Shown here: positions 1 to 64,000 of the stretch, in pieces
Position numbering within the stretch: the first letter of the stretch is position 1
How the letters are laid out: each line of letters begins with the position of its first letter
Source of the DNA: Pseudomonas synxantha
GTDB lineage: Bacteria; Pseudomonadota; Gammaproteobacteria; Pseudomonadales; Pseudomonadaceae
Direction: 5' to 3'
DNA: 64,000 bases
NCBI RefSeq assembly: GCF_900105675.1
Contig: NZ_LT629786.1
Span: 5,642,001 to 5,706,000 of the forward strand
Position numbers and translations under genes: made by a program
Notes under the pieces: generated by a model
The model's input: the letters and a program-made list of their open reading frames with translations, nothing else
Database searches by the model: none
Told to the model about the DNA's origin: nothing

Positions 1-450
1 CAAGGCGAGCTGAAAAAAGAAGAGGTGACCATGGGCGCCATCAGTGCCTGGGCCAAGGCACACCCGCAGCGTATTCCAGAGCTGCTGGCGAGCAACCCCA
101 GCTACGTTTTCTTCAGCGCCCGCCCCGACAGCAACGAAGGCCCGCGCGGTTCGCTGAACGTGCCATTGACCGCCGGCTATAGCGTGGCGGTGGATCGCAA
201 GGTGATCCCGCTGGGTAGCCTGCTGTGGCTGTCGACCACCAAACCCGACGGTTCACCGATCATCCGGCCCGTTGCAGCCCAAGACACCGGCGGCGCAATC
301 ACCGGCGAAGTGCGGGCAGACCTGTTCTGGGGCACGGGTGATGCGGCAGGCGAGCTGGCAGGGAATATGAAGCAACAGGGGCAGATCTGGATGTTGTGGC
401 CAAAGGGTGCGCCATTGCCTCAGGTACCAGAGGCGCCAGCTGGTACCTGA
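1..450 (+). CDS. mltA: Membrane-bound lytic murein transglycosylase A, C-terminal part (partial)
   Basis: The reading frame is open from base 1, so the 5' part lies outside the window; 149 codons and the stop are present. The fragment is the end of the MltA catalytic region with its 3D domain. It shows the NVPLTAGYSVAVD strand and the AAQDTGGAITG segment, whose Asp corresponds to the general acid of the family, followed by RADLFWG. MltA is an outer-membrane lipoprotein that cleaves the glycan strands of peptidoglycan to 1,6-anhydro-muropeptides. The lipobox cannot be seen because the N-terminus is missing. A 9-bp inverted repeat sits across the last codons. Confidence 0.93.
   Translation, partial: QGELKKEEVTMGAISAWAKAHPQRIPELLASNPSYVFFSARPDSNEGPRGSLNVPLTAGYSVAVDRKVIPLGSLLWLSTTKPDGSPIIRPVAAQDTGGAITGEVRADLFWGTGDAAGELAGNMKQQGQIWMLWPKGAPLPQVPEAPAGT
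422..448. terminator. Inverted repeat overlapping the mltA stop codon
   Basis: The arms AGGTACCAG (422-430) and CTGGTACCT (440-448) pair perfectly over 9 bp around a 9-nt loop, and the stop codon begins inside the right arm. No T-run follows, so it is at best an atypical terminator or an mRNA 3'-end stabiliser. Confidence 0.3.
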
Positions 451-468
451 CAAACGCTGAAGATCAAA

Positions 469-495
469 TGTGGTGGGGGCTTGCCCCCTCCCACA
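469..495. repeat. REP-type hairpin, single unit
   Basis: A TGTGG...GGGGGCTTGCCCCC...CCACA hairpin lies in the gap between mltA and the convergent MAPEG gene. It belongs to the same family as the paired repeats elsewhere in the window, but here only one unit is present. Confidence 0.75.
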
Positions 496-513
496 AGGTT
501 TCTGCATCAGGCT

Positions 514-900
514 TTAGATCGAGACGAAGAAGAAACTCGCGATCAACGCCATCCCCACGAACCACACCAGCGATCGCAAAATGGCCCAATCCGCCAAGTA
601 GCAGATGATGTACAACAGGCGACTGGTGATAAACAACACCGCCAGTACATTGATCGTCACCAGCTCTGCCGTGCCGGCCAGGTGCGCAATGATCACTGCT
701 GCGGCAAACGCGGGGGTTACTTCAAAACTGTTGAGCTGGGCACTATGGGCGCGTTTGGCGAAGCCTTCGAGGGTATCGAGGAACGCACGCGGGTCGTGAT
801 TGTGCCGCAGCCCGAACTTGCCGCCACTGAACTTGGCCACGCCAATGCACAAGTAAGGCAGAAAAAATGCAATCAACACACACCAGAAAGCCACTGTCAT
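514..900 (-). CDS. MAPEG family membrane protein
   Basis: A 128-residue, very hydrophobic protein with about four membrane spans: residues 3-20, a loop containing KFGLRHNHDPR, then spans near 62-85, 88-106 and 108-126. Length, topology and the conserved FEVTPAF segment on the second helix fit the MAPEG family (membrane-associated proteins in eicosanoid and glutathione metabolism). Bacterial members of this size are mostly uncharacterised. The ATG at 900 is preferred over a GTG one codon upstream because AGGA lies at SD distance from it. The gene starts 31 nt after the EamA permease stop on the same strand, so the two may be co-transcribed. Confidence 0.82.
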   Translation of the reverse strand: MTVAFWCVLIAFFLPYLCIGVAKFSGGKFGLRHNHDPRAFLDTLEGFAKRAHSAQLNSFEVTPAFAAAVIIAHLAGTAELVTINVLAVLFITSRLLYIICYLADWAILRSLVWFVGMALIASFFFVSI

Positions 901-931
901 CACTCATTCCTTTTTTGGATTTATCCGACGG

Positions 932-1765
932 TTAGAATTTCATCACGAACATGCCGATCAACACCAACCCACAGGCTATGAGCCGTGGCCGGCCGAAAGG
1001 TTCTTTCAAATAACGCATGCCGAACAGCACCACCAGAATCACGCTGACTTCCCGCAGCGCGGCGGCCTCGGCAATCGAGCCCAACTGCATGGCCCAAAGC
1101 ACCAAAGCGTAGCTCAACAACACACATAACCCCACGCTCAGCCCCAACCGCCATTGGGTGCGCCAGAACAGGCCGAACGCTGCGCGTTTTCGCACCAATG
1201 CCAGCAACGGAAACGGCCAGGCGCTGAGCAGCGTCAGCCACACCAGGTAATCCAAGGGGTGCGCCCAGCGCCGCAGTGCCTGCCCATCCAGAAAGGTGTA
1301 ACAGCCGATACACAGGCCGATCAGCAACACCACCGGCAGCATCGACCACGGCAACCGGTCGCCGCCCCCGCCCTGCCACAACAGGCACAACATGCCGAAC
1401 GGGATCAGCAAAATGCCCAGGATCTGCTGGGTACTCAGCACCTCGCCGGCAAACACCAAGGTCAGCATCAGCACGACCAAAGGCGATAAGCCGCGCATCA
1501 GCGGATACACCAGGCCCAGGTCACCGACCCGATAGGCCTGGATCAACAAATAGCGGTAGAGCAATTCAAACAGTGCAGAGGCAATGATCCACGGCCAGAT
1601 GCCCAGCGGCGGCAAGGACACAAACCCTACCGCGAACACCACGAACAGCAGCGCCACACTGTCCATGCAGGCGATGACCAACAAACGTTCGCCACTGAAT
1701 TTGATCAAGGTGTTCCACGTCGCATGCAACAGCGCCGCTACCAGCACCAGAGCTGTCGCTACCAC
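932..1765 (-). CDS. EamA/DMT-superfamily transporter
   Basis: About 277 residues with ten predicted transmembrane helices arranged as two EamA repeats, the size and architecture of drug/metabolite-transporter permeases. The LLHATWNTLIKFSG motif on helix 1 and the PLMRGLSPLVV helix are typical. The substrate cannot be inferred. I prefer the GTG at 1765, which follows GGAGG by 5 nt. A longer reading from a GTG at 1801 has no visible Shine-Dalgarno sequence. The gene is divergent from the CPA1 antiporter, with about 100 bp for both promoters, and upstream of the MAPEG gene. Confidence 0.85.
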   Translation of the reverse strand: MVATALVLVAALLHATWNTLIKFSGERLLVIACMDSVALLFVVFAVGFVSLPPLGIWPWIIASALFELLYRYLLIQAYRVGDLGLVYPLMRGLSPLVVLMLTLVFAGEVLSTQQILGILLIPFGMLCLLWQGGGGDRLPWSMLPVVLLIGLCIGCYTFLDGQALRRWAHPLDYLVWLTLLSAWPFPLLALVRKRAAFGLFWRTQWRLGLSVGLCVLLSYALVLWAMQLGSIAEAAALREVSVILVVLFGMRYLKEPFGRPRLIACGLVLIGMFVMKF

Positions 1766-1867
1766 CAGGACCTCCGCAATTGATTCTTCATGTAACTGCA
1801 CATGTTTATACTAAACCCTGCTTCGGCGCACCTCGTGTGCCTACACTTCCCGTTCCAAGGACCCCGG

Positions 1868-3127
1868 ATGCTTGAACTTGTTGCCGCCTTCATTTGCCTT
1901 ACCACCCTGCTCACCTATGTGAACTTCCGTTTCATCGGCCTGCCACCGACCATCGGCGTGATGGTCACCGCGCTGATCTTTTCGCTGATCCTGCAAGGCC
2001 TGAGCGTGCTCGGCTACCCGGGCCTGGAGGAACGCGTCCAGCAACTGATCGGCCAGATCGATTTCGGCGATCTGCTGATGAACTGGATGCTCTCGTTCCT
2101 GCTGTTCGCCGGCGCCTTGCACGTCAACTTGAACGACTTGCGCAGCTACCGCTGGCCCATCGGCTTGCTGGCAACCTTTGGCGTGCTGATCGCCACCGTC
2201 GTGATCGGCAGCCTGGCGTACTACATTTTCGCCCTGTTTGGCTGGCACGTTAGCTTCCTCTACTGCCTGCTGTTCGGCGCCTTGATTTCCCCCACCGACC
2301 CGATTGCGGTGCTTGGCGTACTGCGTACCGCCAATGCATCGAAACCTTTGAAAACCACCATCGTCGGCGAGTCGCTGTTCAACGACGGCACCGCGGTAGT
2401 GGTGTTTACCGTGTTACTGGGCATCGCGCAGTTGGGCCAGACGCCCACCGTGAGCGCCACTGCGATGCTGTTTGCCCACGAGGCCATTGGCGGCGTGGCC
2501 TTTGGCGGGCTGATCGGCTACCTCGTGTACCTGATGATCAAGAGCATCGAACAGCATCAGATCGAGGTCATGCTGACCCTCGCCCTGGTGATCGGCGGCT
2601 CGGCCATGGCTTCGGAACTGCACGTCTCGGCACCGATTGCGATGGTGGTCGCGGGGCTGATCATCGGCAACCTGGGGCGCAAGCTGGCCATGAACGATAT
2701 GACCCGTCGTTACCTGGATGGCTTCTGGGAACTGCTTGACGACATGCTCAACGCCCTGTTGTTTGCGCTGATCGGCATGGAACTGCTGCTGTTGCCGTTC
2801 AATTGGCTGCATGTGTTCGCAGCCAGCCTGCTGGCGCTGGCGATTCTGCTCTCGCGCCTGTTGACCGTGGCCCCGGCAATCCTGCTCCTGCGGCGCTGGC
2901 GCACGGTGCCACGTGGCACTATCCGCATCCTGACCTGGGGTGGCTTGCGTGGTGGCGTCTCGGTCGCCCTGGCCCTGGCCCTGCCGCTCGGCCCGGAGCG
3001 TGACTTGCTGCTGAGCATCACCTACATCGTGGTGCTGTCATCAATCCTGTTGCAGGGCTTGAGCATCGGCAAGCTGGTCAAGCACGTGACCCAGGACGAG
3101 CCCCAGGTCACGCCTGAACCTCACTGA
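1868..3127 (+). CDS. CPA1-family Na+/H+ (cation/proton) antiporter
   Basis: A 419-residue inner-membrane protein with about twelve helices, matching the Na_H_Exchanger domain. The family's core motifs are visible: SPTDPIAVLG at 141-150 and the ion-binding Asn-Asp pair in SLFNDGTAVVVF (Asn172-Asp173), then GGLRGGVSVALALALP near the C-terminus. This is an NhaP-type exchanger, moving Na+ or another cation in exchange for protons for pH and salt homeostasis. The ATG at 1868 follows AAGGACC; an upstream in-frame ATG at 1802 would add a Pro/Phe-rich stretch unlike the family. Its 3' end overlaps the convergent FNT gene by 7 nt. Confidence 0.9.
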   Translation: MLELVAAFICLTTLLTYVNFRFIGLPPTIGVMVTALIFSLILQGLSVLGYPGLEERVQQLIGQIDFGDLLMNWMLSFLLFAGALHVNLNDLRSYRWPIGLLATFGVLIATVVIGSLAYYIFALFGWHVSFLYCLLFGALISPTDPIAVLGVLRTANASKPLKTTIVGESLFNDGTAVVVFTVLLGIAQLGQTPTVSATAMLFAHEAIGGVAFGGLIGYLVYLMIKSIEQHQIEVMLTLALVIGGSAMASELHVSAPIAMVVAGLIIGNLGRKLAMNDMTRRYLDGFWELLDDMLNALLFALIGMELLLLPFNWLHVFAASLLALAILLSRLLTVAPAILLLRRWRTVPRGTIRILTWGGLRGGVSVALALALPLGPERDLLLSITYIVVLSSILLQGLSIGKLVKHVTQDEPQVTPEPH

Positions 3128-4008
3128 TCCTTGTTGATCTGCTGCGGATGCCTTGGATCCGCAGCCGCTTTGCCCGGCAGGCTGCTTTCACTGCGGATCT
3201 GCGCGTGACTGATCAGTGCGAAGATGAAGCTGCCGCCGATGATATTGCCGGCCAGCGTCGGCCCGGCGAAAATCAGCCAGAAGTCCTTCCATGGCAACTC
3301 GCCGGCAAACACCAGGTACGACACTTCCGCCGAGCCGACGACGATATGGGTGAAGTCCCCCAGCGCCATCAGGTAAGTGATCAGGATGATGATCCACATC
3401 TTCGCGCTTTCCATCGATGGGATCATCCAGACCATGGTGGCGATCATCCAGCCGGAGACAATGCCCTTGGCAAACATCTGACCGGGATCGTTTTCCATGA
3501 TCTTGCGCCCGATGTCGAGGAAGGCCAGGTCGGTCTTGGTGTCAAAAATCGGCAAGTGCAGCATCACGTAAGCCACCAGCAAGGTGCCGCACAGGTTGCC
3601 CACCAGCACCACTGACCATAGCCGCAACAGACGACCGGCATTGCCCAGGGTAGGCTTGCTCATCACCGGCAGCACCGCAGTCAGGGTGTTTTCGGTAAAC
3701 AGTTGCTGGCGTGCCAGGATCACTGCGAGAAACCCCGCGCAATAGCCGAAGCTGGCAATCACCTTGAAGCCTTCACCGTCCGGCAGGCGTGAATTGAGCA
3801 AACCCATGGCCATCAACGACAGCCCCATGGTGAGTCCCGCCGCCAGTGCCGACCACCACAAGGCGGCGACGCTGCGCTCCAGTTCCTGATCGCCCTGGGT
3901 GCGGATGATTTCGTGCAGAACCGCCGCGCGCGGCGGCTGGTTCTTGTCGACGTCCTGTTGCTCTTCCTGCGACAGGTTGGGGGTCTTGCCGTCTGCTTGA
4001 GTGGCCAT
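3121..4008 (-). CDS. Formate/nitrite transporter family protein (YfdC-like)
   Basis: 295 residues. A charged cytoplasmic N-terminus of about 50 residues is followed by six hydrophobic spans, as in the pentameric FNT (FocA/NirC) channels. The segments LARQQLFTENTLTAVLPVM and VVGSAEVSYLVFAGELPWKDF match FNT signatures. The extended N-terminus and the LEKSVAALWWS-like start are closer to the YfdC subgroup than to FocA or NirC, so the transported anion is uncertain. The gene lies convergent and slightly overlapping with the CPA1 antiporter. No formate or nitrite metabolic genes are nearby. Confidence 0.85.
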   Translation of the reverse strand: MATQADGKTPNLSQEEQQDVDKNQPPRAAVLHEIIRTQGDQELERSVAALWWSALAAGLTMGLSLMAMGLLNSRLPDGEGFKVIASFGYCAGFLAVILARQQLFTENTLTAVLPVMSKPTLGNAGRLLRLWSVVLVGNLCGTLLVAYVMLHLPIFDTKTDLAFLDIGRKIMENDPGQMFAKGIVSGWMIATMVWMIPSMESAKMWIIILITYLMALGDFTHIVVGSAEVSYLVFAGELPWKDFWLIFAGPTLAGNIIGGSFIFALISHAQIRSESSLPGKAAADPRHPQQINKDQ

Positions 4009-4079
4009 GATGTACCAGAGTCCGAGAGGTGCTTGAAACTACGACCTGCCGCAACGATGGCTGTTCAATGGCTCGACAA

Positions 4080-5999
4080 CTAAACGGGAATGCGCCAGGC
4101 CTTTGCCTGTTCTACGGTGGTAGAACTGAACGGGACGCTCCAGGGCTTATTACGCGCTTGATAGTACTTAATGATGCCGTTGAGCACATTGTTGAACTCT
4201 TGCGGTGTCGTCGCCTCCCCTAGGTCACGCGCCGCACGCTGTAACAGTTCAACGTTGGATGCCGGCTGGCCAGGACGGTATAGCGATGGGTAGATGACCT
4301 CCCGCGTAAAGTTCTCGGCCTTTACCCGCATATCCCGTCGTTTCATTTCACCGACAGCACTGTTCAACACTTTGGACATGTCTCGTGCGTTACCCGCTGC
4401 CAGCCTGGCACCCACCTGCAAAAGCTGCTGGAAATTACGATGGCCCGGCGCATTCAAGCGCTTGCCCAGCCACTCGATGTGCTCGGGCCTGCTGGCCAGA
4501 GCATCCAGGTTGCGTAGCGCCGAAGCCAGCTTCGGCGTAATCACCAGCGATGTGCTTGACTGATTGGCTTCGCTGATCGCAGCGTCCAACGCTTGCAACG
4601 CCTGTTGTGCCTCCTGGCGAAACCGCAGCGCATCTGCGCCGGCTTGATCCTTTTGCAGTTCATCCTGCACGCCGGCAAGCATTTGATCATCCATCGCCAT
4701 CACAGCATCGTCCAAGGACGCGAACTCATGGCGCTCACGCACCAGTTCGCGCTTTTCCAGATGCCCCGACACCGCTTGGTGAGCCTTGGCTTGCAGATGC
4801 AGCTTCTGCTCAGGGGTCATGGTGAAGTTAACAGTGCCGTTGAGCAGGCCGCTGAAATCACCCTTTTCCGATTTCAGCGGCAAGGTTACCGTCTGCTCCG
4901 CAAACGCTTTGAGCCGTTCATCCTGGTAGGCCTCGGCGGCGGTGTGCGGGGTTGCCGTAAAGGTATCGCCCAGAAAGCTGAAAAAACCGCCACTTTTGGG
5001 CGGTTCGGAAGTCTTTTCAGACTCGAATTTTACGATCAGCGTTTCGTCCTTGCTCAGGGGACTTTCCGGGAAAGAACGTTCGATAACACCGGGAGCCGGC
5101 GTATTGAGCAACAGGCCACCGTCCTGGAACGCCGTGACTTCTGCCTGCGCCTGGAACGCATGACCTTGTTCGGTTGGGCTCTTGAACAGGCCCGGCAGTG
5201 CACCCGAAATATGCGCAGCACGGGCGATATCCATATCCGGCGTCAAGCTGGCATTGAACACCACCAATTGCGGGCGGCCATCGAACATGCCCGTACCGGT
5301 GATGTTGAGCTGCTTGATTGCCGGGATATGGCGGCTCAACACCTCCAGGTCGCGAAAGGTGGGCCCTGCTCCCGCACTGAGCCGGTCGGCGATCTCCGTG
5401 ACTTCGGTCGGTCGCTTGGCTGCGGGCACGTTCGCGATATGAGCAAGTGCCGATTGACGCGACTGGTCGCGGATCAATTCCTCCAGTGGCTGTGCCTCGG
5501 TTTGCAGGCGAGGCAACATGGTCAGCAACAGTTGAGAAATATTACCCGCCGGGCCAGGCAGCTTGCCGGCGAGCTTGCCAAGCTGGGAACTGACATTCTG
5601 CAACCATGCCAGGACCGGGTCTTTGCTGTTGAGCAAGCTGGGCAGATCGAGGTCGTTCGACAACTCGGTGAATGCCTTGGCGTCCATGCCACTGGCGAGC
5701 ACCGCTGCAGAGATCGCACCGGCAGATGAGCCGGAAACCACCTTGATGTCTTTCAGTTTGTCGGCCTCTTCAAGGGCCTGCACCATCCCTGGGAAGGCGA
5801 TGCCCTTGGCACCACCACCACTGAGCACCAAGTGAGCCGGGGGCGGTGGTGACAGCGCCACCTCCACGCGCCCGTCGCCGTGGCGAAAAACGCTTACCTT
5901 GCTTTCGCCCACGCCTTTGACCAACGGCGTCTTCACCTGTTGATCGAGGTTTTGAGGTAATAGTGGCTGACTCTGTACAACGGAACTGGAGACATTCAT
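4080..5999 (-). CDS. exoU: ExoU-like patatin-family phospholipase (putative type III effector)
   Basis: 639 residues. A Ser/Gln-rich N-terminus of about 50 residues (MNVSSSVVQSQ...) resembles a type III secretion signal and has no Sec signal. A patatin domain follows: oxyanion glycine loop GGGAKG at 61-66, nucleophile elbow GSSAG at 90-94 (Ser92) and catalytic dyad Asp293 in DGG (293-295). The C-terminal ~300 residues are helical and hydrophilic, where P. aeruginosa ExoU (687 aa) has its ubiquitin-activated, membrane-targeting region. ExoU is a phospholipase A2 cytotoxin injected into host cells. No spcU-like chaperone gene and no type III secretion genes are in this window. All catalytic residues are intact. 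A strong inverted repeat lies just upstream of the ATG. Confidence 0.82.
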   Translation of the reverse strand: MNVSSSVVQSQPLLPQNLDQQVKTPLVKGVGESKVSVFRHGDGRVEVALSPPPPAHLVLSGGGAKGIAFPGMVQALEEADKLKDIKVVSGSSAGAISAAVLASGMDAKAFTELSNDLDLPSLLNSKDPVLAWLQNVSSQLGKLAGKLPGPAGNISQLLLTMLPRLQTEAQPLEELIRDQSRQSALAHIANVPAAKRPTEVTEIADRLSAGAGPTFRDLEVLSRHIPAIKQLNITGTGMFDGRPQLVVFNASLTPDMDIARAAHISGALPGLFKSPTEQGHAFQAQAEVTAFQDGGLLLNTPAPGVIERSFPESPLSKDETLIVKFESEKTSEPPKSGGFFSFLGDTFTATPHTAAEAYQDERLKAFAEQTVTLPLKSEKGDFSGLLNGTVNFTMTPEQKLHLQAKAHQAVSGHLEKRELVRERHEFASLDDAVMAMDDQMLAGVQDELQKDQAGADALRFRQEAQQALQALDAAISEANQSSTSLVITPKLASALRNLDALASRPEHIEWLGKRLNAPGHRNFQQLLQVGARLAAGNARDMSKVLNSAVGEMKRRDMRVKAENFTREVIYPSLYRPGQPASNVELLQRAARDLGEATTPQEFNNVLNGIIKYYQARNKPWSVPFSSTTVEQAKAWRIPV

Positions 6000-6002
6000 A
6001 CA

Positions 6003-6049
6003 CGAGGCTCTCTCTACAGGGTGTAGGCCTGAGTGATGAGAGAGCCTCG
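6003..6049 (-). promoter_or_regulatory. 12-bp perfect inverted repeat in the exoU-like leader
   Basis: CGAGGCTCTCTC (6003-6014) and its exact complement (6038-6049) flank a 23-nt loop. On the minus strand the 3' arm is GAGAGAGCCTCG, ending 3 nt before the exoU ATG, so the only purine-rich SD-like stretch is inside the stem. A hairpin here would mask the ribosome site. Alternatively it ends transcription of the thioesterase gene upstream, but there is no T-run. Confidence 0.5.
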
Positions 6050-6099
6050 GAAAGATCCATGCGGTAGAATCTGGTAACGCAAATCATGCCGTGCAGTTG

Positions 6100-8240
<2,141 letters not shown>

Positions 8241-8282
8241 TACACCTGCTGCCCACTCTCCCTGTGGGGGAACGGGCTTTAA

Positions 8283-8372
8283 TGTGGGAGGGGGCTTGCT
8301 CCCGATGGCGGTGGGTCAGTCAATATATTTATTAACTGACACTCCGCCATCGGGAGCAAGCCCCTCCCACAT
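8283..8372. repeat. REPIN (inverted pair of REP units)
   Basis: TGTGGGAGGGGGCTTGCTCCCGATGGCGG and its near-perfect inverse flank an AT-rich centre (TCAATATATTTATTAACTGA). The pair forms one long imperfect hairpin between ahcY and metF and may also stop or stabilise the ahcY transcript. Confidence 0.88.
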
Positions 8373-8418
8373 CGACGGTGTACACACTCCGCAATTCTGG
8401 GTTTCAAAGGGTATGACC

Positions 8419-9264
8419 ATGTCCCAAGACCGTCGCTACAGCTTCGAGTTCTTCCCGACCAAGACCGATGCTGGGCATGAAAAGCTGATGGCCACTGCCA
8501 AGGTGCTGGCCAGCTACAACCCCGACTTCTTCTCCTGCACCTACGGCGCCGGCGGTTCGACCCGCGACCGCACGATCAACACCGTGCTGCAGCTGGAAAG
8601 CCAAGTCAAAATTCCCGCCGCTCCGCACTTGTCGTGCGTGGGCGACAGCAAGGACGACCTGCGCGGCCTGCTGACCCATTACCAGCAAGCCGGCATCCAG
8701 CGTATCGTCGCCCTGCGTGGCGACCTACCCTCCGGCATGGGCATGGCCAGCGGCGAGCTGCGCTACGCCAACGAGCTGGTGAGCTTCATCCGCGAAGAAA
8801 GCGGCGATCACTTCCATATCGAAGTGGCCGCCTACCCGGAAATGCACCCCCAGGCGCGCAATTTCGAGGACGATTTGCAGAATTTCGTGCGCAAGGCCAA
8901 TGCTGGCGCCAACAGTGCGATTACCCAGTACTTCTTTAACGCCGACAGCTACTTCTACTTCGTCGAGCGTGTACGGGCGATGGGTGTGAACATCCCGATC
9001 GTGCCGGGCATCATGCCAATCACCAATTACAGCAAGCTGGCGCGCTTTTCCGACGCCTGCGGCGCCGAGATCCCACGCTGGGTGCGCAAACAACTGGAAG
9101 CCTATGGCGACGATGTCAAAAGCATCCAGGCGTTCGGCGAGCAGGTCATTACCGAGATGTGTGAGCAATTGTTGCAAGGTGGCGCGCCAGGATTGCATTT
9201 CTATACCCTGAACCAGGCTGAACCCAGCCTCGCCATTTGGAACAACCTCAAGCTGCCACGCTAA
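8419..9264 (+). CDS. metF: 5,10-methylenetetrahydrofolate reductase
   Basis: 281 residues, the normal MetF length. The (beta/alpha)8 FAD-binding barrel is recognisable from YSFEFFPTKTD at the N-terminus, CTYGAGGSTRD and the LRGDLP loop. It reduces methylene-THF to 5-methyl-THF, the methyl donor for methionine synthesis, complementing ahcY immediately upstream. Two in-frame ATGs occur at 8413 and 8419. The second is preferred because AAAGGG lies 7 nt before it and only 1 nt before the first. A clear intrinsic terminator follows. Confidence 0.97.
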   Translation: MSQDRRYSFEFFPTKTDAGHEKLMATAKVLASYNPDFFSCTYGAGGSTRDRTINTVLQLESQVKIPAAPHLSCVGDSKDDLRGLLTHYQQAGIQRIVALRGDLPSGMGMASGELRYANELVSFIREESGDHFHIEVAAYPEMHPQARNFEDDLQNFVRKANAGANSAITQYFFNADSYFYFVERVRAMGVNIPIVPGIMPITNYSKLARFSDACGAEIPRWVRKQLEAYGDDVKSIQAFGEQVITEMCEQLLQGGAPGLHFYTLNQAEPSLAIWNNLKLPR

Positions 9265-9282
9265 GGCTTGTCCGGTTGTGCC

Positions 9283-9313
9283 AAGGCCCTCGTCCAGACG
9301 AGGGCCTTTGTCG
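9283..9313 (+). terminator. Rho-independent terminator of metF
   Basis: The stem AAGGCCCTCGT / ACGAGGGCCTT with a short loop is followed by a T-rich stretch (TTTGTCGTTTT), 20 nt after the metF stop. Confidence 0.85.
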
Positions 9314-9343
9314 TTTTACGTTACCCACGGAACCCCGTAGTCC

Positions 9344-10426
9344 ATGAATACAGTGTCCTCGCCTTCCCGCCCGCAGCTGGTCTACCTGGTCTTCGGTGCC
9401 GAGACCTACCACCAGGAGGCGGTATTCAGCATCGCCAGCGCACTTGCGTTCCTGCAGGAGACTGCGGACGCAAACGTAGACATTCAGGTATTCAGCGACA
9501 ATCCCGAGCCTTATCGCCTGCTGCCGGTGCGCGTGCGCCCTCTCGACGAGGCCACTCGCAAACGCTGGAGCGAGCCCCACGGCTATCACTTCCGCACCAA
9601 ACACGTGGTGCTGCGCCAGGTGTTGCAAGAGTCCCCGGTGGCGCTGCTGATCGACACCGACACCTTCTTCCACCATTCGCCCATGGCTCTGTTCGAACGC
9701 GTCCAGCCCGGCACCCTGCTGTGCAATGCCTTCTACACCAAGTACGGCGATAATCACGAAAGCGTCCTCTACACTGCTCTGCGCCAGCGCCTGCTGGATA
9801 TGGGCGTGGCCGACGATGAAATGATGACCCTCAATTCCGGCGTCATGGGCCTGACCCAGCAGGATGCGCACATCCTCGATCGCTCCATCGAATTGATGGA
9901 TGAGCTGTTCCCCCATGCCCAGGGCGCGTACACCCTGGAAGAGTTCTGCCTGTCCATCGCCGCCTATCGCACCGTCAACGTGCGCGAGTGCCCGGACCTG
10001 ATCCATCATTACTGGAGCCGCAAGCAGTTGTTCCGGGCCAAGGTCAAGGCGTGGATCGCCAAGCACGCCAGCGCCCCTACCAGTGCCCAAGCCCTGGCCG
10101 ACACGCGGCAGGTTTCCTCGCACCTGCCGCGCCCGCCACGCTTGCAGCGCTTGATGTACAAGCTCATTACCCTGCTGCTGCCCAAGCATCAGCAACAGTT
10201 TATTCGCGAAATTCTTTACGGCTGCTACGAACACGAAAACGAATTCGACCAGGCCTGCGGCCCGGTGTGGTGGGATAAGGCCCGACAAAACCAGGAGGAG
10301 CGCCAGAAGCGCCCGCTCGATGCCCACCAGTTGGAACACTGGTTCGCCAACCCCGTGGTGCGCCTGATTCTGGGTGAGCGCCGCGCCGCGATCCACGAAC
10401 ACCTGCTGGACGTTCCGGCGAAATAG
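9344..10426 (+). CDS. Uncharacterised protein with glycosyltransferase-like DxD motif
   Basis: 360 residues, no signal peptide and no membrane helices. The N-terminal 30 residues form a beta-alpha unit (QLVYLVFGAETYHQEAVFS) like the start of GT-A fold enzymes. VALLIDTDTFFH (about 99-110) carries a hydrophobic strand ending in Asp104-Thr-Asp106, the metal/nucleotide-sugar DxD motif of GT8-type transferases. A NSGVMGL segment further on resembles the conserved second motif of that fold. The C-terminal third is Arg/Gln-rich and helical. I do not recognise a characterised homologue, and the substrate is unknown. It stands alone between the metF terminator and a solute-binding protein gene. Confidence 0.6.
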   Translation: MNTVSSPSRPQLVYLVFGAETYHQEAVFSIASALAFLQETADANVDIQVFSDNPEPYRLLPVRVRPLDEATRKRWSEPHGYHFRTKHVVLRQVLQESPVALLIDTDTFFHHSPMALFERVQPGTLLCNAFYTKYGDNHESVLYTALRQRLLDMGVADDEMMTLNSGVMGLTQQDAHILDRSIELMDELFPHAQGAYTLEEFCLSIAAYRTVNVRECPDLIHHYWSRKQLFRAKVKAWIAKHASAPTSAQALADTRQVSSHLPRPPRLQRLMYKLITLLLPKHQQQFIREILYGCYEHENEFDQACGPVWWDKARQNQEERQKRPLDAHQLEHWFANPVVRLILGERRAAIHEHLLDVPAK

Positions 10427-10489
10427 GACCGTCCGCCAATGCGCATGCCAGAGCTTCTCTTTCGCCCATGAGCGTCGTAACCTGAGGGC

Positions 10490-11293
10490 ATGCCCGTCAT
10501 TTTCAAGCTGTTGATCGCTGCGCTTTTTGCTTGCCTGAGCCTGGCCGCTAATGGCGAGAAATTGCGCATTGTTACCGAGCCCTGGGCCCCCTACGTCTAC
10601 GACGACCACGGCCGCATGGCTGGCCTGGACTATGAAACCACCGTGATCGTGTTCCAGCGCCTGGGCGTCGAGGTGCAATGGCAGTTCCTGCCCTGGAAGC
10701 GCTGCCTGGCGATGCTCGATCAGGGCCACGCCGACGGCGCGCTGGATATTTTCCACAGCCACGACCGTGACGCCCTGCTGCTCTACCCCGGCGAGCCATT
10801 GTCGGACGTTGAATTCGTACTGTTCTACGCCAACGAACGCCCGCATCCCGCCGAAACCCTCGATGACCTGCGCGGCCTGACCGTCGGTGTTTCCCCCGGC
10901 TACCTCTATGGCGATGCATTCAGCGAGTCCAGCGCCTTTGAGCGTGAGCCCGCACCCAGCCATGAAGCCAATTTCGGCAAGCTCATGCTCGGGCGCATCG
11001 ATATGGTGGTTACTGACCGACGGGTGGGACAACACGTGATCAAGGCGCTGGGCCTTGAGGGCAAGGTCAGCCAGGCGTCGGTGGTGGTCAGCCGCCAGCC
11101 GCAATTTCTCGCGGTGCGGCGCGGCGCGGGCATGGACCTGCTGGTACAACGCTTTGCCGCCGAGCTCAAGCGCTTCAAGCAAGAGCCGGCCTATGCCGCC
11201 TTGAGCGCCAAATATGGTGGAATGCACACACAAACGGCGCCTATATCAGCGTCAGGACGTGCCGTTGAGCAGCAGGAAAGCAGCGCGCAGTGA
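10490..11293 (+). CDS. Periplasmic solute-binding protein, family 3 (SBP_bac_3)
   Basis: 267 residues. The signal peptide (MPVIFKLLIAALFACLSLAANG) is followed by EKLRIVTEPWAPYVYDD, the standard opening of family-3 binding proteins, and by the DLRGLTVGVSPGYLYG hinge segment. Such proteins bind amino acids or similar polar solutes in the periplasm. No permease or ATPase gene is adjacent, so this may be an orphan subunit or a sensor-like protein. A tail rich in Gln/Ser/Ala after residue 245 extends beyond the domain. It starts 63 nt after the glycosyltransferase-like gene and may share its transcript. Confidence 0.8.
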   Translation: MPVIFKLLIAALFACLSLAANGEKLRIVTEPWAPYVYDDHGRMAGLDYETTVIVFQRLGVEVQWQFLPWKRCLAMLDQGHADGALDIFHSHDRDALLLYPGEPLSDVEFVLFYANERPHPAETLDDLRGLTVGVSPGYLYGDAFSESSAFEREPAPSHEANFGKLMLGRIDMVVTDRRVGQHVIKALGLEGKVSQASVVVSRQPQFLAVRRGAGMDLLVQRFAAELKRFKQEPAYAALSAKYGGMHTQTAPISASGRAVEQQESSAQ

Positions 11294-11515
11294 TTGCTCT
11301 GTTATACTCCGGCCTTTCCGCCAGGCTTACGCCCGGCCGCTCGGGTCTTGAAAAAGGCACCCAACCCAGCTACTGCGCAGCTTTGCAGCCCGCGCGAGCC
11401 GGTGGCGTGCCCGCCAGACGCAGCAGGACCGGACGGGATTGCGCTCCCCTAAGCGCCATTCACGCCCGGCAAGATTATCCCTTTGGGCCAAGCCCTAACT
11501 AAAACAGGATTACTC
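11294..11515 (+). other. Long G+C-rich leader region of rhlE
   Basis: This 222-nt gap contains a TATACT -10-like box at 11303-11308, with no convincing -35 box, at its left edge. If that is the promoter, the rhlE mRNA has a leader of about 200 nt. The segment is rich in GCCCGG/CCGGGC-type inverted repeats and codes for nothing I can support. Confidence 0.4.
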
Positions 11516-13396
11516 ATGTCCTTTGCTTCCCTCGGTCTCTCCGAGGCTTTAGTCCGCGCCATCGAGGCGGCGGGCTATACCGAGCCTACTCCGGTGCAAC
11601 AGCGGGCCATTCCCGCCGTGTTGCAAGGTCGCGACCTGATGGTCGCGGCTCAGACAGGTACTGGTAAAACCGGCGGTTTCGCCCTCCCGATCCTGGAGCG
11701 GTTGTTTCCCAACGGTCACCCGGACAAATCCCAGCGTCATGGCCCGCGCCAACCGCGCGTACTGGTCCTGACCCCAACCCGCGAACTCGCAGCCCAGGTG
11801 CATGACAGCTTCAAGCTGTATGCCCGCGACTTGAAGTTCGTCAGCGCCTGCATCTTCGGCGGCGTCGGTATGAACCCACAGGTTCAGGCCATGTCCCGTG
11901 GCGTCGATGTGCTGGTGGCTTGCCCCGGCCGTTTGCTCGACCTGTGCGGCCAAGGCAGCGTCGATTTGTCCCACGTGGAAATCCTCGTGCTGGACGAAGC
12001 CGACCGCATGCTCGACATGGGCTTTGTCCATGACGTGAAGAAGGTCCTCGCCCGCCTGCCAGCCAAACGTCAAAACCTGCTGTTCTCGGCGACGTTCTCC
12101 CAGGACATCACCGCCCTGGCCGGCAAGCTGCTGCACAACCCGGAACGCATCGAAGTCACGCCGCCGAACACCACGGTCGAACGTATCGAGCAACGCGTAT
12201 TCCGCCTGGCCGCCAGCCACAAGCGTGCGCTGCTGGCACACTTGATTACCGCCGGCGCATGGGAACAGGTGCTGGTTTTCACCCGCACCAAGCACGGTGC
12301 CAATCGCCTGGCCGAGTACCTGGATAAACACGGCCTCACCGCTGTCGCCATCCACGGCAACAAGAGCCAGAATGCACGCACCAAGGCCTTGGCAGATTTC
12401 AAGGCTGGCTCCGTACGTATCCTGGTCGCCACCGATATCGCCGCCCGCGGCCTGGATATCGACCAGTTGCCACACGTGGTCAACTTCGAGCTGCCCAACG
12501 TCGATGAAGATTATGTGCACCGGATCGGCCGTACTGGCCGTGCCGGTCGTTCGGGCGAGGCCATTTCCCTGGTCGCGCCGGACGAAGAAAAACTGCTTAA
12601 AAGCATCGAGCGCATGACCAAGCAGAAGATCGCCGACGGCGACCTGATGGGCTTCGATGCCAGCGCCGTAGAGGCCGAGAAGCCTGAAGCGCGCGAGCGT
12701 CCGGACGTGCGCAACCCACGCGGTCCGAAGGGCGATGGCCCGAACGGTGGCGGTGGTGGCGGTGGTCGTCGCGACAAGGGCAAGGACAAGGGCAAGGAAA
12801 AGTCCGCAAGCAGCAGCCGTGGCGAACGCCCGGCCCGCGAGCAGAAGCCACGTGAAGGCACCCCGGCCCGCGAACAGCGCCAGCCGAGCCAGCCACCACG
12901 CGCCGCCGCTGACCGTGCCCCGGACGAGTTCCTCGACGACGATGTGGACAACTTCGGTAACCGCGTCGACTACGTGCCCCAGGCCAAGCCCGCCCAGGGC
13001 CGTGGTCGTCGTCCAGGCGCCCCGGCACAAGGCGCCGGTGCGGGTGCTCCCCGTGGCGGCCAGCCACAGGGCGGTCGCCAGAACGGCCCGCGCAACAGCA
13101 GCGGCGGCACCACCGGTACTCCTCCTGCCAAGCGCAGCGGCCCGCGCAATGGTGCACCGCGTGACGGCCAGGCGCGTCGTGAAGATTCGCGCAGCAACAA
13201 TCGCCGCCCGGCCCGTGATGACCAGCCACGCCTGTCTGAGCCCGCGGTGCAAAACCCGCGTGGTGGCCCGGCGCCGAAGATCATCCACAAGGAGTCGAAA
13301 GCCGATCGCTTCCCGACACCCGAGCAGTTGGACCAACTGCCAGGTCGTCCTCGTGGTGAAAAACCAGCGTTGCTGACCCGCAACCGCGAGGCATAA
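11516..13396 (+). CDS. rhlE: ATP-dependent RNA helicase RhlE (DEAD-box)
   Basis: 626 residues. The helicase core covers residues 1-380: Q motif near Tyr21-Gln29, Walker A AQTGTGKT (45-52), PTREL (87-91), DEAD (160-163), SAT (191-193), RGLDID (311-316) and HRIGRTGR (335-342). It unwinds RNA duplexes in ribosome maturation and mRNA turnover. From about residue 395 the protein is a low-complexity Arg/Gly/Pro/Lys/Gln-rich tail of some 230 residues, much longer than in E. coli RhlE (454 aa), typical of tails that bind RNA and can drive condensates. The ATG at 11516 is preceded by CAGGA; an upstream in-frame ATG at 11483 is less likely. A strong terminator follows immediately. Confidence 0.95.
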
Positions 13397-13430
13397 AAAA
13401 AACCCGTATCGCGAGATACGGGTTTTTTTT
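13397..13430 (+). terminator. Rho-independent terminator of rhlE
   Basis: CCCGTATC-GCGA-GATACGGG is flanked by an A-run on the left and eight T on the right, directly after the rhlE stop. The A-run also makes it usable from the other strand. Confidence 0.93.
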
Positions 13431-13433
13431 GCC

Positions 13434-13533
13434 TGTAGGAACGGGCTTGCTCGCGAAGGTCGTCAACGATAACGCTGGCGGCCTGACAAAACGCGGTGTC
13501 TCTACGTTTTTCGCGAGCAAGCTCGCTCCTACA
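13434..13533. repeat. Inverted repeat pair, second REP-like family
   Basis: TGTAGGAACGGGCTTGCTCGCGAA and its inverse TTCGCGAGCAAGCTCGCTCCTACA bound a 50-nt centre. The GGGCTTGCTCGCGAA core differs from the more common GGGGGCTTGCTCCCGAT units in the window. It separates the rhlE terminator from the convergent YceI gene. Confidence 0.8.
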
Positions 13534-13542
13534 TACGGAGCA

Positions 13543-14142
13543 TTACTTCGCTTTCACACCTTCAAAGGTGATGTACAGCTGAACCACGTCGGACTGTGGA
13601 CCTACGTCCATGCCCTTCGGAACGAACTCTTTACGGCTGATCGAGGTGGTGCCTTCAAAGCCTGCACGGTAGCCGCCCCATGGATCCTTGCCTTCGCCCA
13701 GGAACGTAGCCTTGACCACGATAGGCTTGGTTACGCCATGGAAGGTCAGGTCGCCAGTGACATCAGCAGTCTGCTTGCCATCAGCGTTCTTCCCGGTTGG
13801 CTTGACGCTGGTGGAGACGAACTTGGCGTCAGGGAATTTGCCCGATTCCAGGAAGTCTGCGCTATTGACGTGCTTGTCGCGCTCGGCGTGGTTGGAGAAC
13901 ACGCTGGCGGTACGGACATTCATTTCAATCTTGGCGTCTTCTGGCTTGGCAGCGTCAAAGCTGAACTTGCCGTCCAGGTCCTTGAAGGTACCGGTGATGT
14001 AGCTGTAGCCCAGGTGGCTGATCTTGAAATCGACGAAGGCATGCTGGCCTTCCTTGTCGATCACGTAGTCAGCGGCCATCGCCGAACCAGCGGACAGCAG
14101 GGCAGAACCGATTGCCAGAGCAGCGAGTGTTTTTTTCAACAT
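13543..14142 (-). CDS. YceI family periplasmic protein
   Basis: 199 residues with a cleavable signal peptide ([23 protein letters not shown], then ADYVID). The mature part matches the YceI lipocalin-like beta barrel: [18 protein letters not shown], the DLDGKFSFD strand and [12 protein letters not shown]. YceI proteins bind polyisoprenoid lipids in a hydrophobic pocket. The P. aeruginosa orthologue in this position is known as PasP, a secreted protease-like protein; that activity cannot be judged from sequence. The ATG at 14142 is chosen because the signal peptide begins there. It starts 32 nt after the cytochrome b561 gene, so the two form an operon. Confidence 0.93.
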
Positions 14143-14174
14143 GCTTTCTATTCCTTGTGAGTCGAGGTTGAACA

Positions 14175-14726
14175 TCAGGCTTTGCGCCCCAGCATTCGTG
14201 TCAGGGTCGCATCACGATCGATAAAGTGGTGTTTCAACGCAGCCACGCCATGCAACCCGGCGAAGACCACCAACACCCAGGCCAGGTATAGATGCACCCA
14301 ACCGGCGGTATCTGCCTGGTCCGGTAGACCGGAAACCAGGGCAGGAATTTCAAACAGGCCAAACACCGGGATACCGACACCGTCGGCGGTGGAAATCAGG
14401 TAACCGGCAATCATCACGGCAAACAGCCCCAGATACAGGAACGCGTGCCCAAATGCAGCACCGATCCGCGTCATACGGCTATAGCTGGCCAGCGGCGGTG
14501 GCGGCGGGCTGATCAGGCGCCAGACGATACGTACCAGCATGATGGCGAATAGCGTGATGCCAATGCTCTTGTGCAAGTCAGGTGCATCTTTGCGCCAGGC
14601 GCTGTAGTAGTCGAGGCCGACCATCCACAGGCCCAATGCGAATAAACCAAACACCACCAGGGCAACGCCCCAGTGTAGAACCATGCTGACCCAGCCATAG
14701 CGGGCGGGCGAATTGCGTAGCTGCAT
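14175..14726 (-). CDS. Cytochrome b561
   Basis: 183 residues with four transmembrane helices (about 12-34, 49-69, 87-108, 141-163). Conserved haem-ligand histidines are visible in [22 protein letters not shown] and [12 protein letters not shown]. The family transfers electrons in the inner membrane, commonly from quinol. The pairing with a downstream yceI gene is conserved in many proteobacteria, including E. coli yceJ-yceI, and suggests that the lipocalin and the cytochrome share an isoprenoid-quinone substrate. Confidence 0.93.
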
Positions 14727-14998
14727 GTACTTAATCCCGTAAGAACTGTGCCCAAGACTAGCGTTTTACCTATCGAATTAAAGCGGAAAATTTCGCTTTG
14801 AAATATCGAGAAATACGATGAAGAGGCTAGGTATCATAAATTAACAAGGGATTAAGACTATTCCCAAGAAACGTGACAGACCGTCCTGCATTTACCGTCA
14901 ATTGCCCCACAATGGCTTGTGACAGGCGCCACCATTGCATAGGCTTGCGCGATTGTTTCGCCTGCGCCAGCCGCAGGACCGCTTCGAGGAGATAACCG

Positions 14999-16405
14999 AT
15001 GGGCTTGAATAACCAGTGGATGCAACGCGACCTCGCGGTGCTGTGGCATCCCTGCACCCAGATGAAAGACCACCAGCAACTGCCGCTGATCCCGATCAAG
15101 CGCGGTGAAGGCGTATGGCTGGAAGATTTCGAAGGCAAGCGCTACCTCGATGCCGTCAGTTCCTGGTGGGTCAATGTGTTTGGCCACGCCAACCCGCGCA
15201 TCAACCAACGCATCAAGGACCAGGTCGATCAGCTGGAGCACGTGATCCTCGCCGGTTTCAGCCACCAGCCGGTGATCGAGCTGTCCGAGCGCCTGGTGCA
15301 GATGACGCCTGAGGGCCTGACCCGCTGCTTCTATGCTGATAACGGCTCATCCTGCATCGAAGTCGCATTGAAGATGAGCTTTCACTACTGGCTCAACCGT
15401 GGCCTGCCAAACAAGAAGCGCTTCGTCACCCTGACCAACAGCTACCATGGCGAAACCATCGCCGCGATGTCGGTGGGCGACGTGCCGCTGTTTACCGAAA
15501 CCTACAAGGCGCTGCTGCTCGACACCATCAAGGTGCCGAGCCCGGACTGCTACCTGCGCCCCGACGGCATGAGCTGGGAAGAACATTCGCGCAACATGTT
15601 CCTGGCCATGGAACAGACCCTGGCCGATCACCACGAGACCGTCGCCGCCGTGATCGTCGAGCCGTTGATCCAGGGTGCAGGCGGCATGCGCATGTACCAC
15701 CCGGTGTACCTCAAGCTGTTACGCGAAGCCTGCGACCGCTACGGCGTGCACCTGATCCACGACGAAATCGCCGTGGGATTCGGTCGCACAGGCAGCATGT
15801 TCGCCTGTGAACAGGCCGGCATCCGCCCTGACTTCCTGTGCCTGTCCAAAGCCCTCACCGGCGGTTACCTGCCACTGGCCGCCGTGGTCACCACCGACGA
15901 TGTCTACGACGCGTTCTACGACGACTACCCGACCCTGCGCGCCTTCCTGCACTCCCACAGTTACACCGGCAATCCGTTGGCGTGCGCGGCGGCCTTGGCG
16001 ACGCTGGATATCTTTGAAGAAGACAACGTCATCGAAAACAACAAGGCCCTGGCCCAGCGCATGGCGACCGCCACCGCGCACCTGGTCGACCATCCCCATG
16101 TCGCGGAAGTCCGCCAGACCGGCATGGTGCTGGCCATCGAGATGGTGCAGGACAAAGCCACCAAGACTGCCTACCCATGGCAGGAACGCCGTGGCCTGAA
16201 GGTTTTCGAGCATGCCCTGGAACGCGGCGCGCTGTTGCGGCCGTTGGGCAGCGTGGTGTACTTCCTGCCGCCCTATGTGATTACACCTGAGCAGATCGAC
16301 TTCCTGGCCGAGGTGGCCAGCGAGGGGATTGATATCGCCACTAACAGCAAAGTCAGTGTGGCAGTGCCGAAAGATTTTCACCCAGGCTTCCGTGATCCGG
16401 GTTGA
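14999..16405 (+). CDS. bioA: Adenosylmethionine-8-amino-7-oxononanoate aminotransferase
   Basis: 468 residues of a class-III fold-type I aminotransferase. Marks are SSWWVNVFGHANP (54-66), the phosphate-cup segment NGSSCIEVALK, HDEIAVGFGRTG with PLP-contacting Asp255, and the Schiff-base Lys284 in CLSKALTGGY. BioA makes 7,8-diaminopelargonate for biotin synthesis, using SAM as amino donor. The ATG follows GAGGAG by 7 nt. It is followed after 31 nt by rsmE on the same strand, and the rest of the biotin pathway is not in this window. The 272-bp gap upstream holds nothing else I can identify. Confidence 0.97.
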   Translation: MGLNNQWMQRDLAVLWHPCTQMKDHQQLPLIPIKRGEGVWLEDFEGKRYLDAVSSWWVNVFGHANPRINQRIKDQVDQLEHVILAGFSHQPVIELSERLVQMTPEGLTRCFYADNGSSCIEVALKMSFHYWLNRGLPNKKRFVTLTNSYHGETIAAMSVGDVPLFTETYKALLLDTIKVPSPDCYLRPDGMSWEEHSRNMFLAMEQTLADHHETVAAVIVEPLIQGAGGMRMYHPVYLKLLREACDRYGVHLIHDEIAVGFGRTGSMFACEQAGIRPDFLCLSKALTGGYLPLAAVVTTDDVYDAFYDDYPTLRAFLHSHSYTGNPLACAAALATLDIFEEDNVIENNKALAQRMATATAHLVDHPHVAEVRQTGMVLAIEMVQDKATKTAYPWQERRGLKVFEHALERGALLRPLGSVVYFLPPYVITPEQIDFLAEVASEGIDIATNSKVSVAVPKDFHPGFRDPG

Positions 16406-16436
16406 TTGCCTACATACACCTTTTCAGAGAACAGAA

Positions 16437-17156
16437 ATGAGACTGTCCCGCTTTTTCACCGACGCCCCGCTGAGCCTCGGCGACCATGAACTGCCCGAAG
16501 CCCAGGCGCATTACATCAGCCGTGTGTTGCGCATGGGTGAAGCCGATGCCGTGCAATTGTTCGACGGTTCTGGCCAGGAGTTCCGGGGCACCTTGCTGGA
16601 AGTCGGTAAAAAGCGCGTTACCGTACAACTGACGGAGTGCTTTGCCGGTCAGGCCGAATCACCGCTGCACGTCCACCTCGGCCAGGGCCTGTCCCGGGGC
16701 GAGCGTATGGATTGGGCGATCCAGAAAGCCACTGAACTGGGCGTCAACGCGATCACGCCGATCTTCACCGAGCGCTGCGAAGTGCGCCTCAAGGACGAGC
16801 GCGCCGACAAGCGTCTGCTGCACTGGCGCCAAGTGGCAATCAGCGCCTGCGAGCAATGTGGGCGTTCGACGGTGCCGGTGATTCATGCGCCGTTGCTGCT
16901 GGCAGACTGGCTCAAGCAGGTCGAGGCCGGCCTGAAGCTGGTGCTGCACCCGGTGGCCGAGCCGATGATCAGCCATGCCAAGCCATCGCGGCTGGCGTTC
17001 CTGATCGGGCCGGAAGGTGGCTTGACGGATGGAGAAGTCGAAACCGCCCAGGGCGCTGGCTTCCATGCCGCGCGATTGGGGCCGCGAGTATTACGTACCG
17101 AAACCGCGCCGGTGGTGGCGCTGGCCGTTGCGCAGCAACTCTGGGGCGACTTCTAA
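16437..17156 (+). CDS. rsmE: 16S rRNA (uracil1498-N3)-methyltransferase
   Basis: 239 residues. An N-terminal PUA-like RNA-binding part (MRLSRFFTDAPLSLGDHELPEAQAHYISRVLRM...) precedes a SPOUT/trefoil-knot methyltransferase domain, recognised by LAFLIGPEGGLTDGEVE (about 183-199) and LGPRVLRTETAPVVAL at the C-terminus. It methylates U1498 of 16S rRNA with SAM. The ATG at 16437 is the family start; the longer frame from 16329 overlaps bioA and has no homology. Co-orientation and a short gap suggest read-through from bioA. Confidence 0.97.
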   Translation: MRLSRFFTDAPLSLGDHELPEAQAHYISRVLRMGEADAVQLFDGSGQEFRGTLLEVGKKRVTVQLTECFAGQAESPLHVHLGQGLSRGERMDWAIQKATELGVNAITPIFTERCEVRLKDERADKRLLHWRQVAISACEQCGRSTVPVIHAPLLLADWLKQVEAGLKLVLHPVAEPMISHAKPSRLAFLIGPEGGLTDGEVETAQGAGFHAARLGPRVLRTETAPVVALAVAQQLWGDF

Positions 17157-17171
17157 AGGTGGATGAGGTGA

Positions 17172-18089
17172 TCACTCCACCGGGTCGCTGACCGGGCTGG
17201 CAATGATCGCCTTCAACTCACTGGTCATCGGAAACTCCAGGTTCAAGCCGTTCGGTGGAATCGGCTGCTCGAACCAGCGCTGGTAAATCCCGTTGATCGC
17301 CCCCGAGCGGTAAAGGTCGCCCAGGGCCTGGTTAACCACCGCGAGAAACTGTGGGTCATCCTTGCGCACCATGCAGCTGTAGATCTCCCGCGATTGCTCC
17401 TTGCCCACGACCACCCAATGGTGTGGGTCCCTGGCCTTGGCGCGTTCGCCGTAGAGCAGCGCATCGTCCATATAGAACGCCACCGCACGGCCGGTCTCAA
17501 GCATCTTGAACGCTTCGCCGTGGTCCTTGGCGCTGATGACGAACATATTGCTCTGATGCTCGGCGTTGTAGCGTTTGAGGAAGCGTTCGTTGGTGGTGCC
17601 GGCGGTGGTCACCACGTTCTTGCCCTTGAGGTCGGAGAGTCCGTGGATGCCGCTGGTCCTGGCCGTCAGTAACTGCCCCTTCACATAGATAAACCCATAG
17701 GAAAATGCCACCTGCTTCTGCCGTTCGGCGGTCACTCCGGTGGAGCCACACTCCAGGTCAACGGTGCCGTTCTGTACCAATGGGATCCGGGTCTGGGACG
17801 TCACCAGGCGATAATTCACACGCAAGTTTTTCAGGCCGGCCTGTTCCCGGACGCGCTCGACGATCCTGTGGGTGAGGTCCACCGAATACCCCATCGGCTT
17901 GCCGCTCTGATCGCCTATATACGAGAACGGCACTGACGCATCACGATAGCCAACGGAAATTTGCTGGCTGGCAGTGATTTTTTCCAAGGTTGCGCTGGAT
18001 TCGCTCGCTGACGCCAGGGGTAGTCCCAGCGTCAGCGAAGCGAAAATGCAGACCTTGAAAATGCAACGGTTTACCGCTGTTTTTTGCAT
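17172..18089 (-). CDS. Amino acid ABC transporter substrate-binding protein (glutamate/aspartate type)
   Basis: 305 residues with a signal peptide (hydrophobic core CIFKVCIFASLTLGLPLASA). The body follows the GltI/AatJ-type family-3 pattern: ISVGYRDASVPFSYIGD, GKPMGYSVDLTHRIVERV, DLECGSTGVTAERQKQVAFS and VVTTAGTTNERFL, motifs that contact the alpha-carboxyl and side-chain of acidic amino acids. It probably delivers glutamate, aspartate or a relative to an ABC permease, but no permease genes are adjacent. It is encoded 93 nt after a DadA-like oxidoreductase on the same strand, which hints that its ligand is a substrate of that enzyme. Confidence 0.87.
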   Translation of the reverse strand: MQKTAVNRCIFKVCIFASLTLGLPLASASESSATLEKITASQQISVGYRDASVPFSYIGDQSGKPMGYSVDLTHRIVERVREQAGLKNLRVNYRLVTSQTRIPLVQNGTVDLECGSTGVTAERQKQVAFSYGFIYVKGQLLTARTSGIHGLSDLKGKNVVTTAGTTNERFLKRYNAEHQSNMFVISAKDHGEAFKMLETGRAVAFYMDDALLYGERAKARDPHHWVVVGKEQSREIYSCMVRKDDPQFLAVVNQALGDLYRSGAINGIYQRWFEQPIPPNGLNLEFPMTSELKAIIASPVSDPVE

Positions 18090-18182
18090 AGGGTAGTCCC
18101 GCTGGCTATAGCTATAGCTCGAGTCGGCAGCCAGCCGATCCAGGCATCGTTATTCATCTCTTTACACTCCAACAACCAAAGG

Positions 18183-19424
18183 TCAGGCCGCCTTGGGAAG
18201 AAACACATGTGCGTCAATCGAAGTCGACCGCTCTGCAATCATTTCGGCCAGCAACTGGCCGCTGGCGCACGCGAGCGTGAAGCCAAGAGCGCCATGCCCC
18301 AGGTTGAGCCACAGATTGCGATAGGAACTGGCACCAATCAGAGGCAGGCCGGTGGGCGTCGCTGGCCGCATCCCTGCCCATTCAACCGCAGCGTCATAGT
18401 TGCCGCCCATCGGAAACGTCTGGCGGGCCAAGCGTTTTATCACCGCCAGGCGCTTGGGCTCCGGGGCGCTGTTGAAACCCACCATGTCGACCATGGCGGC
18501 GACACGTAACTGATCGCCGATCCGGGCATACACAGCCCTGCGGTCGTAATCGGTCACATTGACCGTTGGCGCACTGTGCTGCTCGCCGATGGGCACGCTG
18601 AGGCTGTAGCCCTTGAGGGGGTAAAGCGGTAGACGCATACCTGGCAGACCCAGGCTCGAACTGTTGTGACCGGCTGCCAGGATCAGGTTCTCCACAGGGA
18701 TGACTTCGTCCTCAAGCTCCACGGCTACAGCTGTATTAAACGCCTCATGGACACGCAATACTTTGCGCCCGTAGACAATGCGGCAGCGTCCCGATGCCTC
18801 CAAATGCCCGCCAAGCTGCTGGCAAAATGCGTGGCAATCGGCAACCTCTTCATTAGGGTTGTAAATACCGCCGACAAAGGTCCCCTCCATCAGGGACGGT
18901 TCAAGCTTGCGGCAGTCTTCGGCCGATAGCACTTGTTGCTGGAGGGGGTCAGTCAATTTGCGCCGCCCCTGCGCGAAGCTGTCAGCGGAACGGAAGGTCA
19001 CCAGTTTTCCATTGCGCTTCCAGTTGAACCCCTCCAGATGGTCCTCTACCCGCCAGCGGTTCAGGACGTCCTGGCTCATCGCTGCCAGGCGAAGCAAATG
19101 TGCGGAGTTTGTACGGTTTACCGAGGAGCGGCAGGCGCCGAGGAAAGAGGCGAGCCAGCGCCATTGTGAAAGGTCCAGCCGGGGCCTGAGCTTCAGGGGA
19201 GACTCCGAGCGCAGCAGAAAGCCAAGCGCCTTGAGTGGTACACCAGCATCGGCAAGGGGGGCGACATAGCGGTAGGACAGTTGGCCACCATTCGCAAAAC
19301 TGGTGACATTACCCAGTTTTTTTTGCGCTTCGACCAAGGTGACTTCCATGCCTGCACGCACACATGCATAGGCACTCGCCAACCCGATGACACCGCCACC
19401 GATGATACATACTCGCCTTGCCAT
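18183..19424 (-). CDS. FAD-dependent D-amino acid dehydrogenase-like oxidoreductase (DadA-like)
   Basis: 413 residues with an N-terminal dinucleotide-binding fold RVCIIGGGVIGLASAYACVRAG (GxGxxG at 9-14, conserved Glu at the end of beta2) and the DAO-family C-terminal segment GMRPATPTGLPLIG, followed by LGHGALGFTLACASG. The NGGQLSYRYVAPLA segment near residue 45 is characteristic of DadA-type enzymes, which oxidise D-amino acids to keto acids and feed electrons to the respiratory chain. It is not the dadAX alanine locus, because no racemase gene is adjacent, so the substrate may differ. A LysR gene is divergent and a binding-protein gene is downstream. Confidence 0.87.
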   Translation of the reverse strand: MARRVCIIGGGVIGLASAYACVRAGMEVTLVEAQKKLGNVTSFANGGQLSYRYVAPLADAGVPLKALGFLLRSESPLKLRPRLDLSQWRWLASFLGACRSSVNRTNSAHLLRLAAMSQDVLNRWRVEDHLEGFNWKRNGKLVTFRSADSFAQGRRKLTDPLQQQVLSAEDCRKLEPSLMEGTFVGGIYNPNEEVADCHAFCQQLGGHLEASGRCRIVYGRKVLRVHEAFNTAVAVELEDEVIPVENLILAAGHNSSSLGLPGMRLPLYPLKGYSLSVPIGEQHSAPTVNVTDYDRRAVYARIGDQLRVAAMVDMVGFNSAPEPKRLAVIKRLARQTFPMGGNYDAAVEWAGMRPATPTGLPLIGASSYRNLWLNLGHGALGFTLACASGQLLAEMIAERSTSIDAHVFLPKAA

Positions 19425-19463
19425 ATTGACACCTCACATGGATTGAAACGAATTCCAGAGTAG

Positions 19464-19485
19464 GTTCAAGTGACAAAAGTTGAAC
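19464..19485. promoter_or_regulatory. Candidate LysR operator between the DadA-like gene and its regulator
   Basis: GTTCAA-N10-TTGAAC is a perfect 22-bp dyad containing the T-N11-A core typical of LysR-type recognition sites. It lies in the 106-bp divergent gap, 40 bp from the oxidoreductase ATG and 46 bp from the regulator ATG, where one dimer pair could control both. Confidence 0.55.
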
Positions 19486-19530
19486 AATGAATAAAGGTAA
19501 GCCACCTATAAGTTAAGGTTATGAAAACAC

Positions 19531-20433
19531 ATGCGTCTGCGACATATCGAAATCTTCCAGGCCATCCGCCAGACCGGCTCCGTCAGCGCCGCCGCGCAGT
19601 TGCTGCACGTCTCGCAACCAGCGGTGACCAAGGTGCTTCAGCACGCCGAATTGCAGCTGGGCTTCCCGTTGTTTCTAAGGGTGCGTGGCAAGTTACAGCC
19701 CACACCGGAAGCCCTGGCCTTGGAAAGCGAAGTCGAGAAAGTCACAACGAGTCTGCAAGGGGTGCAACGGCTGGCCAAGAGCTTGCGCCATACGCCTGAA
19801 CAAAGCGTGCGCATCGGCGCCATCCCGGCGCTGGCACAGTCGCTGCTGCCACCGTCAATCCTTGAGTGGAAGCGCAGCTACCCGGACATGGTCTGTGAGC
19901 TGTCCAGCGACCATAGCCGCGAGCTGGTGCAGCAGTTGTTGATGCGCGAAATCGACCTGGCACTGACCCTCAATTTCTCCGGCCACCCGGGGCTCACCAG
20001 CCAGATACTGGCGAACGGGGCGCTGGTAGCGTTGGCCTCCAAGGCTTACTGGCCTGAGGCTGAATCAAGCCAGCCATTGCCTTTGGCCGAACTGGCGAAT
20101 ACGTCGCTGATTGGTCTTTCCAGCGCTGATCCGTTGGCGGCAAAGCTCGACAGTTACCTGGAAAATATTGACCCACCGCCACAAATAAGCATTTCCGTAC
20201 AAACCTATTCCCTGGCCCGGGCCATGGTTGAATCCGGTGCGGGAATAACGGTGATTGATCCCTTCACAGCCCTCGGTGCGTCCATGACGACGATGTGCAT
20301 TCGCACGCTTGCCCCGCAGTTGCCGATCACCCTGTACGCCCTGACCCGCGCCAACGAACCGCCTCCGCATATGTTGGCCGACCTGTTGCATATCTTCGGC
20401 AACCGGGCACGTGCGTTGCTCGAGCGCCTTTAA
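19531..20433 (+). CDS. LysR-family transcriptional regulator
   Basis: 300 residues. The N-terminal winged helix-turn-helix (RLRHIEIFQAIRQTGSVSAAAQLLHVSQPAVTKVLQHAE) follows the LysR pattern, and an effector-binding periplasmic-protein-like domain runs from about residue 90 to 295. It is transcribed divergently from the DadA-like gene and probably regulates that gene plus the downstream binding-protein gene. The effector is unknown; an amino acid is plausible from context. Confidence 0.93.
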   Translation: MRLRHIEIFQAIRQTGSVSAAAQLLHVSQPAVTKVLQHAELQLGFPLFLRVRGKLQPTPEALALESEVEKVTTSLQGVQRLAKSLRHTPEQSVRIGAIPALAQSLLPPSILEWKRSYPDMVCELSSDHSRELVQQLLMREIDLALTLNFSGHPGLTSQILANGALVALASKAYWPEAESSQPLPLAELANTSLIGLSSADPLAAKLDSYLENIDPPPQISISVQTYSLARAMVESGAGITVIDPFTALGASMTTMCIRTLAPQLPITLYALTRANEPPPHMLADLLHIFGNRARALLERL

Positions 20434-20448
20434 GAATGTCCCCTTCAT

Positions 20449-21066
20449 TCAGAGCACGTAATGCATGATCGCCACGAAATGCAGCAGGCTGCCGCCGATG
20501 ACAAACAGATGCCAGACCCCATGGGAATGGCGCAGGCGGTCCTCCAGGGCAAAAAAGATAATACCGACGGTATACAACACCCCGCCCGACGCCAACCAGA
20601 TGAACCCCGCCGTACCCAGCGCCGCCATCAGCGGCTTGACTGCCACGAGTACGATCCAGCCCATCACGGCATAAATCACGATGGACAGAATCCGCGCCTC
20701 CGAGCGCGGCTTGATCTCTTGCAGGATACCGATCACCGCCAGCCCCCACACGATACCGAACAGCGTCCAGCCCCACGGCCCGCGCAGGGTCACCAGGCAA
20801 AAAGGCGTGTAGCTGCCGGCGATCAACAGGTAGATGGAAAAGTGATCGACCTTCTGCATGATCGCTTTTCGCCGTCCCTGTACGCTGTGGTACACCGTCG
20901 ACGCGCTGTACAGCACCATCAGGGTAAAGCCGTAGATCGCCACGCTGACGATCTTCCAGGGGCTGCCGTCCAGGCTCGCCACCACCAACATCCACACGGC
21001 GCCAATACACGCCGCGACTGCACCGAGCAAATGGCTCCAGGCGTTGAATCGCTCCCCGTGGTACAT
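20449..21066 (-). CDS. Haemolysin III / PAQR family membrane protein
   Basis: 205 residues with seven hydrophobic spans. The YqfA/HlyIII signatures are present: GERFNAWSHLLGA (5-17), the SASTVYHS motif with the conserved Ser and His after helix 2, and a C-terminal LLHFVAIMHYVL helix with two His; these residues form the metal site of the PAQR superfamily. Bacterial members are integral inner-membrane proteins of unsettled function, and the haemolysin name is historical. It is convergent with the LysR gene and divergent from mdcR. Confidence 0.9.
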   Translation of the reverse strand: MYHGERFNAWSHLLGAVAACIGAVWMLVVASLDGSPWKIVSVAIYGFTLMVLYSASTVYHSVQGRRKAIMQKVDHFSIYLLIAGSYTPFCLVTLRGPWGWTLFGIVWGLAVIGILQEIKPRSEARILSIVIYAVMGWIVLVAVKPLMAALGTAGFIWLASGGVLYTVGIIFFALEDRLRHSHGVWHLFVIGGSLLHFVAIMHYVL

Positions 21067-21212
21067 CTGTCACCGACCTCCCCATAACCTTCAAGAACAG
21101 GCTGGCAAGCGTCCAGCCTTGCGCATAAGAGTGCAAGCGGCTTGTGACGTTCCGAGGACGGCGCACGCGTTTGCGGGCACAATTATAGGTAATCGAACAA
21201 GAGCCCACGGCC

Positions 21213-22127
21213 ATGCTGATCGACGAAGAGTTTACCCTCAAGAAGCTGGAAATCTTCCTGGCGTTCATGCGCACCGGCAACCTGGCCCGCGCCGCCGCCG
21301 AGTTGCAAACCAGCAACGTCAGCGTTCATCGCGCCATCCACTCCCTGGAAAATGCCCTGCGCTGCCCGCTGTTCAAACACGAAGGTCGCAACCTCACCCC
21401 GCTGGAAAGCGCCTATGTGCTTGAAGAACGCGCACAGAAACTGGTGGCCGATGTGGTCGACAGCGTACGCCTGACCCGCGAAGCCGCCGGCTTCTCCGCC
21501 GAGCGTTTCAAACTCGGCTCGCTGTATTCGCTGACGGTAAAAACCGTACCGCAACTGATCATGGGCCTGAAGATCCGCCGCAGCGAACTCAATATCGATC
21601 TGATCCTCGGCTCCAATTTCGACCTGCTCTACAAACTCAAGAACATGGAAGTCGACGCGATCCTCATCTCCCTCGACGAACACGCCAACGACCCCGACTG
21701 TGAGCAGATCGCCCTGTTCAGCGATGACATTTTCCTGGCCACTCCGGCCGATTCCCCACTGGACCGCAACCAGGAAATCGACCTGGCCGATGTACGCGAC
21801 GCTACCTTCATCACCCTCACCCAGGGCTTCGCCACGCACCAGGACGGCAACCGGGTGTTCAAGCAAGCGGGGTTCGAGCCGAAGGTGGCGATGCAGGTGA
21901 ACGATATCTTCACCTTGCTGAGCATGGTCAGTTCAGGGGTGGGTTATGCGCTGCTGCCGGGGCGGATTGCAGCGGTGTATGAGAACCGCGTGAAGCTGAT
22001 ACCGCTGCAACCCAGGTATCGGTTGCAGCAGCATATCGGCGTAGTGTTCCTGAAGGCCAAGGAACGCGACCCGAACCTGCTGGCGCTGCTGGCGGAATGT
22101 CGGATGTATGCCAATCGGCAAGTTTGA
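21213..22127 (+). CDS. mdcR: LysR-family regulator of malonate utilisation
   Basis: 304 residues. The N-terminal LysR helix-turn-helix (TLKKLEIFLAFMRTGNLARAAAELQTSNVSVHRAIHSLE) is followed by the effector domain. The Asn-Val-Ser-Val-His-Arg recognition helix is as in MdcR proteins rather than the usual Gln-Pro-Ala-Val-Ser. Position next to, and convergent with, the mdc/mad operon supports the assignment: MdcR activates mdc transcription with malonate. The operon promoter it would act on is about 7 kb away, upstream of mdcA. Confidence 0.88.
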   Translation: MLIDEEFTLKKLEIFLAFMRTGNLARAAAELQTSNVSVHRAIHSLENALRCPLFKHEGRNLTPLESAYVLEERAQKLVADVVDSVRLTREAAGFSAERFKLGSLYSLTVKTVPQLIMGLKIRRSELNIDLILGSNFDLLYKLKNMEVDAILISLDEHANDPDCEQIALFSDDIFLATPADSPLDRNQEIDLADVRDATFITLTQGFATHQDGNRVFKQAGFEPKVAMQVNDIFTLLSMVSSGVGYALLPGRIAAVYENRVKLIPLQPRYRLQQHIGVVFLKAKERDPNLLALLAECRMYANRQV

Positions 22128-22130
22128 GAC

Positions 22131-22203
22131 CGCTATCGGGGGCAAGCCCCCTCCCACATTGGACTGCATTTCAAATGTGGGAGGGGGCTTGCCCCCGATA
22201 GCG
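22131..22203. repeat. REPIN between mdcR and madM
   Basis: CGCTATCGGGGGCAAGCCCCCTCCCACATT and its inverse are separated by only about 15 nt. The pair lies between the two convergent genes and can form one hairpin acting on either transcript. Confidence 0.88.
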
Positions 22204-22230
22204 CCAGTCCAGACACTGAAAATCCTCAGG

Positions 22231-22995
22231 TCAGCCCACCAACCCCCTCATCACCAGAAACAACAACGACGGCCCTAGCAGACACCCCAGCGCCGTATAG
22301 AACGCCGCCGTCAGGCAGCCATACGGCACCAGCTTCGGATCAGTCGCCGCCAACCCGCCCGCCACACCGCTGGAAGTGCCCATCAAACCACCGAAGATCA
22401 CCGCACTGCGCGGGTTGTTCAGCCCGATCAGCGGCGCCACGAACGGCGTCATCACCATCACCAGAATCGCCTTGATCAACCCGGCGGCAATGGACAGCGC
22501 CATCACCTCGGAACTGGCCCCGATCGCCGCGCCGGTCACCGGGCCGACGATATAGGTCACGGCCCCGGCGCCGATGGTGGTGAGGCTCACCGCATCGGTA
22601 TAACCGAACGCCATCGCCACTCCGACCCCGGCAATAAACGACGAACCCACGCCGACAAACAACGCCAGTACGCCAACATACCCAGCGCGCTTGAGCTCAT
22701 CGACACTCACGCCAAACGCCGTGGCGACAATGGCAAAGTCCCGCAGCATGGCACCGCCCAACAGGCCGATACCTGACAACAGCGGAATATCCACCACCCC
22801 TTTCGAGCCGCCGGTAAAGGCCCCGCCCACATACGACAGCACCAAGCCCAGCAGGATGGCGATGGCCGAGCCATGCAGGCGGCCTTTGGTAAAGGTGTCT
22901 GACATCCAGTAGGAGACCCACATGGTCAGGCCGATCACGGCAAAACCACTGATCAAGCCGTAGCCGGTGATCACTTTCATCATCGATTCGTACAT
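22231..22995 (-). CDS. madM: Malonate transporter, MadM subunit
   Basis: 254 residues, strongly hydrophobic, with about seven to eight membrane helices and conserved Gly-rich stretches (GGAFTGGSKGVVDIPLLSG, SVDELKRAG). MadM and MadL together form a Na+-dependent malonate importer, replacing the MdcF carrier found in other mdc loci. The ATG at 22995 is used. A GTG three codons earlier overlaps the madL stop as GTGA and cannot be excluded. Confidence 0.93.
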   Translation of the reverse strand: MYESMMKVITGYGLISGFAVIGLTMWVSYWMSDTFTKGRLHGSAIAILLGLVLSYVGGAFTGGSKGVVDIPLLSGIGLLGGAMLRDFAIVATAFGVSVDELKRAGYVGVLALFVGVGSSFIAGVGVAMAFGYTDAVSLTTIGAGAVTYIVGPVTGAAIGASSEVMALSIAAGLIKAILVMVMTPFVAPLIGLNNPRSAVIFGGLMGTSSGVAGGLAATDPKLVPYGCLTAAFYTALGCLLGPSLLFLVMRGLVG

Positions 22996-23000
22996 GGCGA

Positions 23001-23393
23001 TCACCCGGCTTCTTTAGTGGGAACAACCGCAGCAGGCTCACGGTTGCCGATGCGTACCAACACCGGCACCAGGGCAAAGCCCAGCAGCACTGCGATGGTT
23101 CCGGCCAGAATTGCCATGGGCCCGCCGCTGATGGCGCCATATACGTTTTGCTGGGCCGCCATCGCCACCACAATCGGGATATAGATCGCGGCCCAAAAGC
23201 TCACGCCCTGCTCCGACTTGCCGGTAAACAAGCCGCGCTTACCGAGGTAACTGCCCAGGCCGATCAACAGCAACATGGCGATACCCACCCCGCCGACGTT
23301 GGCCGGGATACCCATCCATTTGCCCAGCAGCTCACCGATAAACAGGCCAGCCAATGTACACAGCGCCAGAAACGCCACACCGTAGATAATCAT
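23001..23393 (-). CDS. madL: Malonate transporter, MadL subunit
   Basis: 130 residues with four membrane spans. MIIYGVAFLALCTLAGLFIGELLG and the NVGGVGIAMLLLI segment are typical of MadL. The start at 23393 (MIIYGV...) follows GAGGA; an upstream in-frame codon at 23408 is less likely. It acts with MadM, encoded 5 nt downstream, and follows mdcH after a 67-nt gap. Confidence 0.92.
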   Translation of the reverse strand: MIIYGVAFLALCTLAGLFIGELLGKWMGIPANVGGVGIAMLLLIGLGSYLGKRGLFTGKSEQGVSFWAAIYIPIVVAMAAQQNVYGAISGGPMAILAGTIAVLLGFALVPVLVRIGNREPAAVVPTKEAG

Positions 23394-23460
23394 TATTGTT
23401 GTCCTCAAAGTGCTCGTTCGAAATTGTTGTTTTTGTGCTTCGAAAGCCTTGGGTGCTGCT

Positions 23461-24360
23461 TTATCGGTGGCGGCGTTCCTCCTCTTGCAGCAGGGCCTGC
23501 AAGGTATCCAGGCGTGCGCCTTCGCAGGCGATCACCGTGCCTTGGTCGAAGACCCGCCGTGACAGACCGGTGAGCACCGCACCCGGGGGCAGTTCGATCT
23601 GCAGGCGTACGCCACGCTCGTAGGCGCTTTGCACGGTGCCGCGCCAGTCGACGACACGGCACATGTTGAAGGCCAGGTCGTCGCGCAGTTGCTCGAGGTT
23701 GTGGATGGGTCGCGCGCGGGTGCTGCTCAGGTAGGTGATGCGCGGCGCCTTGAGCGGCACGAAGGCTTGGGCCAGGACCTGAGCCGGCTGTTCCAGCAAC
23801 GCGCAGTGGGACGGCACGCTGACGGCCAGGCGCTTGGCGATGCCGTTGCCTTTGATACGTTCAGCAACGCGCTTCATGGCGTCATCACTACCGGCGATGA
23901 CGGTCTGGTTATCGGCGTTGATATTGGCCAGGTACACCGGGGTCAACGGGCTGTGGATATCCGCCAGCAGCGCCTCGACGCGGGATAATTCAGGACCAAT
24001 CAGGGCGGTCATGCCATAGCCCTGTGGATACGCCTGCTGCATCAGCTCGCCACGCAGGCTCACCAGCTTTACCGCGTCAGCGAAGTCCAGGGCACCGGCG
24101 ATGACGGCGGCTGGGTAAGCACCGATGGACAGGCCCGCCACATAATCAGGCGTATGTTGCAACTGGCGGGCATGGGCGACGCCGACGATCAGCAGGCACA
24201 GTTGCACCGCACGCGTGCTCGCCAAGGCTTGCGCCGAATCGAGCTGACGCACATCTTCACCCAAGGCATCACTGGCTTCTTCCAGAACCTCGGCCGATAG
24301 CGCCTGGAGCATACCCGCCCGCTGGGCGCCCTGCCCCGGAAACACCAGGAGGCTGCTCAT
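23461..24360 (-). CDS. mdcH: Malonate decarboxylase epsilon subunit (malonyl-CoA:ACP transacylase)
   Basis: 299 residues with the FabD-type acyltransferase fold: LVFPGQGAQRAGM at the N-terminus, nucleophile elbow in AGLSIGAYPAAV and the catalytic His in VPSHCALLEQPA. MdcH loads malonyl onto the 2'-(5''-phosphoribosyl)-3'-dephospho-CoA thiol of MdcC from malonyl-CoA, priming the decarboxylase. The ATG at 24360 overlaps the mdcG stop as ATGA, indicating translational coupling. Confidence 0.94.
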   Translation of the reverse strand: MSSLLVFPGQGAQRAGMLQALSAEVLEEASDALGEDVRQLDSAQALASTRAVQLCLLIVGVAHARQLQHTPDYVAGLSIGAYPAAVIAGALDFADAVKLVSLRGELMQQAYPQGYGMTALIGPELSRVEALLADIHSPLTPVYLANINADNQTVIAGSDDAMKRVAERIKGNGIAKRLAVSVPSHCALLEQPAQVLAQAFVPLKAPRITYLSSTRARPIHNLEQLRDDLAFNMCRVVDWRGTVQSAYERGVRLQIELPPGAVLTGLSRRVFDQGTVIACEGARLDTLQALLQEEERRHR

Positions 24361-24953
24361 GCCACAGCCTGCCAAGGGTCGAGCACAAGGTGTGCGCCGT
24401 TGCTGGTTTTGAGCAGGACACGACGAGATATGCCCGCCCATTCGCGCAAGGCAACGGCACCAAACGGGGTTTGCAGTTGCAGGTCCACGGCGCACAGCGC
24501 GGTGTCCAGTTTTGCCAGCAACGCCCGCGCCTCAAAGCGATCAAGCGGTTCGGGGGTGCGCAAAATCAAATCCAGATCGCTCATGGCATGCAACGCTTCG
24601 ATGCCGCTCGCCAATTCAAATCCGGCACTGCCGCTGACGCCCCAGTCCAGCTGCGCCAGCACTGGCCGCAGTTGAGCGAGCGCCCGCAGCGCGGGTAAAT
24701 CCCGGGATGAGGTCACCTGGCGCAAGTCTTCAGGCGCCACGCGCCGTTGCACAGCGGTTATGGGCATCACCGCCGCAAACCGCTGCTCACGCAAGCGCCC
24801 ACGCACGCCAACCGCCACTTGGCCCGGATCGGTGACGGCGCGACGCACTACCACCGGATGACCGGCGTCGATCGCTTCCAGCACCCAGGTCGGAGCATCC
24901 GCAGGCAGGTGCGCCGGGGTCATGCCCCAGAGCAAGTCATGGGCGTTCACCAT
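24357..24953 (-). CDS. mdcG: Phosphoribosyl-dephospho-CoA transferase
   Basis: 198 residues of the MdcG nucleotidyltransferase family. MSDLDLILRTPEP carries the metal-binding Asp-Leu-Asp dyad. MdcG attaches the dephospho-CoA-derived prosthetic group made by MdcB to the serine of apo-MdcC. It overlaps both neighbours: its start lies within the 3' end of mdcE and its stop within the mdcH start. Confidence 0.92.
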   Translation of the reverse strand: MVNAHDLLWGMTPAHLPADAPTWVLEAIDAGHPVVVRRAVTDPGQVAVGVRGRLREQRFAAVMPITAVQRRVAPEDLRQVTSSRDLPALRALAQLRPVLAQLDWGVSGSAGFELASGIEALHAMSDLDLILRTPEPLDRFEARALLAKLDTALCAVDLQLQTPFGAVALREWAGISRRVLLKTSNGAHLVLDPWQAVA

Positions 24954-25717
24954 TGTTCCCGCAGCAGTTGGCGTACGTGGCTTGAGGCGGCGCGATTAGT
25001 CGCACCGGAACGTCCTTTCAAATCGGGTTGCACGACATCTTTGATCGCCTGCACCAGGCAATCGCTGACCCGCGCCACATCGTCCGATGTCGGCTGTTCA
25101 ATCTGGCTCACCGACAAGGTCTCCCAGAGCAAACCCAGGCTGGCATAACTGTCGATGTCATAGGCCATAGGCGGCACACTGGCGGCCAAGGCTTCCAGCT
25201 CTTCAACACTGCGCAAGGTCACCCGCGCCGCCGAGGCCTTGCCCATGGCATGCACCATTACCCCAGGGTCGCGCAGGGCGATCAAGCGGTTGGCCTGGTA
25301 ACCATGGGCCAGAAACGCACCGGACATGGCCTTGCCCACCAGCAATGCGATGACCGGGTGGCCGGCCAGGCGTGCGCGGGCGTAGCTGTCGGCAGCGGCG
25401 GCCAGGGCCTGGTGGATGCCGAGGGCTTCTTCACGACGGCCATAGGCTTGGCTGGGCACGTCGACGATGGCGATGATGGGGCGTTTATCGCCCGCCGCGA
25501 TGGCCTCATCCACGGCCTTGGCGAGCCCCCAACCTTCCAGCAACCCGACCTCGCCATTGCGCGCACGCGGGAAGCGGTTATTCGGGTCGGTGACCACCGC
25601 GATAAAGCGCACCGCCTGCTCACCCAATACGCCGTCTGCGACTTTCAACGAATCCGGCAAGCCCTCTACGGGTGTTGCGCCAGCGCTCAATGCATTGAAC
25701 CACTGTAACCCTCTCAT
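24947..25717 (-). CDS. mdcE: Malonate decarboxylase gamma subunit
   Basis: 256 residues with a carboxyltransferase/crotonase-like fold. FIAVVTDPNNRFPRARNGEVGLLEGWGLAKAV is characteristic of MdcE, as is the glycine-rich segment around VGKAMSGAFLAHG. With MdcD it forms the decarboxylase half of the complex, releasing CO2 from malonyl-S-MdcC and regenerating acetyl-S-MdcC. It overlaps mdcD by 4 nt (ATGA). Confidence 0.95.
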   Translation of the reverse strand: MRGLQWFNALSAGATPVEGLPDSLKVADGVLGEQAVRFIAVVTDPNNRFPRARNGEVGLLEGWGLAKAVDEAIAAGDKRPIIAIVDVPSQAYGRREEALGIHQALAAAADSYARARLAGHPVIALLVGKAMSGAFLAHGYQANRLIALRDPGVMVHAMGKASAARVTLRSVEELEALAASVPPMAYDIDSYASLGLLWETLSVSQIEQPTSDDVARVSDCLVQAIKDVVQPDLKGRSGATNRAASSHVRQLLREQW

Positions 25718-26556
25718 GGGCGTTCTCCCTGATACAGAGCGCGAACCGTCGCGGGCTCGATTTGCGCCGCTGTGTCGAGTTCGGCCAGGCGCGCCAGGTA
25801 GAAATCAGCGCGGCGGCTACGTGGTTGTTCGGGCGCGCCTTGTTGCAACAGCGCACTCACGGTCTGCTGGATCTGCGCCACATCGTCCGCCACGTAACGG
25901 TCGGCCAAACCACTGTTAAAACGTTGTTCGCCGCCCGTAAGGCTCCAGATGAAAGGCCGGTCGCGGGAGTCGTATTCTTCCAGGCCGGCCTCCTGCTCGA
26001 TCACTTGCGGACCATTCAAACCCAGGCGCGCTTCGCGGGTGACCACCAGGTAACTGCACAGTCCGGCCGCGATGGACATACCACCAAAACAACCGACACT
26101 GCCCGCCACCACACCGACCACCGGCTGGTACTGGCGCAGGTCGACAATCGCAGCATGGATATCAGCAATCGCGGCCAGGCCCAGGTTGGCTTCCTGCAAG
26201 CGCACCCCACCGGTTTCCAGCAGCAGCACGGCGCGGGTCGGTATGGCGTTGCGGTTGTCTTCGGCGGCCAGTTCCAGTGCCCCCGCGATTTTTGCGCCAC
26301 CGACTTCACCGAGGCTGCCACCTTGGAAATTACCCTCGATAGCGGCGACCACCACCGGCAAGCCGGCGATGTTGCCCTTGGCAATCACCACGCCGTCATC
26401 GGCCTGGGGCACCACGCCTTGGCGGCTGAGCCACGGCGACATGACCCGTTGGAACGGGTCGATCAGTTCACGGTAAGTGCCGGCATCCAGCAACGCCTTG
26501 GCGCGCTGCCGTGCACCGAGTTCGACAAAACTGTGCTGGTTGAGCAAGTCATTCAT
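25714..26556 (-). CDS. mdcD: Malonate decarboxylase beta subunit
   Basis: 280 residues of the acyl-CoA carboxyltransferase superfamily. FVELGARQRAKALLDAGTYRELIDPF is the usual start, and SVGCFGGMSIAAGLCSYLV provides the oxyanion-hole glycines. It pairs with MdcE. The ATG at 26556 overlaps the mdcC 3' end by 8 nt, so the operon is very compact. Confidence 0.95.
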   Translation of the reverse strand: MNDLLNQHSFVELGARQRAKALLDAGTYRELIDPFQRVMSPWLSRQGVVPQADDGVVIAKGNIAGLPVVVAAIEGNFQGGSLGEVGGAKIAGALELAAEDNRNAIPTRAVLLLETGGVRLQEANLGLAAIADIHAAIVDLRQYQPVVGVVAGSVGCFGGMSIAAGLCSYLVVTREARLGLNGPQVIEQEAGLEEYDSRDRPFIWSLTGGEQRFNSGLADRYVADDVAQIQQTVSALLQQGAPEQPRSRRADFYLARLAELDTAAQIEPATVRALYQGERP

Positions 26557-26848
26557 GGCCGATCTCCTCGAAGCCCTGCTCCAGGCGCAAACGCACCACG
26601 CCGGGGGTAGCGCCGAAATCGTGGATATCGATGTTCAATGCAGGCGGCGTCTGCTCTTGGAAGATACGTTCGAACAGATGCTGCCAGCGTTGCTCGGCGC
26701 CGTTGACCGAGGTCTGCACCTGGATCGTCAGCATGCCGGCCGTACCCGGTTCCAGCAGCACTTCAAGGTCGCCCGAGCCAACGCAACCCACCAACGCACG
26801 ACCTTTTGGCGGCTTCCCGGCGGGAAATTCAAAAGATAAGGTTTCCAT
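26549..26848 (-). CDS. mdcC: Malonate decarboxylase acyl carrier protein (delta subunit)
   Basis: 99 residues. ALVGCVGSGDLEVLLEP places Ser25 at the position that carries the phosphoribosyl-dephospho-CoA group in characterised MdcC proteins. The acetyl/malonyl thioester intermediates are borne here. The ATG at 26848 overlaps the mdcB stop by one base (TGATG). Confidence 0.95.
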   Translation of the reverse strand: METLSFEFPAGKPPKGRALVGCVGSGDLEVLLEPGTAGMLTIQVQTSVNGAEQRWQHLFERIFQEQTPPALNIDIHDFGATPGVVRLRLEQGFEEIGHE

Positions 26849-27681
26849 CACAACGCTCCGTCGAGGCGGTCGATAAACAGGCAGGCGGCCAACAGGTCGG
26901 CGGCGCCGCCAGGGGAGGCATTCAAGGCCAGGAGCTGGGTGTCCAGTTCGTGCAATTGGCGGCGGCCGGCGAGGGTTGCGCTACCACCCGCATCCAGCAC
27001 AGCCTGGGCGCCTTGCTGCATGGCTTGAAGGCCTTCAGTGCCGGCGCGGTAGAGCACGCAGGTATCGGCCAGCTCGGTCATGATCGCGAGCAAAGCGTCC
27101 AGGCGGGCATTCTGTTCACCGGCGTTTTGCTGGCGGCTTCTGTGCAGTTGCGGCAGACCGCGTTGCATCACAGCGGGAAAGCCTAACTGCGCTTCTTCGC
27201 GGGCACCGCGTGCGCCGTAGCGCTGGGCAACCTGGGCGCCATGGCTCATGGGTTGTGGGGCATGGCGGTCATTGAGCAAGGCCAGCTTGGCTGCATTCAG
27301 TACGACGCCACGTGGTTCCAGGGCCGCTGCGGCGGTGAGCAAACCGAGGGCCCAGATTGCACCGCGATGGGTGTTCACGCCGTTGGTAGTGGCGAGCATC
27401 GCTTGTTCACCTTCGCGACCAATACGCCCCAGGGCTTCACGCAGGGGCAAACCGACTTCACCGAATTCAAACGCGGCCTCGGCCATTTCCTTGAACATCG
27501 GCCACAGCGACAGCGCCGACGCGTGCATCAGGCCCAGGTGCAAATCGCTGTGGGCACCGTTGCCGCGCCGGTCCACCAGGGCGGGTTTGGGCGATAAATC
27601 CGCTTCATCGATCAGCGCATCGACGGCCATATCCGCCAGGCGATCGGCAAGGCTGAGTTCATGCAGTTTGAGGGCGCGCAT
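26848..27681 (-). CDS. mdcB: Triphosphoribosyl-dephospho-CoA synthase
   Basis: 277 residues, CitG/MdcB family. [21 protein letters not shown] near residue 28 and [20 protein letters not shown] are the conserved nucleotide-binding segments. It joins ATP-derived ribose triphosphate to dephospho-CoA, producing the prosthetic group precursor for MdcC. It starts directly after the mdcA stop and overlaps mdcC. Confidence 0.94.
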
Positions 27682-29352
27682 TTACCAGCTCCTGAACTTG
27701 GCGGGCGGGTTGTACAAGCCACCGGACCATTCCACCAGGTCGGCTACGCTCTTGGCGGCCAGCAATTCGCGGGTGGCGTCGGTGCGGCGGATACCCAGGT
27801 CTTCGGGCAAGGCAATCAAGCCTTCGCGGCGCATGCGTGCCGTGTCCTTGGGGTTATGGCGCATACCGATGGCCGTCACCCCGGCGACGGCAGCGATCAT
27901 TGCCTGGCGTTCTTCCAGGGAGCGCGCCTTGTAGAGGTAAGCGATGCCCTCTTCGGTGAGCAAGTGGGTAACGTCGTCGCCGTAGATCATGATCGGCGCC
28001 AGGGGCATGCCGCTTTTGCGGGCCACTTCTACTGCGTCGAGGGTGTCGACAAAGGTCGGTTTGCCGCCTTCCTGGAAGGTTTCGACCATCTGCACCACGA
28101 GTTTTTTCCCGCGTTCCAGCAGGGCTTCGGGCGCATCGTCGTGGCGCATATCCAGCCAGGCGGGTGTGCCATGACGGCGACCGCGTGGGTCGTGCCCCAT
28201 GTTCGGCGCTCCACCGAAACCGGCGAGGCGGCCACGGGTGACGGTGCTGGAATGGCCGTCGCCATCGACTTGCAGGGTTGCGCCGATAAACAGGTCCACC
28301 GCGTACTGGCCGGCCAATTGGCAGAACATGCGGTTGGAGCGCATCGAGCCATCGCGACCGGTGAAGAACACATCCGGGCGGGCGGCGATGTAATTCTCCA
28401 TGCCCAGTTCGGTGCCGAAGCAGTGCACGCTCTCGACCCAACCGCTTTCGATGGCGGGTATCAGCGTGGGGTGCGGGTTGAGTGTCCAGTTACGGCAGAT
28501 CTTGCCCTTGAGCCCCAGGGATTCGCCGTAGGTGGGCAGGATCAACTCGATGGCAGCGGTGTTGAAACCGATGCCATGGTTGAGCGACTGCACATTGTGC
28601 TTTTCGTAGATGCCACGGATCGCCATCATCGCCATCAGCACATGCACCGGCTTGATATGGCGCGGGTCGCGGGTGAACAGCGGTTCGATGTAGAACGGCT
28701 TGTCGGCCACCACCACGAAATCGACCCAGCTTGCGGGGATGTCGACGCGGGGCAAGTCGGTGACGTCGTCCACCAACTGGTTGACCTGCACGATGACAAT
28801 GCCATCGCTGAACGCCGCAGGTTCGATCAGCGCCGGGGTGTCTTCGGTGCTGGCGCCGGTGTAGATATTGCCGGCGCGGTCAGCCATGAAGCCGGCGGAG
28901 AGCACCACGTTGGGGATCAGGTCCACCACCAGGCGCGCGTAGAGTTCGATGTAGGTATGGATCGCGCCGATTTCCAGCAAGCCGTCTTCCAGCAACTGGC
29001 TGATGCGCAGGGATTGAGTGCCGGCGAAGGAAAAATCGAGCTTGCGGGCGATGCCTTTTTCAAACAGGTCCAGGTGCTCGGCGCGCCCGACACTGGGCAT
29101 GATCATGTGCAAATCGTGGAGCTTGGCGGGATCGGCCTTGGCCAGGGAGCGCGAGAGGAAGTCTGCCTGCTTCTGGTTGTTGCCTTCCAGCACCACGCGG
29201 TCGCCGGGGAGGATCAGCGCTTCAAGCGCCTCGACGATCTTGTCGCTGGGCAACACCGCCCCGTCTGCAAATTTTTTGACCAGCCCGAGCCGCCGCTGCT
29301 TCTCGTCGCGCCGCCGCGTCCAGCGCGAGTCGGGGGTGATGGTTGTTGTCAT
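27682..29352 (-). CDS. mdcA: Malonate decarboxylase alpha subunit (acetyl-S-ACP:malonate ACP transferase)
   Basis: 556 residues with a CoA-transferase-like fold. The start MTTTITPDSRWTRRRDEK is typical, and conserved segments include GDRVVLEGNNQKQADFL and HCFGTELGMENYIAARPDVFFTGRDGS. MdcA swaps acetyl for malonyl on the MdcC thiol. It is the first gene of the operon mdcA-B-C-D-E-G-H-madL-madM. The promoter and MdcR target should lie in the 166-bp gap at 29353-29518; I see no obvious dyad there. An in-frame ATG further upstream would add 21 residues. Confidence 0.96.
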   Translation of the reverse strand: MTTTITPDSRWTRRRDEKQRRLGLVKKFADGAVLPSDKIVEALEALILPGDRVVLEGNNQKQADFLSRSLAKADPAKLHDLHMIMPSVGRAEHLDLFEKGIARKLDFSFAGTQSLRISQLLEDGLLEIGAIHTYIELYARLVVDLIPNVVLSAGFMADRAGNIYTGASTEDTPALIEPAAFSDGIVIVQVNQLVDDVTDLPRVDIPASWVDFVVVADKPFYIEPLFTRDPRHIKPVHVLMAMMAIRGIYEKHNVQSLNHGIGFNTAAIELILPTYGESLGLKGKICRNWTLNPHPTLIPAIESGWVESVHCFGTELGMENYIAARPDVFFTGRDGSMRSNRMFCQLAGQYAVDLFIGATLQVDGDGHSSTVTRGRLAGFGGAPNMGHDPRGRRHGTPAWLDMRHDDAPEALLERGKKLVVQMVETFQEGGKPTFVDTLDAVEVARKSGMPLAPIMIYGDDVTHLLTEEGIAYLYKARSLEERQAMIAAVAGVTAIGMRHNPKDTARMRREGLIALPEDLGIRRTDATRELLAAKSVADLVEWSGGLYNPPAKFRSW

Positions 29353-29518
29353 GGTTGCTCCACGGGGGGTTGCTGTCGTGGGCTGTACCTTAGGAGCGAA
29401 TTCGGGGGCCATCAATCAAGCTCAATGACAGACCGTTACGCCTGGAGTAATGAAGATCAAAATGTGCTCAGTAGCGCCTGTCAGATAGCAGTCCCTGTGT
29501 GGGACCGAACGAACCGCG

Positions 29519-29953
29519 CTATCTCTGATCAAGGCTAGCCAAAAAATCTTCCACTTTGACCAGCAATACCGTCGCGCTATCGATCAACTGGCTTAGCAGG
29601 GCCTCATCCTCATCCATATACCCTTCGTATTCCGCCAGGTTGCGACGCTCATGACACAACGCCAACAACCGCACCTGCACCTTGCTCGCGTCGAGGGTGT
29701 GAACCAGACATTTAAAGACCAGATAGCGTTTGTCAGAACGATAGCCTTGCAAGCGCAAAGCCGTGAGGGCGATAGCATGGGCGGCGTTGTAAGCCAGATC
29801 GAAACGGCTGGCGAATGATAGCTGTGGGGTCGCGGCGTCCTTCAATCGATCACGAGCTGAACGCATCAGCCCGTCACACTCCTTGCGATCCGGCGGCTCA
29901 GCCTTCAAGCCACCACTACGTTGCAGATTCTCCAGGTTTGCCTTGCTGTCCAT
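29519..29953 (-). CDS. HEPN-domain protein (putative HepT-like toxin)
   Basis: 144 residues, all-helical, of the HEPN type: LSFASRFDLAYNAAHAIALTALRLQGYRSDKR (about 45-76) is the conserved helix pair, and CHERRNLAEYEGYM (100-113) is the terminal motif. Canonical HEPN RNases carry Arg-x(4-6)-His; here Arg104 is followed by Tyr109, and the His (His101) lies before the Arg. RNase activity is therefore uncertain, although the Tyr could be an AMPylation target as in HepT. The gene overlaps the 3' end of the nucleotidyltransferase gene by 38 nt, the standard arrangement of HEPN/MNT toxin-antitoxin pairs. Confidence 0.72.
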   Translation of the reverse strand: MDSKANLENLQRSGGLKAEPPDRKECDGLMRSARDRLKDAATPQLSFASRFDLAYNAAHAIALTALRLQGYRSDKRYLVFKCLVHTLDASKVQVRLLALCHERRNLAEYEGYMDEDEALLSQLIDSATVLLVKVEDFLASLDQR

Positions 29954-30545
29954 CCGTGGATTCCAGGGGGTTGCCCCCTAACAGATTGATCTTGTCCTGC
30001 TGCACTACCCGCTGCACGAAACTGTTCCCGGCATTCCATTTACCGATCCAGTCTTCAGGGGTGTACAGCGTCGGGTTGATGGTGCGACCCAGTTGCTCTT
30101 CCAGCGGCATGAGTTGCTCCATGACTTCACTGTAGTTGAGGCTTTGACCGATCAGCATCAGATCTATGTCACTGGATGAGTGCGCCTCACCCTTGGCGAT
30201 GGAACCGTAGATAAACGCCCAGGTGATCTGCTCGGCAAACGGTGCCAGTGCATTGCGCAATGGCTCGTCCAGGCTCAGCGTCTTGCGCACGATAGCCAAC
30301 AGTTCCGAGTAAATCGGGCACTGAGGGTTGGCTTGGTAGTGAGTCTGGTTGCCTTGGCGCGTCATGTTCAAGATGCCCGCCAACTGCAAACGCTCCAACT
30401 CTCGGGTGAGGCTACCCTTACCCACCTGGGCCCACCGGGCAATTTCATTGGTGAAAAAGCTTTGGTCGGGCTTGCCGAAAAGCAGGCCCAGCACTTTTTG
30501 CTGGGTGACCGTGAAGAGCGCAGTACTGAGCGGCAAGGTGTGCAT
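29916..30545 (-). CDS. Winged-helix/minimal nucleotidyltransferase fusion (MntA-like antitoxin)
   Basis: 209 residues. Residues 10-75 form a winged helix-turn-helix (QQKVLGLLF, then TNEIARWAQVGKGSLTRELERL and a wing at GILNMTRQGNQTHY). Residues 105-190 are a minimal nucleotidyltransferase with Gly114-Ser115, ten residues, then Asp126-Ile-Asp128, i.e. the GSx10DxD motif of MntA proteins that AMPylate HepT toxins. Most MntA proteins lack the DNA-binding part. The ATG at 30545 is used, but it has no good SD. A TTG four codons upstream (30557) sits 5 nt after GGGA. A nested palindrome directly upstream is a plausible self-operator. Confidence 0.75.
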   Translation of the reverse strand: MHTLPLSTALFTVTQQKVLGLLFGKPDQSFFTNEIARWAQVGKGSLTRELERLQLAGILNMTRQGNQTHYQANPQCPIYSELLAIVRKTLSLDEPLRNALAPFAEQITWAFIYGSIAKGEAHSSSDIDLMLIGQSLNYSEVMEQLMPLEEQLGRTINPTLYTPEDWIGKWNAGNSFVQRVVQQDKINLLGGNPLESTDGQQGKPGESAT

Positions 30546-30561
30546 GGCAGCGGCCAATGAG

Positions 30562-30595
30562 TCCCAAAAAGGGAACGATAGGTCCCTTTTTGGGA
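30562..30595 (-). promoter_or_regulatory. Nested palindrome, candidate operator of the MNT/HEPN pair
   Basis: TCCCAAAAAGGGA (30562-30574) and its exact complement TCCCTTTTTGGGA (30583-30595) form a 13-bp inverted repeat with an 8-nt centre. Each arm is itself a TCCC-N5-GGGA dyad, so the site offers two half-palindromes. It lies 16 bp before the nucleotidyltransferase ATG and 11 bp after the DUF6124-type gene. Confidence 0.6.
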
Positions 30596-30606
30596 ACGAT
30601 CAAGTT

Positions 30607-30846
30607 TTAAGCCGCTGAGGAGGGGGATATCTGTTCCAGTGCTTGATCCACCAATAGCTGTCCTATCTCTGCCATTTGCTGAATCCCGAGCATGACGGCG
30701 CGCTGGGAAGTGTCCAGGTCGAAAGCCAGGTTGCAGGTGAGTGCGTTGAGGGAGGACAGGGTTTCGCTGGCGTTGACCAGCAGGGTTTCGGTGTTCTGGT
30801 GGGGGTTTACGGTGAAAAGGGGTGGATTGGGGGTAGGTTTGATCAT
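30607..30846 (-). CDS. Small DUF6124-type protein
   Basis: 79 residues: a Pro/Asn-rich start (MIKPTPNPPLFTVNPHQNTETLL) followed by one long amphipathic helical stretch (ASETLSSLNALTCNLAFDLDTSQRAVMLGIQQMAEIGQLLVDQAL). No signal peptide or membrane helix. I recall similar small proteins, filed as DUF6124 or DUF3077, in several copies per fluorescent Pseudomonas genome, but no function is known to me. GGAG lies 9 nt before the ATG. The leader carries an elaborate RNA structure. Confidence 0.7.
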   Translation of the reverse strand: MIKPTPNPPLFTVNPHQNTETLLVNASETLSSLNALTCNLAFDLDTSQRAVMLGIQQMAEIGQLLVDQALEQISPSSAA

Positions 30847-30852
30847 GATTTA

Positions 30853-30985
30853 CAGCTCCGATATGTGATGGAAGCTGCCCTCTTCCGCTTGCACGCGAAT
30901 CAAGGTGGCAGCTGTGCGCAGGTGTGCAAGACCGGGCATATCGGACCCCGGCAGACTCCGAAGAGTCTCCCACGCACAGCCGCCA
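30853..30985 (-). promoter_or_regulatory. Structured leader RNA with riboswitch-like alternative pairings
   Basis: On the minus strand a 13-bp helix (30985-30973 with 30918-30906, one G-U) closes a junction holding two hairpins: GACTC-TTCG-GAGTC (30967-30954) and CCGGG/CCCGG (30951-30932). The 3' arm segment AGCTGCC (30913-30907) can instead pair perfectly with GGCAGCT (30879-30873). The overlapping segment CAGCTTC (30877-30871) can pair with GGAGCTG (30859-30853), which contains the Shine-Dalgarno of the DUF6124-type gene. The three options are mutually exclusive in the way expected of a translational switch. These pairings are read from sequence; the regulatory role is inferred. Confidence 0.55.
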
Positions 30986-31004
30986 TAACGAGTACAGCAG
31001 GCAT

Positions 31005-31035
31005 AAAAAACGCCCGTTGAATGGCTATGGGCGTT
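31005..31035 (-). terminator. Rho-independent terminator on the minus strand
   Basis: AACGCCC (31009-31015) pairs with GGGCGTT (31029-31035) around a 13-nt loop, and on the minus strand six T follow. No gene ends just before it. It therefore marks the 3' end of a non-coding transcript or an attenuator ahead of the structured leader. Confidence 0.75.
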
Positions 31036-31140
31036 GGTGCGCCGACATGTAACCGGACTTGCACGTCCGTGTCACCGTTTTTTGCGATGACGGGACGAAG
31101 ACTAGGCGTGCGGACCTCTCACCACAAGTTCATGCGCGGC
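31005..31140 (-). ncRNA. Possible small RNA ending at the 31005-31035 terminator
   Basis: Upstream of the terminator on the minus strand lies a hairpin CGGAC-GTGCAA-GTCCG (31069-31054), extended by TGTC/GACA pairing (31073-31070 with 31047-31044). No reading frame of interest overlaps it. The right-hand end is a guess, as no promoter could be fixed. Confidence 0.25.
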
Positions 31141-31146
31141 CCAAAA

Positions 31147-31414
31147 TCTTGCAGGAAAAATCCGAAGCCTTTTATGTCGAAGGGCGTGCAGGAAGTTTCA
31201 TACAGCGTTTTGGGGTTGTTGCTTGGAACTGGTCCTTCTAGCCTTCGCGGTTGAATGCCCATAGTCGAAGGACGTACCAACATGCCGATGCACAACCCAC
31301 CTCACCCAGGTGAAATATTGCTTGAAGATGTGATTCCTGCCTTGGGCATTACCATTACCGAGATAGCATGACTGCACGGTGAGCAGCGTCCAGGTCGAAG
31401 TCTTGCAGGAAAAA
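31147..31414. repeat. 14-bp direct repeat bracketing the HigA stub
   Basis: TCTTGCAGGAAAAA occurs at 31147-31160 and again at 31401-31414, followed by the related strings TCCGAAGCC and CCCGAGCCC. The second copy belongs to the nhaA terminator region. The segment between, which includes the higA remnant, may have arrived or been trimmed by recombination between short repeats. Confidence 0.5.
31282..31371 (+). pseudogene. higA: Truncated HigA-type antitoxin
   Basis: The 29-codon frame MPMHNPPHPGEILLEDVIPA... then LGITITEIA ends in TGA. The first 29 residues match the well-conserved start of HigA/VapI antitoxins (M-x-NPPHPGEIL-x-E-D), but the helix-turn-helix that should follow is missing, and no HigB toxin frame is recognisable upstream. 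It is a decayed toxin-antitoxin remnant. Confidence 0.7.
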
Positions 31415-31438
31415 CCCGAGCCCCCGCCCACCGGGCTC
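31409..31438 (-). terminator. Rho-independent terminator of nhaA
   Basis: Read on the minus strand, GAGCCC (31438-31433) pairs with GGGCTC (31423-31418), followed by GGGTTTTT. It lies 17 nt after the nhaA stop. Confidence 0.75.
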
Positions 31439-31454
31439 TTCCCTGCGCGGGCTG

Positions 31455-32801
31455 TCAGGCGCGTTTGCGCTGGGCCCAACCCCAACTCAAGCCCAGCAAG
31501 GCCGCCAGGCCGGAAGCGCACAGCACGCTCAGTTTGGCGGCGGACAGCAGGCTGGCATCGTTGAACGCCAGCGAGGCGATGAAGATCGACATGGTAAAGC
31601 CGATACCCGCCAGCAAACCGACCAGCACCACGCCAGACCACGTCACACCCTGTGGCAATTGACACAACCGCGACTTGACCAGCAACCCGCAAGCCAGGAT
31701 GACGCCGACCGGCTTGCCCACCACCAAGGCCAGGATCACTGCGATGAAGACGTGCTGCGACATCCCTTCGTCGAGGTTCGCGCCGGCCAGGTTCACCCCG
31801 GCGTTGGCCAGTGCGAACAACGGCATGATGCCGAACGCCACCCAGGGGTGCAGCGCGGTCTGGATACGTTGCACGGGCGAGAGCATTTCGCGCTGCGCCT
31901 GGCGTATCTGTTTGAGGGGTTGATGCACCGCCTGCGGGTCGTGGCCCTTTGCAGAAAACTTGTCGACCAGTTCGTGGAAGTTGCGCTGCAGGCTTTCCAG
32001 CGGTCGCTCACGCATCGGCATCGAGCGCACCGGGCTCATCAGACCGAGCAGCACGCCGGCCAGCGTGGGGTGTACGCCGGTCTTGAGCAGGCCGTACCAG
32101 ACGATCGCGCCTGGCAGGATGTACAGCGCCGTCTTGCTGATCCCCATGCGCTGGAACAACAGCACCATCAGCACCCCGCCCAGGGCAATTACCACTCCGC
32201 TCAAATCGAGGCTGGCGGTATAGAACAGCGCAATGATCAGGATGGCGACGATGTCATCGATAATCGCCAGGGCCAGCAGCAGAATGCGCACGCCGCCGGG
32301 AATGGACTTGCCCAGCAACGCCAGTACGCCCACCGCAAAAGCGATGTCCGTTGCGGTCGGCACGGCCCAGCCATGGCTGGCCTCGGTGCTGTGGTTGATC
32401 GCCAGGTAAATGAGGGCCGGTACCACCACGCCCCCCAAGGCCGCGCCCAGCGGCAAGATGGCCATTTTGAAGCTGGCCAAGGCACCGTCGTGGATTTCCT
32501 GGCGTATCTCGGCGCCCACCACCAGAAAGAAAATCGTCATCAGGCCGTCGTTCACTAAAAAGTGCAGCGACCTGGACACACTCCACTCGCCAAAGCCCAA
32601 CGTTATCTGGGTATGCCAAAGGTGTTCATAGCTGGCGGCATAAGGGCTGTTGGCCCAGGTAAGGGCGACCAGGGCCGCCACCAGCAGCGCGATGCCGCTG
32701 ACCGCTTCGATATGGGAAAACCGCTCCAGCGCGGACAGGGCACGCTCGGCTAAGACTTGCGGACGGGGAATGGCAGACGAGAGCGGTTTTTTTCCAGGCA
32801 C
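31455..32801 (-). CDS. nhaA: Na+/H+ antiporter NhaA
   Basis: About 448 residues, longer than E. coli NhaA (388 aa). Twelve membrane helices are predicted. [14 protein letters not shown] carries the Asp-133-type residue and [16 protein letters not shown] the two adjacent Asp (E. coli 163-164) that bind Na+ and H+; [15 protein letters not shown] is the conserved end of the transporter. A hydrophilic loop of about 60 residues ([20 protein letters not shown]...) in the second half is unusual. The GTG at 32801 follows GGAG by 7 nt and is preferred; a TTG at 32849 would add 16 basic residues but has no SD. Confidence 0.92.
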
Positions 32802-33039
32802 TGGCTGACTCCGATGGCGGCCCGACCAACGCTTGAATTTAACCTGCAATGCGCGACACGCGACACAGCACCCGCGGCGATGATATGAAGCCGAGGCAGC
32901 GGATGCAAACCCTATGCGGCGTCTTTAATCCCCTCTGGCGTCTGCGCCGCTTCATCAGCCACGGATCACAGATGGTAAGGTTGGGCAGCGACGGCCATTG
33001 ATGGCGGCTCTTTCCCTTACTTTTCATCTCCGAGGTTCC

Positions 33040-34920
33040 ATGCAGATCGAGTTACAGGAGATTCGCGACCACCTTCACCGTTTCCCGCCTTTCGATGCGC
33101 TGCCGCTCGAATCGCTCGAGGCTATCGCCCGGCGCATTGAGGTCAGTTACTTCAAGGCGGGTTCCGACATTCTGGAAGCGGGCGCGGTTGTCCAGCATCT
33201 GCATTATGTGCGCAGCGGCGCCGTGGAAATTTACCGACGCAACGGCGAGCTCTATAACCGCCTGGTCGAGGGCGATATCTTCGGCCAGGCCGGTTTGTTG
33301 CGCAGCAATAAGGTGCGCTTTCCGGCCAAGGCGCTGGAAGACAGCCTGATCTACTTTATCCCCGCCGAGCTGTTCGCCGAGTTGTGCGCCCAACACGACA
33401 CCTTTGCCGACTTCGTCGAAGCCGAAGGGCATTCCCGGCTTAAGAGCGCAGTGGAGTCCCAGGGTCGGGCGAGCGAGCTGATCCAGCTGAAAAGTCGTGC
33501 GCTGATCTCGCGCTCGCTGGTGTGGGTGAGCGCCGACACGTCCGTGCACGAAGCCGCCAAGGTGATGACCGAACAGAGCGTTTCATGTGTGGTCGTCATG
33601 GCGCCCGGCGACGGGTCGCATGCCAAGATGGTCGGCCTTGTGACCGACCGCGACCTGCGCACCCGCGTGGTCGCAGCGGCGCGCAGCGACACCGCCACCG
33701 CGATCAGCGAGATCATGACCGTCGACCCTGCGGCGATACAGGCTGACGACTCGGTGTTCGAAGCTATGCTGGTGATGCTGCGCCGCAATATCCATCACCT
33801 GCCGGTGGTACACAAGGGCCGTACCCTGGGCTTGATCAACTTGTCGGACATCATCCGCTACGAGTCCCAGAGCAGCCTGTACCTGGTCAATCGCATCTCC
33901 AACCAAACCTCGGTCGAAGGCCTGCGCGTGCTGTTGCGTGATTTGCGCGGCACGTATATCCGCATGGTGCGCGATGGCGCCACCGCGCACATGATCGGCA
34001 GTGCCATTTCCGGTATTGGCCGAGCGTTCACCCAGCGCCTGCTGGAGCTTGCCGAAAAGAAACTGGGCCCGCCGCCGGTGCCCTACTGCTTCATGGTGCT
34101 GGGCTCGATGGCACGCGATGAGCAGTTGCTGGTCACCGACCAGGACAACGCCCTGGTACTCGACGACAGCTTCGACCCCGCGTTGCACGACGGGTATTTT
34201 CGCAGCCTCGCCGCCTTTGTCAGCGACGGCCTCGCCGCGTGCGGCTACAGCTATTGCAAGGGCGCAATCATGGCGACCAACGATCAGTGGCGCCAGCCGC
34301 TGCACGTGTGGCGCGCCTACTTTGAACAGTGGATAGAAAAACCCAACCCCGCAACGCTGCTCAACAGCTGCATTTTTTTCGATCTCGATGGCGTGTATGG
34401 CCAGCTTGAACTGGTGCAGACGCTCAAAACCCTGTGTGCGCAAAAATCCAGCCGCCACCCGGCCTTCCTGCATGCCATGGCGCGCATCGCCCTGAACCGC
34501 ACGCCGCCCTTGGGATTTTTCCGTACGTTCGTGGTGGAAACGGATGGGCGACAAAAACGCATCATCAACCTCAAGGGTCGCGGCACCGCGCCGCTCACCG
34601 ACCTGATTCGCATCCATGCCCTGGCCTGTGCCAGCACCGCGCAGAACTCGTTTGACCGGCTTGAGGCGATCAGCGGCACCCAACTGATGCAACCCGAGGC
34701 GGTCGAGCATCTCCGTTACGCCCTGGAGTTTCTGTCCATGGTGCGCATCCGCCACCAGGCTGAAGCCATGGAGCAAGGCGAAACGCCCGACAACTACATC
34801 GAGCCGGAGCGTTTTTCCACCAGCGAGCGGCATAACCTCAAGGAGGCCTTCCAAGTGTTGAACAATGCGCAGAACTTCCTGCGGTTCCGCTACCCGGCAA
34901 AAGGACGGCCAAACCCGTGA
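33040..34920 (+). CDS. cNMP-binding/CBS/nucleotidyltransferase protein (DUF294)
   Basis: 626 residues, cytoplasmic. Domain order: cyclic-nucleotide-binding beta roll (about 15-125, with LVEGDIFGQAGLL), two CBS domains (about 160-280, ending RTLGLINLSDIIRYESQ), then a DUF294 nucleotidyltransferase with GSMARDEQLLVTDQDNALV as the Gly-Ser/Asp-x-Asp active site, and a C-terminal helical DUF294_C region. Such proteins are predicted signal-responsive nucleotidyl- or uridylyltransferases and are often linked to acetate metabolism or to an exonuclease. Here the exonuclease gene overlaps by ATGA. The ATG at 33040 follows GAGG. Confidence 0.93.
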   Translation: MQIELQEIRDHLHRFPPFDALPLESLEAIARRIEVSYFKAGSDILEAGAVVQHLHYVRSGAVEIYRRNGELYNRLVEGDIFGQAGLLRSNKVRFPAKALEDSLIYFIPAELFAELCAQHDTFADFVEAEGHSRLKSAVESQGRASELIQLKSRALISRSLVWVSADTSVHEAAKVMTEQSVSCVVVMAPGDGSHAKMVGLVTDRDLRTRVVAAARSDTATAISEIMTVDPAAIQADDSVFEAMLVMLRRNIHHLPVVHKGRTLGLINLSDIIRYESQSSLYLVNRISNQTSVEGLRVLLRDLRGTYIRMVRDGATAHMIGSAISGIGRAFTQRLLELAEKKLGPPPVPYCFMVLGSMARDEQLLVTDQDNALVLDDSFDPALHDGYFRSLAAFVSDGLAACGYSYCKGAIMATNDQWRQPLHVWRAYFEQWIEKPNPATLLNSCIFFDLDGVYGQLELVQTLKTLCAQKSSRHPAFLHAMARIALNRTPPLGFFRTFVVETDGRQKRIINLKGRGTAPLTDLIRIHALACASTAQNSFDRLEAISGTQLMQPEAVEHLRYALEFLSMVRIRHQAEAMEQGETPDNYIEPERFSTSERHNLKEAFQVLNNAQNFLRFRYPAKGRPNP

Positions 34921-35639
34921 AACACTCTTCAAAACCTGAGCCTTGCGCACCGCTGGATTGGGCGGCCCGGTTTCAGGTTCTGGCGCAGGAAGCACGCCAC
35001 CCGAGCCTGCAAAAGTTCTATCGCGCCGGGACGGTTGCACCGCAGACGCCGATCGAGCAGGTGCAGTTAATGGCCATGGACGTGGAAACCACCGGGCTCA
35101 ACCCCGGCGCCCACAGTATCGTCAGCATCGGCCTGATCCCGTTTACGCTCAAGCGCATACGCTGTGGCCAGGCGCTTTACTGGGTGATCAAACCGCCGTC
35201 GGAGTTGAACGAGCACTCGGTGACGTTCCATCACATTACTCATTCGGACATATTGCATGCGCCGCCCTTGTCCGAGGTGCTGGACGCGTTGCTTGAGGCC
35301 ATGGCCGGCAATGTGATGGTGGTGCATTACCGGAATATCGAACGCGGTTTTCTGGACCAGGCACTGCGCCGCCAATTAGGCGAAGGCCTGCAATTTCCGG
35401 TCATTGACACCATGCAGCTGGAAGCGCGCATGCACCGGGGCAACCGAAGCTGGCTTGGCCGGCTGCTGCGCCGTGCGCAACCCTCGATCAGGCTCGCCGA
35501 TAGCCGCGAACGCTATCACCTGCCGAGCTACCACGCCCACCACGCGCTCACGGATGCGCTGGCCGCGGCGGAATTGTTCCAGGCGCAGATCGCTCATCAC
35601 TACGTGCCGGGCACGCCGATCCAGGAATTATGGGATTGA
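34917..35639 (+). CDS. DEDDh 3'-5' exonuclease (DNA polymerase III epsilon-like)
   Basis: 240 residues. The exonuclease signature is intact: ExoI AMDVETTGLNPG with Asp-x-Glu, ExoII VHYRNIERGFLDQAL, and ExoIII HHALTDALAAAELF with the His and Asp. The family removes nucleotides from DNA or RNA 3' ends. It lacks the C-terminal alpha-subunit-binding tail of DnaQ, so it is an accessory exonuclease. The ATGA overlap couples it to the DUF294 protein, a pairing also seen in other gamma-proteobacteria. Partnership in one pathway is inferred from that. Confidence 0.92.
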   Translation: MKHSSKPEPCAPLDWAARFQVLAQEARHPSLQKFYRAGTVAPQTPIEQVQLMAMDVETTGLNPGAHSIVSIGLIPFTLKRIRCGQALYWVIKPPSELNEHSVTFHHITHSDILHAPPLSEVLDALLEAMAGNVMVVHYRNIERGFLDQALRRQLGEGLQFPVIDTMQLEARMHRGNRSWLGRLLRRAQPSIRLADSRERYHLPSYHAHHALTDALAAAELFQAQIAHHYVPGTPIQELWD

Positions 35640-35717
35640 TGCACCGAGGCCCAAAAAAAAGGGTGCGCCCTGGGCGTAATGCCGATCAGTTAAAAGCTGG
35701 CGCGGACAGCGAGTAAC

Positions 35718-35749
35718 CTGTGGCGAGGGAGCTTGCTCCCTGGCCACAG
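35718..35749. repeat. Short hairpin repeat
   Basis: CTGTGGCGAGGGAGCTTGCTCCCTGGCCACAG is, with two mismatched bases, a single inverted unit with GGGAGC-TT-GCTCCC at the centre. It resembles a third REP-type family of Pseudomonas and sits downstream of the exonuclease gene. Confidence 0.6.
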
Positions 35750-35780
35750 TTGAGCGCGTGTTATTGACTGACGGGCATTG

Positions 35781-35803
35781 GCGCCCTGGGGCGCGGCTTT
35801 TTT
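35781..35803 (+). terminator. Putative terminator after the exonuclease gene
   Basis: GCGCC/GGCGC with a four-base loop is followed by GGC and six T, just before the convergent BCCT gene end. It is a short but plausible intrinsic terminator for the plus strand. Confidence 0.5.
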
Positions 35804-35807
35804 ACAT

Positions 35808-37478
35808 TCAGGAGCGTGGCTCCGACATCAGCCCCTTGACCAGGGAAATGCACCCCAGCATGAGCACGATGGCGAACGGCAAGCCGGTGGAAACCGCCAT
35901 GGCCTGCAGCGCGACCAGTCCGCCGCCAAGCAACAGGGCAATGGCAATCACGCCTTCGATGACCGCCCAGAACACTCGCTGCGGTACCGGCGCGTCGACC
36001 TTGCCGCCGGCCGTGATGGTGTCAATCACCAACGACCCCGAATCCGAAGAGGTAATGAAGAACACGATGACCAGGATAATCCCCAGGAACGAGGTGATTT
36101 CCTTGAGCGGCAAATGTCCCAGCATGGCGAACAACTTGAGCTCCAGCACGGCATCCTTGACGCCCATGAATCCTTGCAGCGTGGTCTGGTCGATGGCGGT
36201 GCCACCGAAGGTGGTCATCCACAACACCGAAACCAGCGACGGCACCAGCAGCACCGAGATCAGGAATTCGCGCACGGTGCGGCCACGGCTCACACGGGCG
36301 ATGAACATGCCGACAAACGGTGACCAACTGATCCACCAGGCCCAGTAGAACGCAGTCCAGCCTTGGGTGAACTGCGCGTCGGTGCGGCCGAAGGGGTTGG
36401 ACAGCGCGGGCAAGTACTCGACGTAGGTCACCAGGTTCTTAAAGAACCCGGTGAAGATAGCCAGGGTGGGGCCCACGACAATGATAAACAGCAACAGCAG
36501 CAAGGCCAGCCCCATGTTGATCTGGGACAGCATCTTGACGCCCTTGTCGAGGCCGGACAGCACCGACCACAGGGCGATCAGCGTGATGACGACAATCAGC
36601 ACCACCTTGCTCAGGTTCGTCGACTGAATGCCGAACAGGTATTCGATACCCGCAGCCGCCTGTTCCGCGCCGATCCCCAAGGAGGTCGCAAGGCCGAACA
36701 AGGTGGCGAACACCGCTAGGATATCGATGATATGTCCCGGCCAGCCCCACACACGTTCACCCAGCAACGGATAGAAAATCGAGCGTATCGACAGCGGCAG
36801 ACCTTTGTTATACGAAAACAGCGCCAGGGACAGCGCGACGATCGCATAGATCGCCCACGGGTGCAGGCCCCAGTGGAATATGGTCGCGGCCATCGCCAGG
36901 TCGGCGGACGTTTTCATATCCCCGGCGGCACCGCCCAGCGGCGCCCAATCGGTGCGCACGCCATTGGGATCAAGGGTCACACCACCCATGGACGCCGCAT
37001 AGTGCGACATGGGTTCAGCGACCCCGTAGAACATCAAGCCAATGCCCATGCCGGCGGCAAACAGCATTGAAAACCAGCCCACATAGGAATGGTCCGGCGT
37101 GGCATCACGGCCGCCGAGGCGAACCTTGCCCAGCGGTGAAACGATCAGCACAAGGCACAGCACCACGAAAACGTTGGCCACACTCATGAAGAACCAGGCC
37201 AGGTGGCCGGTCAGCCAATTGCGTATCGCGCTGAACAGGGGCTCGACTTCGTTCTGCAAGGCCAGCGTCAGAATGACGAACAGCACGATCGTCGCCGCCG
37301 AAATAATGAAGACCTTACCGTGGATATCCAGCGAAAAAGAAAACTCGCCTTTGATGTTGTCTTGTCCGATTACATAATCGGTATCAATCAGGTTGGCGGC
37401 CCCGCTTGGAGCAGGAATGCCTTCCTCGCCCGAGGGTTGAGGGGTGGCTGGTAAATCAGCCATAGGTTTTTCAGCCAT
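35808..37478 (-). CDS. BCCT-family betaine/carnitine/choline transporter
   Basis: 556 residues with twelve membrane helices. The family's Gly-rich helix GMGIGLMFYGVAEP is at 143-156, and the signature FYWAWWISWSPFVGMFIARVSRGR, with the Trp box for quaternary ammonium ligands, lies near residue 375. It imports glycine betaine, choline or carnitine with H+ or Na+. The N-terminal ~50 residues are hydrophilic. The C-terminus is short, so the long osmosensing tail of BetT/BetP is missing and osmotic gating is less likely. Good SD (GGAGG) before the ATG. No betaine catabolic genes are adjacent. Confidence 0.92.
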   Translation of the reverse strand: MAEKPMADLPATPQPSGEEGIPAPSGAANLIDTDYVIGQDNIKGEFSFSLDIHGKVFIISAATIVLFVILTLALQNEVEPLFSAIRNWLTGHLAWFFMSVANVFVVLCLVLIVSPLGKVRLGGRDATPDHSYVGWFSMLFAAGMGIGLMFYGVAEPMSHYAASMGGVTLDPNGVRTDWAPLGGAAGDMKTSADLAMAATIFHWGLHPWAIYAIVALSLALFSYNKGLPLSIRSIFYPLLGERVWGWPGHIIDILAVFATLFGLATSLGIGAEQAAAGIEYLFGIQSTNLSKVVLIVVITLIALWSVLSGLDKGVKMLSQINMGLALLLLLFIIVVGPTLAIFTGFFKNLVTYVEYLPALSNPFGRTDAQFTQGWTAFYWAWWISWSPFVGMFIARVSRGRTVREFLISVLLVPSLVSVLWMTTFGGTAIDQTTLQGFMGVKDAVLELKLFAMLGHLPLKEITSFLGIILVIVFFITSSDSGSLVIDTITAGGKVDAPVPQRVFWAVIEGVIAIALLLGGGLVALQAMAVSTGLPFAIVLMLGCISLVKGLMSEPRS

Positions 37479-37616
37479 ACAGGCCTCCTTGGAAGTGACG
37501 TGCGTTCGCGCGCACTGTTATCTGCTCCGCTGTTCCTATGGTTAACGAGAGACGTTAGGCGCACATCCTACAAGTTTGATGGCATATATGTGCGAAAACA
37601 CTGCCCCGCGCGCAGT

Positions 37617-38072
37617 TCAAGCCAGGCCGGACTCCACCAACAACGCTTCGAGCCCCATCAAATCCGGCACCTTCGCCACCTGCTCCCCTACCTGCACCGC
37701 CGCCAGTTCCAACGGGCACAGCGGCACGTCCACATAGCTCAATTCGCTATCGAGCTTGTACGAACGCGGGATGCCTTGAATCACCAGTGCAATGAATTTC
37801 AACGTGGGCCTGCCACCCAACGCATTCAACACCACGATCCGCGAGCGTTCGCCGGTCACGCTGGCTTCACCGCACACGGCTTCAAAGCTGATCAAGGGGA
37901 TTTGCCGATCGCGCCAGGTCACCTGGCGCAGATACCACGGCGGTGCATCGCTGGCCGGTTCGCCGCGCTGGAAGTCGATCAGCTCGGCGATGGCGACGTT
38001 GGGCAGCACCAGGTGGCGGTCGGCCAGGGGCAGTAGCAGGCCGGTGAGTTGGCTGGCGCGGTGGTCAAGCAT
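37617..38072 (-). CDS. chpC: CheW-like chemotaxis protein ChpC
   Basis: 151 residues with a CheW fold (HLVLPNVAIAELIDFQRGEPASDAPPWYLRQVTWRDRQIPLISFEAV). In the Pil-Chp system ChpC is an accessory coupling protein linking extra receptors to ChpA. The start overlaps the chpA 3' end by 8 nt. In P. aeruginosa chpB, the methylesterase gene, lies between chpA and chpC. Here it is absent and chpC follows chpA directly. No chpD or chpE follows. Confidence 0.88.
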   Translation of the reverse strand: MLDHRASQLTGLLLPLADRHLVLPNVAIAELIDFQRGEPASDAPPWYLRQVTWRDRQIPLISFEAVCGEASVTGERSRIVVLNALGGRPTLKFIALVIQGIPRSYKLDSELSYVDVPLCPLELAAVQVGEQVAKVPDLMGLEALLVESGLA

Positions 38073-41000
38073 GGGACTTGCTCCAGTAGGCGATGCTTTC
38101 CAGCAGCACCGACTCCTGGTACGGCTTGCCGAGGTAGTCGTTGACGCCGATGGCCATGGCGCGGTCGCGATGTTTCTGGCCGGTGCGCGAGGTGATCATG
38201 ATGATCGGCAGGCGCATCAGGCGGGGGTCGTTGCGCACCTGGATGGCCACCTCGAAGCCGTCCATGCGCGGCATTTCGATGTCGAGCAGCATCAGGTCCG
38301 GGGTGTGTTCTTCGAGCACGGCGATGGCGTCGATGCCGTCCTTGGCGGTGAGCACGTTCATGCCGTTGCGCTCCAGCAGGCGGCTGGTGACTTTGCGCAC
38401 GGTGACTGAGTCGTCCACCACCAACACTAGCAGCGGGCGCTTTTTCAGCGGGTCGTTGAGGATCAGCGGCGCATCCACCGCCTGGGCCGGCATGGCCGGT
38501 TGGCGGGCGCGGATATGCGCGAGCAGGTCGATGATCAACACCACGCGGCCATCGCCCAGAATGGTCGCGCCGGACAAACCTTGCACTGCGGCGAACTGCG
38601 GGCCCAGACCCTTGACCACGATCTCCCGAGTTCCGGCCATGGCGTCCACATGCACCGCCACGCGCCGTTCATTGCAGTGCACCAGCAGCACCGGCACCGG
38701 CTGGTACTGGCCGAGCAGTTTCGGGCGGCTGACGGTGTGCAGCAGGTCGCCCAGGTAGAACAACTCGTAGCGCTGGCCGGCATATTCATAGTGCGGCGGA
38801 TCTTGCTGGTAGTGCCCCGCCAGCTCGTGGGGCAGCACGCGCACCAAACCTTCGATGGTGTTGAGGGGAATCGCGTATTGGTCGTCTGCGCATTGCACCA
38901 TCAGCGCCCGATTGACCGACACGGTAAACGGCAAGCGAATGCGAAAATGCACGCCCGCCCCCGGCGTCGAATCGATCACCATCGAACCGCCGAGCTGGCG
39001 CACTTCTTCATGCACCACGTCCATGCCGACGCCGCGCCCGGAAATCTGCGTGATTTTTTCCGCGGTGGAGAAGCCAGGCTGCAGGATGAATTGCAGCACG
39101 TCGCGATCACTGATCTCTTGATCAGGGCCAAGCAGGCCGCGCTTTATCGCCTTGCGCCGCACGGCTTCAAGGGGCACGCCGGCACCGTCGTCGCGCATGT
39201 CGAAGACGATATCGCCGCCTTCGTGGGTCAGGTCCAGGGTGATACGGCCCTTCTCCGGCTTGCCCGCCTGCAACCGTATCTCGCGGGATTCCAGGCCGTG
39301 GTCCACAGCGTTGCGCAGCATATGTTCCAATGGCGCCGCCATGCGTTCGAGTACGTTGCGGTCCATCTCGCCTTCGGCATTGCCGACGATGAACTCCACG
39401 TCCTTGCCCAGCTCCTGCGCCACTTGGCGCACGATACGCTTGAGGCGCGGCAGCATGCGTTCGAAAGGCACCATGCGCGTGCGCATCAGGCCCTCCTGCA
39501 ACTCGGTGTTGATGCGCGCTTGTTGCTGCAACAGGTCGTGGGCATCCTGGTTGCGGCGCTCGAGGGTGTCCTTGAGATCGAGCAGGTCGGAGGCGGATTC
39601 GGACAGCGCGCGGGACAATTGCTGCAGCTGCGAATGACGGTCCATTTCCAGCGGGTCGAATTCTTCATAGCCCAGACGCTCGGCCTCGGCCTGCTGGCGA
39701 CTGAGCAGGCGGCTTTGGGTTTCGCTGTCGAGTCGGCGCAATTGGTCGCGCATGCGCTCGATAGTCGTTTGCACCTCATTCAATGCGATGCGCGCATCGT
39801 TGACTTGCTGCTCGATACGGCCACGGAAGATCGAGGTTTCGCCCGCCAGGTTGACCAGGTCGTCGAGCAGGTCGGCAGAAATTTTCACCATGTCGGCAGC
39901 AGGATCGATCACCGCCTCACCCTTGCCTGCCGGCAACGCCACCGGCATGACTGGCTCATCACTGGGGTGCACCAGGCTCTTGATGCGTTCGATCAGTTTG
40001 TCCACCGAGCCGACGGGCAATCCATCCGCTACGGCGTCGATCATCTGCGCCAGGCGGTCATGGCAACCTTGCAGCAGCGCAAACAGCTCAGGGGTCGGCG
40101 CGAGCAAGCCGGCGGACAAGCCTTCGTAGAGAAATTCGAGCTCATGGGCCAAATCGCCAATCGGCCCGATCTCGACCATGCGTGCGCCGCCCTTGAGGGT
40201 ATGCAGGTCACGCAGCAGGGTTTCGACTTCCTGGCGATTGCCCGGCTCGGCCTGCCAGCGCACCAGCGCGCTGCCTGAGCTGTCGAGGATATCGGCGGCT
40301 TCTTCGAGGAAGATATCCAGCAGCTCAGGGTCGGCACCCGAGGCCGGCTCCGCCGCAACCGGAGTTGTTGGTGTGCTGCTCTGGCGCAGCTCCCGCAGTT
40401 TGGCGACCAGCTCGGCGCCATCGCTCAAGGGCTGCCGGTGTTGCAGCTCTTCGAGTTGCAAGGCCAACCGTTCGTGGCTGGCCATCAATACCAGGGACAG
40501 CTCGGTAGAGTAACTGTAGCGGCGGTCCACCAGGCCCTCATACAGGCACTCCAGCTCATGGGCCAGGTCGCTCACCGGGTCGATTTCGGCCATGCGCGCA
40601 CCGCCCTTGAGGGTGTGCAGGTCGCGTTGCAACGAGGACAACGGCGTCGCATTGTCGGGCTCCAGCAGCCAGCGCTTGAGGGACTGCCCGGCGCTGTCGA
40701 GGATATCCACGGCTTCTTCGAGAAAGATATCGACAATCTCGTCGTCCATCGCCGTCTGCTGGCCCAGCTGCGCAGTGGCGGCGCCCAGCTCGGAAATACT
40801 CAGCGCACGGCTGCCGTCGCTTTTGACCAGGCCGGTAGCCGAAGGGTCCAGCGCGTCATCCAGTAGCTCGCGCAGGGCTTGCACCCGCGCCGGCGCCGGG
40901 CTGATTTCCTGGCCGGCGGCCAACTGGTCGAGCATGTTGATCAAGGCTTCATGGGCCTGCTCGGCTTCCAGGAAAAACCGCTCGCTGACCGCCAGGCTGC

Positions 41001-43878
41001 TTTCTTCTACGGCGCCATACAGGTCGAGCAAGGCTTCGCACAGCGCATCGATGGGGTGCAGGTCGGCGATGTGCGCGCCCTCCCCCAAGGTCGTCAGTTC
41101 ATCCAGCAGTGCGGTGAGCTCCTGGCGCTCGCCGGGGTGTTGCTGCCAGCGACGCAGCAGGCTTTCGGCATCGAGCAGGATGTCCATGCCCTGGGCCAGG
41201 AAATTGGTGATCAGTTGCGGGTCGCGCTTGATACGCAGGCCTGTGCCTGGGCCGTCGAGCAGTGCTGCAAGCTGCTGGTCCAGCAGGCTTTGGGTACGGC
41301 TGATCAGATCTGCCGCCCCTTTGATCGGTGCCAGGGGATCGCTGCCCAGGTCGCGCAACCCGCGCTGAAAAAGCCCTTGGGCCTCAAGCAGCAGCTCCAC
41401 TTCATCCAGGTCCAGCGGCAGGCGGTGGGCCTTGTATTCGCGGGTCAGGTGATCGAGCGGCCGCGCCAGTTCGGCGATGGGTAGCACGCCGGCCATGTAA
41501 GCACTGCCCTTGAGGGTGTGCAGGGCGCGTTGCAGTTCATCACTGACCTGCAGCGGCACATGCTCTGCAGCCTGTTGCAGGAAGTGGTCAAGGCTGTCCA
41601 GGTGGCTCTGGGCTTCGTTGCGGAAGATCTCCAGCAGCATCGGGTCATGGGGTTCGGCAGTCGACACGGGTGCGCTGCTGGCCAAGGCGTGTGCACGGGC
41701 GGCCAGGGCGTCGACTTCGTCGCGCTGACGCTGGGCATCGGTAGCAAAATCGGCGATCAATTCCGGCAGCAGGGCCACCGTTTCATCCAGCACCTGCTGC
41801 ACCTCGGGGCCGAGGGTGACGCTGCGTTCCAGTACACGATTGAGCAGGTTTTCCACAGCCCAGGCCAACTCGGCCAGCACCAGGGCGCGCACCATGCGGC
41901 CGCTGCCTTTGAGGGTGTGGAAGGCCCGGCGCATTTCACCCTGGGCGAATTTGTCCGTGGTGTTGGGCAGGTTGCGATGCAGCACTTCAAGGACTTCTTC
42001 GGTTTCCTCAAGGAAGACTTCGCGCAACTCATCGTCAATCGGCGCTTCATCAGCCGGCGGCGGTAACAGGCTGCCCGGACGCCGCAAGGCTGGAGGATTG
42101 AGGCGGGAAGTCGGGCTGGCCAACGCATCGAATTGGGACTGGCTCGGTGCGGTCTCGGTGGACAATGCGCCGTCGGGCGCGGCCAGGGCCTGGCGCCAGG
42201 GTTTTTCGGTTGGCAGGTAACCCAGTGCGCTCAAGCCCTGAGTCGCCAGTTCCAGCACTTTTTCGCCGGCCGCGTCAGGATCTTGGAGCATGCGTTCGAG
42301 GTAATACTCCAGGCTGCTGATCACCTCGGCGAAATGCGCCAGTTGCGCCTCGCAAGGCGCAGCGTCACTGACCATCAACTGCTCATCGACGTAGTCGGTG
42401 CAACCGCGCATCAGGCTCGCCGCCCGCGGCAGGGGAATCATCGCCAGGGCGCCGCGCACTTGGCTCAAGAGCTCCGGCAGGGATTCCAGGCGCTGGCGGT
42501 CCCAGTGGGCCTCGATGCAGTCGATCACCAGCTCCTTGGCCTGCTTCAAGCACTGGCAGGACTCACGAATCACCAATTGATGAATCTGAGTCAGGTCGGT
42601 GGTGGGCAGGCGATTCTCTTCGCGGCTTTCCGGCTCGACGGTGCCGATCATCCCGGCCAACGTCGCTTCGACGTAGAGCAAGGCACCGGCCACATCCATC
42701 AACACCGCATCACTGGGTTCACGCTGGCCCTGGACCAGGCTCAACACCACGGCGAGTTGGTCAATGATCACTTTGCGCGGCTGGCCAAACCCCAGTACGG
42801 CAAGGGTATCGGCGATCTGCCGCAGCGGCGCCAGCAGCGCGTCGAGGTCGTTGGTGTGTTGGCGGTCACTGCGTACGAACAGGTCGAGGCGCTCCTTGAC
42901 CCGCACCAGTTCCTCGCACAAGGCGCCAAGCACCGAGCCCATGGCATTGCGATCCGGCCCGGCCAGCCGCGCGCGCTCGGCATCCACCACGGCACTGTCG
43001 GGCAAGGCTTCGTCCAGGCCATAGCGTTCTTTCAGGCTTTGCATGCGCGGCGTCGGACGGGTGACTTTGGCGACGTAGAACAACAGGCTCTTGAGCAATT
43101 CATCCGGCGCCGGCTGGTTGATACCGCCGATGCACTGGGCCAGCAGGCGCTTGAGTTGTTTGTCACTGGCCTTGAGCAGGCTGCGCAGCGCCGGGCTGTT
43201 GGCGATCACGCCAGTGAGCATGCCTTCGACCAGCGCCGAGGCGACCTGCCACAACGGCAACAACGGCGCGCCCTGGCACAGCGCTTCAAGGCGCGCGAAC
43301 ACCCGCGCCATGTCTTCCAGGTTGCTCGGGCCGTGGTCTTCGCGCAGCAACCCGGCGAGGGCTTGTTGCAGCAGTTGGTGCCACTGGCGCAATTGTTCAT
43401 GCAAATCCGGTGTCGCACGCAGGGCCAGTGCTTCATCAGGCAGCGGCGTGATCGACAGCAGTTGCGGGCTGAACAGGCTGGTTTCCGACAACAGGCTTTC
43501 ACCCCGGGCGCTGCGCAGGTCGTTGAGCAACGGCAGCACCACCAGTGGCAAGTCGCGGCGGGCGCTGTGTACGCGGTCGAGGTACAGCGGCAATTGGCCG
43601 AGGGCTTGTTGCAGCAGGCGGATGCTTTCATCGCGCTGGCCGACACGACCGGCCTGGAGGGCCAGGGCCAGCGCCTCGATCTCTTCGGCCAGCAACGCCG
43701 CGCCATAGAACTCGACCATTTGCAGCGCGCCATGTACCTGGTGAACACCGGCCAGGCACTCGTCGATGGCGTCGCCGGTTTCAACGTACAGATCCAGCGC
43801 CGAACGGGCCTGCTTCAGGGTTTCGGCAATGTCGCCCTTGACCCATTCGAGGGCCACATAGTCGTGCCGATCAACCAT
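38065..43878 (-). CDS. chpA: Hybrid chemosensory histidine kinase ChpA (multi-Hpt CheA-CheY)
   Basis: 1937 residues. Four typical Hpt domains have phosphorylatable His654, His787, His1088 and His1226 in HTLKG(S/G) motifs. An N-terminal degenerate Hpt has His49 in VHQVHGAL, a domain near 475 has Arg where His is expected, and one near 929 has Thr (ELTTLGEG). A CheA kinase core follows: LRNAVDHGLE (N box, His1527), DDGAGV, GRGVGMD (1614-1620); then a CheW-like domain (about 1650-1790) and a receiver domain ending the protein with phospho-acceptor Asp1866. It is about 500 residues shorter than P. aeruginosa ChpA. It phosphorylates PilG/PilH to steer twitching and cAMP signalling. The start at 43878 follows GGAG. 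Confidence 0.95.
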   Translation of the reverse strand: MVDRHDYVALEWVKGDIAETLKQARSALDLYVETGDAIDECLAGVHQVHGALQMVEFYGAALLAEEIEALALALQAGRVGQRDESIRLLQQALGQLPLYLDRVHSARRDLPLVVLPLLNDLRSARGESLLSETSLFSPQLLSITPLPDEALALRATPDLHEQLRQWHQLLQQALAGLLREDHGPSNLEDMARVFARLEALCQGAPLLPLWQVASALVEGMLTGVIANSPALRSLLKASDKQLKRLLAQCIGGINQPAPDELLKSLLFYVAKVTRPTPRMQSLKERYGLDEALPDSAVVDAERARLAGPDRNAMGSVLGALCEELVRVKERLDLFVRSDRQHTNDLDALLAPLRQIADTLAVLGFGQPRKVIIDQLAVVLSLVQGQREPSDAVLMDVAGALLYVEATLAGMIGTVEPESREENRLPTTDLTQIHQLVIRESCQCLKQAKELVIDCIEAHWDRQRLESLPELLSQVRGALAMIPLPRAASLMRGCTDYVDEQLMVSDAAPCEAQLAHFAEVISSLEYYLERMLQDPDAAGEKVLELATQGLSALGYLPTEKPWRQALAAPDGALSTETAPSQSQFDALASPTSRLNPPALRRPGSLLPPPADEAPIDDELREVFLEETEEVLEVLHRNLPNTTDKFAQGEMRRAFHTLKGSGRMVRALVLAELAWAVENLLNRVLERSVTLGPEVQQVLDETVALLPELIADFATDAQRQRDEVDALAARAHALASSAPVSTAEPHDPMLLEIFRNEAQSHLDSLDHFLQQAAEHVPLQVSDELQRALHTLKGSAYMAGVLPIAELARPLDHLTREYKAHRLPLDLDEVELLLEAQGLFQRGLRDLGSDPLAPIKGAADLISRTQSLLDQQLAALLDGPGTGLRIKRDPQLITNFLAQGMDILLDAESLLRRWQQHPGERQELTALLDELTTLGEGAHIADLHPIDALCEALLDLYGAVEESSLAVSERFFLEAEQAHEALINMLDQLAAGQEISPAPARVQALRELLDDALDPSATGLVKSDGSRALSISELGAATAQLGQQTAMDDEIVDIFLEEAVDILDSAGQSLKRWLLEPDNATPLSSLQRDLHTLKGGARMAEIDPVSDLAHELECLYEGLVDRRYSYSTELSLVLMASHERLALQLEELQHRQPLSDGAELVAKLRELRQSSTPTTPVAAEPASGADPELLDIFLEEAADILDSSGSALVRWQAEPGNRQEVETLLRDLHTLKGGARMVEIGPIGDLAHELEFLYEGLSAGLLAPTPELFALLQGCHDRLAQMIDAVADGLPVGSVDKLIERIKSLVHPSDEPVMPVALPAGKGEAVIDPAADMVKISADLLDDLVNLAGETSIFRGRIEQQVNDARIALNEVQTTIERMRDQLRRLDSETQSRLLSRQQAEAERLGYEEFDPLEMDRHSQLQQLSRALSESASDLLDLKDTLERRNQDAHDLLQQQARINTELQEGLMRTRMVPFERMLPRLKRIVRQVAQELGKDVEFIVGNAEGEMDRNVLERMAAPLEHMLRNAVDHGLESREIRLQAGKPEKGRITLDLTHEGGDIVFDMRDDGAGVPLEAVRRKAIKRGLLGPDQEISDRDVLQFILQPGFSTAEKITQISGRGVGMDVVHEEVRQLGGSMVIDSTPGAGVHFRIRLPFTVSVNRALMVQCADDQYAIPLNTIEGLVRVLPHELAGHYQQDPPHYEYAGQRYELFYLGDLLHTVSRPKLLGQYQPVPVLLVHCNERRVAVHVDAMAGTREIVVKGLGPQFAAVQGLSGATILGDGRVVLIIDLLAHIRARQPAMPAQAVDAPLILNDPLKKRPLLVLVVDDSVTVRKVTSRLLERNGMNVLTAKDGIDAIAVLEEHTPDLMLLDIEMPRMDGFEVAIQVRNDPRLMRLPIIMITSRTGQKHRDRAMAIGVNDYLGKPYQESVLLESIAYWSKSHA

Positions 43879-43935
43879 AACTGCTCCGCTTTGAATTCGT
43901 GGGTTGCTGGTGTTCTTGAAACCAGTGGAGATCAA

Positions 43936-44025
43936 ATGTGGGAGGGGGCTTGCCCCCGATAGCGGTGTATCAGCCAGCAGGTGTATTTACTGACCCGCCG
44001 CAATCGGGGGCAAGCCCCCTCCCAT
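43936..44025. repeat. REPIN between pilJ and chpA
   Basis: ATGTGGGAGGGGGCTTGCCC... and its inverse flank a centre of about 35 nt. It sits in the only large gap of the pil-chp cluster, exactly where pilK lies in P. aeruginosa. Confidence 0.88.
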
Positions 44026-44039
44026 ATATGGAGCGCATT

Positions 44040-46091
44040 TCAATCATCAGTCTGCTTGGGCGGTGGGAGCGTGAACCCCGACACCGACCTGCGCAACTGA
44101 CTGGCCATCTTCGCCAGGTTACCAATGCTTTCGGCGGTGGCGGTGGAACCCGACGACGTCTGGGTGGTGATCTGCTGGATCACGTTCATGGTCAGGGAAA
44201 TCTGCCCCGCCGACGAGGTCTGCTGCTGCGCCGCATTGGAGATACTCTGGATCAGCGCCGCCAGGGTTTTCGACACGCCTTCGATCTCTTCCAGCGCCAC
44301 CCCCGCGTCCTGGGCAAGACGGGCGCCACGCACCACTTCGGTGGTGGTCTGCTCCATGGAAATCACCGCTTCGTTGGTGTCGGCCTGGATCGCCCGCACC
44401 AGGGTCTCGATCTGCCGCGTGGCCGCCGACGAGCGCTCGGCCAACCGTTGCACTTCATCGGCCACCACAGCAAAACCGCGTCCGGCGTCCCCGGCCATGC
44501 TCGCCTGGATCGCCGCGTTAAGGGCGAGGATATTGGTCTGGTCGGCGATGTCGTCGATCAGGCTGACGATGTCACCGATTTCCTGGGAGGACTCGCCCAG
44601 GCGCTTGATGCGCTTGGCGGTGTCCTGGATCTGTTCGCGAATGTTGTCCATGCCGTGGATGGTGTTGTGCACCACCTCGTTGCCTTTGTTGGCGATCTCC
44701 ACTGAACGCTCTGCCACCGCCGAGGATTCGGCGGCGTTGGCCGATACCTGGTCGATGGACTGGGCCATCTGCTCAATCGCCGTCGAAGCCTCGGCAATCT
44801 GCTGGGCCTGATGCTCCGACGCCTGGGCCAGGTGCATGGCGGTGGCCTGGGTGTCCTGCACCGCCCCGGCGACTTGCCCGGCGGTGAGGTTGATGGTGGC
44901 AACCAGGTCGCGCAGCTGGTCTACGGAGTAGTTGATGGAGTCAGCGATGGTGCCGGTGAAATCTTCGGTGACCGAGGCCGTGACGGTGAGGTCGCCGTCG
45001 GCCAGGTCTTCGATTTCATCCAGCAGGCGCATGATCGCGTTCTGGTTGCGCTCGTTCTTCTCGGCGGTTTCATGCAATTGGCGGTTGGTCTCGCGCACCA
45101 TGACCAGGCCGATCAGGATGATCGAGGCCAGCGCCAGCAGGCCCAGTACGTAACCACCGATGGTGTCGAAACTGCGCCCACTGGCAAGGTTTTCAAAACC
45201 GGTGGCCAGGTGCGAGGCTTCATCGAGCAGGGTTTGCGACAGATTGAAAATATGGCTCGCCGATGCCCGCACCTGGAACAGTTGCGGCGAAGTCTCGAGA
45301 ATTTCATCCACGGAGCCGGAGACGAACTCGAACAGCTCGGCGATTTCCGTCAGTCGCGCACGGGCGTCCTGGTCTTCGACCTGGGTGATGCGCAGCCCCG
45401 GGTTGCCGTTGAGCATACCGTTGAGCACCACGCCGAAACGGTTGGCATCGCGGCCAAAGGCATCGGCGGCCTGCACCGCGGTTTCGTCCCCTGCGAGCAC
45501 AGTGTTGACCGCCCCCAGGATACGTTCGGCCAGCAGTGATTGGCGCTGGGCCAAAGCCACCTGACTGGCCGGGGCGCCGCGTTGCAGGAGGATATCGACG
45601 ACTTTTTCCGACTCCATCTGCAATTGCGGGACGGTTTCGGCCAGGGTCGCGGCCACTTGATGCAGGGACAGTACGGTCTGCTCGCTGGCAAGGATCGCGT
45701 CGGTGTTTTTCAGCAACGCCTCCCAATCGGTCTGCACCGCACGCATTTCGGCGCGTACCGCACTGGGCGCAGCCGGCAAGCCGGTTTGCGGGTCGCCTTT
45801 TTTCAGATAGCCCCAGCGCTGGGCAAAATCATTGCGCGCATCGCCCAGCAGTTTGAACGCGGCGGCCTTGCCGGCGGCCGCTTCGGTAGCGTTCTTGGCG
45901 ATGCGCTGGGACAGCACGCGCAGCTCACCGGCGTGGCCGATGTACTGTTTATCGTAGGTGGACTGGGTGTTGAGGTACGCGAAGTTGGCGAACAACAGCA
46001 TGATGAACACGATCAAGGCGATAAACAGCACGATGATCTGTGAACGGCTGCGCGAAGCGGCTTGGGGTTTGGGCGAGGTAGCGGTGCTCAT
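44040..46091 (-). CDS. pilJ: Methyl-accepting chemotaxis protein PilJ
   Basis: 683 residues, almost the length of P. aeruginosa PilJ. A basic cytoplasmic start and TM1 (about 19-41, [21 protein letters not shown]) precede a periplasmic region with two PilJ-type helical modules, TM2 near 310-330 ([19 protein letters not shown]), HAMP-like helices and the signalling domain with hairpin tip [20 protein letters not shown]. PilJ senses pilin and surface contact and controls ChpA. The C-terminus ([11 protein letters not shown]) has no CheR-docking pentapeptide. The ATG at 46091 overlaps the pilI stop as ATGA. Confidence 0.95.
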
Positions 46092-46612
46092 GCGGCGACA
46101 TCCATGAAGCCTGGGGCCTGGGCCAGGGCGAAGGGACTGATGACTTGCCACTGCGTGCCGCCGTCGAAGTGGCCCTGGATAAACGGCGCGCCGGAGGCGG
46201 TGCTGGCCATCCAGGCATCCAATGGGAAATGCTGCATACCCGCCACCTCGTCTACCAGCAGCCCGACAAACAGGTCGTTGAACTCCACCACCAATACGCG
46301 CCGTTGCTTGCGCGCCTTGGACAACTCAAGACCAAGGAAACCACCCAGGTCCATTACCGGCAACAAGCGCCCGCGCAGGTTGGCCACGCCCTTGACCCAG
46401 GGCTTTACCCCGGGTATCAGGGTGCAACGCGGCTCATGCAACACTTCGGCGACTTCGCCCATGGGCGCCACGTACCCGTTTGCCCCTACACGGAAAGCAA
46501 TCCCGCTCCAGCGTTGCAGGCGGGTTTCCTGGGACGGCAGGTCGGCGGCCAGCAGGCGGCAGCGGCGGTCGATGTCCAGCAGCAGTTCGAAGGCGGTTTG
46601 CGACTCGGTCAT
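46088..46612 (-). CDS. pilI: CheW-like coupling protein PilI
   Basis: 174 residues with a single CheW domain ([23 protein letters not shown], then [20 protein letters not shown], the signature turn). It bridges PilJ and ChpA. The short gap to pilH (11 nt) and the overlap with pilJ show a tight operon. Confidence 0.94.
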
Positions 46613-46623
46613 GATCGCGAGCC

Positions 46624-46989
46624 TTAGCCGGCCAGTACCTTGTTCAGGGTGGCGATCAGGGTTTCTTCGTCCACCGGTTTGGTCAGGTAGTCCTTGGCGC
46701 CCTGGCGTGCGCCCCAGATCTTGTCGGTTTCCTGATCCTTGGTGGTGATGATGATGATCGGGATGCCGTTGGTTTCCGGCTCCTTGGACAATTGGCGCGT
46801 GGCCTGGAAGCCGTTGAGACCCGGCATCACGATGTCCATCAGCACCGCGTCGGGTTTTTCCTGGCGGGCCAGGGCCACGCCGTCCGCGCCGTTTTCGGCT
46901 TTCAGGACCTGGTGGCCGTGCTTTTCCAGCATGCCGGTAAGTTTGTACATTTCGGTCGGCGAATCGTCGACGATCAGAACACGTGCCAT
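46624..46989 (-). CDS. pilH: Response regulator PilH
   Basis: 121 residues, a stand-alone receiver domain: VLIVDDSPTE with the acidic pair, VLMDIVMPGLNG with the phospho-acceptor Asp, ITTKDQ and the Lys in YLTKPV. In the Pil-Chp system PilH acts as a phosphate sink and controls pilus retraction. The ATG at 46989 is the family start (MARVLIVDD). Confidence 0.95.
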   Translation of the reverse strand: MARVLIVDDSPTEMYKLTGMLEKHGHQVLKAENGADGVALARQEKPDAVLMDIVMPGLNGFQATRQLSKEPETNGIPIIIITTKDQETDKIWGARQGAKDYLTKPVDEETLIATLNKVLAG

Positions 46990-47035
46990 GGTTTTCCCCA
47001 CTACATTGGTCGGCGCCGGCCCTTGTGGGGTGGCG

Positions 47036-47443
47036 TCAGTGTGCTTGTTCTACTGCGGCGAAGGCAGGCACATAGGCCTTTATCACGCCCAGCAGTTCTT
47101 CCTTGCTGAAAGGCTTGGTCAAAAACTGATCGACACCCACGATGCGCCCCTTGGCCTTGTCGAACAGGCCATCCTTGGAGGACAGCATGATTACCGGGAT
47201 CGCCTTGAACGCCGGGTTGTTCTTCACCAGGGCGCAGGTCTGGTAGCCATCCAGGCGCGGCATCATGATGTCGACAAAGATAATGTGCGGGTGATGATCC
47301 ACAATCCGCGCCAGGGCATCGAAACCGTCGATGGCCGTGATGACCTCGCACCCCATGTTCTTCAACAGGGTCTCGGCGGTGCGGCGGATCGTTTTCGAAT
47401 CGTCGATCACCATCACCCTCAAGGCGTTGGAATGCTGTTCCAT
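47036..47443 (-). CDS. pilG: Response regulator PilG
   Basis: 135 residues, a single receiver domain: VMVIDDSKTIRRTAE, IIFVDIMMPRLDGYQ with the phospho-acceptor Asp, MLSSKDG and FLTKPFSKEEL. PilG promotes pilus extension and activates CyaB-dependent cAMP production. The start at 47443 (MEQHSNALRVMVIDD) is chosen over a longer frame that runs into the divergent gshB promoter. First gene of the pilGHIJ-chpA-chpC unit. Confidence 0.95.
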   Translation of the reverse strand: MEQHSNALRVMVIDDSKTIRRTAETLLKNMGCEVITAIDGFDALARIVDHHPHIIFVDIMMPRLDGYQTCALVKNNPAFKAIPVIMLSSKDGLFDKAKGRIVGVDQFLTKPFSKEELLGVIKAYVPAFAAVEQAH

Positions 47444-47681
47444 ATCTGCTCTACCATCGCCACAGCGAATCGGTTTTCGGTGTGTACTGCCTGATGTTGC
47501 ACAGGATGAACGCCGCAAGCCTTGGAATTCAAGGGCTGCTGCGCCGTGGCAGTCTTTTTAGCACAGTCTCGGGGAGCAATCTATCGAGGCACCCGCCCAG
47601 TGGTTTTTCCTTGACCCACAACAGCCGCAGCGCCACTCTGACGCCACTTTTATGCGCCCTAATTTGCTAGAGGAAATCCCC

Positions 47682-48635
47682 ATGAGCGTTCGCGTCGGCA
47701 TTGTCATGGACCCTATCGCCAGCATCTCCTATAAAAAGGACAGTTCGCTGGCCATGCTCCTGGCCGCCCAGGCCCGCGGCTGGACGTTGTTCTATATGGA
47801 ACAGCGCGATCTTTACCAGGGTGACGGCCAGGCCCGCGCGCGCATGCGGCCGTTGCAGGTGTTCGCCAACCCTGAGAAGTGGTTCGAGCTTTCAGACGAA
47901 ATCGACAGCCCCCTGAGCGATCTGGACGTGATCCTGATGCGCAAGGACCCACCGTTCGACATGGAGTTCGTATATTCCACCTACCTGCTGGAGCAGGCCG
48001 AACGGGCCGGCGTGTTGATCGTCAACAAGCCGCAGAGCCTGCGCGACTGCAATGAAAAGCTGTTCGCCACCCTGTTCCCGCAGTGCACGCCACCGACCGT
48101 GGTCAGCCGCCGCGCCGATGTACTGCGTGAATTCGCCGCCAAGCATGGCGATGTGATTCTCAAACCACTGGACGGCATGGGCGGCACCTCGATCTTCCGC
48201 CACCGCGCCGGCGACCCGAACCTGTCGGTGATCCTCGAGACCCTGACAGTGCTGGGCACCCAGCAGATCATGGGCCAGGCCTACCTGCCGGCGATCAAGG
48301 ACGGCGACAAGCGCATCCTGATGATCGACGGCGAGCCGGTGGATTACTGCCTGGCGCGTATCCCGGCAGCAGGCGAGACCCGTGGCAACCTGGCGGCCGG
48401 TGGTCGCGGTGAAGCGCGACCGTTGTCGGACAAGGACCGCTGGATCGCCGCCCAAGTCGGCCCGACCCTGCGGGAAAAAGGTCTGCTGTTTGTGGGACTC
48501 GACGTAATTGGTGAGCACCTGACTGAAATCAACGTCACCAGCCCTACCTGTATTCGCGAGATCGACAATGCATTTGGCACGAACATCGGCGAAATGCTGA
48601 TGGCCGCCATTGAGCGCAAGCTACAAGCCAAGTGA
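47682..48635 (+). CDS. gshB: Glutathione synthetase
   Basis: 317 residues, ATP-grasp family. MSVRVGIVMDPIASISYKKDSSLAMLLAAQ is the usual N-terminal substrate-binding fold. KPLDGMGGTSIFR is the glycine-rich ATP lid and GLDVIGEHLTEINVTSPT the metal-binding end. It joins glycine to gamma-glutamylcysteine. The ATG at 47682 follows GAGGAA. It is divergent from pilG across about 240 bp. Confidence 0.97.
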   Translation: MSVRVGIVMDPIASISYKKDSSLAMLLAAQARGWTLFYMEQRDLYQGDGQARARMRPLQVFANPEKWFELSDEIDSPLSDLDVILMRKDPPFDMEFVYSTYLLEQAERAGVLIVNKPQSLRDCNEKLFATLFPQCTPPTVVSRRADVLREFAAKHGDVILKPLDGMGGTSIFRHRAGDPNLSVILETLTVLGTQQIMGQAYLPAIKDGDKRILMIDGEPVDYCLARIPAAGETRGNLAAGGRGEARPLSDKDRWIAAQVGPTLREKGLLFVGLDVIGEHLTEINVTSPTCIREIDNAFGTNIGEMLMAAIERKLQAK

Positions 48636-48712
48636 CATAGAACAGCCGGACACACACCAACATTGCGTTATCATGCGCCACCTGTGAAACGCGCGATGTT
48701 GGTTTTCTTGTC

Positions 48713-49618
48713 ATGACACTCCCGTCCGATCTGCCCCCAGAACTCACCCACAGAGGCGTGCGCCCGGCTGATCGGCTCGGATTTACCTTGTTTCTCGCCG
48801 CATTGATTCACCTCGCCTTGCTGCTGGGCGTGGGCTTCACCATGGTCGAGCCCAAGCAGATCACCAAGACCCTGGAAATCACCCTCGCCACGTTCAAGAG
48901 CGAAAAGAAGCCCGAAAAAGCCGATTTTCTCGCCCAGGACAACCAGCAAGGCAGCGGCACCCTCGACAAGAAAGCGGTGCCCAAGACCACCGAAGTCGCG
49001 CCCTTCCACGACAACAAAGTCAATAAGGTCACCCCGCCGCCGGTCCCCAAACCCGAGGTCAAGCAGGCTGCGCCCAAGGCGGCCGTGACTACCGTCGCGC
49101 CCAAGCCGCAAAAAGCCCCGACCCAGCGCGAAAAGACCAAGACCGAACCCAAGCCCGAACCGGTGAAACCCGCGCCAACCTTCGACAGCTCGACGCTGTC
49201 CGACGAAATTTCCAGCCTGGAAGCCGAACTGGCCCATGAACAACAGCTGTACGCCAAGCGCCCGCGCATCTATCGCCTGAACGCCGCCTCGACCATGCGC
49301 GACAAAGGCGCCTGGTATAAGGACGAGTGGCGCAAGAAGGTCGAGCGCATCGGCAACCTCAACTACCCGGAAGAAGCCCGGCGCCAACAGATCTATGGCA
49401 ATTTACGCTTGCTGGTGTCGATCAACCGTGACGGTTCGCTCTATGAAGTGCAGGTGCTGGAATCCTCCGGCCAACCGTTGCTGGACCAGGCCGCCCAGCG
49501 CATCGTGCGCCTGGCCGCGCCCTTTGCGCCGTTCAGCGGCGACTTGAACGACGTGGACCGCCTGGAAATCATCCGCACCTGGAAGTTTGCCAAGGGCGAC
49601 CGACTATCCAGTAACTGA
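48713..49618 (+). CDS. tonB3: TonB-like energy transducer (TonB3)
   Basis: 301 residues. One N-terminal membrane anchor (about 24-43, FTLFLAALIHLALLLGVGF), a long Pro/Lys-rich periplasmic spacer (about 60-165, with repeated KPE/PKP) and a TonB C-terminal domain (about 215-297, NYPEEARRQQIYGNLRLLVSI). TonB proteins pass proton-motive force to outer-membrane transporters. At this locus P. aeruginosa has TonB3, linked to twitching motility rather than iron uptake, which fits the nearby pil-chp genes. It is not followed by exbB/exbD. Confidence 0.9.
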   Translation: MTLPSDLPPELTHRGVRPADRLGFTLFLAALIHLALLLGVGFTMVEPKQITKTLEITLATFKSEKKPEKADFLAQDNQQGSGTLDKKAVPKTTEVAPFHDNKVNKVTPPPVPKPEVKQAAPKAAVTTVAPKPQKAPTQREKTKTEPKPEPVKPAPTFDSSTLSDEISSLEAELAHEQQLYAKRPRIYRLNAASTMRDKGAWYKDEWRKKVERIGNLNYPEEARRQQIYGNLRLLVSINRDGSLYEVQVLESSGQPLLDQAAQRIVRLAAPFAPFSGDLNDVDRLEIIRTWKFAKGDRLSSN

Positions 49619-49668
49619 CGCCGCTCCTGCACTTGTCAGTTCGCCCCTCCAACGCCACACTAGCGGAC

Positions 49669-50238
49669 ATGAAAAACGTCAGCCCGACCTACCTCAAGCA
49701 CCAATTCCTGATCGCCATGCCCCATATGGCCGACCCGAACTTTGCGCAGACCTTGACCTATATCGTCGAGCACACGGCCAATGGTGCCATGGGGCTGGTG
49801 GTCAACCGCCCGCAGGAGCTGAACCTGGCCGATATCCTCGAGCAATTGCGCCCGGAGATCGATCCTCCGGCCCGTTGCCAGAGCGTGCCGATCTACATCG
49901 GCGGGCCGGTGCAGACTGACCGCGGCTTTGTGCTGCACCCCACCGGGCCGAAGTTCCAGGCCACGGTCGACCTTGAAGGCGTGTCACTGTCCACTTCCCA
50001 GGATGTGCTGTTCGCCATCGCCGACGGCGTTGGCCCAGAGCAAAGCGTGATCACCCTAGGCTACGCCGGTTGGGAAGCCGGGCAACTGGAGGCCGAACTG
50101 GCCAGCAATGCCTGGCTGACCTGCCCGTTCGACGCCGACATCCTGTTCAACACCGCCAGCGAACTGCGCCTGGAAGCGGCCGCCGCCAAGCTGCGGGTCA
50201 ACCTCAACCTGTTGACCAGCCAGGCGGGACACGCCTGA
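49669..50238 (+). CDS. algH: YqgE/AlgH family protein
   Basis: 189 residues. HQFLIAMPHMADPNFAQTLTYIVEHTANGAMGLVVNRP is the family's opening, and GYAGWEAGQLEAELASNAWL the second conserved block. The alginate-regulation name is historical; the molecular function is unknown. The ATG at 49669 matches the family start. The stop overlaps the ruvX ATG (TGATG), a near-universal yqgE-yqgF pairing. Confidence 0.95.
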   Translation: MKNVSPTYLKHQFLIAMPHMADPNFAQTLTYIVEHTANGAMGLVVNRPQELNLADILEQLRPEIDPPARCQSVPIYIGGPVQTDRGFVLHPTGPKFQATVDLEGVSLSTSQDVLFAIADGVGPEQSVITLGYAGWEAGQLEAELASNAWLTCPFDADILFNTASELRLEAAAAKLRVNLNLLTSQAGHA

Positions 50239-50675
50239 TGGCCTTGCGTCTGATCCTAGGTTTTGACTACGGCACCAAGCAGATCGGCGTAGCGGTCGGC
50301 CAGGTCATCACCGGCCAGGCTCGTGAACTGTGCACCCTCAAGGCCCAGAACGGCGTGCCGGACTGGAACCAGGTTGAAGCCCTTATTAAAGAGTGGAAGC
50401 CAGATGCGGTAGTGGTCGGCCTGCCCTTGAACATGGACGGCACCCCCAGCGACATGTGCCTGCGCGCCGAGAAGTTCGCCCGCCGCCTCAATGGCCGCTA
50501 CAACCTGCCCTTCTATACCCACGACGAGCGCCTGACCACCTTTGAAGCCAAGGGTGAGCGTCGCGACCGTGGCGGCCAGAAGGGCAGCTACCGCGACAAC
50601 CCCGTGGACGCCATCGCCGCCGCTTTGCTGTTGCAGGGGTGGCTGGATGAAAACACTGCTTTATTTGCATCCTGA
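50238..50675 (+). CDS. ruvX: Holliday junction resolvase-like YqgF (RuvX)
   Basis: 145 residues with an RNase H-like fold: LILGFDYGTKQIGVAVG carries the first catalytic Asp, VVGLPLNMDGT the second strand, and YTHDERLTTFEA and NPVDAIAAALLLQ the remaining acidic positions. The family processes the 5' end of pre-16S rRNA and may act on branched DNA. Translationally coupled to algH. Confidence 0.95.
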   Translation: MALRLILGFDYGTKQIGVAVGQVITGQARELCTLKAQNGVPDWNQVEALIKEWKPDAVVVGLPLNMDGTPSDMCLRAEKFARRLNGRYNLPFYTHDERLTTFEAKGERRDRGGQKGSYRDNPVDAIAAALLLQGWLDENTALFAS

Positions 50676-50688
50676 CCCGCCGCGATCC

Positions 50689-50789
50689 TGTGGGAGCGGG
50701 CTTGCCCGCGAAGAACGTTAACGATACCGCGTGAAGGCTGGATGAACGCGGTGCCCATGAGTTTTTCGCGAGCAAGCTCGCCCCTACAC
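50689..50789. repeat. Inverted repeat pair, second REP-like family
   Basis: TGTGGGAGCGGGCTTGCCCGCGAA and the inverse TTCGCGAGCAAGCTCGCCCCTACA flank about 50 nt. It is the same family as the copy at 13434-13533, including the ACGCGGTG string in the centre, and lies between ruvX and pyrR. Confidence 0.8.
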
Positions 50790-50807
50790 ACTTAATAAGG
50801 AGCCCCC

Positions 50808-51314
50808 ATGAGCCTGCCCAATCCCGCCGAACTGATCAGCCAGATGGCAATACGCCTCAAGGCGCACCTGAAACAACGCGCCATCAGCGAACCGCGCTTT
50901 ATCGGTATCCGCACCGGTGGTGTGTGGGTGGCCCAGGCGTTGCTGGAAGAGCTGGGCAGCGACTCGCCCCTGGGCACCCTGGATGTGTCCTTCTACCGTG
51001 ATGACTTCAGCCAGAATGGCCTGCACCCGCAAGTGCGTCCTTCGGCCCTGCCGTTCGAGATCGAAGGCCAGCACCTGGTATTGATCGACGACGTGCTGAT
51101 GAGCGGTCGCACCATCCGCGCCGCCCTGAACGAGCTATTCGACTACGGCCGCCCGGCCAGCGTGACCCTGGTGTGCCTGCTGGACCTGGACGCCGGCGAG
51201 TTGCCGATCAGCCCGGACGTGGTCGGCGCGACCCTGTCACTTTCCGCCCAGCAACGGGTAAAATTGTCCGGTCCCACGCCGCTCGAACTCGAACTGCAAG
51301 ACCTTGCCCTTTAA
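50808..51314 (+). CDS. pyrR: Bifunctional pyrimidine regulator / uracil phosphoribosyltransferase PyrR
   Basis: 168 residues, type I phosphoribosyltransferase fold. [15 protein letters not shown] holds the pyrophosphate loop and [19 protein letters not shown] the PRPP-binding motif. It may make UMP from uracil; in Pseudomonas its regulatory role on pyr genes is not the classical RNA attenuation, and no attenuator is seen before pyrB. First gene of pyrR-pyrB-pyrC' with a 24-nt gap to pyrB. SD AAGGAG precedes the ATG. Confidence 0.96.
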
Positions 51315-51338
51315 ACCGCCTTGTACAGAGTCCCCGCG

Positions 51339-52343
51339 ATGACGCCTCTAGATGCCAAGCGCCCGCTGCAGCTCAATGCTCAGGGCCAGTTGCAACATTT
51401 CTTGTCCCTCGACGGTTTGCCCCGCGAACTGCTCACCGAAATCCTCGATACCGCTGACTCGTTCCTCGAGGTCGGTGGCCGGGCGGTGAAGAAGGTACCG
51501 CTGCTGCGCGGCAAAACCATCTGCAACGTGTTCTTCGAGAACTCCACCCGCACCCGCACCACCTTTGAGCTGGCAGCCCAGCGGCTGTCGGCCGACGTGA
51601 TCACGCTGAACGTGTCGACCTCGTCGGCGAGCAAGGGTGAGACCCTGCTCGACACCTTGCGCAACCTGGAAGCCATGGCCGCCGACATGTTCGTGGTACG
51701 CCATGGTGACTCCGGCGCCGCGCATTTCATTGCCGAGCACGTGTGCCCGAACGTCGCGATAATCAACGGCGGCGACGGCCGTCACGCCCACCCGACCCAG
51801 GGCATGCTCGACATGCTCACCATCCGTCGGCACAAGGGCAGCTTTGAAAACCTCTCGGTGGCCATCGTCGGCGACATCCTGCATTCGCGGGTGGCGCGCT
51901 CGAACATGCTGGCCCTGAAGGCCCTGGGTTGCCCGGATATCCGCGTGATCGCACCCAAGACCCTGTTGCCCATCGGTATCGAGCAATACGGCGTGACGGT
52001 CTACTCCGACATGACCACAGGCCTCAAGGATGTGGACGTGGTGATCATGCTGCGCCTGCAACGCGAGCGCATGGCCGGTGGCCTGTTGCCGAGCGAAGGC
52101 GAGTTCTACCGTCTGTTCGGCCTGACCACTGCACGCCTGGCGGGCGCCAAGCCGGACGCCATCGTGATGCACCCGGGGCCGATCAACCGCGGTGTGGAAA
52201 TCGAGTCGGCGGTGGCCGACGGCGCGCAGTCGGTGATCTTGAACCAAGTGACCTACGGTATCGCCGTGCGCATGGCCGTGCTGTCCATGGCCATGAGCGG
52301 GCAAACCGCGCAACGTCAATTCGAGCAGGAGCAGGCCCAGTGA
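51339..52343 (+). CDS. pyrB: Aspartate carbamoyltransferase catalytic subunit
   Basis: 334 residues. [16 protein letters not shown] (STRTR at 69-73) is the carbamoyl-phosphate site and [12 protein letters not shown] the aspartate-domain motif. It makes N-carbamoyl-aspartate in UMP synthesis. The N-terminus is about 25 residues longer than in E. coli PyrB, as in other pseudomonads where this extension carries the nucleotide-effector site. The stop overlaps the GTG of pyrC' (GTGA). Class A ATCases need PyrC' as a structural partner. Confidence 0.97.
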
Positions 52344-53611
52344 AGCTCAGCATTCTCGGTGCCCGAGTCATCGATCCAGCCAGTGGCCTGGATCAAGTTA
52401 CCGATCTACATCTGGATGCCGGCAAGATCATCGCCATCGGCGCAGCGCCCGCTGGCTTCGGCGCCGTCGAGAGCATCGACGCCAAGGGCCTGGTGGCCGC
52501 GCCAGGGCTGGTGGACCTGAACGTCGCCCTGCGCGAGCCCGGCTACAGCCGCAAAGGCAATATCAACAGCGAAACCCAGGCCGCGGCGGCCGGTGGCGTG
52601 ACCAGCCTGTGCTGCCCGCCCAATACCAAGCCGGTGCTGGATACTTCGGCGGTGACCGAACTGATCCTCGACCGCGCCCGCGAAGCCGGCAATTGCAAGG
52701 TGTTCCCTATCGGCGCCCTGAGCAAAGGCCTGGATGGTGAACAACTGGCCGAACTGATCGCCCTGCGCGACGCCGGATGCGTGGCTTTCGGCAATGGCCT
52801 GGACAATTTCCGCAGCACGCGCACCCTGTGCCGCGCTCTGGAATACGCGGCCACTTTCGACTTGACGGTGATATTCCACTCCCAAGACCGCGACCTGGCC
52901 GAAGGCGGCCTGGCCCATGAAGGCGCAGTCGCCAGCTTCCTCGGCTTGCCGGGCATTCCGGAGACCGCCGAAACCGTGGCCCTGGCCCGTGACCTGCTGC
53001 TGGTGGAGCAAAGCGGTGTGCGTGCGCATTTCAGCCAGCTGACCAGCGCCCGGGGCGCGGCCCTGATTGCCCAGGCCCAGGCCCGAGGTTTGCCGGTGAC
53101 GGCAGATGTCGCCTTGTACCAGCTGATCCTGACGGATGAAGCGCTGATCGACTTTTCCAGCCTGTATCACGTGCAGCCGCCCTTGCGCACCAAGGCCGAC
53201 CGCGACGGTTTGCGGGCGGCGGTGAAGTCGGGCGTGATATCGGCGATCTCCAGCCATCACCAGCCCCATGAGCGCGACGCCAAGCTGGCACCTTTTGGTG
53301 CGACCGAGCCGGGCATCAGCAGCGTGGAGTTGTTGCTGCCGCTGGCGATGACGTTGGTGGAGGACGGCTTGCTCGACCTGCCAACGCTGCTGGCACGCTT
53401 GAGCGCCGGCCCGGCTCAGGCCCTGCGCCTGCCGGCGGGCAAGCTTGAAGTCGGTTCGCCAGCGGACCTGGTGCTGTTTGACCTGGGCAGCTCGACGGTG
53501 GCCGGGGAGCACTGGTTGTCGAAGGGCGAAAACTGCCCGTTCATCGGCCACAGCCTACCGGCGACGGTGCGGTACACCTTCATGGATGGGCGTATCAGCT
53601 ACCAGGCTTAA
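52340..53611 (+). CDS. pyrC': Dihydroorotase-like PyrC', non-catalytic subunit of the ATCase complex
   Basis: 423 residues, amidohydrolase fold. Active dihydroorotases carry His-x-His after beta1 in GLxDxHVHxR; here the segment is [13 protein letters not shown] with Asn61 and Ala63, so the metal site is lost. This is the known situation in Pseudomonas, where PyrC' is inactive but required to assemble with PyrB as a dodecamer, and a separate pyrC gene provides activity. Start is GTG, overlapping the pyrB stop, which favours equal stoichiometry. Confidence 0.95.
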
Positions 53612-53636
53612 AACAAATATCAAGTAAGCACAGTAA

Positions 53637-53727
53637 ATGTGGGAGGGGGCTTGCTCCCGATAGCGGTGGGTCAGCTAAAGATAAGCTGACTGACCCACCG
53701 CTATCGGGAGCAAGCCCCCTCCCACAT
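53637..53727. repeat. REPIN downstream of pyrC'
   Basis: ATGTGGGAGGGGGCTTGCTCCC...GATAGCGGTGGGTCAGC and its exact inverse meet at TAAAGATAA. This is one of the most perfect copies in the window and lies between convergent pyrC' and the TM2 gene. Confidence 0.9.
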
Positions 53728-53750
53728 TTTGTTCTCTATGGGCCGAGAGA

Positions 53751-54179
53751 TCAGCGGCCGTTATTGCGCTCAGCATTACGAATCGAAATCTGCGTATTCA
53801 ACGTCCAGAAGTCATATAGCACCCCCAGCAGGAACAAACCGCCGGTCAGCAGGTAGATCAGGCCGGTGATCCATTTGCCTTGGTACATACGGTGCACACC
53901 GAATACGCCCAGGAACGCCAACAGAATCCACGCGACGTTGTATTCGATCGGCCCGGCGGTAAAACGCAGGTCGGCTTCACGGTCCATGGCCGGGATCAGG
54001 AACAAGTCGATCAGCCAGCCAATGCCCAGCAGGCCGAAGGTGAAAAACCAGATCGTACCGGTCACGGGTTTGCCGTAATAAAAGCGATGCGCCCCGGTAA
54101 AACCGAAAATCCACAGTAGGTAACCGATCACCTTGCTGTGGGTATCTTGCTGCTGACCAACCTGTTGATAGGTGTTCAT
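53751..54179 (-). CDS. TM2-domain membrane protein
   Basis: 142 residues with two TM2-like helical hairpins: VIGYLLWIFGFTGAHRFYYGKPVTGTIWFFTFG (17-49) and ILLAFLGVFGVHRMYQGKWITGLIYLLTGG (86-115). The G-x-H-R-(F/M)-Y turn in each is diagnostic. Function unknown. The N-terminal Gln-rich 16 residues are cytoplasmic. It stands alone and divergent from the NlpC/P60 gene. Confidence 0.87.
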   Translation of the reverse strand: MNTYQQVGQQQDTHSKVIGYLLWIFGFTGAHRFYYGKPVTGTIWFFTFGLLGIGWLIDLFLIPAMDREADLRFTAGPIEYNVAWILLAFLGVFGVHRMYQGKWITGLIYLLTGGLFLLGVLYDFWTLNTQISIRNAERNNGR

Positions 54180-54428
54180 GAAGGACCTCTTTTGCTTCGA
54201 TAGATAAATTTTTTCATTTTCTTTGTGACTTTTTTACGAGCGCCCGACGTACGGCAAATGGTATCTTCCTGCCCTCAAAGCCTTATGCCACCTGACTTGT
54301 GTAGGACAATTGCGGCAATTCGTCGCGTTTTTCCTGAATTTGACCCCAAGGTTCAGTCGACAAACGGCCTGAGAACGACACAAAAAGCTGTTATAAAGTT
54401 GCGCGCAAACCCATAAGAGCCACGCCTA

Positions 54429-55067
54429 ATGCGACCATTTTTCAAGACATGGCTGACCATCTGCCTATTAATGCCACTGGCCGCCCACGCCACCAATCGT
54501 GAGCAACGACTTCCGAACGTCAATGGTTTCACCCCTAAAGTCCACAGCACAACCAGTACGGCCAAATCGGCAAAGCTGACCGTCAACCGCCCAACTCAAC
54601 TGAGCAAGGCCCACGGTAAAGCAACTCCCGGCCTGATGGCGGTGAACACCAAGCAAAGCAGCAACGTGCTCAGCCGCGCCGTCAACGTGCTCGGTACTCC
54701 TTATCGTTGGGGCGGCAGCAGCCCAAGTAAAGGGTTCGACTGCAGCGGCTTGGTGAAATATGCCTTTAACGATGTAAAAGCGGTGGATTTGCCACGCACT
54801 TCCAACGCCATGGCGGCCGGTCACGGCTTGAAGGTTGATCGCAAAGACCTGAAGCCGGGCGATCTGTTGTTCTTCAAGTTGAAGAGCCGCCAGGTCAACC
54901 ACGTTGCCATCTACCTGGGCAACGACCGCTTTATCCACGCGCCACGCCGTGGCAAGTCGGTAAGCATCGACACGCTGAAAAAGCCGTTCTGGGACAAGAA
55001 CTACGTGATTGCCAAGCGGGTGCTGCCGAAAGAGCAGAACAGCAACCTGCGGATCGTGCAGCGCTGA
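54429..55067 (+). CDS. C40 (NlpC/P60) family cell-wall peptidase
   Basis: 212 residues. A signal peptide (TWLTICLLMPLAAHA) precedes a linker of about 55 residues rich in Thr/Lys and the NlpC/P60 domain (80-205): catalytic Cys105 in GFDCSGLVKYAF, His158 in VNHVAIYLG and a polar third residue His170. It cuts gamma-D-Glu-diaminopimelate bonds in peptidoglycan stem peptides. It occupies the position where pilU would follow pilT in P. aeruginosa, but on the opposite strand. Upstream, a TATAAA box at 54392 may be the promoter. Confidence 0.92.
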   Translation: MRPFFKTWLTICLLMPLAAHATNREQRLPNVNGFTPKVHSTTSTAKSAKLTVNRPTQLSKAHGKATPGLMAVNTKQSSNVLSRAVNVLGTPYRWGGSSPSKGFDCSGLVKYAFNDVKAVDLPRTSNAMAAGHGLKVDRKDLKPGDLLFFKLKSRQVNHVAIYLGNDRFIHAPRRGKSVSIDTLKKPFWDKNYVIAKRVLPKEQNSNLRIVQR

Positions 55068-55091
55068 TCTTCAGCTGAAATACAGTAAACA

Positions 55092-55122
55092 ATGTGGGAG
55101 GGGGCAAGCCCCCTCCCCACAT
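55092..55122. repeat. REP-type hairpin, single compact unit
   Basis: ATGTGGGAGGGGGCAAGCCCCCTCCCCACAT is a single near-perfect hairpin without the usual central spacer, as if a REPIN had collapsed. It lies between two convergent genes. Confidence 0.75.
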
Positions 55123-55145
55123 GTGGTTTCATTGTTTGAAAAATT

Positions 55146-56180
55146 TCATATGTCTGCAGGCACCCTCGCCTTCTCTCGCGCATCGTCTCGACTGATCACG
55201 CCTCGCGCAACCAACGCCTTCAAACTCATATCCAGCGTCTTCATTCCCAACGCCCCACCGGTCTGAATCGCCGAAACCAACTGCGCCACCTTGTCTTCGC
55301 GGATCAGGTTCCGGATCGCTGGCGTGCCCAGCATGATTTCATGGGCAGCCACGCGCCCGTCGCCGACCTTCTTCACCAGCACCTGGGACACCACCGCCTG
55401 CAACGACTCCGACAGCATTGAGCGGACCATGGCCTTTTCCCCGGCCGGGAAGACGTCTATCAGCCTGTCCACGGTCTTTGCTGCCGATGAAGTGTGCAGG
55501 GTGCCAAATACCAGGTGCCCGGTCTCAGCGGCCGTCAGCGCCAGGCGAATGGTTTCCAGGTCGCGTAGCTCACCCACCAGTATCACATCCGGGTCTTCCC
55601 GCAGGGCTGAGCGCAGGGCGACCGAAAAGCTGTGGGTATCGCGGTGCACTTGGCGCTGGGTGATCAGGGATTTTTTCGGCCTGTGGATAAATTCAATAGG
55701 ATCTTCCAGGGTGAGGATATGCTGGCGTCGATGCTGGTTAAGGTGGTCGATCATCGCGGCCAAGGTGGTGGACTTACCCGAGCCGGTGGGCCCAGTGACC
55801 AGTACCAGACCGCGTGGAAGCTGGGCGATACGCTGGAAAACCTCGCCCAGCCCCAGGTCTTCCAGGCTCTGGACCTCGGTCGGGATAGTGCGAAATACCG
55901 CACCCACGCCGCGATCCTGGCGGAACACGTTTGCCCGGAAACGCGCCACGCCAGGCAACTCGAAGGCAAAATCCGTTTCAAGAGATGTTTCGAAATCCTT
56001 TTGTTGGTGTTTATTCAGTAAAGGGCACACCAGGTCGACCATTTGCGATGCCTCAAGCCTCGGCCAATCCATGGGCCAGACCTCGCCATCGATGCGCAGC
56101 ATCGGCGCCAGGCCGGCCGACAGATGCAGGTCGGAGGCGCCTCGGCTTACGCTGGCCGCCAGCAATTGCGTGATATCCAT
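55146..56180 (-). CDS. pilT: Type IV pilus retraction ATPase PilT
   Basis: 344 residues, secretion NTPase family. Walker A GPTGSGKST is at 130-138, the Asp box around ILTLEDPIEF (155-164), Walker B in ALREDPDVILVGELRD (192-207), the His box GHLVFGTLHTSS (221-232), and the PilT-specific AIRNLIRE motif at 288-295. It powers pilus retraction and twitching. No pilU gene follows, unlike in P. aeruginosa. The ATG at 56180 is the family start (MDITQLL) and is divergent from yggS by 57 bp. Confidence 0.96.
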   Translation of the reverse strand: MDITQLLAASVSRGASDLHLSAGLAPMLRIDGEVWPMDWPRLEASQMVDLVCPLLNKHQQKDFETSLETDFAFELPGVARFRANVFRQDRGVGAVFRTIPTEVQSLEDLGLGEVFQRIAQLPRGLVLVTGPTGSGKSTTLAAMIDHLNQHRRQHILTLEDPIEFIHRPKKSLITQRQVHRDTHSFSVALRSALREDPDVILVGELRDLETIRLALTAAETGHLVFGTLHTSSAAKTVDRLIDVFPAGEKAMVRSMLSESLQAVVSQVLVKKVGDGRVAAHEIMLGTPAIRNLIREDKVAQLVSAIQTGGALGMKTLDMSLKALVARGVISRDDAREKARVPADI

Positions 56181-56237
56181 AGGGCTTTCCATTTCCAGTA
56201 GAATGCCGCGGACTCCATATCCACGGGTGCAACTTGA

Positions 56238-56924
56238 ATGTCGACGATAGCAGACAACATCGGCCTGGTTAGCCAGCGCATTCGCGCCGCAGCCGAGGCC
56301 GCGCAACGTGACGCAAGCAGCATCCACCTGCTGGCCGTGAGCAAGACCAAACCTGCTCAGGCGGTGCGCGAAGCCTATGCCGCCGGTATGCACGACTTTG
56401 GCGAGAATTACCTGCAGGAAGCCTTGGGCAAACAGGCCGAATTGACCGATCTACCCTTGAGTTGGCACTTCATCGGCCCCATTCAATCGAACAAGACTCG
56501 CGCCATCGCCGAGAACTTCGCCTGGGTGCATTCCGTGGACCGCCTGAAAATCGCACAACGCCTGTCCGAACAACGCCCGGCCGACCTGCCGCCGCTGAAT
56601 ATCTGCATCCAGGTCAATGTCAGCGGCGAAGCCAGCAAGTCCGGCTGCACGCCTGCCGACCTGCCGGCCCTGGCCAATGCCATCAGTGCGTTACCGCGCC
56701 TGAAGCTGCGTGGCCTGATGGCGATCCCCGAGCCAACTGAAGACAGGGCCGCACAGGATGCAGCGTTCGCCAGGGTGCGCGACCTGCAAGCCAGCCTGGA
56801 CCTGGCGCTCGACACACTTTCCATGGGCATGAGCCATGACCTTGAGTCGGCCATCGCCCAAGGCGCCACCTGGGTGCGCATCGGTACCGCCCTGTTTGGC
56901 GCCCGCGACTACGGCCAGGCGTGA
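56238..56924 (+). CDS. YggS family pyridoxal phosphate homeostasis protein
   Basis: 228 residues, single (beta/alpha)8 barrel of the alanine-racemase N-domain type. LLAVSKTKP holds the PLP-binding Lys36; HFIGPIQSNKTR and GLMAIPE follow, with LSMGMSHDLESAIAQGATWVRIGTALFG for phosphate binding. It carries PLP and affects B6 and amino acid balance without known catalysis. First gene of yggS-proC-yggT-metX-metW. Confidence 0.95.
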   Translation: MSTIADNIGLVSQRIRAAAEAAQRDASSIHLLAVSKTKPAQAVREAYAAGMHDFGENYLQEALGKQAELTDLPLSWHFIGPIQSNKTRAIAENFAWVHSVDRLKIAQRLSEQRPADLPPLNICIQVNVSGEASKSGCTPADLPALANAISALPRLKLRGLMAIPEPTEDRAAQDAAFARVRDLQASLDLALDTLSMGMSHDLESAIAQGATWVRIGTALFGARDYGQA

Positions 56925-56958
56925 AATGGCTGACTTCCCTCGAAAATAAGGACCTGTC

Positions 56959-57777
56959 ATGAGCAACACGCGTATTGCCTTTATCGGCGCCGGTAACATG
57001 GCGGCCAGCCTGATCGGCGGCCTGCGGGCCAAGGGCCTGGACGCCGAGCAGATCCGCGCCAGCGACCCGGGCGCCGAAACCCGCGAGCGCGTCAGCGCCG
57101 AACACGGTATCGAAACGTTCGCCGACAACGCCGAGGCCATCCATGGCGTCGACGTGATCGTACTGGCGGTAAAGCCCCAGGCCATGAAGGCCGTGTGCGA
57201 GAGCCTGCGCCCGAGCCTGCAACCCCATCAGCTGGTAGTTTCCATTGCCGCCGGTATCACCTGCGCCAGCATGAACAGCTGGCTCGGTGCCCAGCCCATC
57301 GTGCGCTGCATGCCTAACACCCCGGCGCTGCTGCGCCAAGGCGTCAGCGGCTTGTATGCCACCCACGAAGTCACAGCGCAGCAACGTGACCAGGCCGAGG
57401 AGTTGCTGTCTGCCGTGGGCATCGCCGTATGGCTGGAGCAGGAACAACAGCTGGATGCGGTCACCGCTGTTTCCGGCAGCGGCCCGGCCTACTTCTTCCT
57501 GTTGATCGAGGCCATGACCGCAGCCGGCGTCAAGCTGGGCCTGCCCCATGATGTCGCCGAGCAACTGGCCGAACAAACAGCCCTGGGCGCAGCGAAAATG
57601 GCCGTCGGCAGCGATGTGGATGCCGCCGAGCTGCGCCGTCGTGTAACGTCCCCGGGCGGCACTACGCAAGCCGCCATCGAATCGTTTCAAGCCGGGGGCT
57701 TTGAGGCTCTGGTGGAAACAGCACTGGGTGCCGCGGCACATCGTTCAGCCGAGATGGCTGAGCAACTGGGCAAATAG
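56959..57777 (+). CDS. proC: Pyrroline-5-carboxylate reductase
   Basis: 272 residues. The Rossmann motif IAFIGAGNMAASLIGGL (5-21) binds NAD(P)H, and the C-terminal dimer domain carries GSGPAYFFLLIEAMTAAGV and VTSPGGTTQAAI. It catalyses the last step of proline synthesis. Encoded 34 nt after yggS and 25 nt before yggT. Confidence 0.97.
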   Translation: MSNTRIAFIGAGNMAASLIGGLRAKGLDAEQIRASDPGAETRERVSAEHGIETFADNAEAIHGVDVIVLAVKPQAMKAVCESLRPSLQPHQLVVSIAAGITCASMNSWLGAQPIVRCMPNTPALLRQGVSGLYATHEVTAQQRDQAEELLSAVGIAVWLEQEQQLDAVTAVSGSGPAYFFLLIEAMTAAGVKLGLPHDVAEQLAEQTALGAAKMAVGSDVDAAELRRRVTSPGGTTQAAIESFQAGGFEALVETALGAAAHRSAEMAEQLGK

Positions 57778-57802
57778 TCGTCCCTTACCAAGGTAATCAA
57801 AC

Positions 57803-58390
57803 ATGCTCGGAATCAATGACGCTGCCATTTTCATCATCCAGACCCTGGGCAGCCTGTACCTGCTGATCGTGCTGATGCGCTTTATCCTGCAACTGGTGCG
57901 GGCCAACTTCTACAACCCGCTGTGCCAGTTCGTGGTCAAGGCCACACAGCCACTGCTCAAGCCGCTGCGCCGGGTGATCCCGAGCCTGTTCGGCCTGGAC
58001 ATGTCTTCGCTGGTGCTTGCGTTGCTGCTGCAAATCCTGCTGTTCGTGGTGATCCTGATGCTCAACGGCTACCAGGCGTTCACCGTGCTGCTGTTGCCAT
58101 GGGGCCTGATCGGTATTTTCTCGCTGTTCCTGAAGATCATCTTCTGGTCGATGATCATCAGCGTGATCCTTTCGTGGGTCGCACCGGGCAGCCGTAGCCC
58201 GGGCGCCGAATTGGTGGCCCAGATCACCGAACCGGTGCTGGCGCCGTTCCGTCGCCTGATCCCGAACCTGGGTGGCCTGGATATCTCGCCGATCTTTGCG
58301 TTTATCGTGATCCAGCTGCTGCAAAGCTGGGTGATTCCACGCCTGGCGTACTTTGCATACATGCCCAAAGAGCTGTTCGGCCTGATCTGA
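57803..58390 (+). CDS. YggT family membrane protein
   Basis: 195 residues with two YggT repeats, each of about two helices joined by a conserved FYNPLCQFVVKATQPLLKPLRRVIPS / GAELVAQITEPVLAPFRRLIPN segment. Integral membrane protein of unknown role, linked in other organisms to osmotic stress and cell division. Conserved neighbour of proC. Confidence 0.93.
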   Translation: MLGINDAAIFIIQTLGSLYLLIVLMRFILQLVRANFYNPLCQFVVKATQPLLKPLRRVIPSLFGLDMSSLVLALLLQILLFVVILMLNGYQAFTVLLLPWGLIGIFSLFLKIIFWSMIISVILSWVAPGSRSPGAELVAQITEPVLAPFRRLIPNLGGLDISPIFAFIVIQLLQSWVIPRLAYFAYMPKELFGLI

Positions 58391-58403
58391 AATATGCAAA
58401 AAA

Positions 58404-58433
58404 ATGTGGGAGGGGGCTTGCCCCCTCCCCCAT
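58404..58433. repeat. REP-type hairpin, single compact unit
   Basis: ATGTGGGAGGGGGCTTGCCCCCTCCCCCAT is a single hairpin with a two-base loop between yggT and metX. In this position it may attenuate read-through. Confidence 0.75.
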
Positions 58434-58531
58434 TTGTATCTTTGTATTGAATTGAATCCGTGCAGACCTTTGCTTGCCGCTGGGGGCCCCGCTCTTTAGA
58501 CTTACGCCTCATTTAAACGAGAGCAGGGTCG

Positions 58532-59674
58532 ATGCCAGCTGCCTTCCCCCCCGATTCCGTTGGACTGGTCGTGCCCCAAGTGGCGCACTTCAGCGAACCG
58601 CTGGCCCTGGCCTGCGGCCGTTCGTTGCCCGCCTACGACCTGATCTATGAAACCTACGGCGAACTGAACGCCACGGCGAGCAACGCCGTGCTGATCTGCC
58701 ACGCCTTGTCCGGCCATCATCACGCTGCCGGCTTCCACTCTGTGGACGAGCGCAAACCCGGCTGGTGGGACAGCTGCATCGGCCCCGGCAAACCCATCGA
58801 CACTAACAAGTTCTTCGTGGTCAGCCTCAACAACCTCGGCGGTTGCAACGGTTCCACCGGCCCCAGCAGCCTCAACCCGGAAACCGGCAAGCCGTTCGGC
58901 GCGGACTTCCCGGTGCTGACCGTGGAAGACTGGGTGCACAGCCAGGCACGCCTGGCCGACCTGCTGGGCATCGGCCAGTGGGCCGCAGTAATTGGCGGCA
59001 GCCTGGGCGGCATGCAGGCGCTGCAATGGACCATCAGCTACCCGGACCGCGTCCGTCATTGCCTGGCCATCGCCTCGGCGCCCAAGCTGTCGGCGCAGAA
59101 CATCGCCTTCAACGAAGTGGCGCGCCAGGCCATCCTCACCGACCCCGAGTTCCATGGCGGTTCGTTCCAGGAAGCCGGCGTGATCCCCAAGCGTGGCCTG
59201 ATGCTGGCGCGGATGGTGGGGCATATCACCTACCTGTCCGACGATTCCATGGGCGAGAAATTCGGCCGTGGTCTCAAGAGCGAGAAGCTCAACTACGACT
59301 TCCACAGCGTCGAGTTCCAGGTGGAAAGCTACCTGCGTTATCAGGGCGAAGAGTTTTCCGGGCGTTTCGACGCCAACACCTACCTGCTGATGACCAAGGC
59401 CTTGGACTATTTCGACCCGGCCGCCAACCACGGCGACGACCTGGCGAAAACCTTCGAGAACGTCACGGCCAAGTTCTGCGTCATGTCATTCACCACTGAC
59501 TGGCGTTTCTCGCCGGCCCGCTCCCGTGAGCTGGTGGACGCCCTGATGGCCGCCAAGAAAGACGTTTGCTACCTGGAAATCGATGCTCCACAAGGCCACG
59601 ATGCCTTCCTGATCCCGATCCCACGTTACCTGCAGGCGTTTCGCAACTACATGAACCGAATCACGCTTATATGA
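58532..59674 (+). CDS. metX: Homoserine O-acyltransferase MetX
   Basis: 380 residues, alpha/beta hydrolase fold. [17 protein letters not shown] is the family's oxyanion segment, and the triad is Ser157 (GGSLGGMQ), Asp323 (TTDWRFSP) and His356 (GHDAF). MetX activates homoserine for methionine synthesis. In Pseudomonas this enzyme is reported to use succinyl-CoA, despite the acetyltransferase label often given; acyl choice cannot be proven by eye. metW follows 25 nt downstream. Confidence 0.95.
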
Positions 59675-59699
59675 ATTGCTTACGCTTTGGGAAAACGCC

Positions 59700-60320
59700 A
59701 TGAGAGCCGACCTGGAAATCATCCAAGACTGGATCCCCGCCGGCAGCCGCGTGCTCGACTTGGGCTGCGGCGATGGCGAACTGCTGAGCTGGCTGCGCGA
59801 CAACAAGCAAGTTACCGGCTACGGCCTGGAAAACGACCCGGACAACATCGCCCAGTGCGTGGCCAAGGGCATCAATGTGATCGAGCAGGACCTGGACAAG
59901 GGCCTGGGCAACTTTGCCAGCAACAGCTTCGACATCGTGGTGATGACCCAGGCCCTGCAAGCGGTGCACTACCCGGACCGCATTCTTGACGAAATGCTGC
60001 GCGTTGGCCGCCAATGCATCATCACCTTCCCCAATTTCGGTCACTGGCGCTGCCGCTGGTACCTGGCCACCAAGGGCCGCATGCCGGTCTCGGATTTCCT
60101 CCCATATACCTGGTACAACACGCCGAACATCCACTTCTGCACCTTCGAAGACTTCGAAGCCCTGTGTGGCGAGCGTGAAGCCAAGGTGATCAACCGCCTT
60201 GCCGTCGATCAACAGCACCGCCACGGCTGGGCGAGTAAGCTATGGCCCAATCTATTGGGCGAAATCGGTATTTACCGGGTCAGCAGCCCTGGCCTGACCG
60301 ACCACAAAGTTGCCGTCTAA
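59700..60320 (+). CDS. metW: Methionine biosynthesis protein MetW
   Basis: 206 residues with a class I SAM-methyltransferase fold: IPAGSRVLDLGCGDGELLSWL (motif I) and FDIVVMTQALQAV. MetW is required with MetX for homoserine acylation in several proteobacteria. Catalysis by MetW is not established. The pairing metX-metW is conserved. Confidence 0.94.
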   Translation: MRADLEIIQDWIPAGSRVLDLGCGDGELLSWLRDNKQVTGYGLENDPDNIAQCVAKGINVIEQDLDKGLGNFASNSFDIVVMTQALQAVHYPDRILDEMLRVGRQCIITFPNFGHWRCRWYLATKGRMPVSDFLPYTWYNTPNIHFCTFEDFEALCGEREAKVINRLAVDQQHRHGWASKLWPNLLGEIGIYRVSSPGLTDHKVAV

Positions 60321-60341
60321 TCATTTTCAAGAGGGACGTTC

Positions 60342-60776
60342 ATGAGTCGTTTGGCTGTTTTTCTATTGACTGCATGCCTGGGCGCCAGCGCCATGGCCGC
60401 CGATACTATCGATGCTAATCGCAAGAAAGACTTTGGCGATATCACCGTCCACTACAACACCTTCACCTCCAGCTTCCTGCCACCCGAGACCGCCCAGAAA
60501 GTCGGCGTGGTGCGCAGCAAGGAGAAGGGTTTGATCAATGTGACTGTGATCAAGGGCGTGGCCCCGGTCGCGGCCCAGGTGACCGGCACCATCAAGGATC
60601 TGGGCGGCAAGAGCGAGATCCTGACGTTCAAGCAAATCGAAGAGAAAGGCGGGATCAGCTATCTCGCGCCCTATTCGGTGACACAGCGCGAATACAAGAC
60701 GTTTACCATCAACGTTGAAACCGGCGGCAAAGCCCATAGCTTCCAATTCAACCAAGAACTGTTCCCGGCCGAATAA
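60342..60776 (+). CDS. DUF4426 domain-containing secreted protein
   Basis: 144 residues with a signal peptide ([19 protein letters not shown], then [13 protein letters not shown]). The mature protein is mostly beta strand: [20 protein letters not shown] is the conserved start of DUF4426, and [21 protein letters not shown] the end. Unknown function, periplasmic. Its stop overlaps the rdgB ATG by one base. Confidence 0.9.
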
Positions 60777-61369
60777 TGAACCTTACCCAACTCGTACTGG
60801 CCAGCCATAACGCCGGCAAACTCAAGGAACTGCAGGCCATGCTCGGTGAGTCCGTGCAACTGCGCTCGATTGGCGAGTTCAGCCAGATCGAGCCAGAAGA
60901 GACCGGCCTGTCGTTCGTTGAAAACGCCATCCTCAAGGCACGCAATGCCGCGCGTATTTCCGGCCTGCCGGCGCTGGCGGATGACTCGGGCCTGGCGGTG
61001 GACTTTCTCGGCGGCGCCCCGGGTATCTATTCGGCCCGTTATGCCGATGGCAAGGGTGACGCAGCCAACAATGCCAAACTGCTCGACGCCCTCAAAGACG
61101 TGCCGGATGCCGAACGCGGCGCGCAGTTCGTCTGCGTACTGGCCCTGGTGCGGCATGCCGATGACCCGTTGCCGATCCTGTGCGAAGGCTTGTGGCAGGG
61201 GCGCATCCTGCACGCCGCCAGCGGCGAACATGGCTTTGGCTACGACCCATTGTTCTGGGTGCCGGACCGCAATGTTTCCAGCGCCGAACTGAGCCCGGCC
61301 GACAAGAACCAGATCAGCCACCGCGCCCGCGCCATGGCCTTGCTGCGTCAGCGCCTGGGCCTGAAATGA
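60776..61369 (+). CDS. rdgB: XTP/dITP diphosphatase (Ham1/RdgB)
   Basis: 197 residues. [18 protein letters not shown] (5-22) binds the triphosphate, [14 protein letters not shown] and [12 protein letters not shown] follow, and [11 protein letters not shown] is the nucleobase pocket. It removes deaminated purine nucleotides before they enter DNA. Overlaps both the DUF4426 gene and hemW. Confidence 0.97.
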
Positions 61370-62568
61370 CCCAGAACACCTCTGCGCAGCCGCTGATCCA
61401 CGGTGGCGCGCAAACACCACGGGCGGCTCTGCCCCACCTGCCGCCCCTGGCGCTGTACATCCACATCCCCTGGTGCGTGCGCAAATGCCCGTATTGCGAC
61501 TTCAACTCCCACACCGCCAGCAAGGTGCTGCCGGAGGAGGAGTATGTAGATGCATTGCTGGCGGATCTGGAGCAAGACCTGCACGCTGTTTATGGCCGGG
61601 AGCTGAGTTCGATTTTCTTCGGTGGCGGCACACCCAGCCTGTTCAGCGCCGCCGCGTTGGGCCGCTTGTTAAAGGGCGTGGAAGCCCGTATTCCGTTCGC
61701 CGCTGATATCGAGATCACCCTGGAAGCCAACCCCGGGACCTTCGAGCAAGAGAAGTTCGTGGCCTACCGCAAGCTGGGGATCAATCGTCTGTCCATCGGC
61801 ATCCAGAGCTTCCAGCAGGAAAAACTTGAAGCCCTGGGTCGCATCCACAATGGCGATGAAGCCGTGCGCGCTGCCGGTATGGCCCGCCAGGCAGGGTTCG
61901 ATAACTTCAACCTGGACTTGATGCACGGCCTGCCCAACCAGTCCCTGGACGACGCCCTCGGCGACCTGCGCCAGGCCATTGCGTTGAAGCCAACCCACCT
62001 GTCCTGGTACCAACTGACCCTGGAACCCAACACTGTCTTCTGGAACCAGCCGCCCGCGCTGCCGGAGGACGACACGTTGTGGGATATTCAGGAAGCCGGC
62101 CAGGCCCTGCTCGCCGAGCACGGTTACGCGCAATACGAGGTGTCGGCCTACGCCCAACCGGGGCGGCCGGCGCGACATAACCTGAATTACTGGAGCTTTG
62201 GCGACTTTATCGGCATTGGCGCTGGCGCCCACGGCAAGCTCAGCCACCCGGACGGGCGTATTGTGCGCACCTGGAAAACCCGTGCGCCCAAGGACTACCT
62301 CAACCCTGCCAAAAGCTTCCAGGCCGGGGCGAAAGAACTGACCAACGAGGAGTTGCCGTTCGAGTTCCTGATGAACGCTTTGCGCCTGACCGAGGGCGTC
62401 GATGCCAGGCTCTACGCCGAACGCACCGGGCTCGAGCTGGCCAGCCTCGACGAAGGCCGCCGCGAGGCAGAACAAAGTGGCTTGATGCAGGTCGAACCGT
62501 CACGCCTGGCGGCAACCGACCGCGGGCAACTCTTTCTCAATGACCTGTTGCAGAAGTTTTTGAGCTGA
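61366..62568 (+). CDS. hemW: Radical SAM haem chaperone HemW
   Basis: 400 residues. CVRKCPYC (Cys37, Cys41, Cys44) is the radical SAM CxxxCxxC motif, followed by [16 protein letters not shown] and NPGTFE are the SAM-binding strands. The HNxxYW segment is present as [20 protein letters not shown]. The family is often mislabelled coproporphyrinogen III oxidase; members with this motif spacing bind and deliver haem. The ATG overlaps the rdgB stop (ATGA). The N-terminus has about 25 extra residues. Confidence 0.95.
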
Positions 62569-62589
62569 TAGCTCTTTTAAGGAAATCGA

Positions 62590-62913
62590 ATGGATCTGGT
62601 ACTCGACCTGCTCGCCACCGTATCCCGCTGGAGCCGTAGCAACCTGTCGGAAATCTCCCTGGCCCTCGTGGGCTGCTTGCTGGTGCTGTTCGGCGCCGAT
62701 ATCAAGGGCTGGGTCGAAGCGCGCCTGGGCAGCATCGCTGGCGCCTTGCGCGTGCCCTTGATGGCCCTGCTGTGCATGATCGGCAGCGGTGCAGCGTTGA
62801 TCTACGCTACGCCGTGGATTGTGCGGGGGTTGAGCCAGTTCAATAATTACAGCCTGGCGCCGGTGCTGGTGGTGGTGCTGGTGTTGATTGGGGTGGTGGC
62901 AGACCGCCGCTAA
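62590..62913 (+). CDS. DUF3392 family membrane protein
   Basis: 107 residues with three hydrophobic spans (about 20-36, 55-77, 85-104). MDLVLDLLATVSRWSRSNLSEISLALVGCLLVLFGADIKGW is typical of DUF3392. Function unknown. It ends the hemW transcript unit; a REPIN follows. Confidence 0.87.
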   Translation: MDLVLDLLATVSRWSRSNLSEISLALVGCLLVLFGADIKGWVEARLGSIAGALRVPLMALLCMIGSGAALIYATPWIVRGLSQFNNYSLAPVLVVVLVLIGVVADRR

Positions 62914-62935
62914 CCTAAAGCCAACACAGATACAA

Positions 62936-63026
62936 ATGTGGGAGGGGGCTTGCTCCCGATAGCAGTGGGTCAGCTACAGATTAGCTGACTGATCCACCGC
63001 TATCGGGAGCAAGCCCCCTCCCACAT
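62936..63026. repeat. REPIN between DUF3392 and trmB
   Basis: ATGTGGGAGGGGGCTTGCTCCC...GATAGCAGTGGGTCAGC and its inverse meet around TACAGATTAGC. Nearly identical to the copy at 53637-53727. Located between convergent genes. Confidence 0.9.
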
Positions 63027-63054
63027 TTGGTTGCATTTCAAGTCAGGGGGCGAG

Positions 63055-63780
63055 TTATGCCAACTTCTCAAACTTCAAATCCCACACCCCATGCCCCAAC
63101 CGTTCACCACGGCGTTCGAACTTGGTGATCGGCCGCTCGGCCGGGCGCGGCACGCACTTGCCGTCTTCCGCCAGGTTGCGGTAGCCAGGGGCGACGTTCA
63201 TCACCTCCAGCATGTATTCCGCGTACGGTTCCCAGTCGGTGGCCATGTGCAGGATACCGCCCACTTTCAGCTTGCTGCGCACCAACTCCGCAAAGGACGC
63301 CTGGACGATACGACGCTTGTGGTGACGGGCTTTGTGCCACGGGTCGGGGAAGAACAGCATCAGGCGGTCGAGGCTGTTGTCGGCGATGCAGCGGTTGAGC
63401 ACTTCAATCGCGTCGCAGTCGTAGACTCGCAGGTTGGTCAGGCCCTGGGTGAGCACGCCGTTAAGTAACGCGCCAACGCCTGGACGGTGCACTTCCACAC
63501 CGATGAAATCCTGCTCCGGTGAGGCCGCGGCCATTTCCAGCAGGGAGTGGCCCATGCCGAAGCCGATTTCCAGGGAACGTGGGGCCGAACGGCCAAAGAC
63601 CTGGTCGTAATCAACCGGCGCATCGGCCAAAGGCAACACGAAGAGCGGCGCACCTTGTTCCAGGCCCTTTTGCTGGCCTTCGGTCATGCGGCCGGCGCGC
63701 ATCACAAAACTCTTGATGCGGCGGTGCTTGGACTCGTCGCCTGCGTCCACGGTGTTCGGCGTTTCGTTTGATTCAGTCAT
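63055..63780 (-). CDS. trmB: tRNA (guanine46-N7)-methyltransferase
   Basis: 241 residues. [33 protein letters not shown] is the SAM-binding region and [21 protein letters not shown] the TrmB signature. It modifies G46 in the tRNA variable loop. The ATG at 63780 is preferred over a TTG one codon upstream. It follows thiG with a 9-nt gap, as in other pseudomonads. Confidence 0.96.
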
Positions 63781-63789
63781 CAATAGCTC

Positions 63790-64000
<211 letters not shown>

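Follow-up and report, generated by a model that had tools for sequence, protein, structure and literature searches.

C4 antisense RNAs (Rfam RF01695) were described in phages P1 and P7, where the target is the ant antirepressor operon and RNase P yields an RNA of ~77 nt. After processing by RNase P, the b' loop of C4 partly covers the ribosome-binding site (RBS) and a' gives specificity (PMC5320573). In the IsrK-orf45-anrP system of the Salmonella prophage Gifsy-1, IsrK is a short RNA that ends at a terminator located upstream in one transcript with its target. It acts in trans to activate the read-through mRNA, and access to the RBS of that mRNA depends on alternative pairings (PMC4825925). 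The CI RNA of phage P4 is likewise processed and pairs with flanking complementary sites in its transcript, seqA and seqC, but acts through transcription termination (PMC4825925). C4 antisense RNA is listed in Proteobacteria and phages (PMC2864571), and the motif was earlier predicted in Pseudomonadales (PMC5320573). The Group 1 C4-like RNAs of A. baumannii are expressed, apparently processed at a GG motif, and present in many chromosomal copies per genome with variable a'/b' (PMC5320573).

We analyzed a 64,000-nt stretch of Pseudomonas synxantha DNA (hereafter the window), in which an initial annotation had described a riboswitch-like leader of no described RNA class at 30844-30985, upstream of a DUF6124-type gene. 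This presumed riboswitch proves to be a C4 antisense RNA of the phage type, a known class, and the locus is very probably a chromosomal C4-type antisense cassette, akin to P1/P7 c4 and to Salmonella IsrK, that controls the DUF6124 gene. Its order is promoter, a1b1 hairpins, terminator, C4, a leader holding a2 and b2, and the small DUF6124 gene, all on the minus strand; coordinates below are minus-strand positions of the window unless noted.

The locus resembles P1/P7 c4 in RNA fold, Rfam family, a'/b' pairing around the downstream RBS, and a1b1-like sites upstream. It differs in being chromosomal and present in dozens of copies, in serving mostly DUF6124/DUF3077 genes instead of ant, and in having b' loops that differ between paralogues and occur in two versions at one locus. 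With IsrK-orf45-anrP it shares a terminator-ended upstream RNA, a read-through mRNA with a hidden RBS, and alternative pairings, but IsrK activates an antirepressor gene via a coupled ORF (PMC4825925), whereas here a single DUF6124 gene would, by analogy, be activated. The likeness to P4 CI RNA is drawn from its description in PMC4825925. Targets of the A. baumannii Group 1 RNAs are not established in the cited part of PMC5320573, while here a matched target lies just downstream. Since the same source states that C4 had been predicted in Pseudomonadales and reports many C4-like RNAs in one A. baumannii genome, neither fact is new. We found no report in the open-licence literature that links C4 to DUF6124 or DUF3077; the term DUF6124 was absent from it, and DUF3077 occurs in a single paper, PMC9630843.

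Identity and fold of the leader RNA

RF01695 matched 30901-30990 at full length (positions 1-87 of 87) and scored 65.9 bits (threshold 45), both in the scan of the whole window (E 1.5e-10) and in a local scan, where it was the top match. The local scan (cmscan, 30500-31300, E up to 1) returned only C4, isrK, and c4-a1b1 in the leader and no known riboswitch family. A match to a known family of different function, which the initial annotation had itself named as an argument against its novel switch, was thus found.

Every element listed in that annotation is present on the minus strand at the spacings given. Its UUCG hairpin (30953-30968), CCGG(G) hairpin (30931-30952), and closing helix (3' strand 30907-30922, containing the AGCUGCC swap strand) are the three C4 stems. 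The closing helix is real and covaries, but it had been given as 13 bp, whereas the Rfam C4 model has 17 positions for it. We counted pairs, without phylogeny, in 106 Pseudomonas C4 copies: 28 from the window's genome, 50 from a second genome (G049), and a non-random 28 from other genomes, each the top-scoring copy of its genome. Pairing was kept in 1763 of 1802 closing-helix cells, and in 90 cells both partners departed from the most frequent pair. A folding result for a 261-nt stretch (z -1.87, energy unexceptional) was obtained with the plus strand and has no bearing on the minus-strand leader.

The loop and junction strand that would make up the proposed sensing site correspond to b' and a', the antisense elements of C4. 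They hold no conserved ligand-binding core; both vary between paralogues and follow their targets. With the Rfam match, this led us to reject an unknown-ligand riboswitch. Among the partners first considered (ligand, protein, or sRNA), RNA is the likeliest.

Upstream unit

A sigma-70-type promoter is predicted at 31099-31127 (TTGTGG 31122-31127, TAGTCT 31099-31104, 17-nt spacer). A TTG-N19..21-TANNNT promoter occurred within 200 nt upstream of 93 of the 106 C4 copies, compared with ~10% of shuffles. Downstream of it, a terminator-ended a1b1/IsrK-like RNA of ~87 nt is predicted at 31005-31091, where isrK (RF01394) scored 28.4 bits in the local scan, below its curated threshold of 50, so that the window sequence does not qualify as an IsrK member; c4-a1b1 likewise remained below threshold at 31050-31105 (25.6 versus 46.7 bits). 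Among 80 related loci, c4-a1b1 exceeded its threshold in 20 and isrK in one (L199, 53.4 bits). The sequence between a1b1 and C4 contains an intrinsic terminator-like hairpin followed by a T-run (31005-31035), and a strict perfect-stem terminator was present in 31/106 C4 copies versus 1/530 shuffles. The sub-threshold isrK and c4-a1b1 matches indicate that the unit reaches beyond 30844-30985, an interval that includes the leader and omits the promoter, a1b1 hairpins, and terminator (31005-31127).

The sequence GGACGTTTCCNAGANAATCC had nine exact occurrences in the window's genome, each just upstream of a cassette (eight C4 cassettes and the DUF gene at 5361910). A tenth place matched with two mismatches and the reversed control had none. 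It may be the site of a dedicated regulator.

Antisense pairing

The junction strand a' (CUUGCAC, 30924-30930) is a perfect complement of both a1 (GUGCAAG, 31058-31064), which lies in a hairpin loop, and a2 (GUGCAAG, 30888-30894), placed within the a2 hairpin (30883-30899) by sequence and fold and supported by permutation tests. The apical loop of the CCGG hairpin, b' (UCCGAUAUG, 30937-30945), is a perfect complement of b2 (CAUAUCGGA, 30857-30865), which overlaps the Shine-Dalgarno (SD) sequence (b2/SD region 30853-30865), and pairs with b1 (CAUGUCGG, 31042-31049) with one G-U pair. In the window, the 7-bp a'/a2 and 9-bp b'/b2 pairings thus lie around the RBS of the downstream gene. The strongest of them, b'/b2, was absent from the initial annotation.

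We compared summed duplex energies of cognate C4-leader combinations with those of 20,000 permutations within a genome. Using all 28 C4 copies of the window's genome, including two without a small target gene, b' against its cognate leader summed to -376.9 kcal/mol (permuted mean -257.3, sd 11.3, best -303.1) and a' to -264.2 (permuted mean -209.2, sd 9.2, best -250.1). G049 has 55 C4 matches, of which the 50 best-scoring were used. Cognate sums there were -640.7 for b'/b2 (permuted -463.1, sd 14.9), -478.4 for a'/a2 (-366.4, sd 11.8), -647.0 for b'/b1 (-529.4, sd 13.5), and -723.2 for a'/a1 (-497.2, sd 14.4), and 0/20,000 permutations reached any of the four. The cognate leader ranked first by summed energy for 15/28 copies in the window's genome and 12/50 in G049: the specificity of pairing is statistical, not absolute.

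Sequestration of the Shine-Dalgarno and the swap pairing

The mid-leader element GGCAGCUUCC (30870-30879) can pair with either the C4 3' strand or the SD. It covers both strands described initially, the anti-SD strand CAGCTTCC (30870-30877) and GGCAGCT (30873-30879), the latter 27 nt from its swap partner AGCTGCC (30907-30913). The anti-SD target GGAGCTG (30853-30859) contains the SD GGAG (30856-30859), which ends 9 nt before the ATG starting at 30846.

The prediction of a structured leader for translational control, in which anti-SD pairing covers the SD, held beyond the window. Among 67 of 78 leaders (those with an ATG start 38-70 nt after C4), the mean probability that the SD is unpaired was 0.236, whereas shuffling of the upstream leader raised it to 0.423; the native leader gave the lower value in 52/67 (p 2.3e-8). 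This supports the anti-SD half of the proposed switch, and the leader therefore looks off by default. Adding C4 in cis left predicted SD access unchanged (0.233 versus 0.236; 67 leaders). When C4 and leader were folded together, the minimum-energy structure contained the C4 fold, the a2 hairpin, and the SD hairpin side by side, so SD sequestration is independent of the closing helix.

The C4 3' strand paired with the cognate mid-leader better than with permuted ones in the window's genome (-391.2 versus -357.8, sd 9.4, best -398.5) and in G049 (-702.3 versus -653.2, sd 14.5, best -717.3), a signal of ~3.5 sd in each, with a few of 20,000 permutations reaching the cognate value. The 5' strand of the closing helix, used as control, gave no cognate signal in either genome. 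The swap onto GGCAGCU-like elements is probably real, yet much weaker than the antisense pairings.

Distribution and gene content of C4 cassettes

The window's genome has 28 C4 and 22 DUF6124 matches. Among 59 sampled Pseudomonas genomes, C4 was found in 54 (up to 54 copies under a stricter filter), DUF6124 in 47, and DUF3077 in 45, and the five C4-free genomes had neither family. C4 number correlated with the number of DUF6124 plus DUF3077 genes (Spearman rho 0.93, n = 59; the few genes matching both families counted twice). In a sample of the order, which holds few Pseudomonas, C4 occurred in 20/145 genomes, with at most six copies each outside the genus, and DUF6124 only in the window's own genome.

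The initial annotation mentioned similar leaders before related genes in other pseudomonads. This was borne out: of the 80 named loci, 74 had C4 immediately preceding DUF6124 (20, 14, 20, and 20 per set of 20), although close kin are over-represented, as these are the best 80 of 407 relatives of the window's protein, and L205 is counted as having C4 although its gene stretch has stop codons. Five of the six exceptions (L157, L160, L162, L163, and L164) keep the promoter and a1 hairpin with no recognizable C4; neither part was seen in the sixth, L165. Three DUF genes without C4 in the window's genome (at 4743406, 5361910, and 6478392) likewise retain an a1-type hairpin in their leaders, along with a promoter-like stretch. 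C4 is thus dispensable in some relatives, where it was lost and the promoter and a1 hairpin were kept. Conversely, two of the 28 C4 copies in the window's genome have no recognizable small target gene.

Behind the 106 C4 copies we chose 104 ORFs, two copies having none. Sixty were DUF6124, 10 DUF3077, and five Bro-N (a phage antirepressor domain), and PHROG antirepressor families matched the C4-led Bro-N proteins. Grouped by similarity, the 104 ORFs formed sets of 70, 11, 11, and 6 plus six singletons, one of which (L017) was counted through an ORF frame that has since been replaced by another. The C4-led gene of L114 (427-939, minus strand, in G049) joins a DUF6124-like N-terminus (MIKVTPNPP) to a Bro-N-like antirepressor domain; this MxKxTPNPP start, typical of DUF6124, points to a possible evolutionary link. 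At L053, L054, L055, L060, L063, L066, L067, L070, L073, L079, and L080, C4 leads another gene of ~52-57 aa, and several of these genomes have a DUF3077 match ~500-700 nt from C4, so the short gene is possibly a leader ORF before DUF3077. ORFs flanking the scanned cassettes included many ordinary chromosomal genes and no structurally named PHROG family.

Address diversity among paralogues and orthologues

Similar target proteins did not share addresses. Among paralogue pairs with proteins at least 60% identical, 0/146 shared a b' loop (0/9 in the window's genome, 0/137 in G049), and a' was identical in 7 and 10 pairs, respectively. Mean pairing energy in these pairs was -13.9 cognate versus -7.6 cross-wise in the window's genome and -13.4 versus -9.2 in G049. 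The tandem copies 2880900 and 2881664 have proteins 98% identical, C4 stems 97% identical, and unrelated loops. Overall, a loop 8-mer was common to 2/378 C4 pairs within the window's genome and 16/1225 within G049.

We aligned 30 C4-bearing orthologues: that of the window and those of the 31 loci L131-L161 except L157 and L160, which lack C4; L162-L210 were likewise left out. Similarity of the downstream mdcA supports assigning most of them to one locus. Here, b' was UCCGAUAUG in 20 and UCCUAAACAG in 10; b2 fitted b' in 30/30 and b1 in 29/30 (L155 being unrecognized), while a1, a', and a2 were near-constant. On an mdcA tree of the 25 loci with an mdcA stretch (six of type II; 7/22 inner branches well supported), the two b' types needed five changes, at least three of them forced by well-supported branches, and their clustering did not exceed that of shuffled labels (mean 5.5 changes).

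We searched 298 Pseudomonas genomes for the two core sequences, counting places; the type II core occurs with either G or T after the loop. The type I core was present in 30 genomes (31 places) and the type II core in 28 (28 places), each almost always once per genome. Three genomes hold both, where independence expects ~2.8, and nothing indicates that one address type excludes the other.

The target gene and its protein

The target gene (30607-30846) encodes 79 aa and is of the DUF6124 type, as first read (PF19619; Pfam 101 bits, cut-off 27). An AlphaFold2 model from a 43-row alignment predicts a two-helix hairpin (mean pLDDT 82.3, pTM 0.64). A structure search with the model gave no match at E 0.001 or better. 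The first-ranked PDB entry, the T6SS immunity protein Tsi2 (E 0.43), and the best match in a viral library (E 0.042) were both non-significant, and a two-helix hairpin resembles many things. In a profile search of PDB sequences, the best match to DUF6124 was an unrelated enzyme (E 0.019). The C4 control shared with Bro-N genes weakly suggests that DUF6124 is an antirepressor-like partner-binding protein. PAAR and S-type pyocin genes lie near two DUF6124 cassettes of the window's genome, and PAAR near a DUF3077 cassette (L003, L009, and L041).

Residence of the DUF6124 gene on phages or plasmids was unsupported. DUF6124 had no match in plasmid records at E 1e-3. Among phage records, EU982300 alone matched at E 1e-2, with the hit at the extreme end of the record, next to a prtR repressor. 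One DUF3077 protein searched had no match in phage records, and the two a'+b' core sequences had no exact match in viral contigs.

Several other features of the window were recorded. A nucleotidyltransferase (Polbeta, PF18765) and its partner (29519-30557, minus strand) match the PADLOC candidate defense models PDC-M05A and PDC-M05B; the pair adjoins the cassette in some orthologues and is missing in others. Rfam matches above threshold in the whole window include an SAH riboswitch at 6703-6809 (plus strand, 66.4 bits) and an nhaA-I RNA at 32812-32873 (minus strand, 42.4 bits) just upstream of the nhaA gene (31455-32849). A short plus-strand frame (~31283-31372) reads MPMHNPPHPGEILLEDVIPALGITITEIA and then a stop, presumably resembling the start of a HigA-type antitoxin.

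Proposed mechanism and alternatives

By analogy with P1/P7, C4 would be cut from the transcript by RNase P, dock on the a2 and SD hairpins, and hold translation off, perhaps also in trans. The position and complementarity of the a1b1 region match an activating or decoy role; the short terminator-ended RNA would, as IsrK does, compete for a' and b' and turn translation on. As a release step, the C4 3' strand may switch its pairing to the mid-leader element, which would expose the SD. Differing b' loops would allow separate control of paralogues. This reading draws on the above-threshold Rfam match with its covarying closing helix, the cognate sums that beat 20,000 permutations, the joint switching of b' and b2 in 30/30 orthologues, C4 preceding DUF6124 in 74/80 loci, the correlated copy numbers (rho 0.93), and SD sequestration by the leaders. 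The Bro-N antirepressor genes behind C4 (5/104 ORFs) are as expected of a phage-derived control element. Against it stand the sub-threshold a1b1 and isrK matches in the window and strict terminators in only 31/106 copies, the cognate leader ranking first in just 15/28 and 12/50 copies, the lack of any effect of C4 in cis on SD access, the loss of C4 in some relatives, and the two of 28 own copies without a recognizable target.

The swap signal and the significant SD hairpin would also suit a switch acting only in cis, in which the C4-like junction is the sensor of a ligand or protein, swapping of the closing helix to the mid-leader frees the SD, and any action in trans is incidental. We consider this highly improbable: the RNA belongs to a known antisense family, its loop and junction are the variable parts that follow the antisense targets and offer no conserved core, and the ~3.5-sd swap preference seen in two genomes, which a few of 20,000 permutations reach, is much below the antisense signals. 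A small gene behind a default-off leader, with an antisense RNA over its SD and near-identical tandem copies with unrelated b' loops, could alternatively be a toxin, with harmful DUF6124 and C4 as the RNA antidote in units like type I toxin-antitoxin systems. In usual type I systems, the antisense RNA is not on the strand and transcript of its target, whereas C4 is on both; the modelled protein is a soluble-looking helical hairpin with no significant fold match, and genes that lost C4 persist, all of which makes this unlikely. That the cassettes are decaying relics of phage antirepressor cassettes, without present function, has hardly any likelihood. The description of C4 in phages P1/P7, the two own copies lacking a small target gene, and the loss of C4 at some loci fit decay, but many species retain promoter, pairing elements, and reading frames jointly, tens of paralogues still pair best with cognate partners as a set, and the scanned flanks hold many ordinary chromosomal genes and no structurally named PHROG family.

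Implications

Extending the antisense cassette reading to its origin is tentative, and we hold the following account to be doubtful as a whole. In Pseudomonas, a phage immunity RNA may have given rise to as many as ~55 antisense switches across a chromosome, each with its own address and most of them serving a single small DUF6124/DUF3077-type gene, with b1, b', and b2 exchanged as a unit between versions common to species, like heteroimmunity types. DUF6124 proteins, silenced by a self-recognizing RNA and released on address mismatch, could in that case descend from phage antirepressors or have replaced them.

DUF6124 and DUF3077, Pfam families of unknown function, gain a defined candidate control mechanism, which suggests that their genes are switched off by default. 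The targets of other C4-like RNAs, such as those of A. baumannii Group 1, may likewise sit immediately downstream. Near-identical proteins with unrelated b' loops offer a natural experiment on the divergence of RNA specificities. If the proposed control is true, single genomes of these pseudomonads would contain unusually many paralogous antisense switches.
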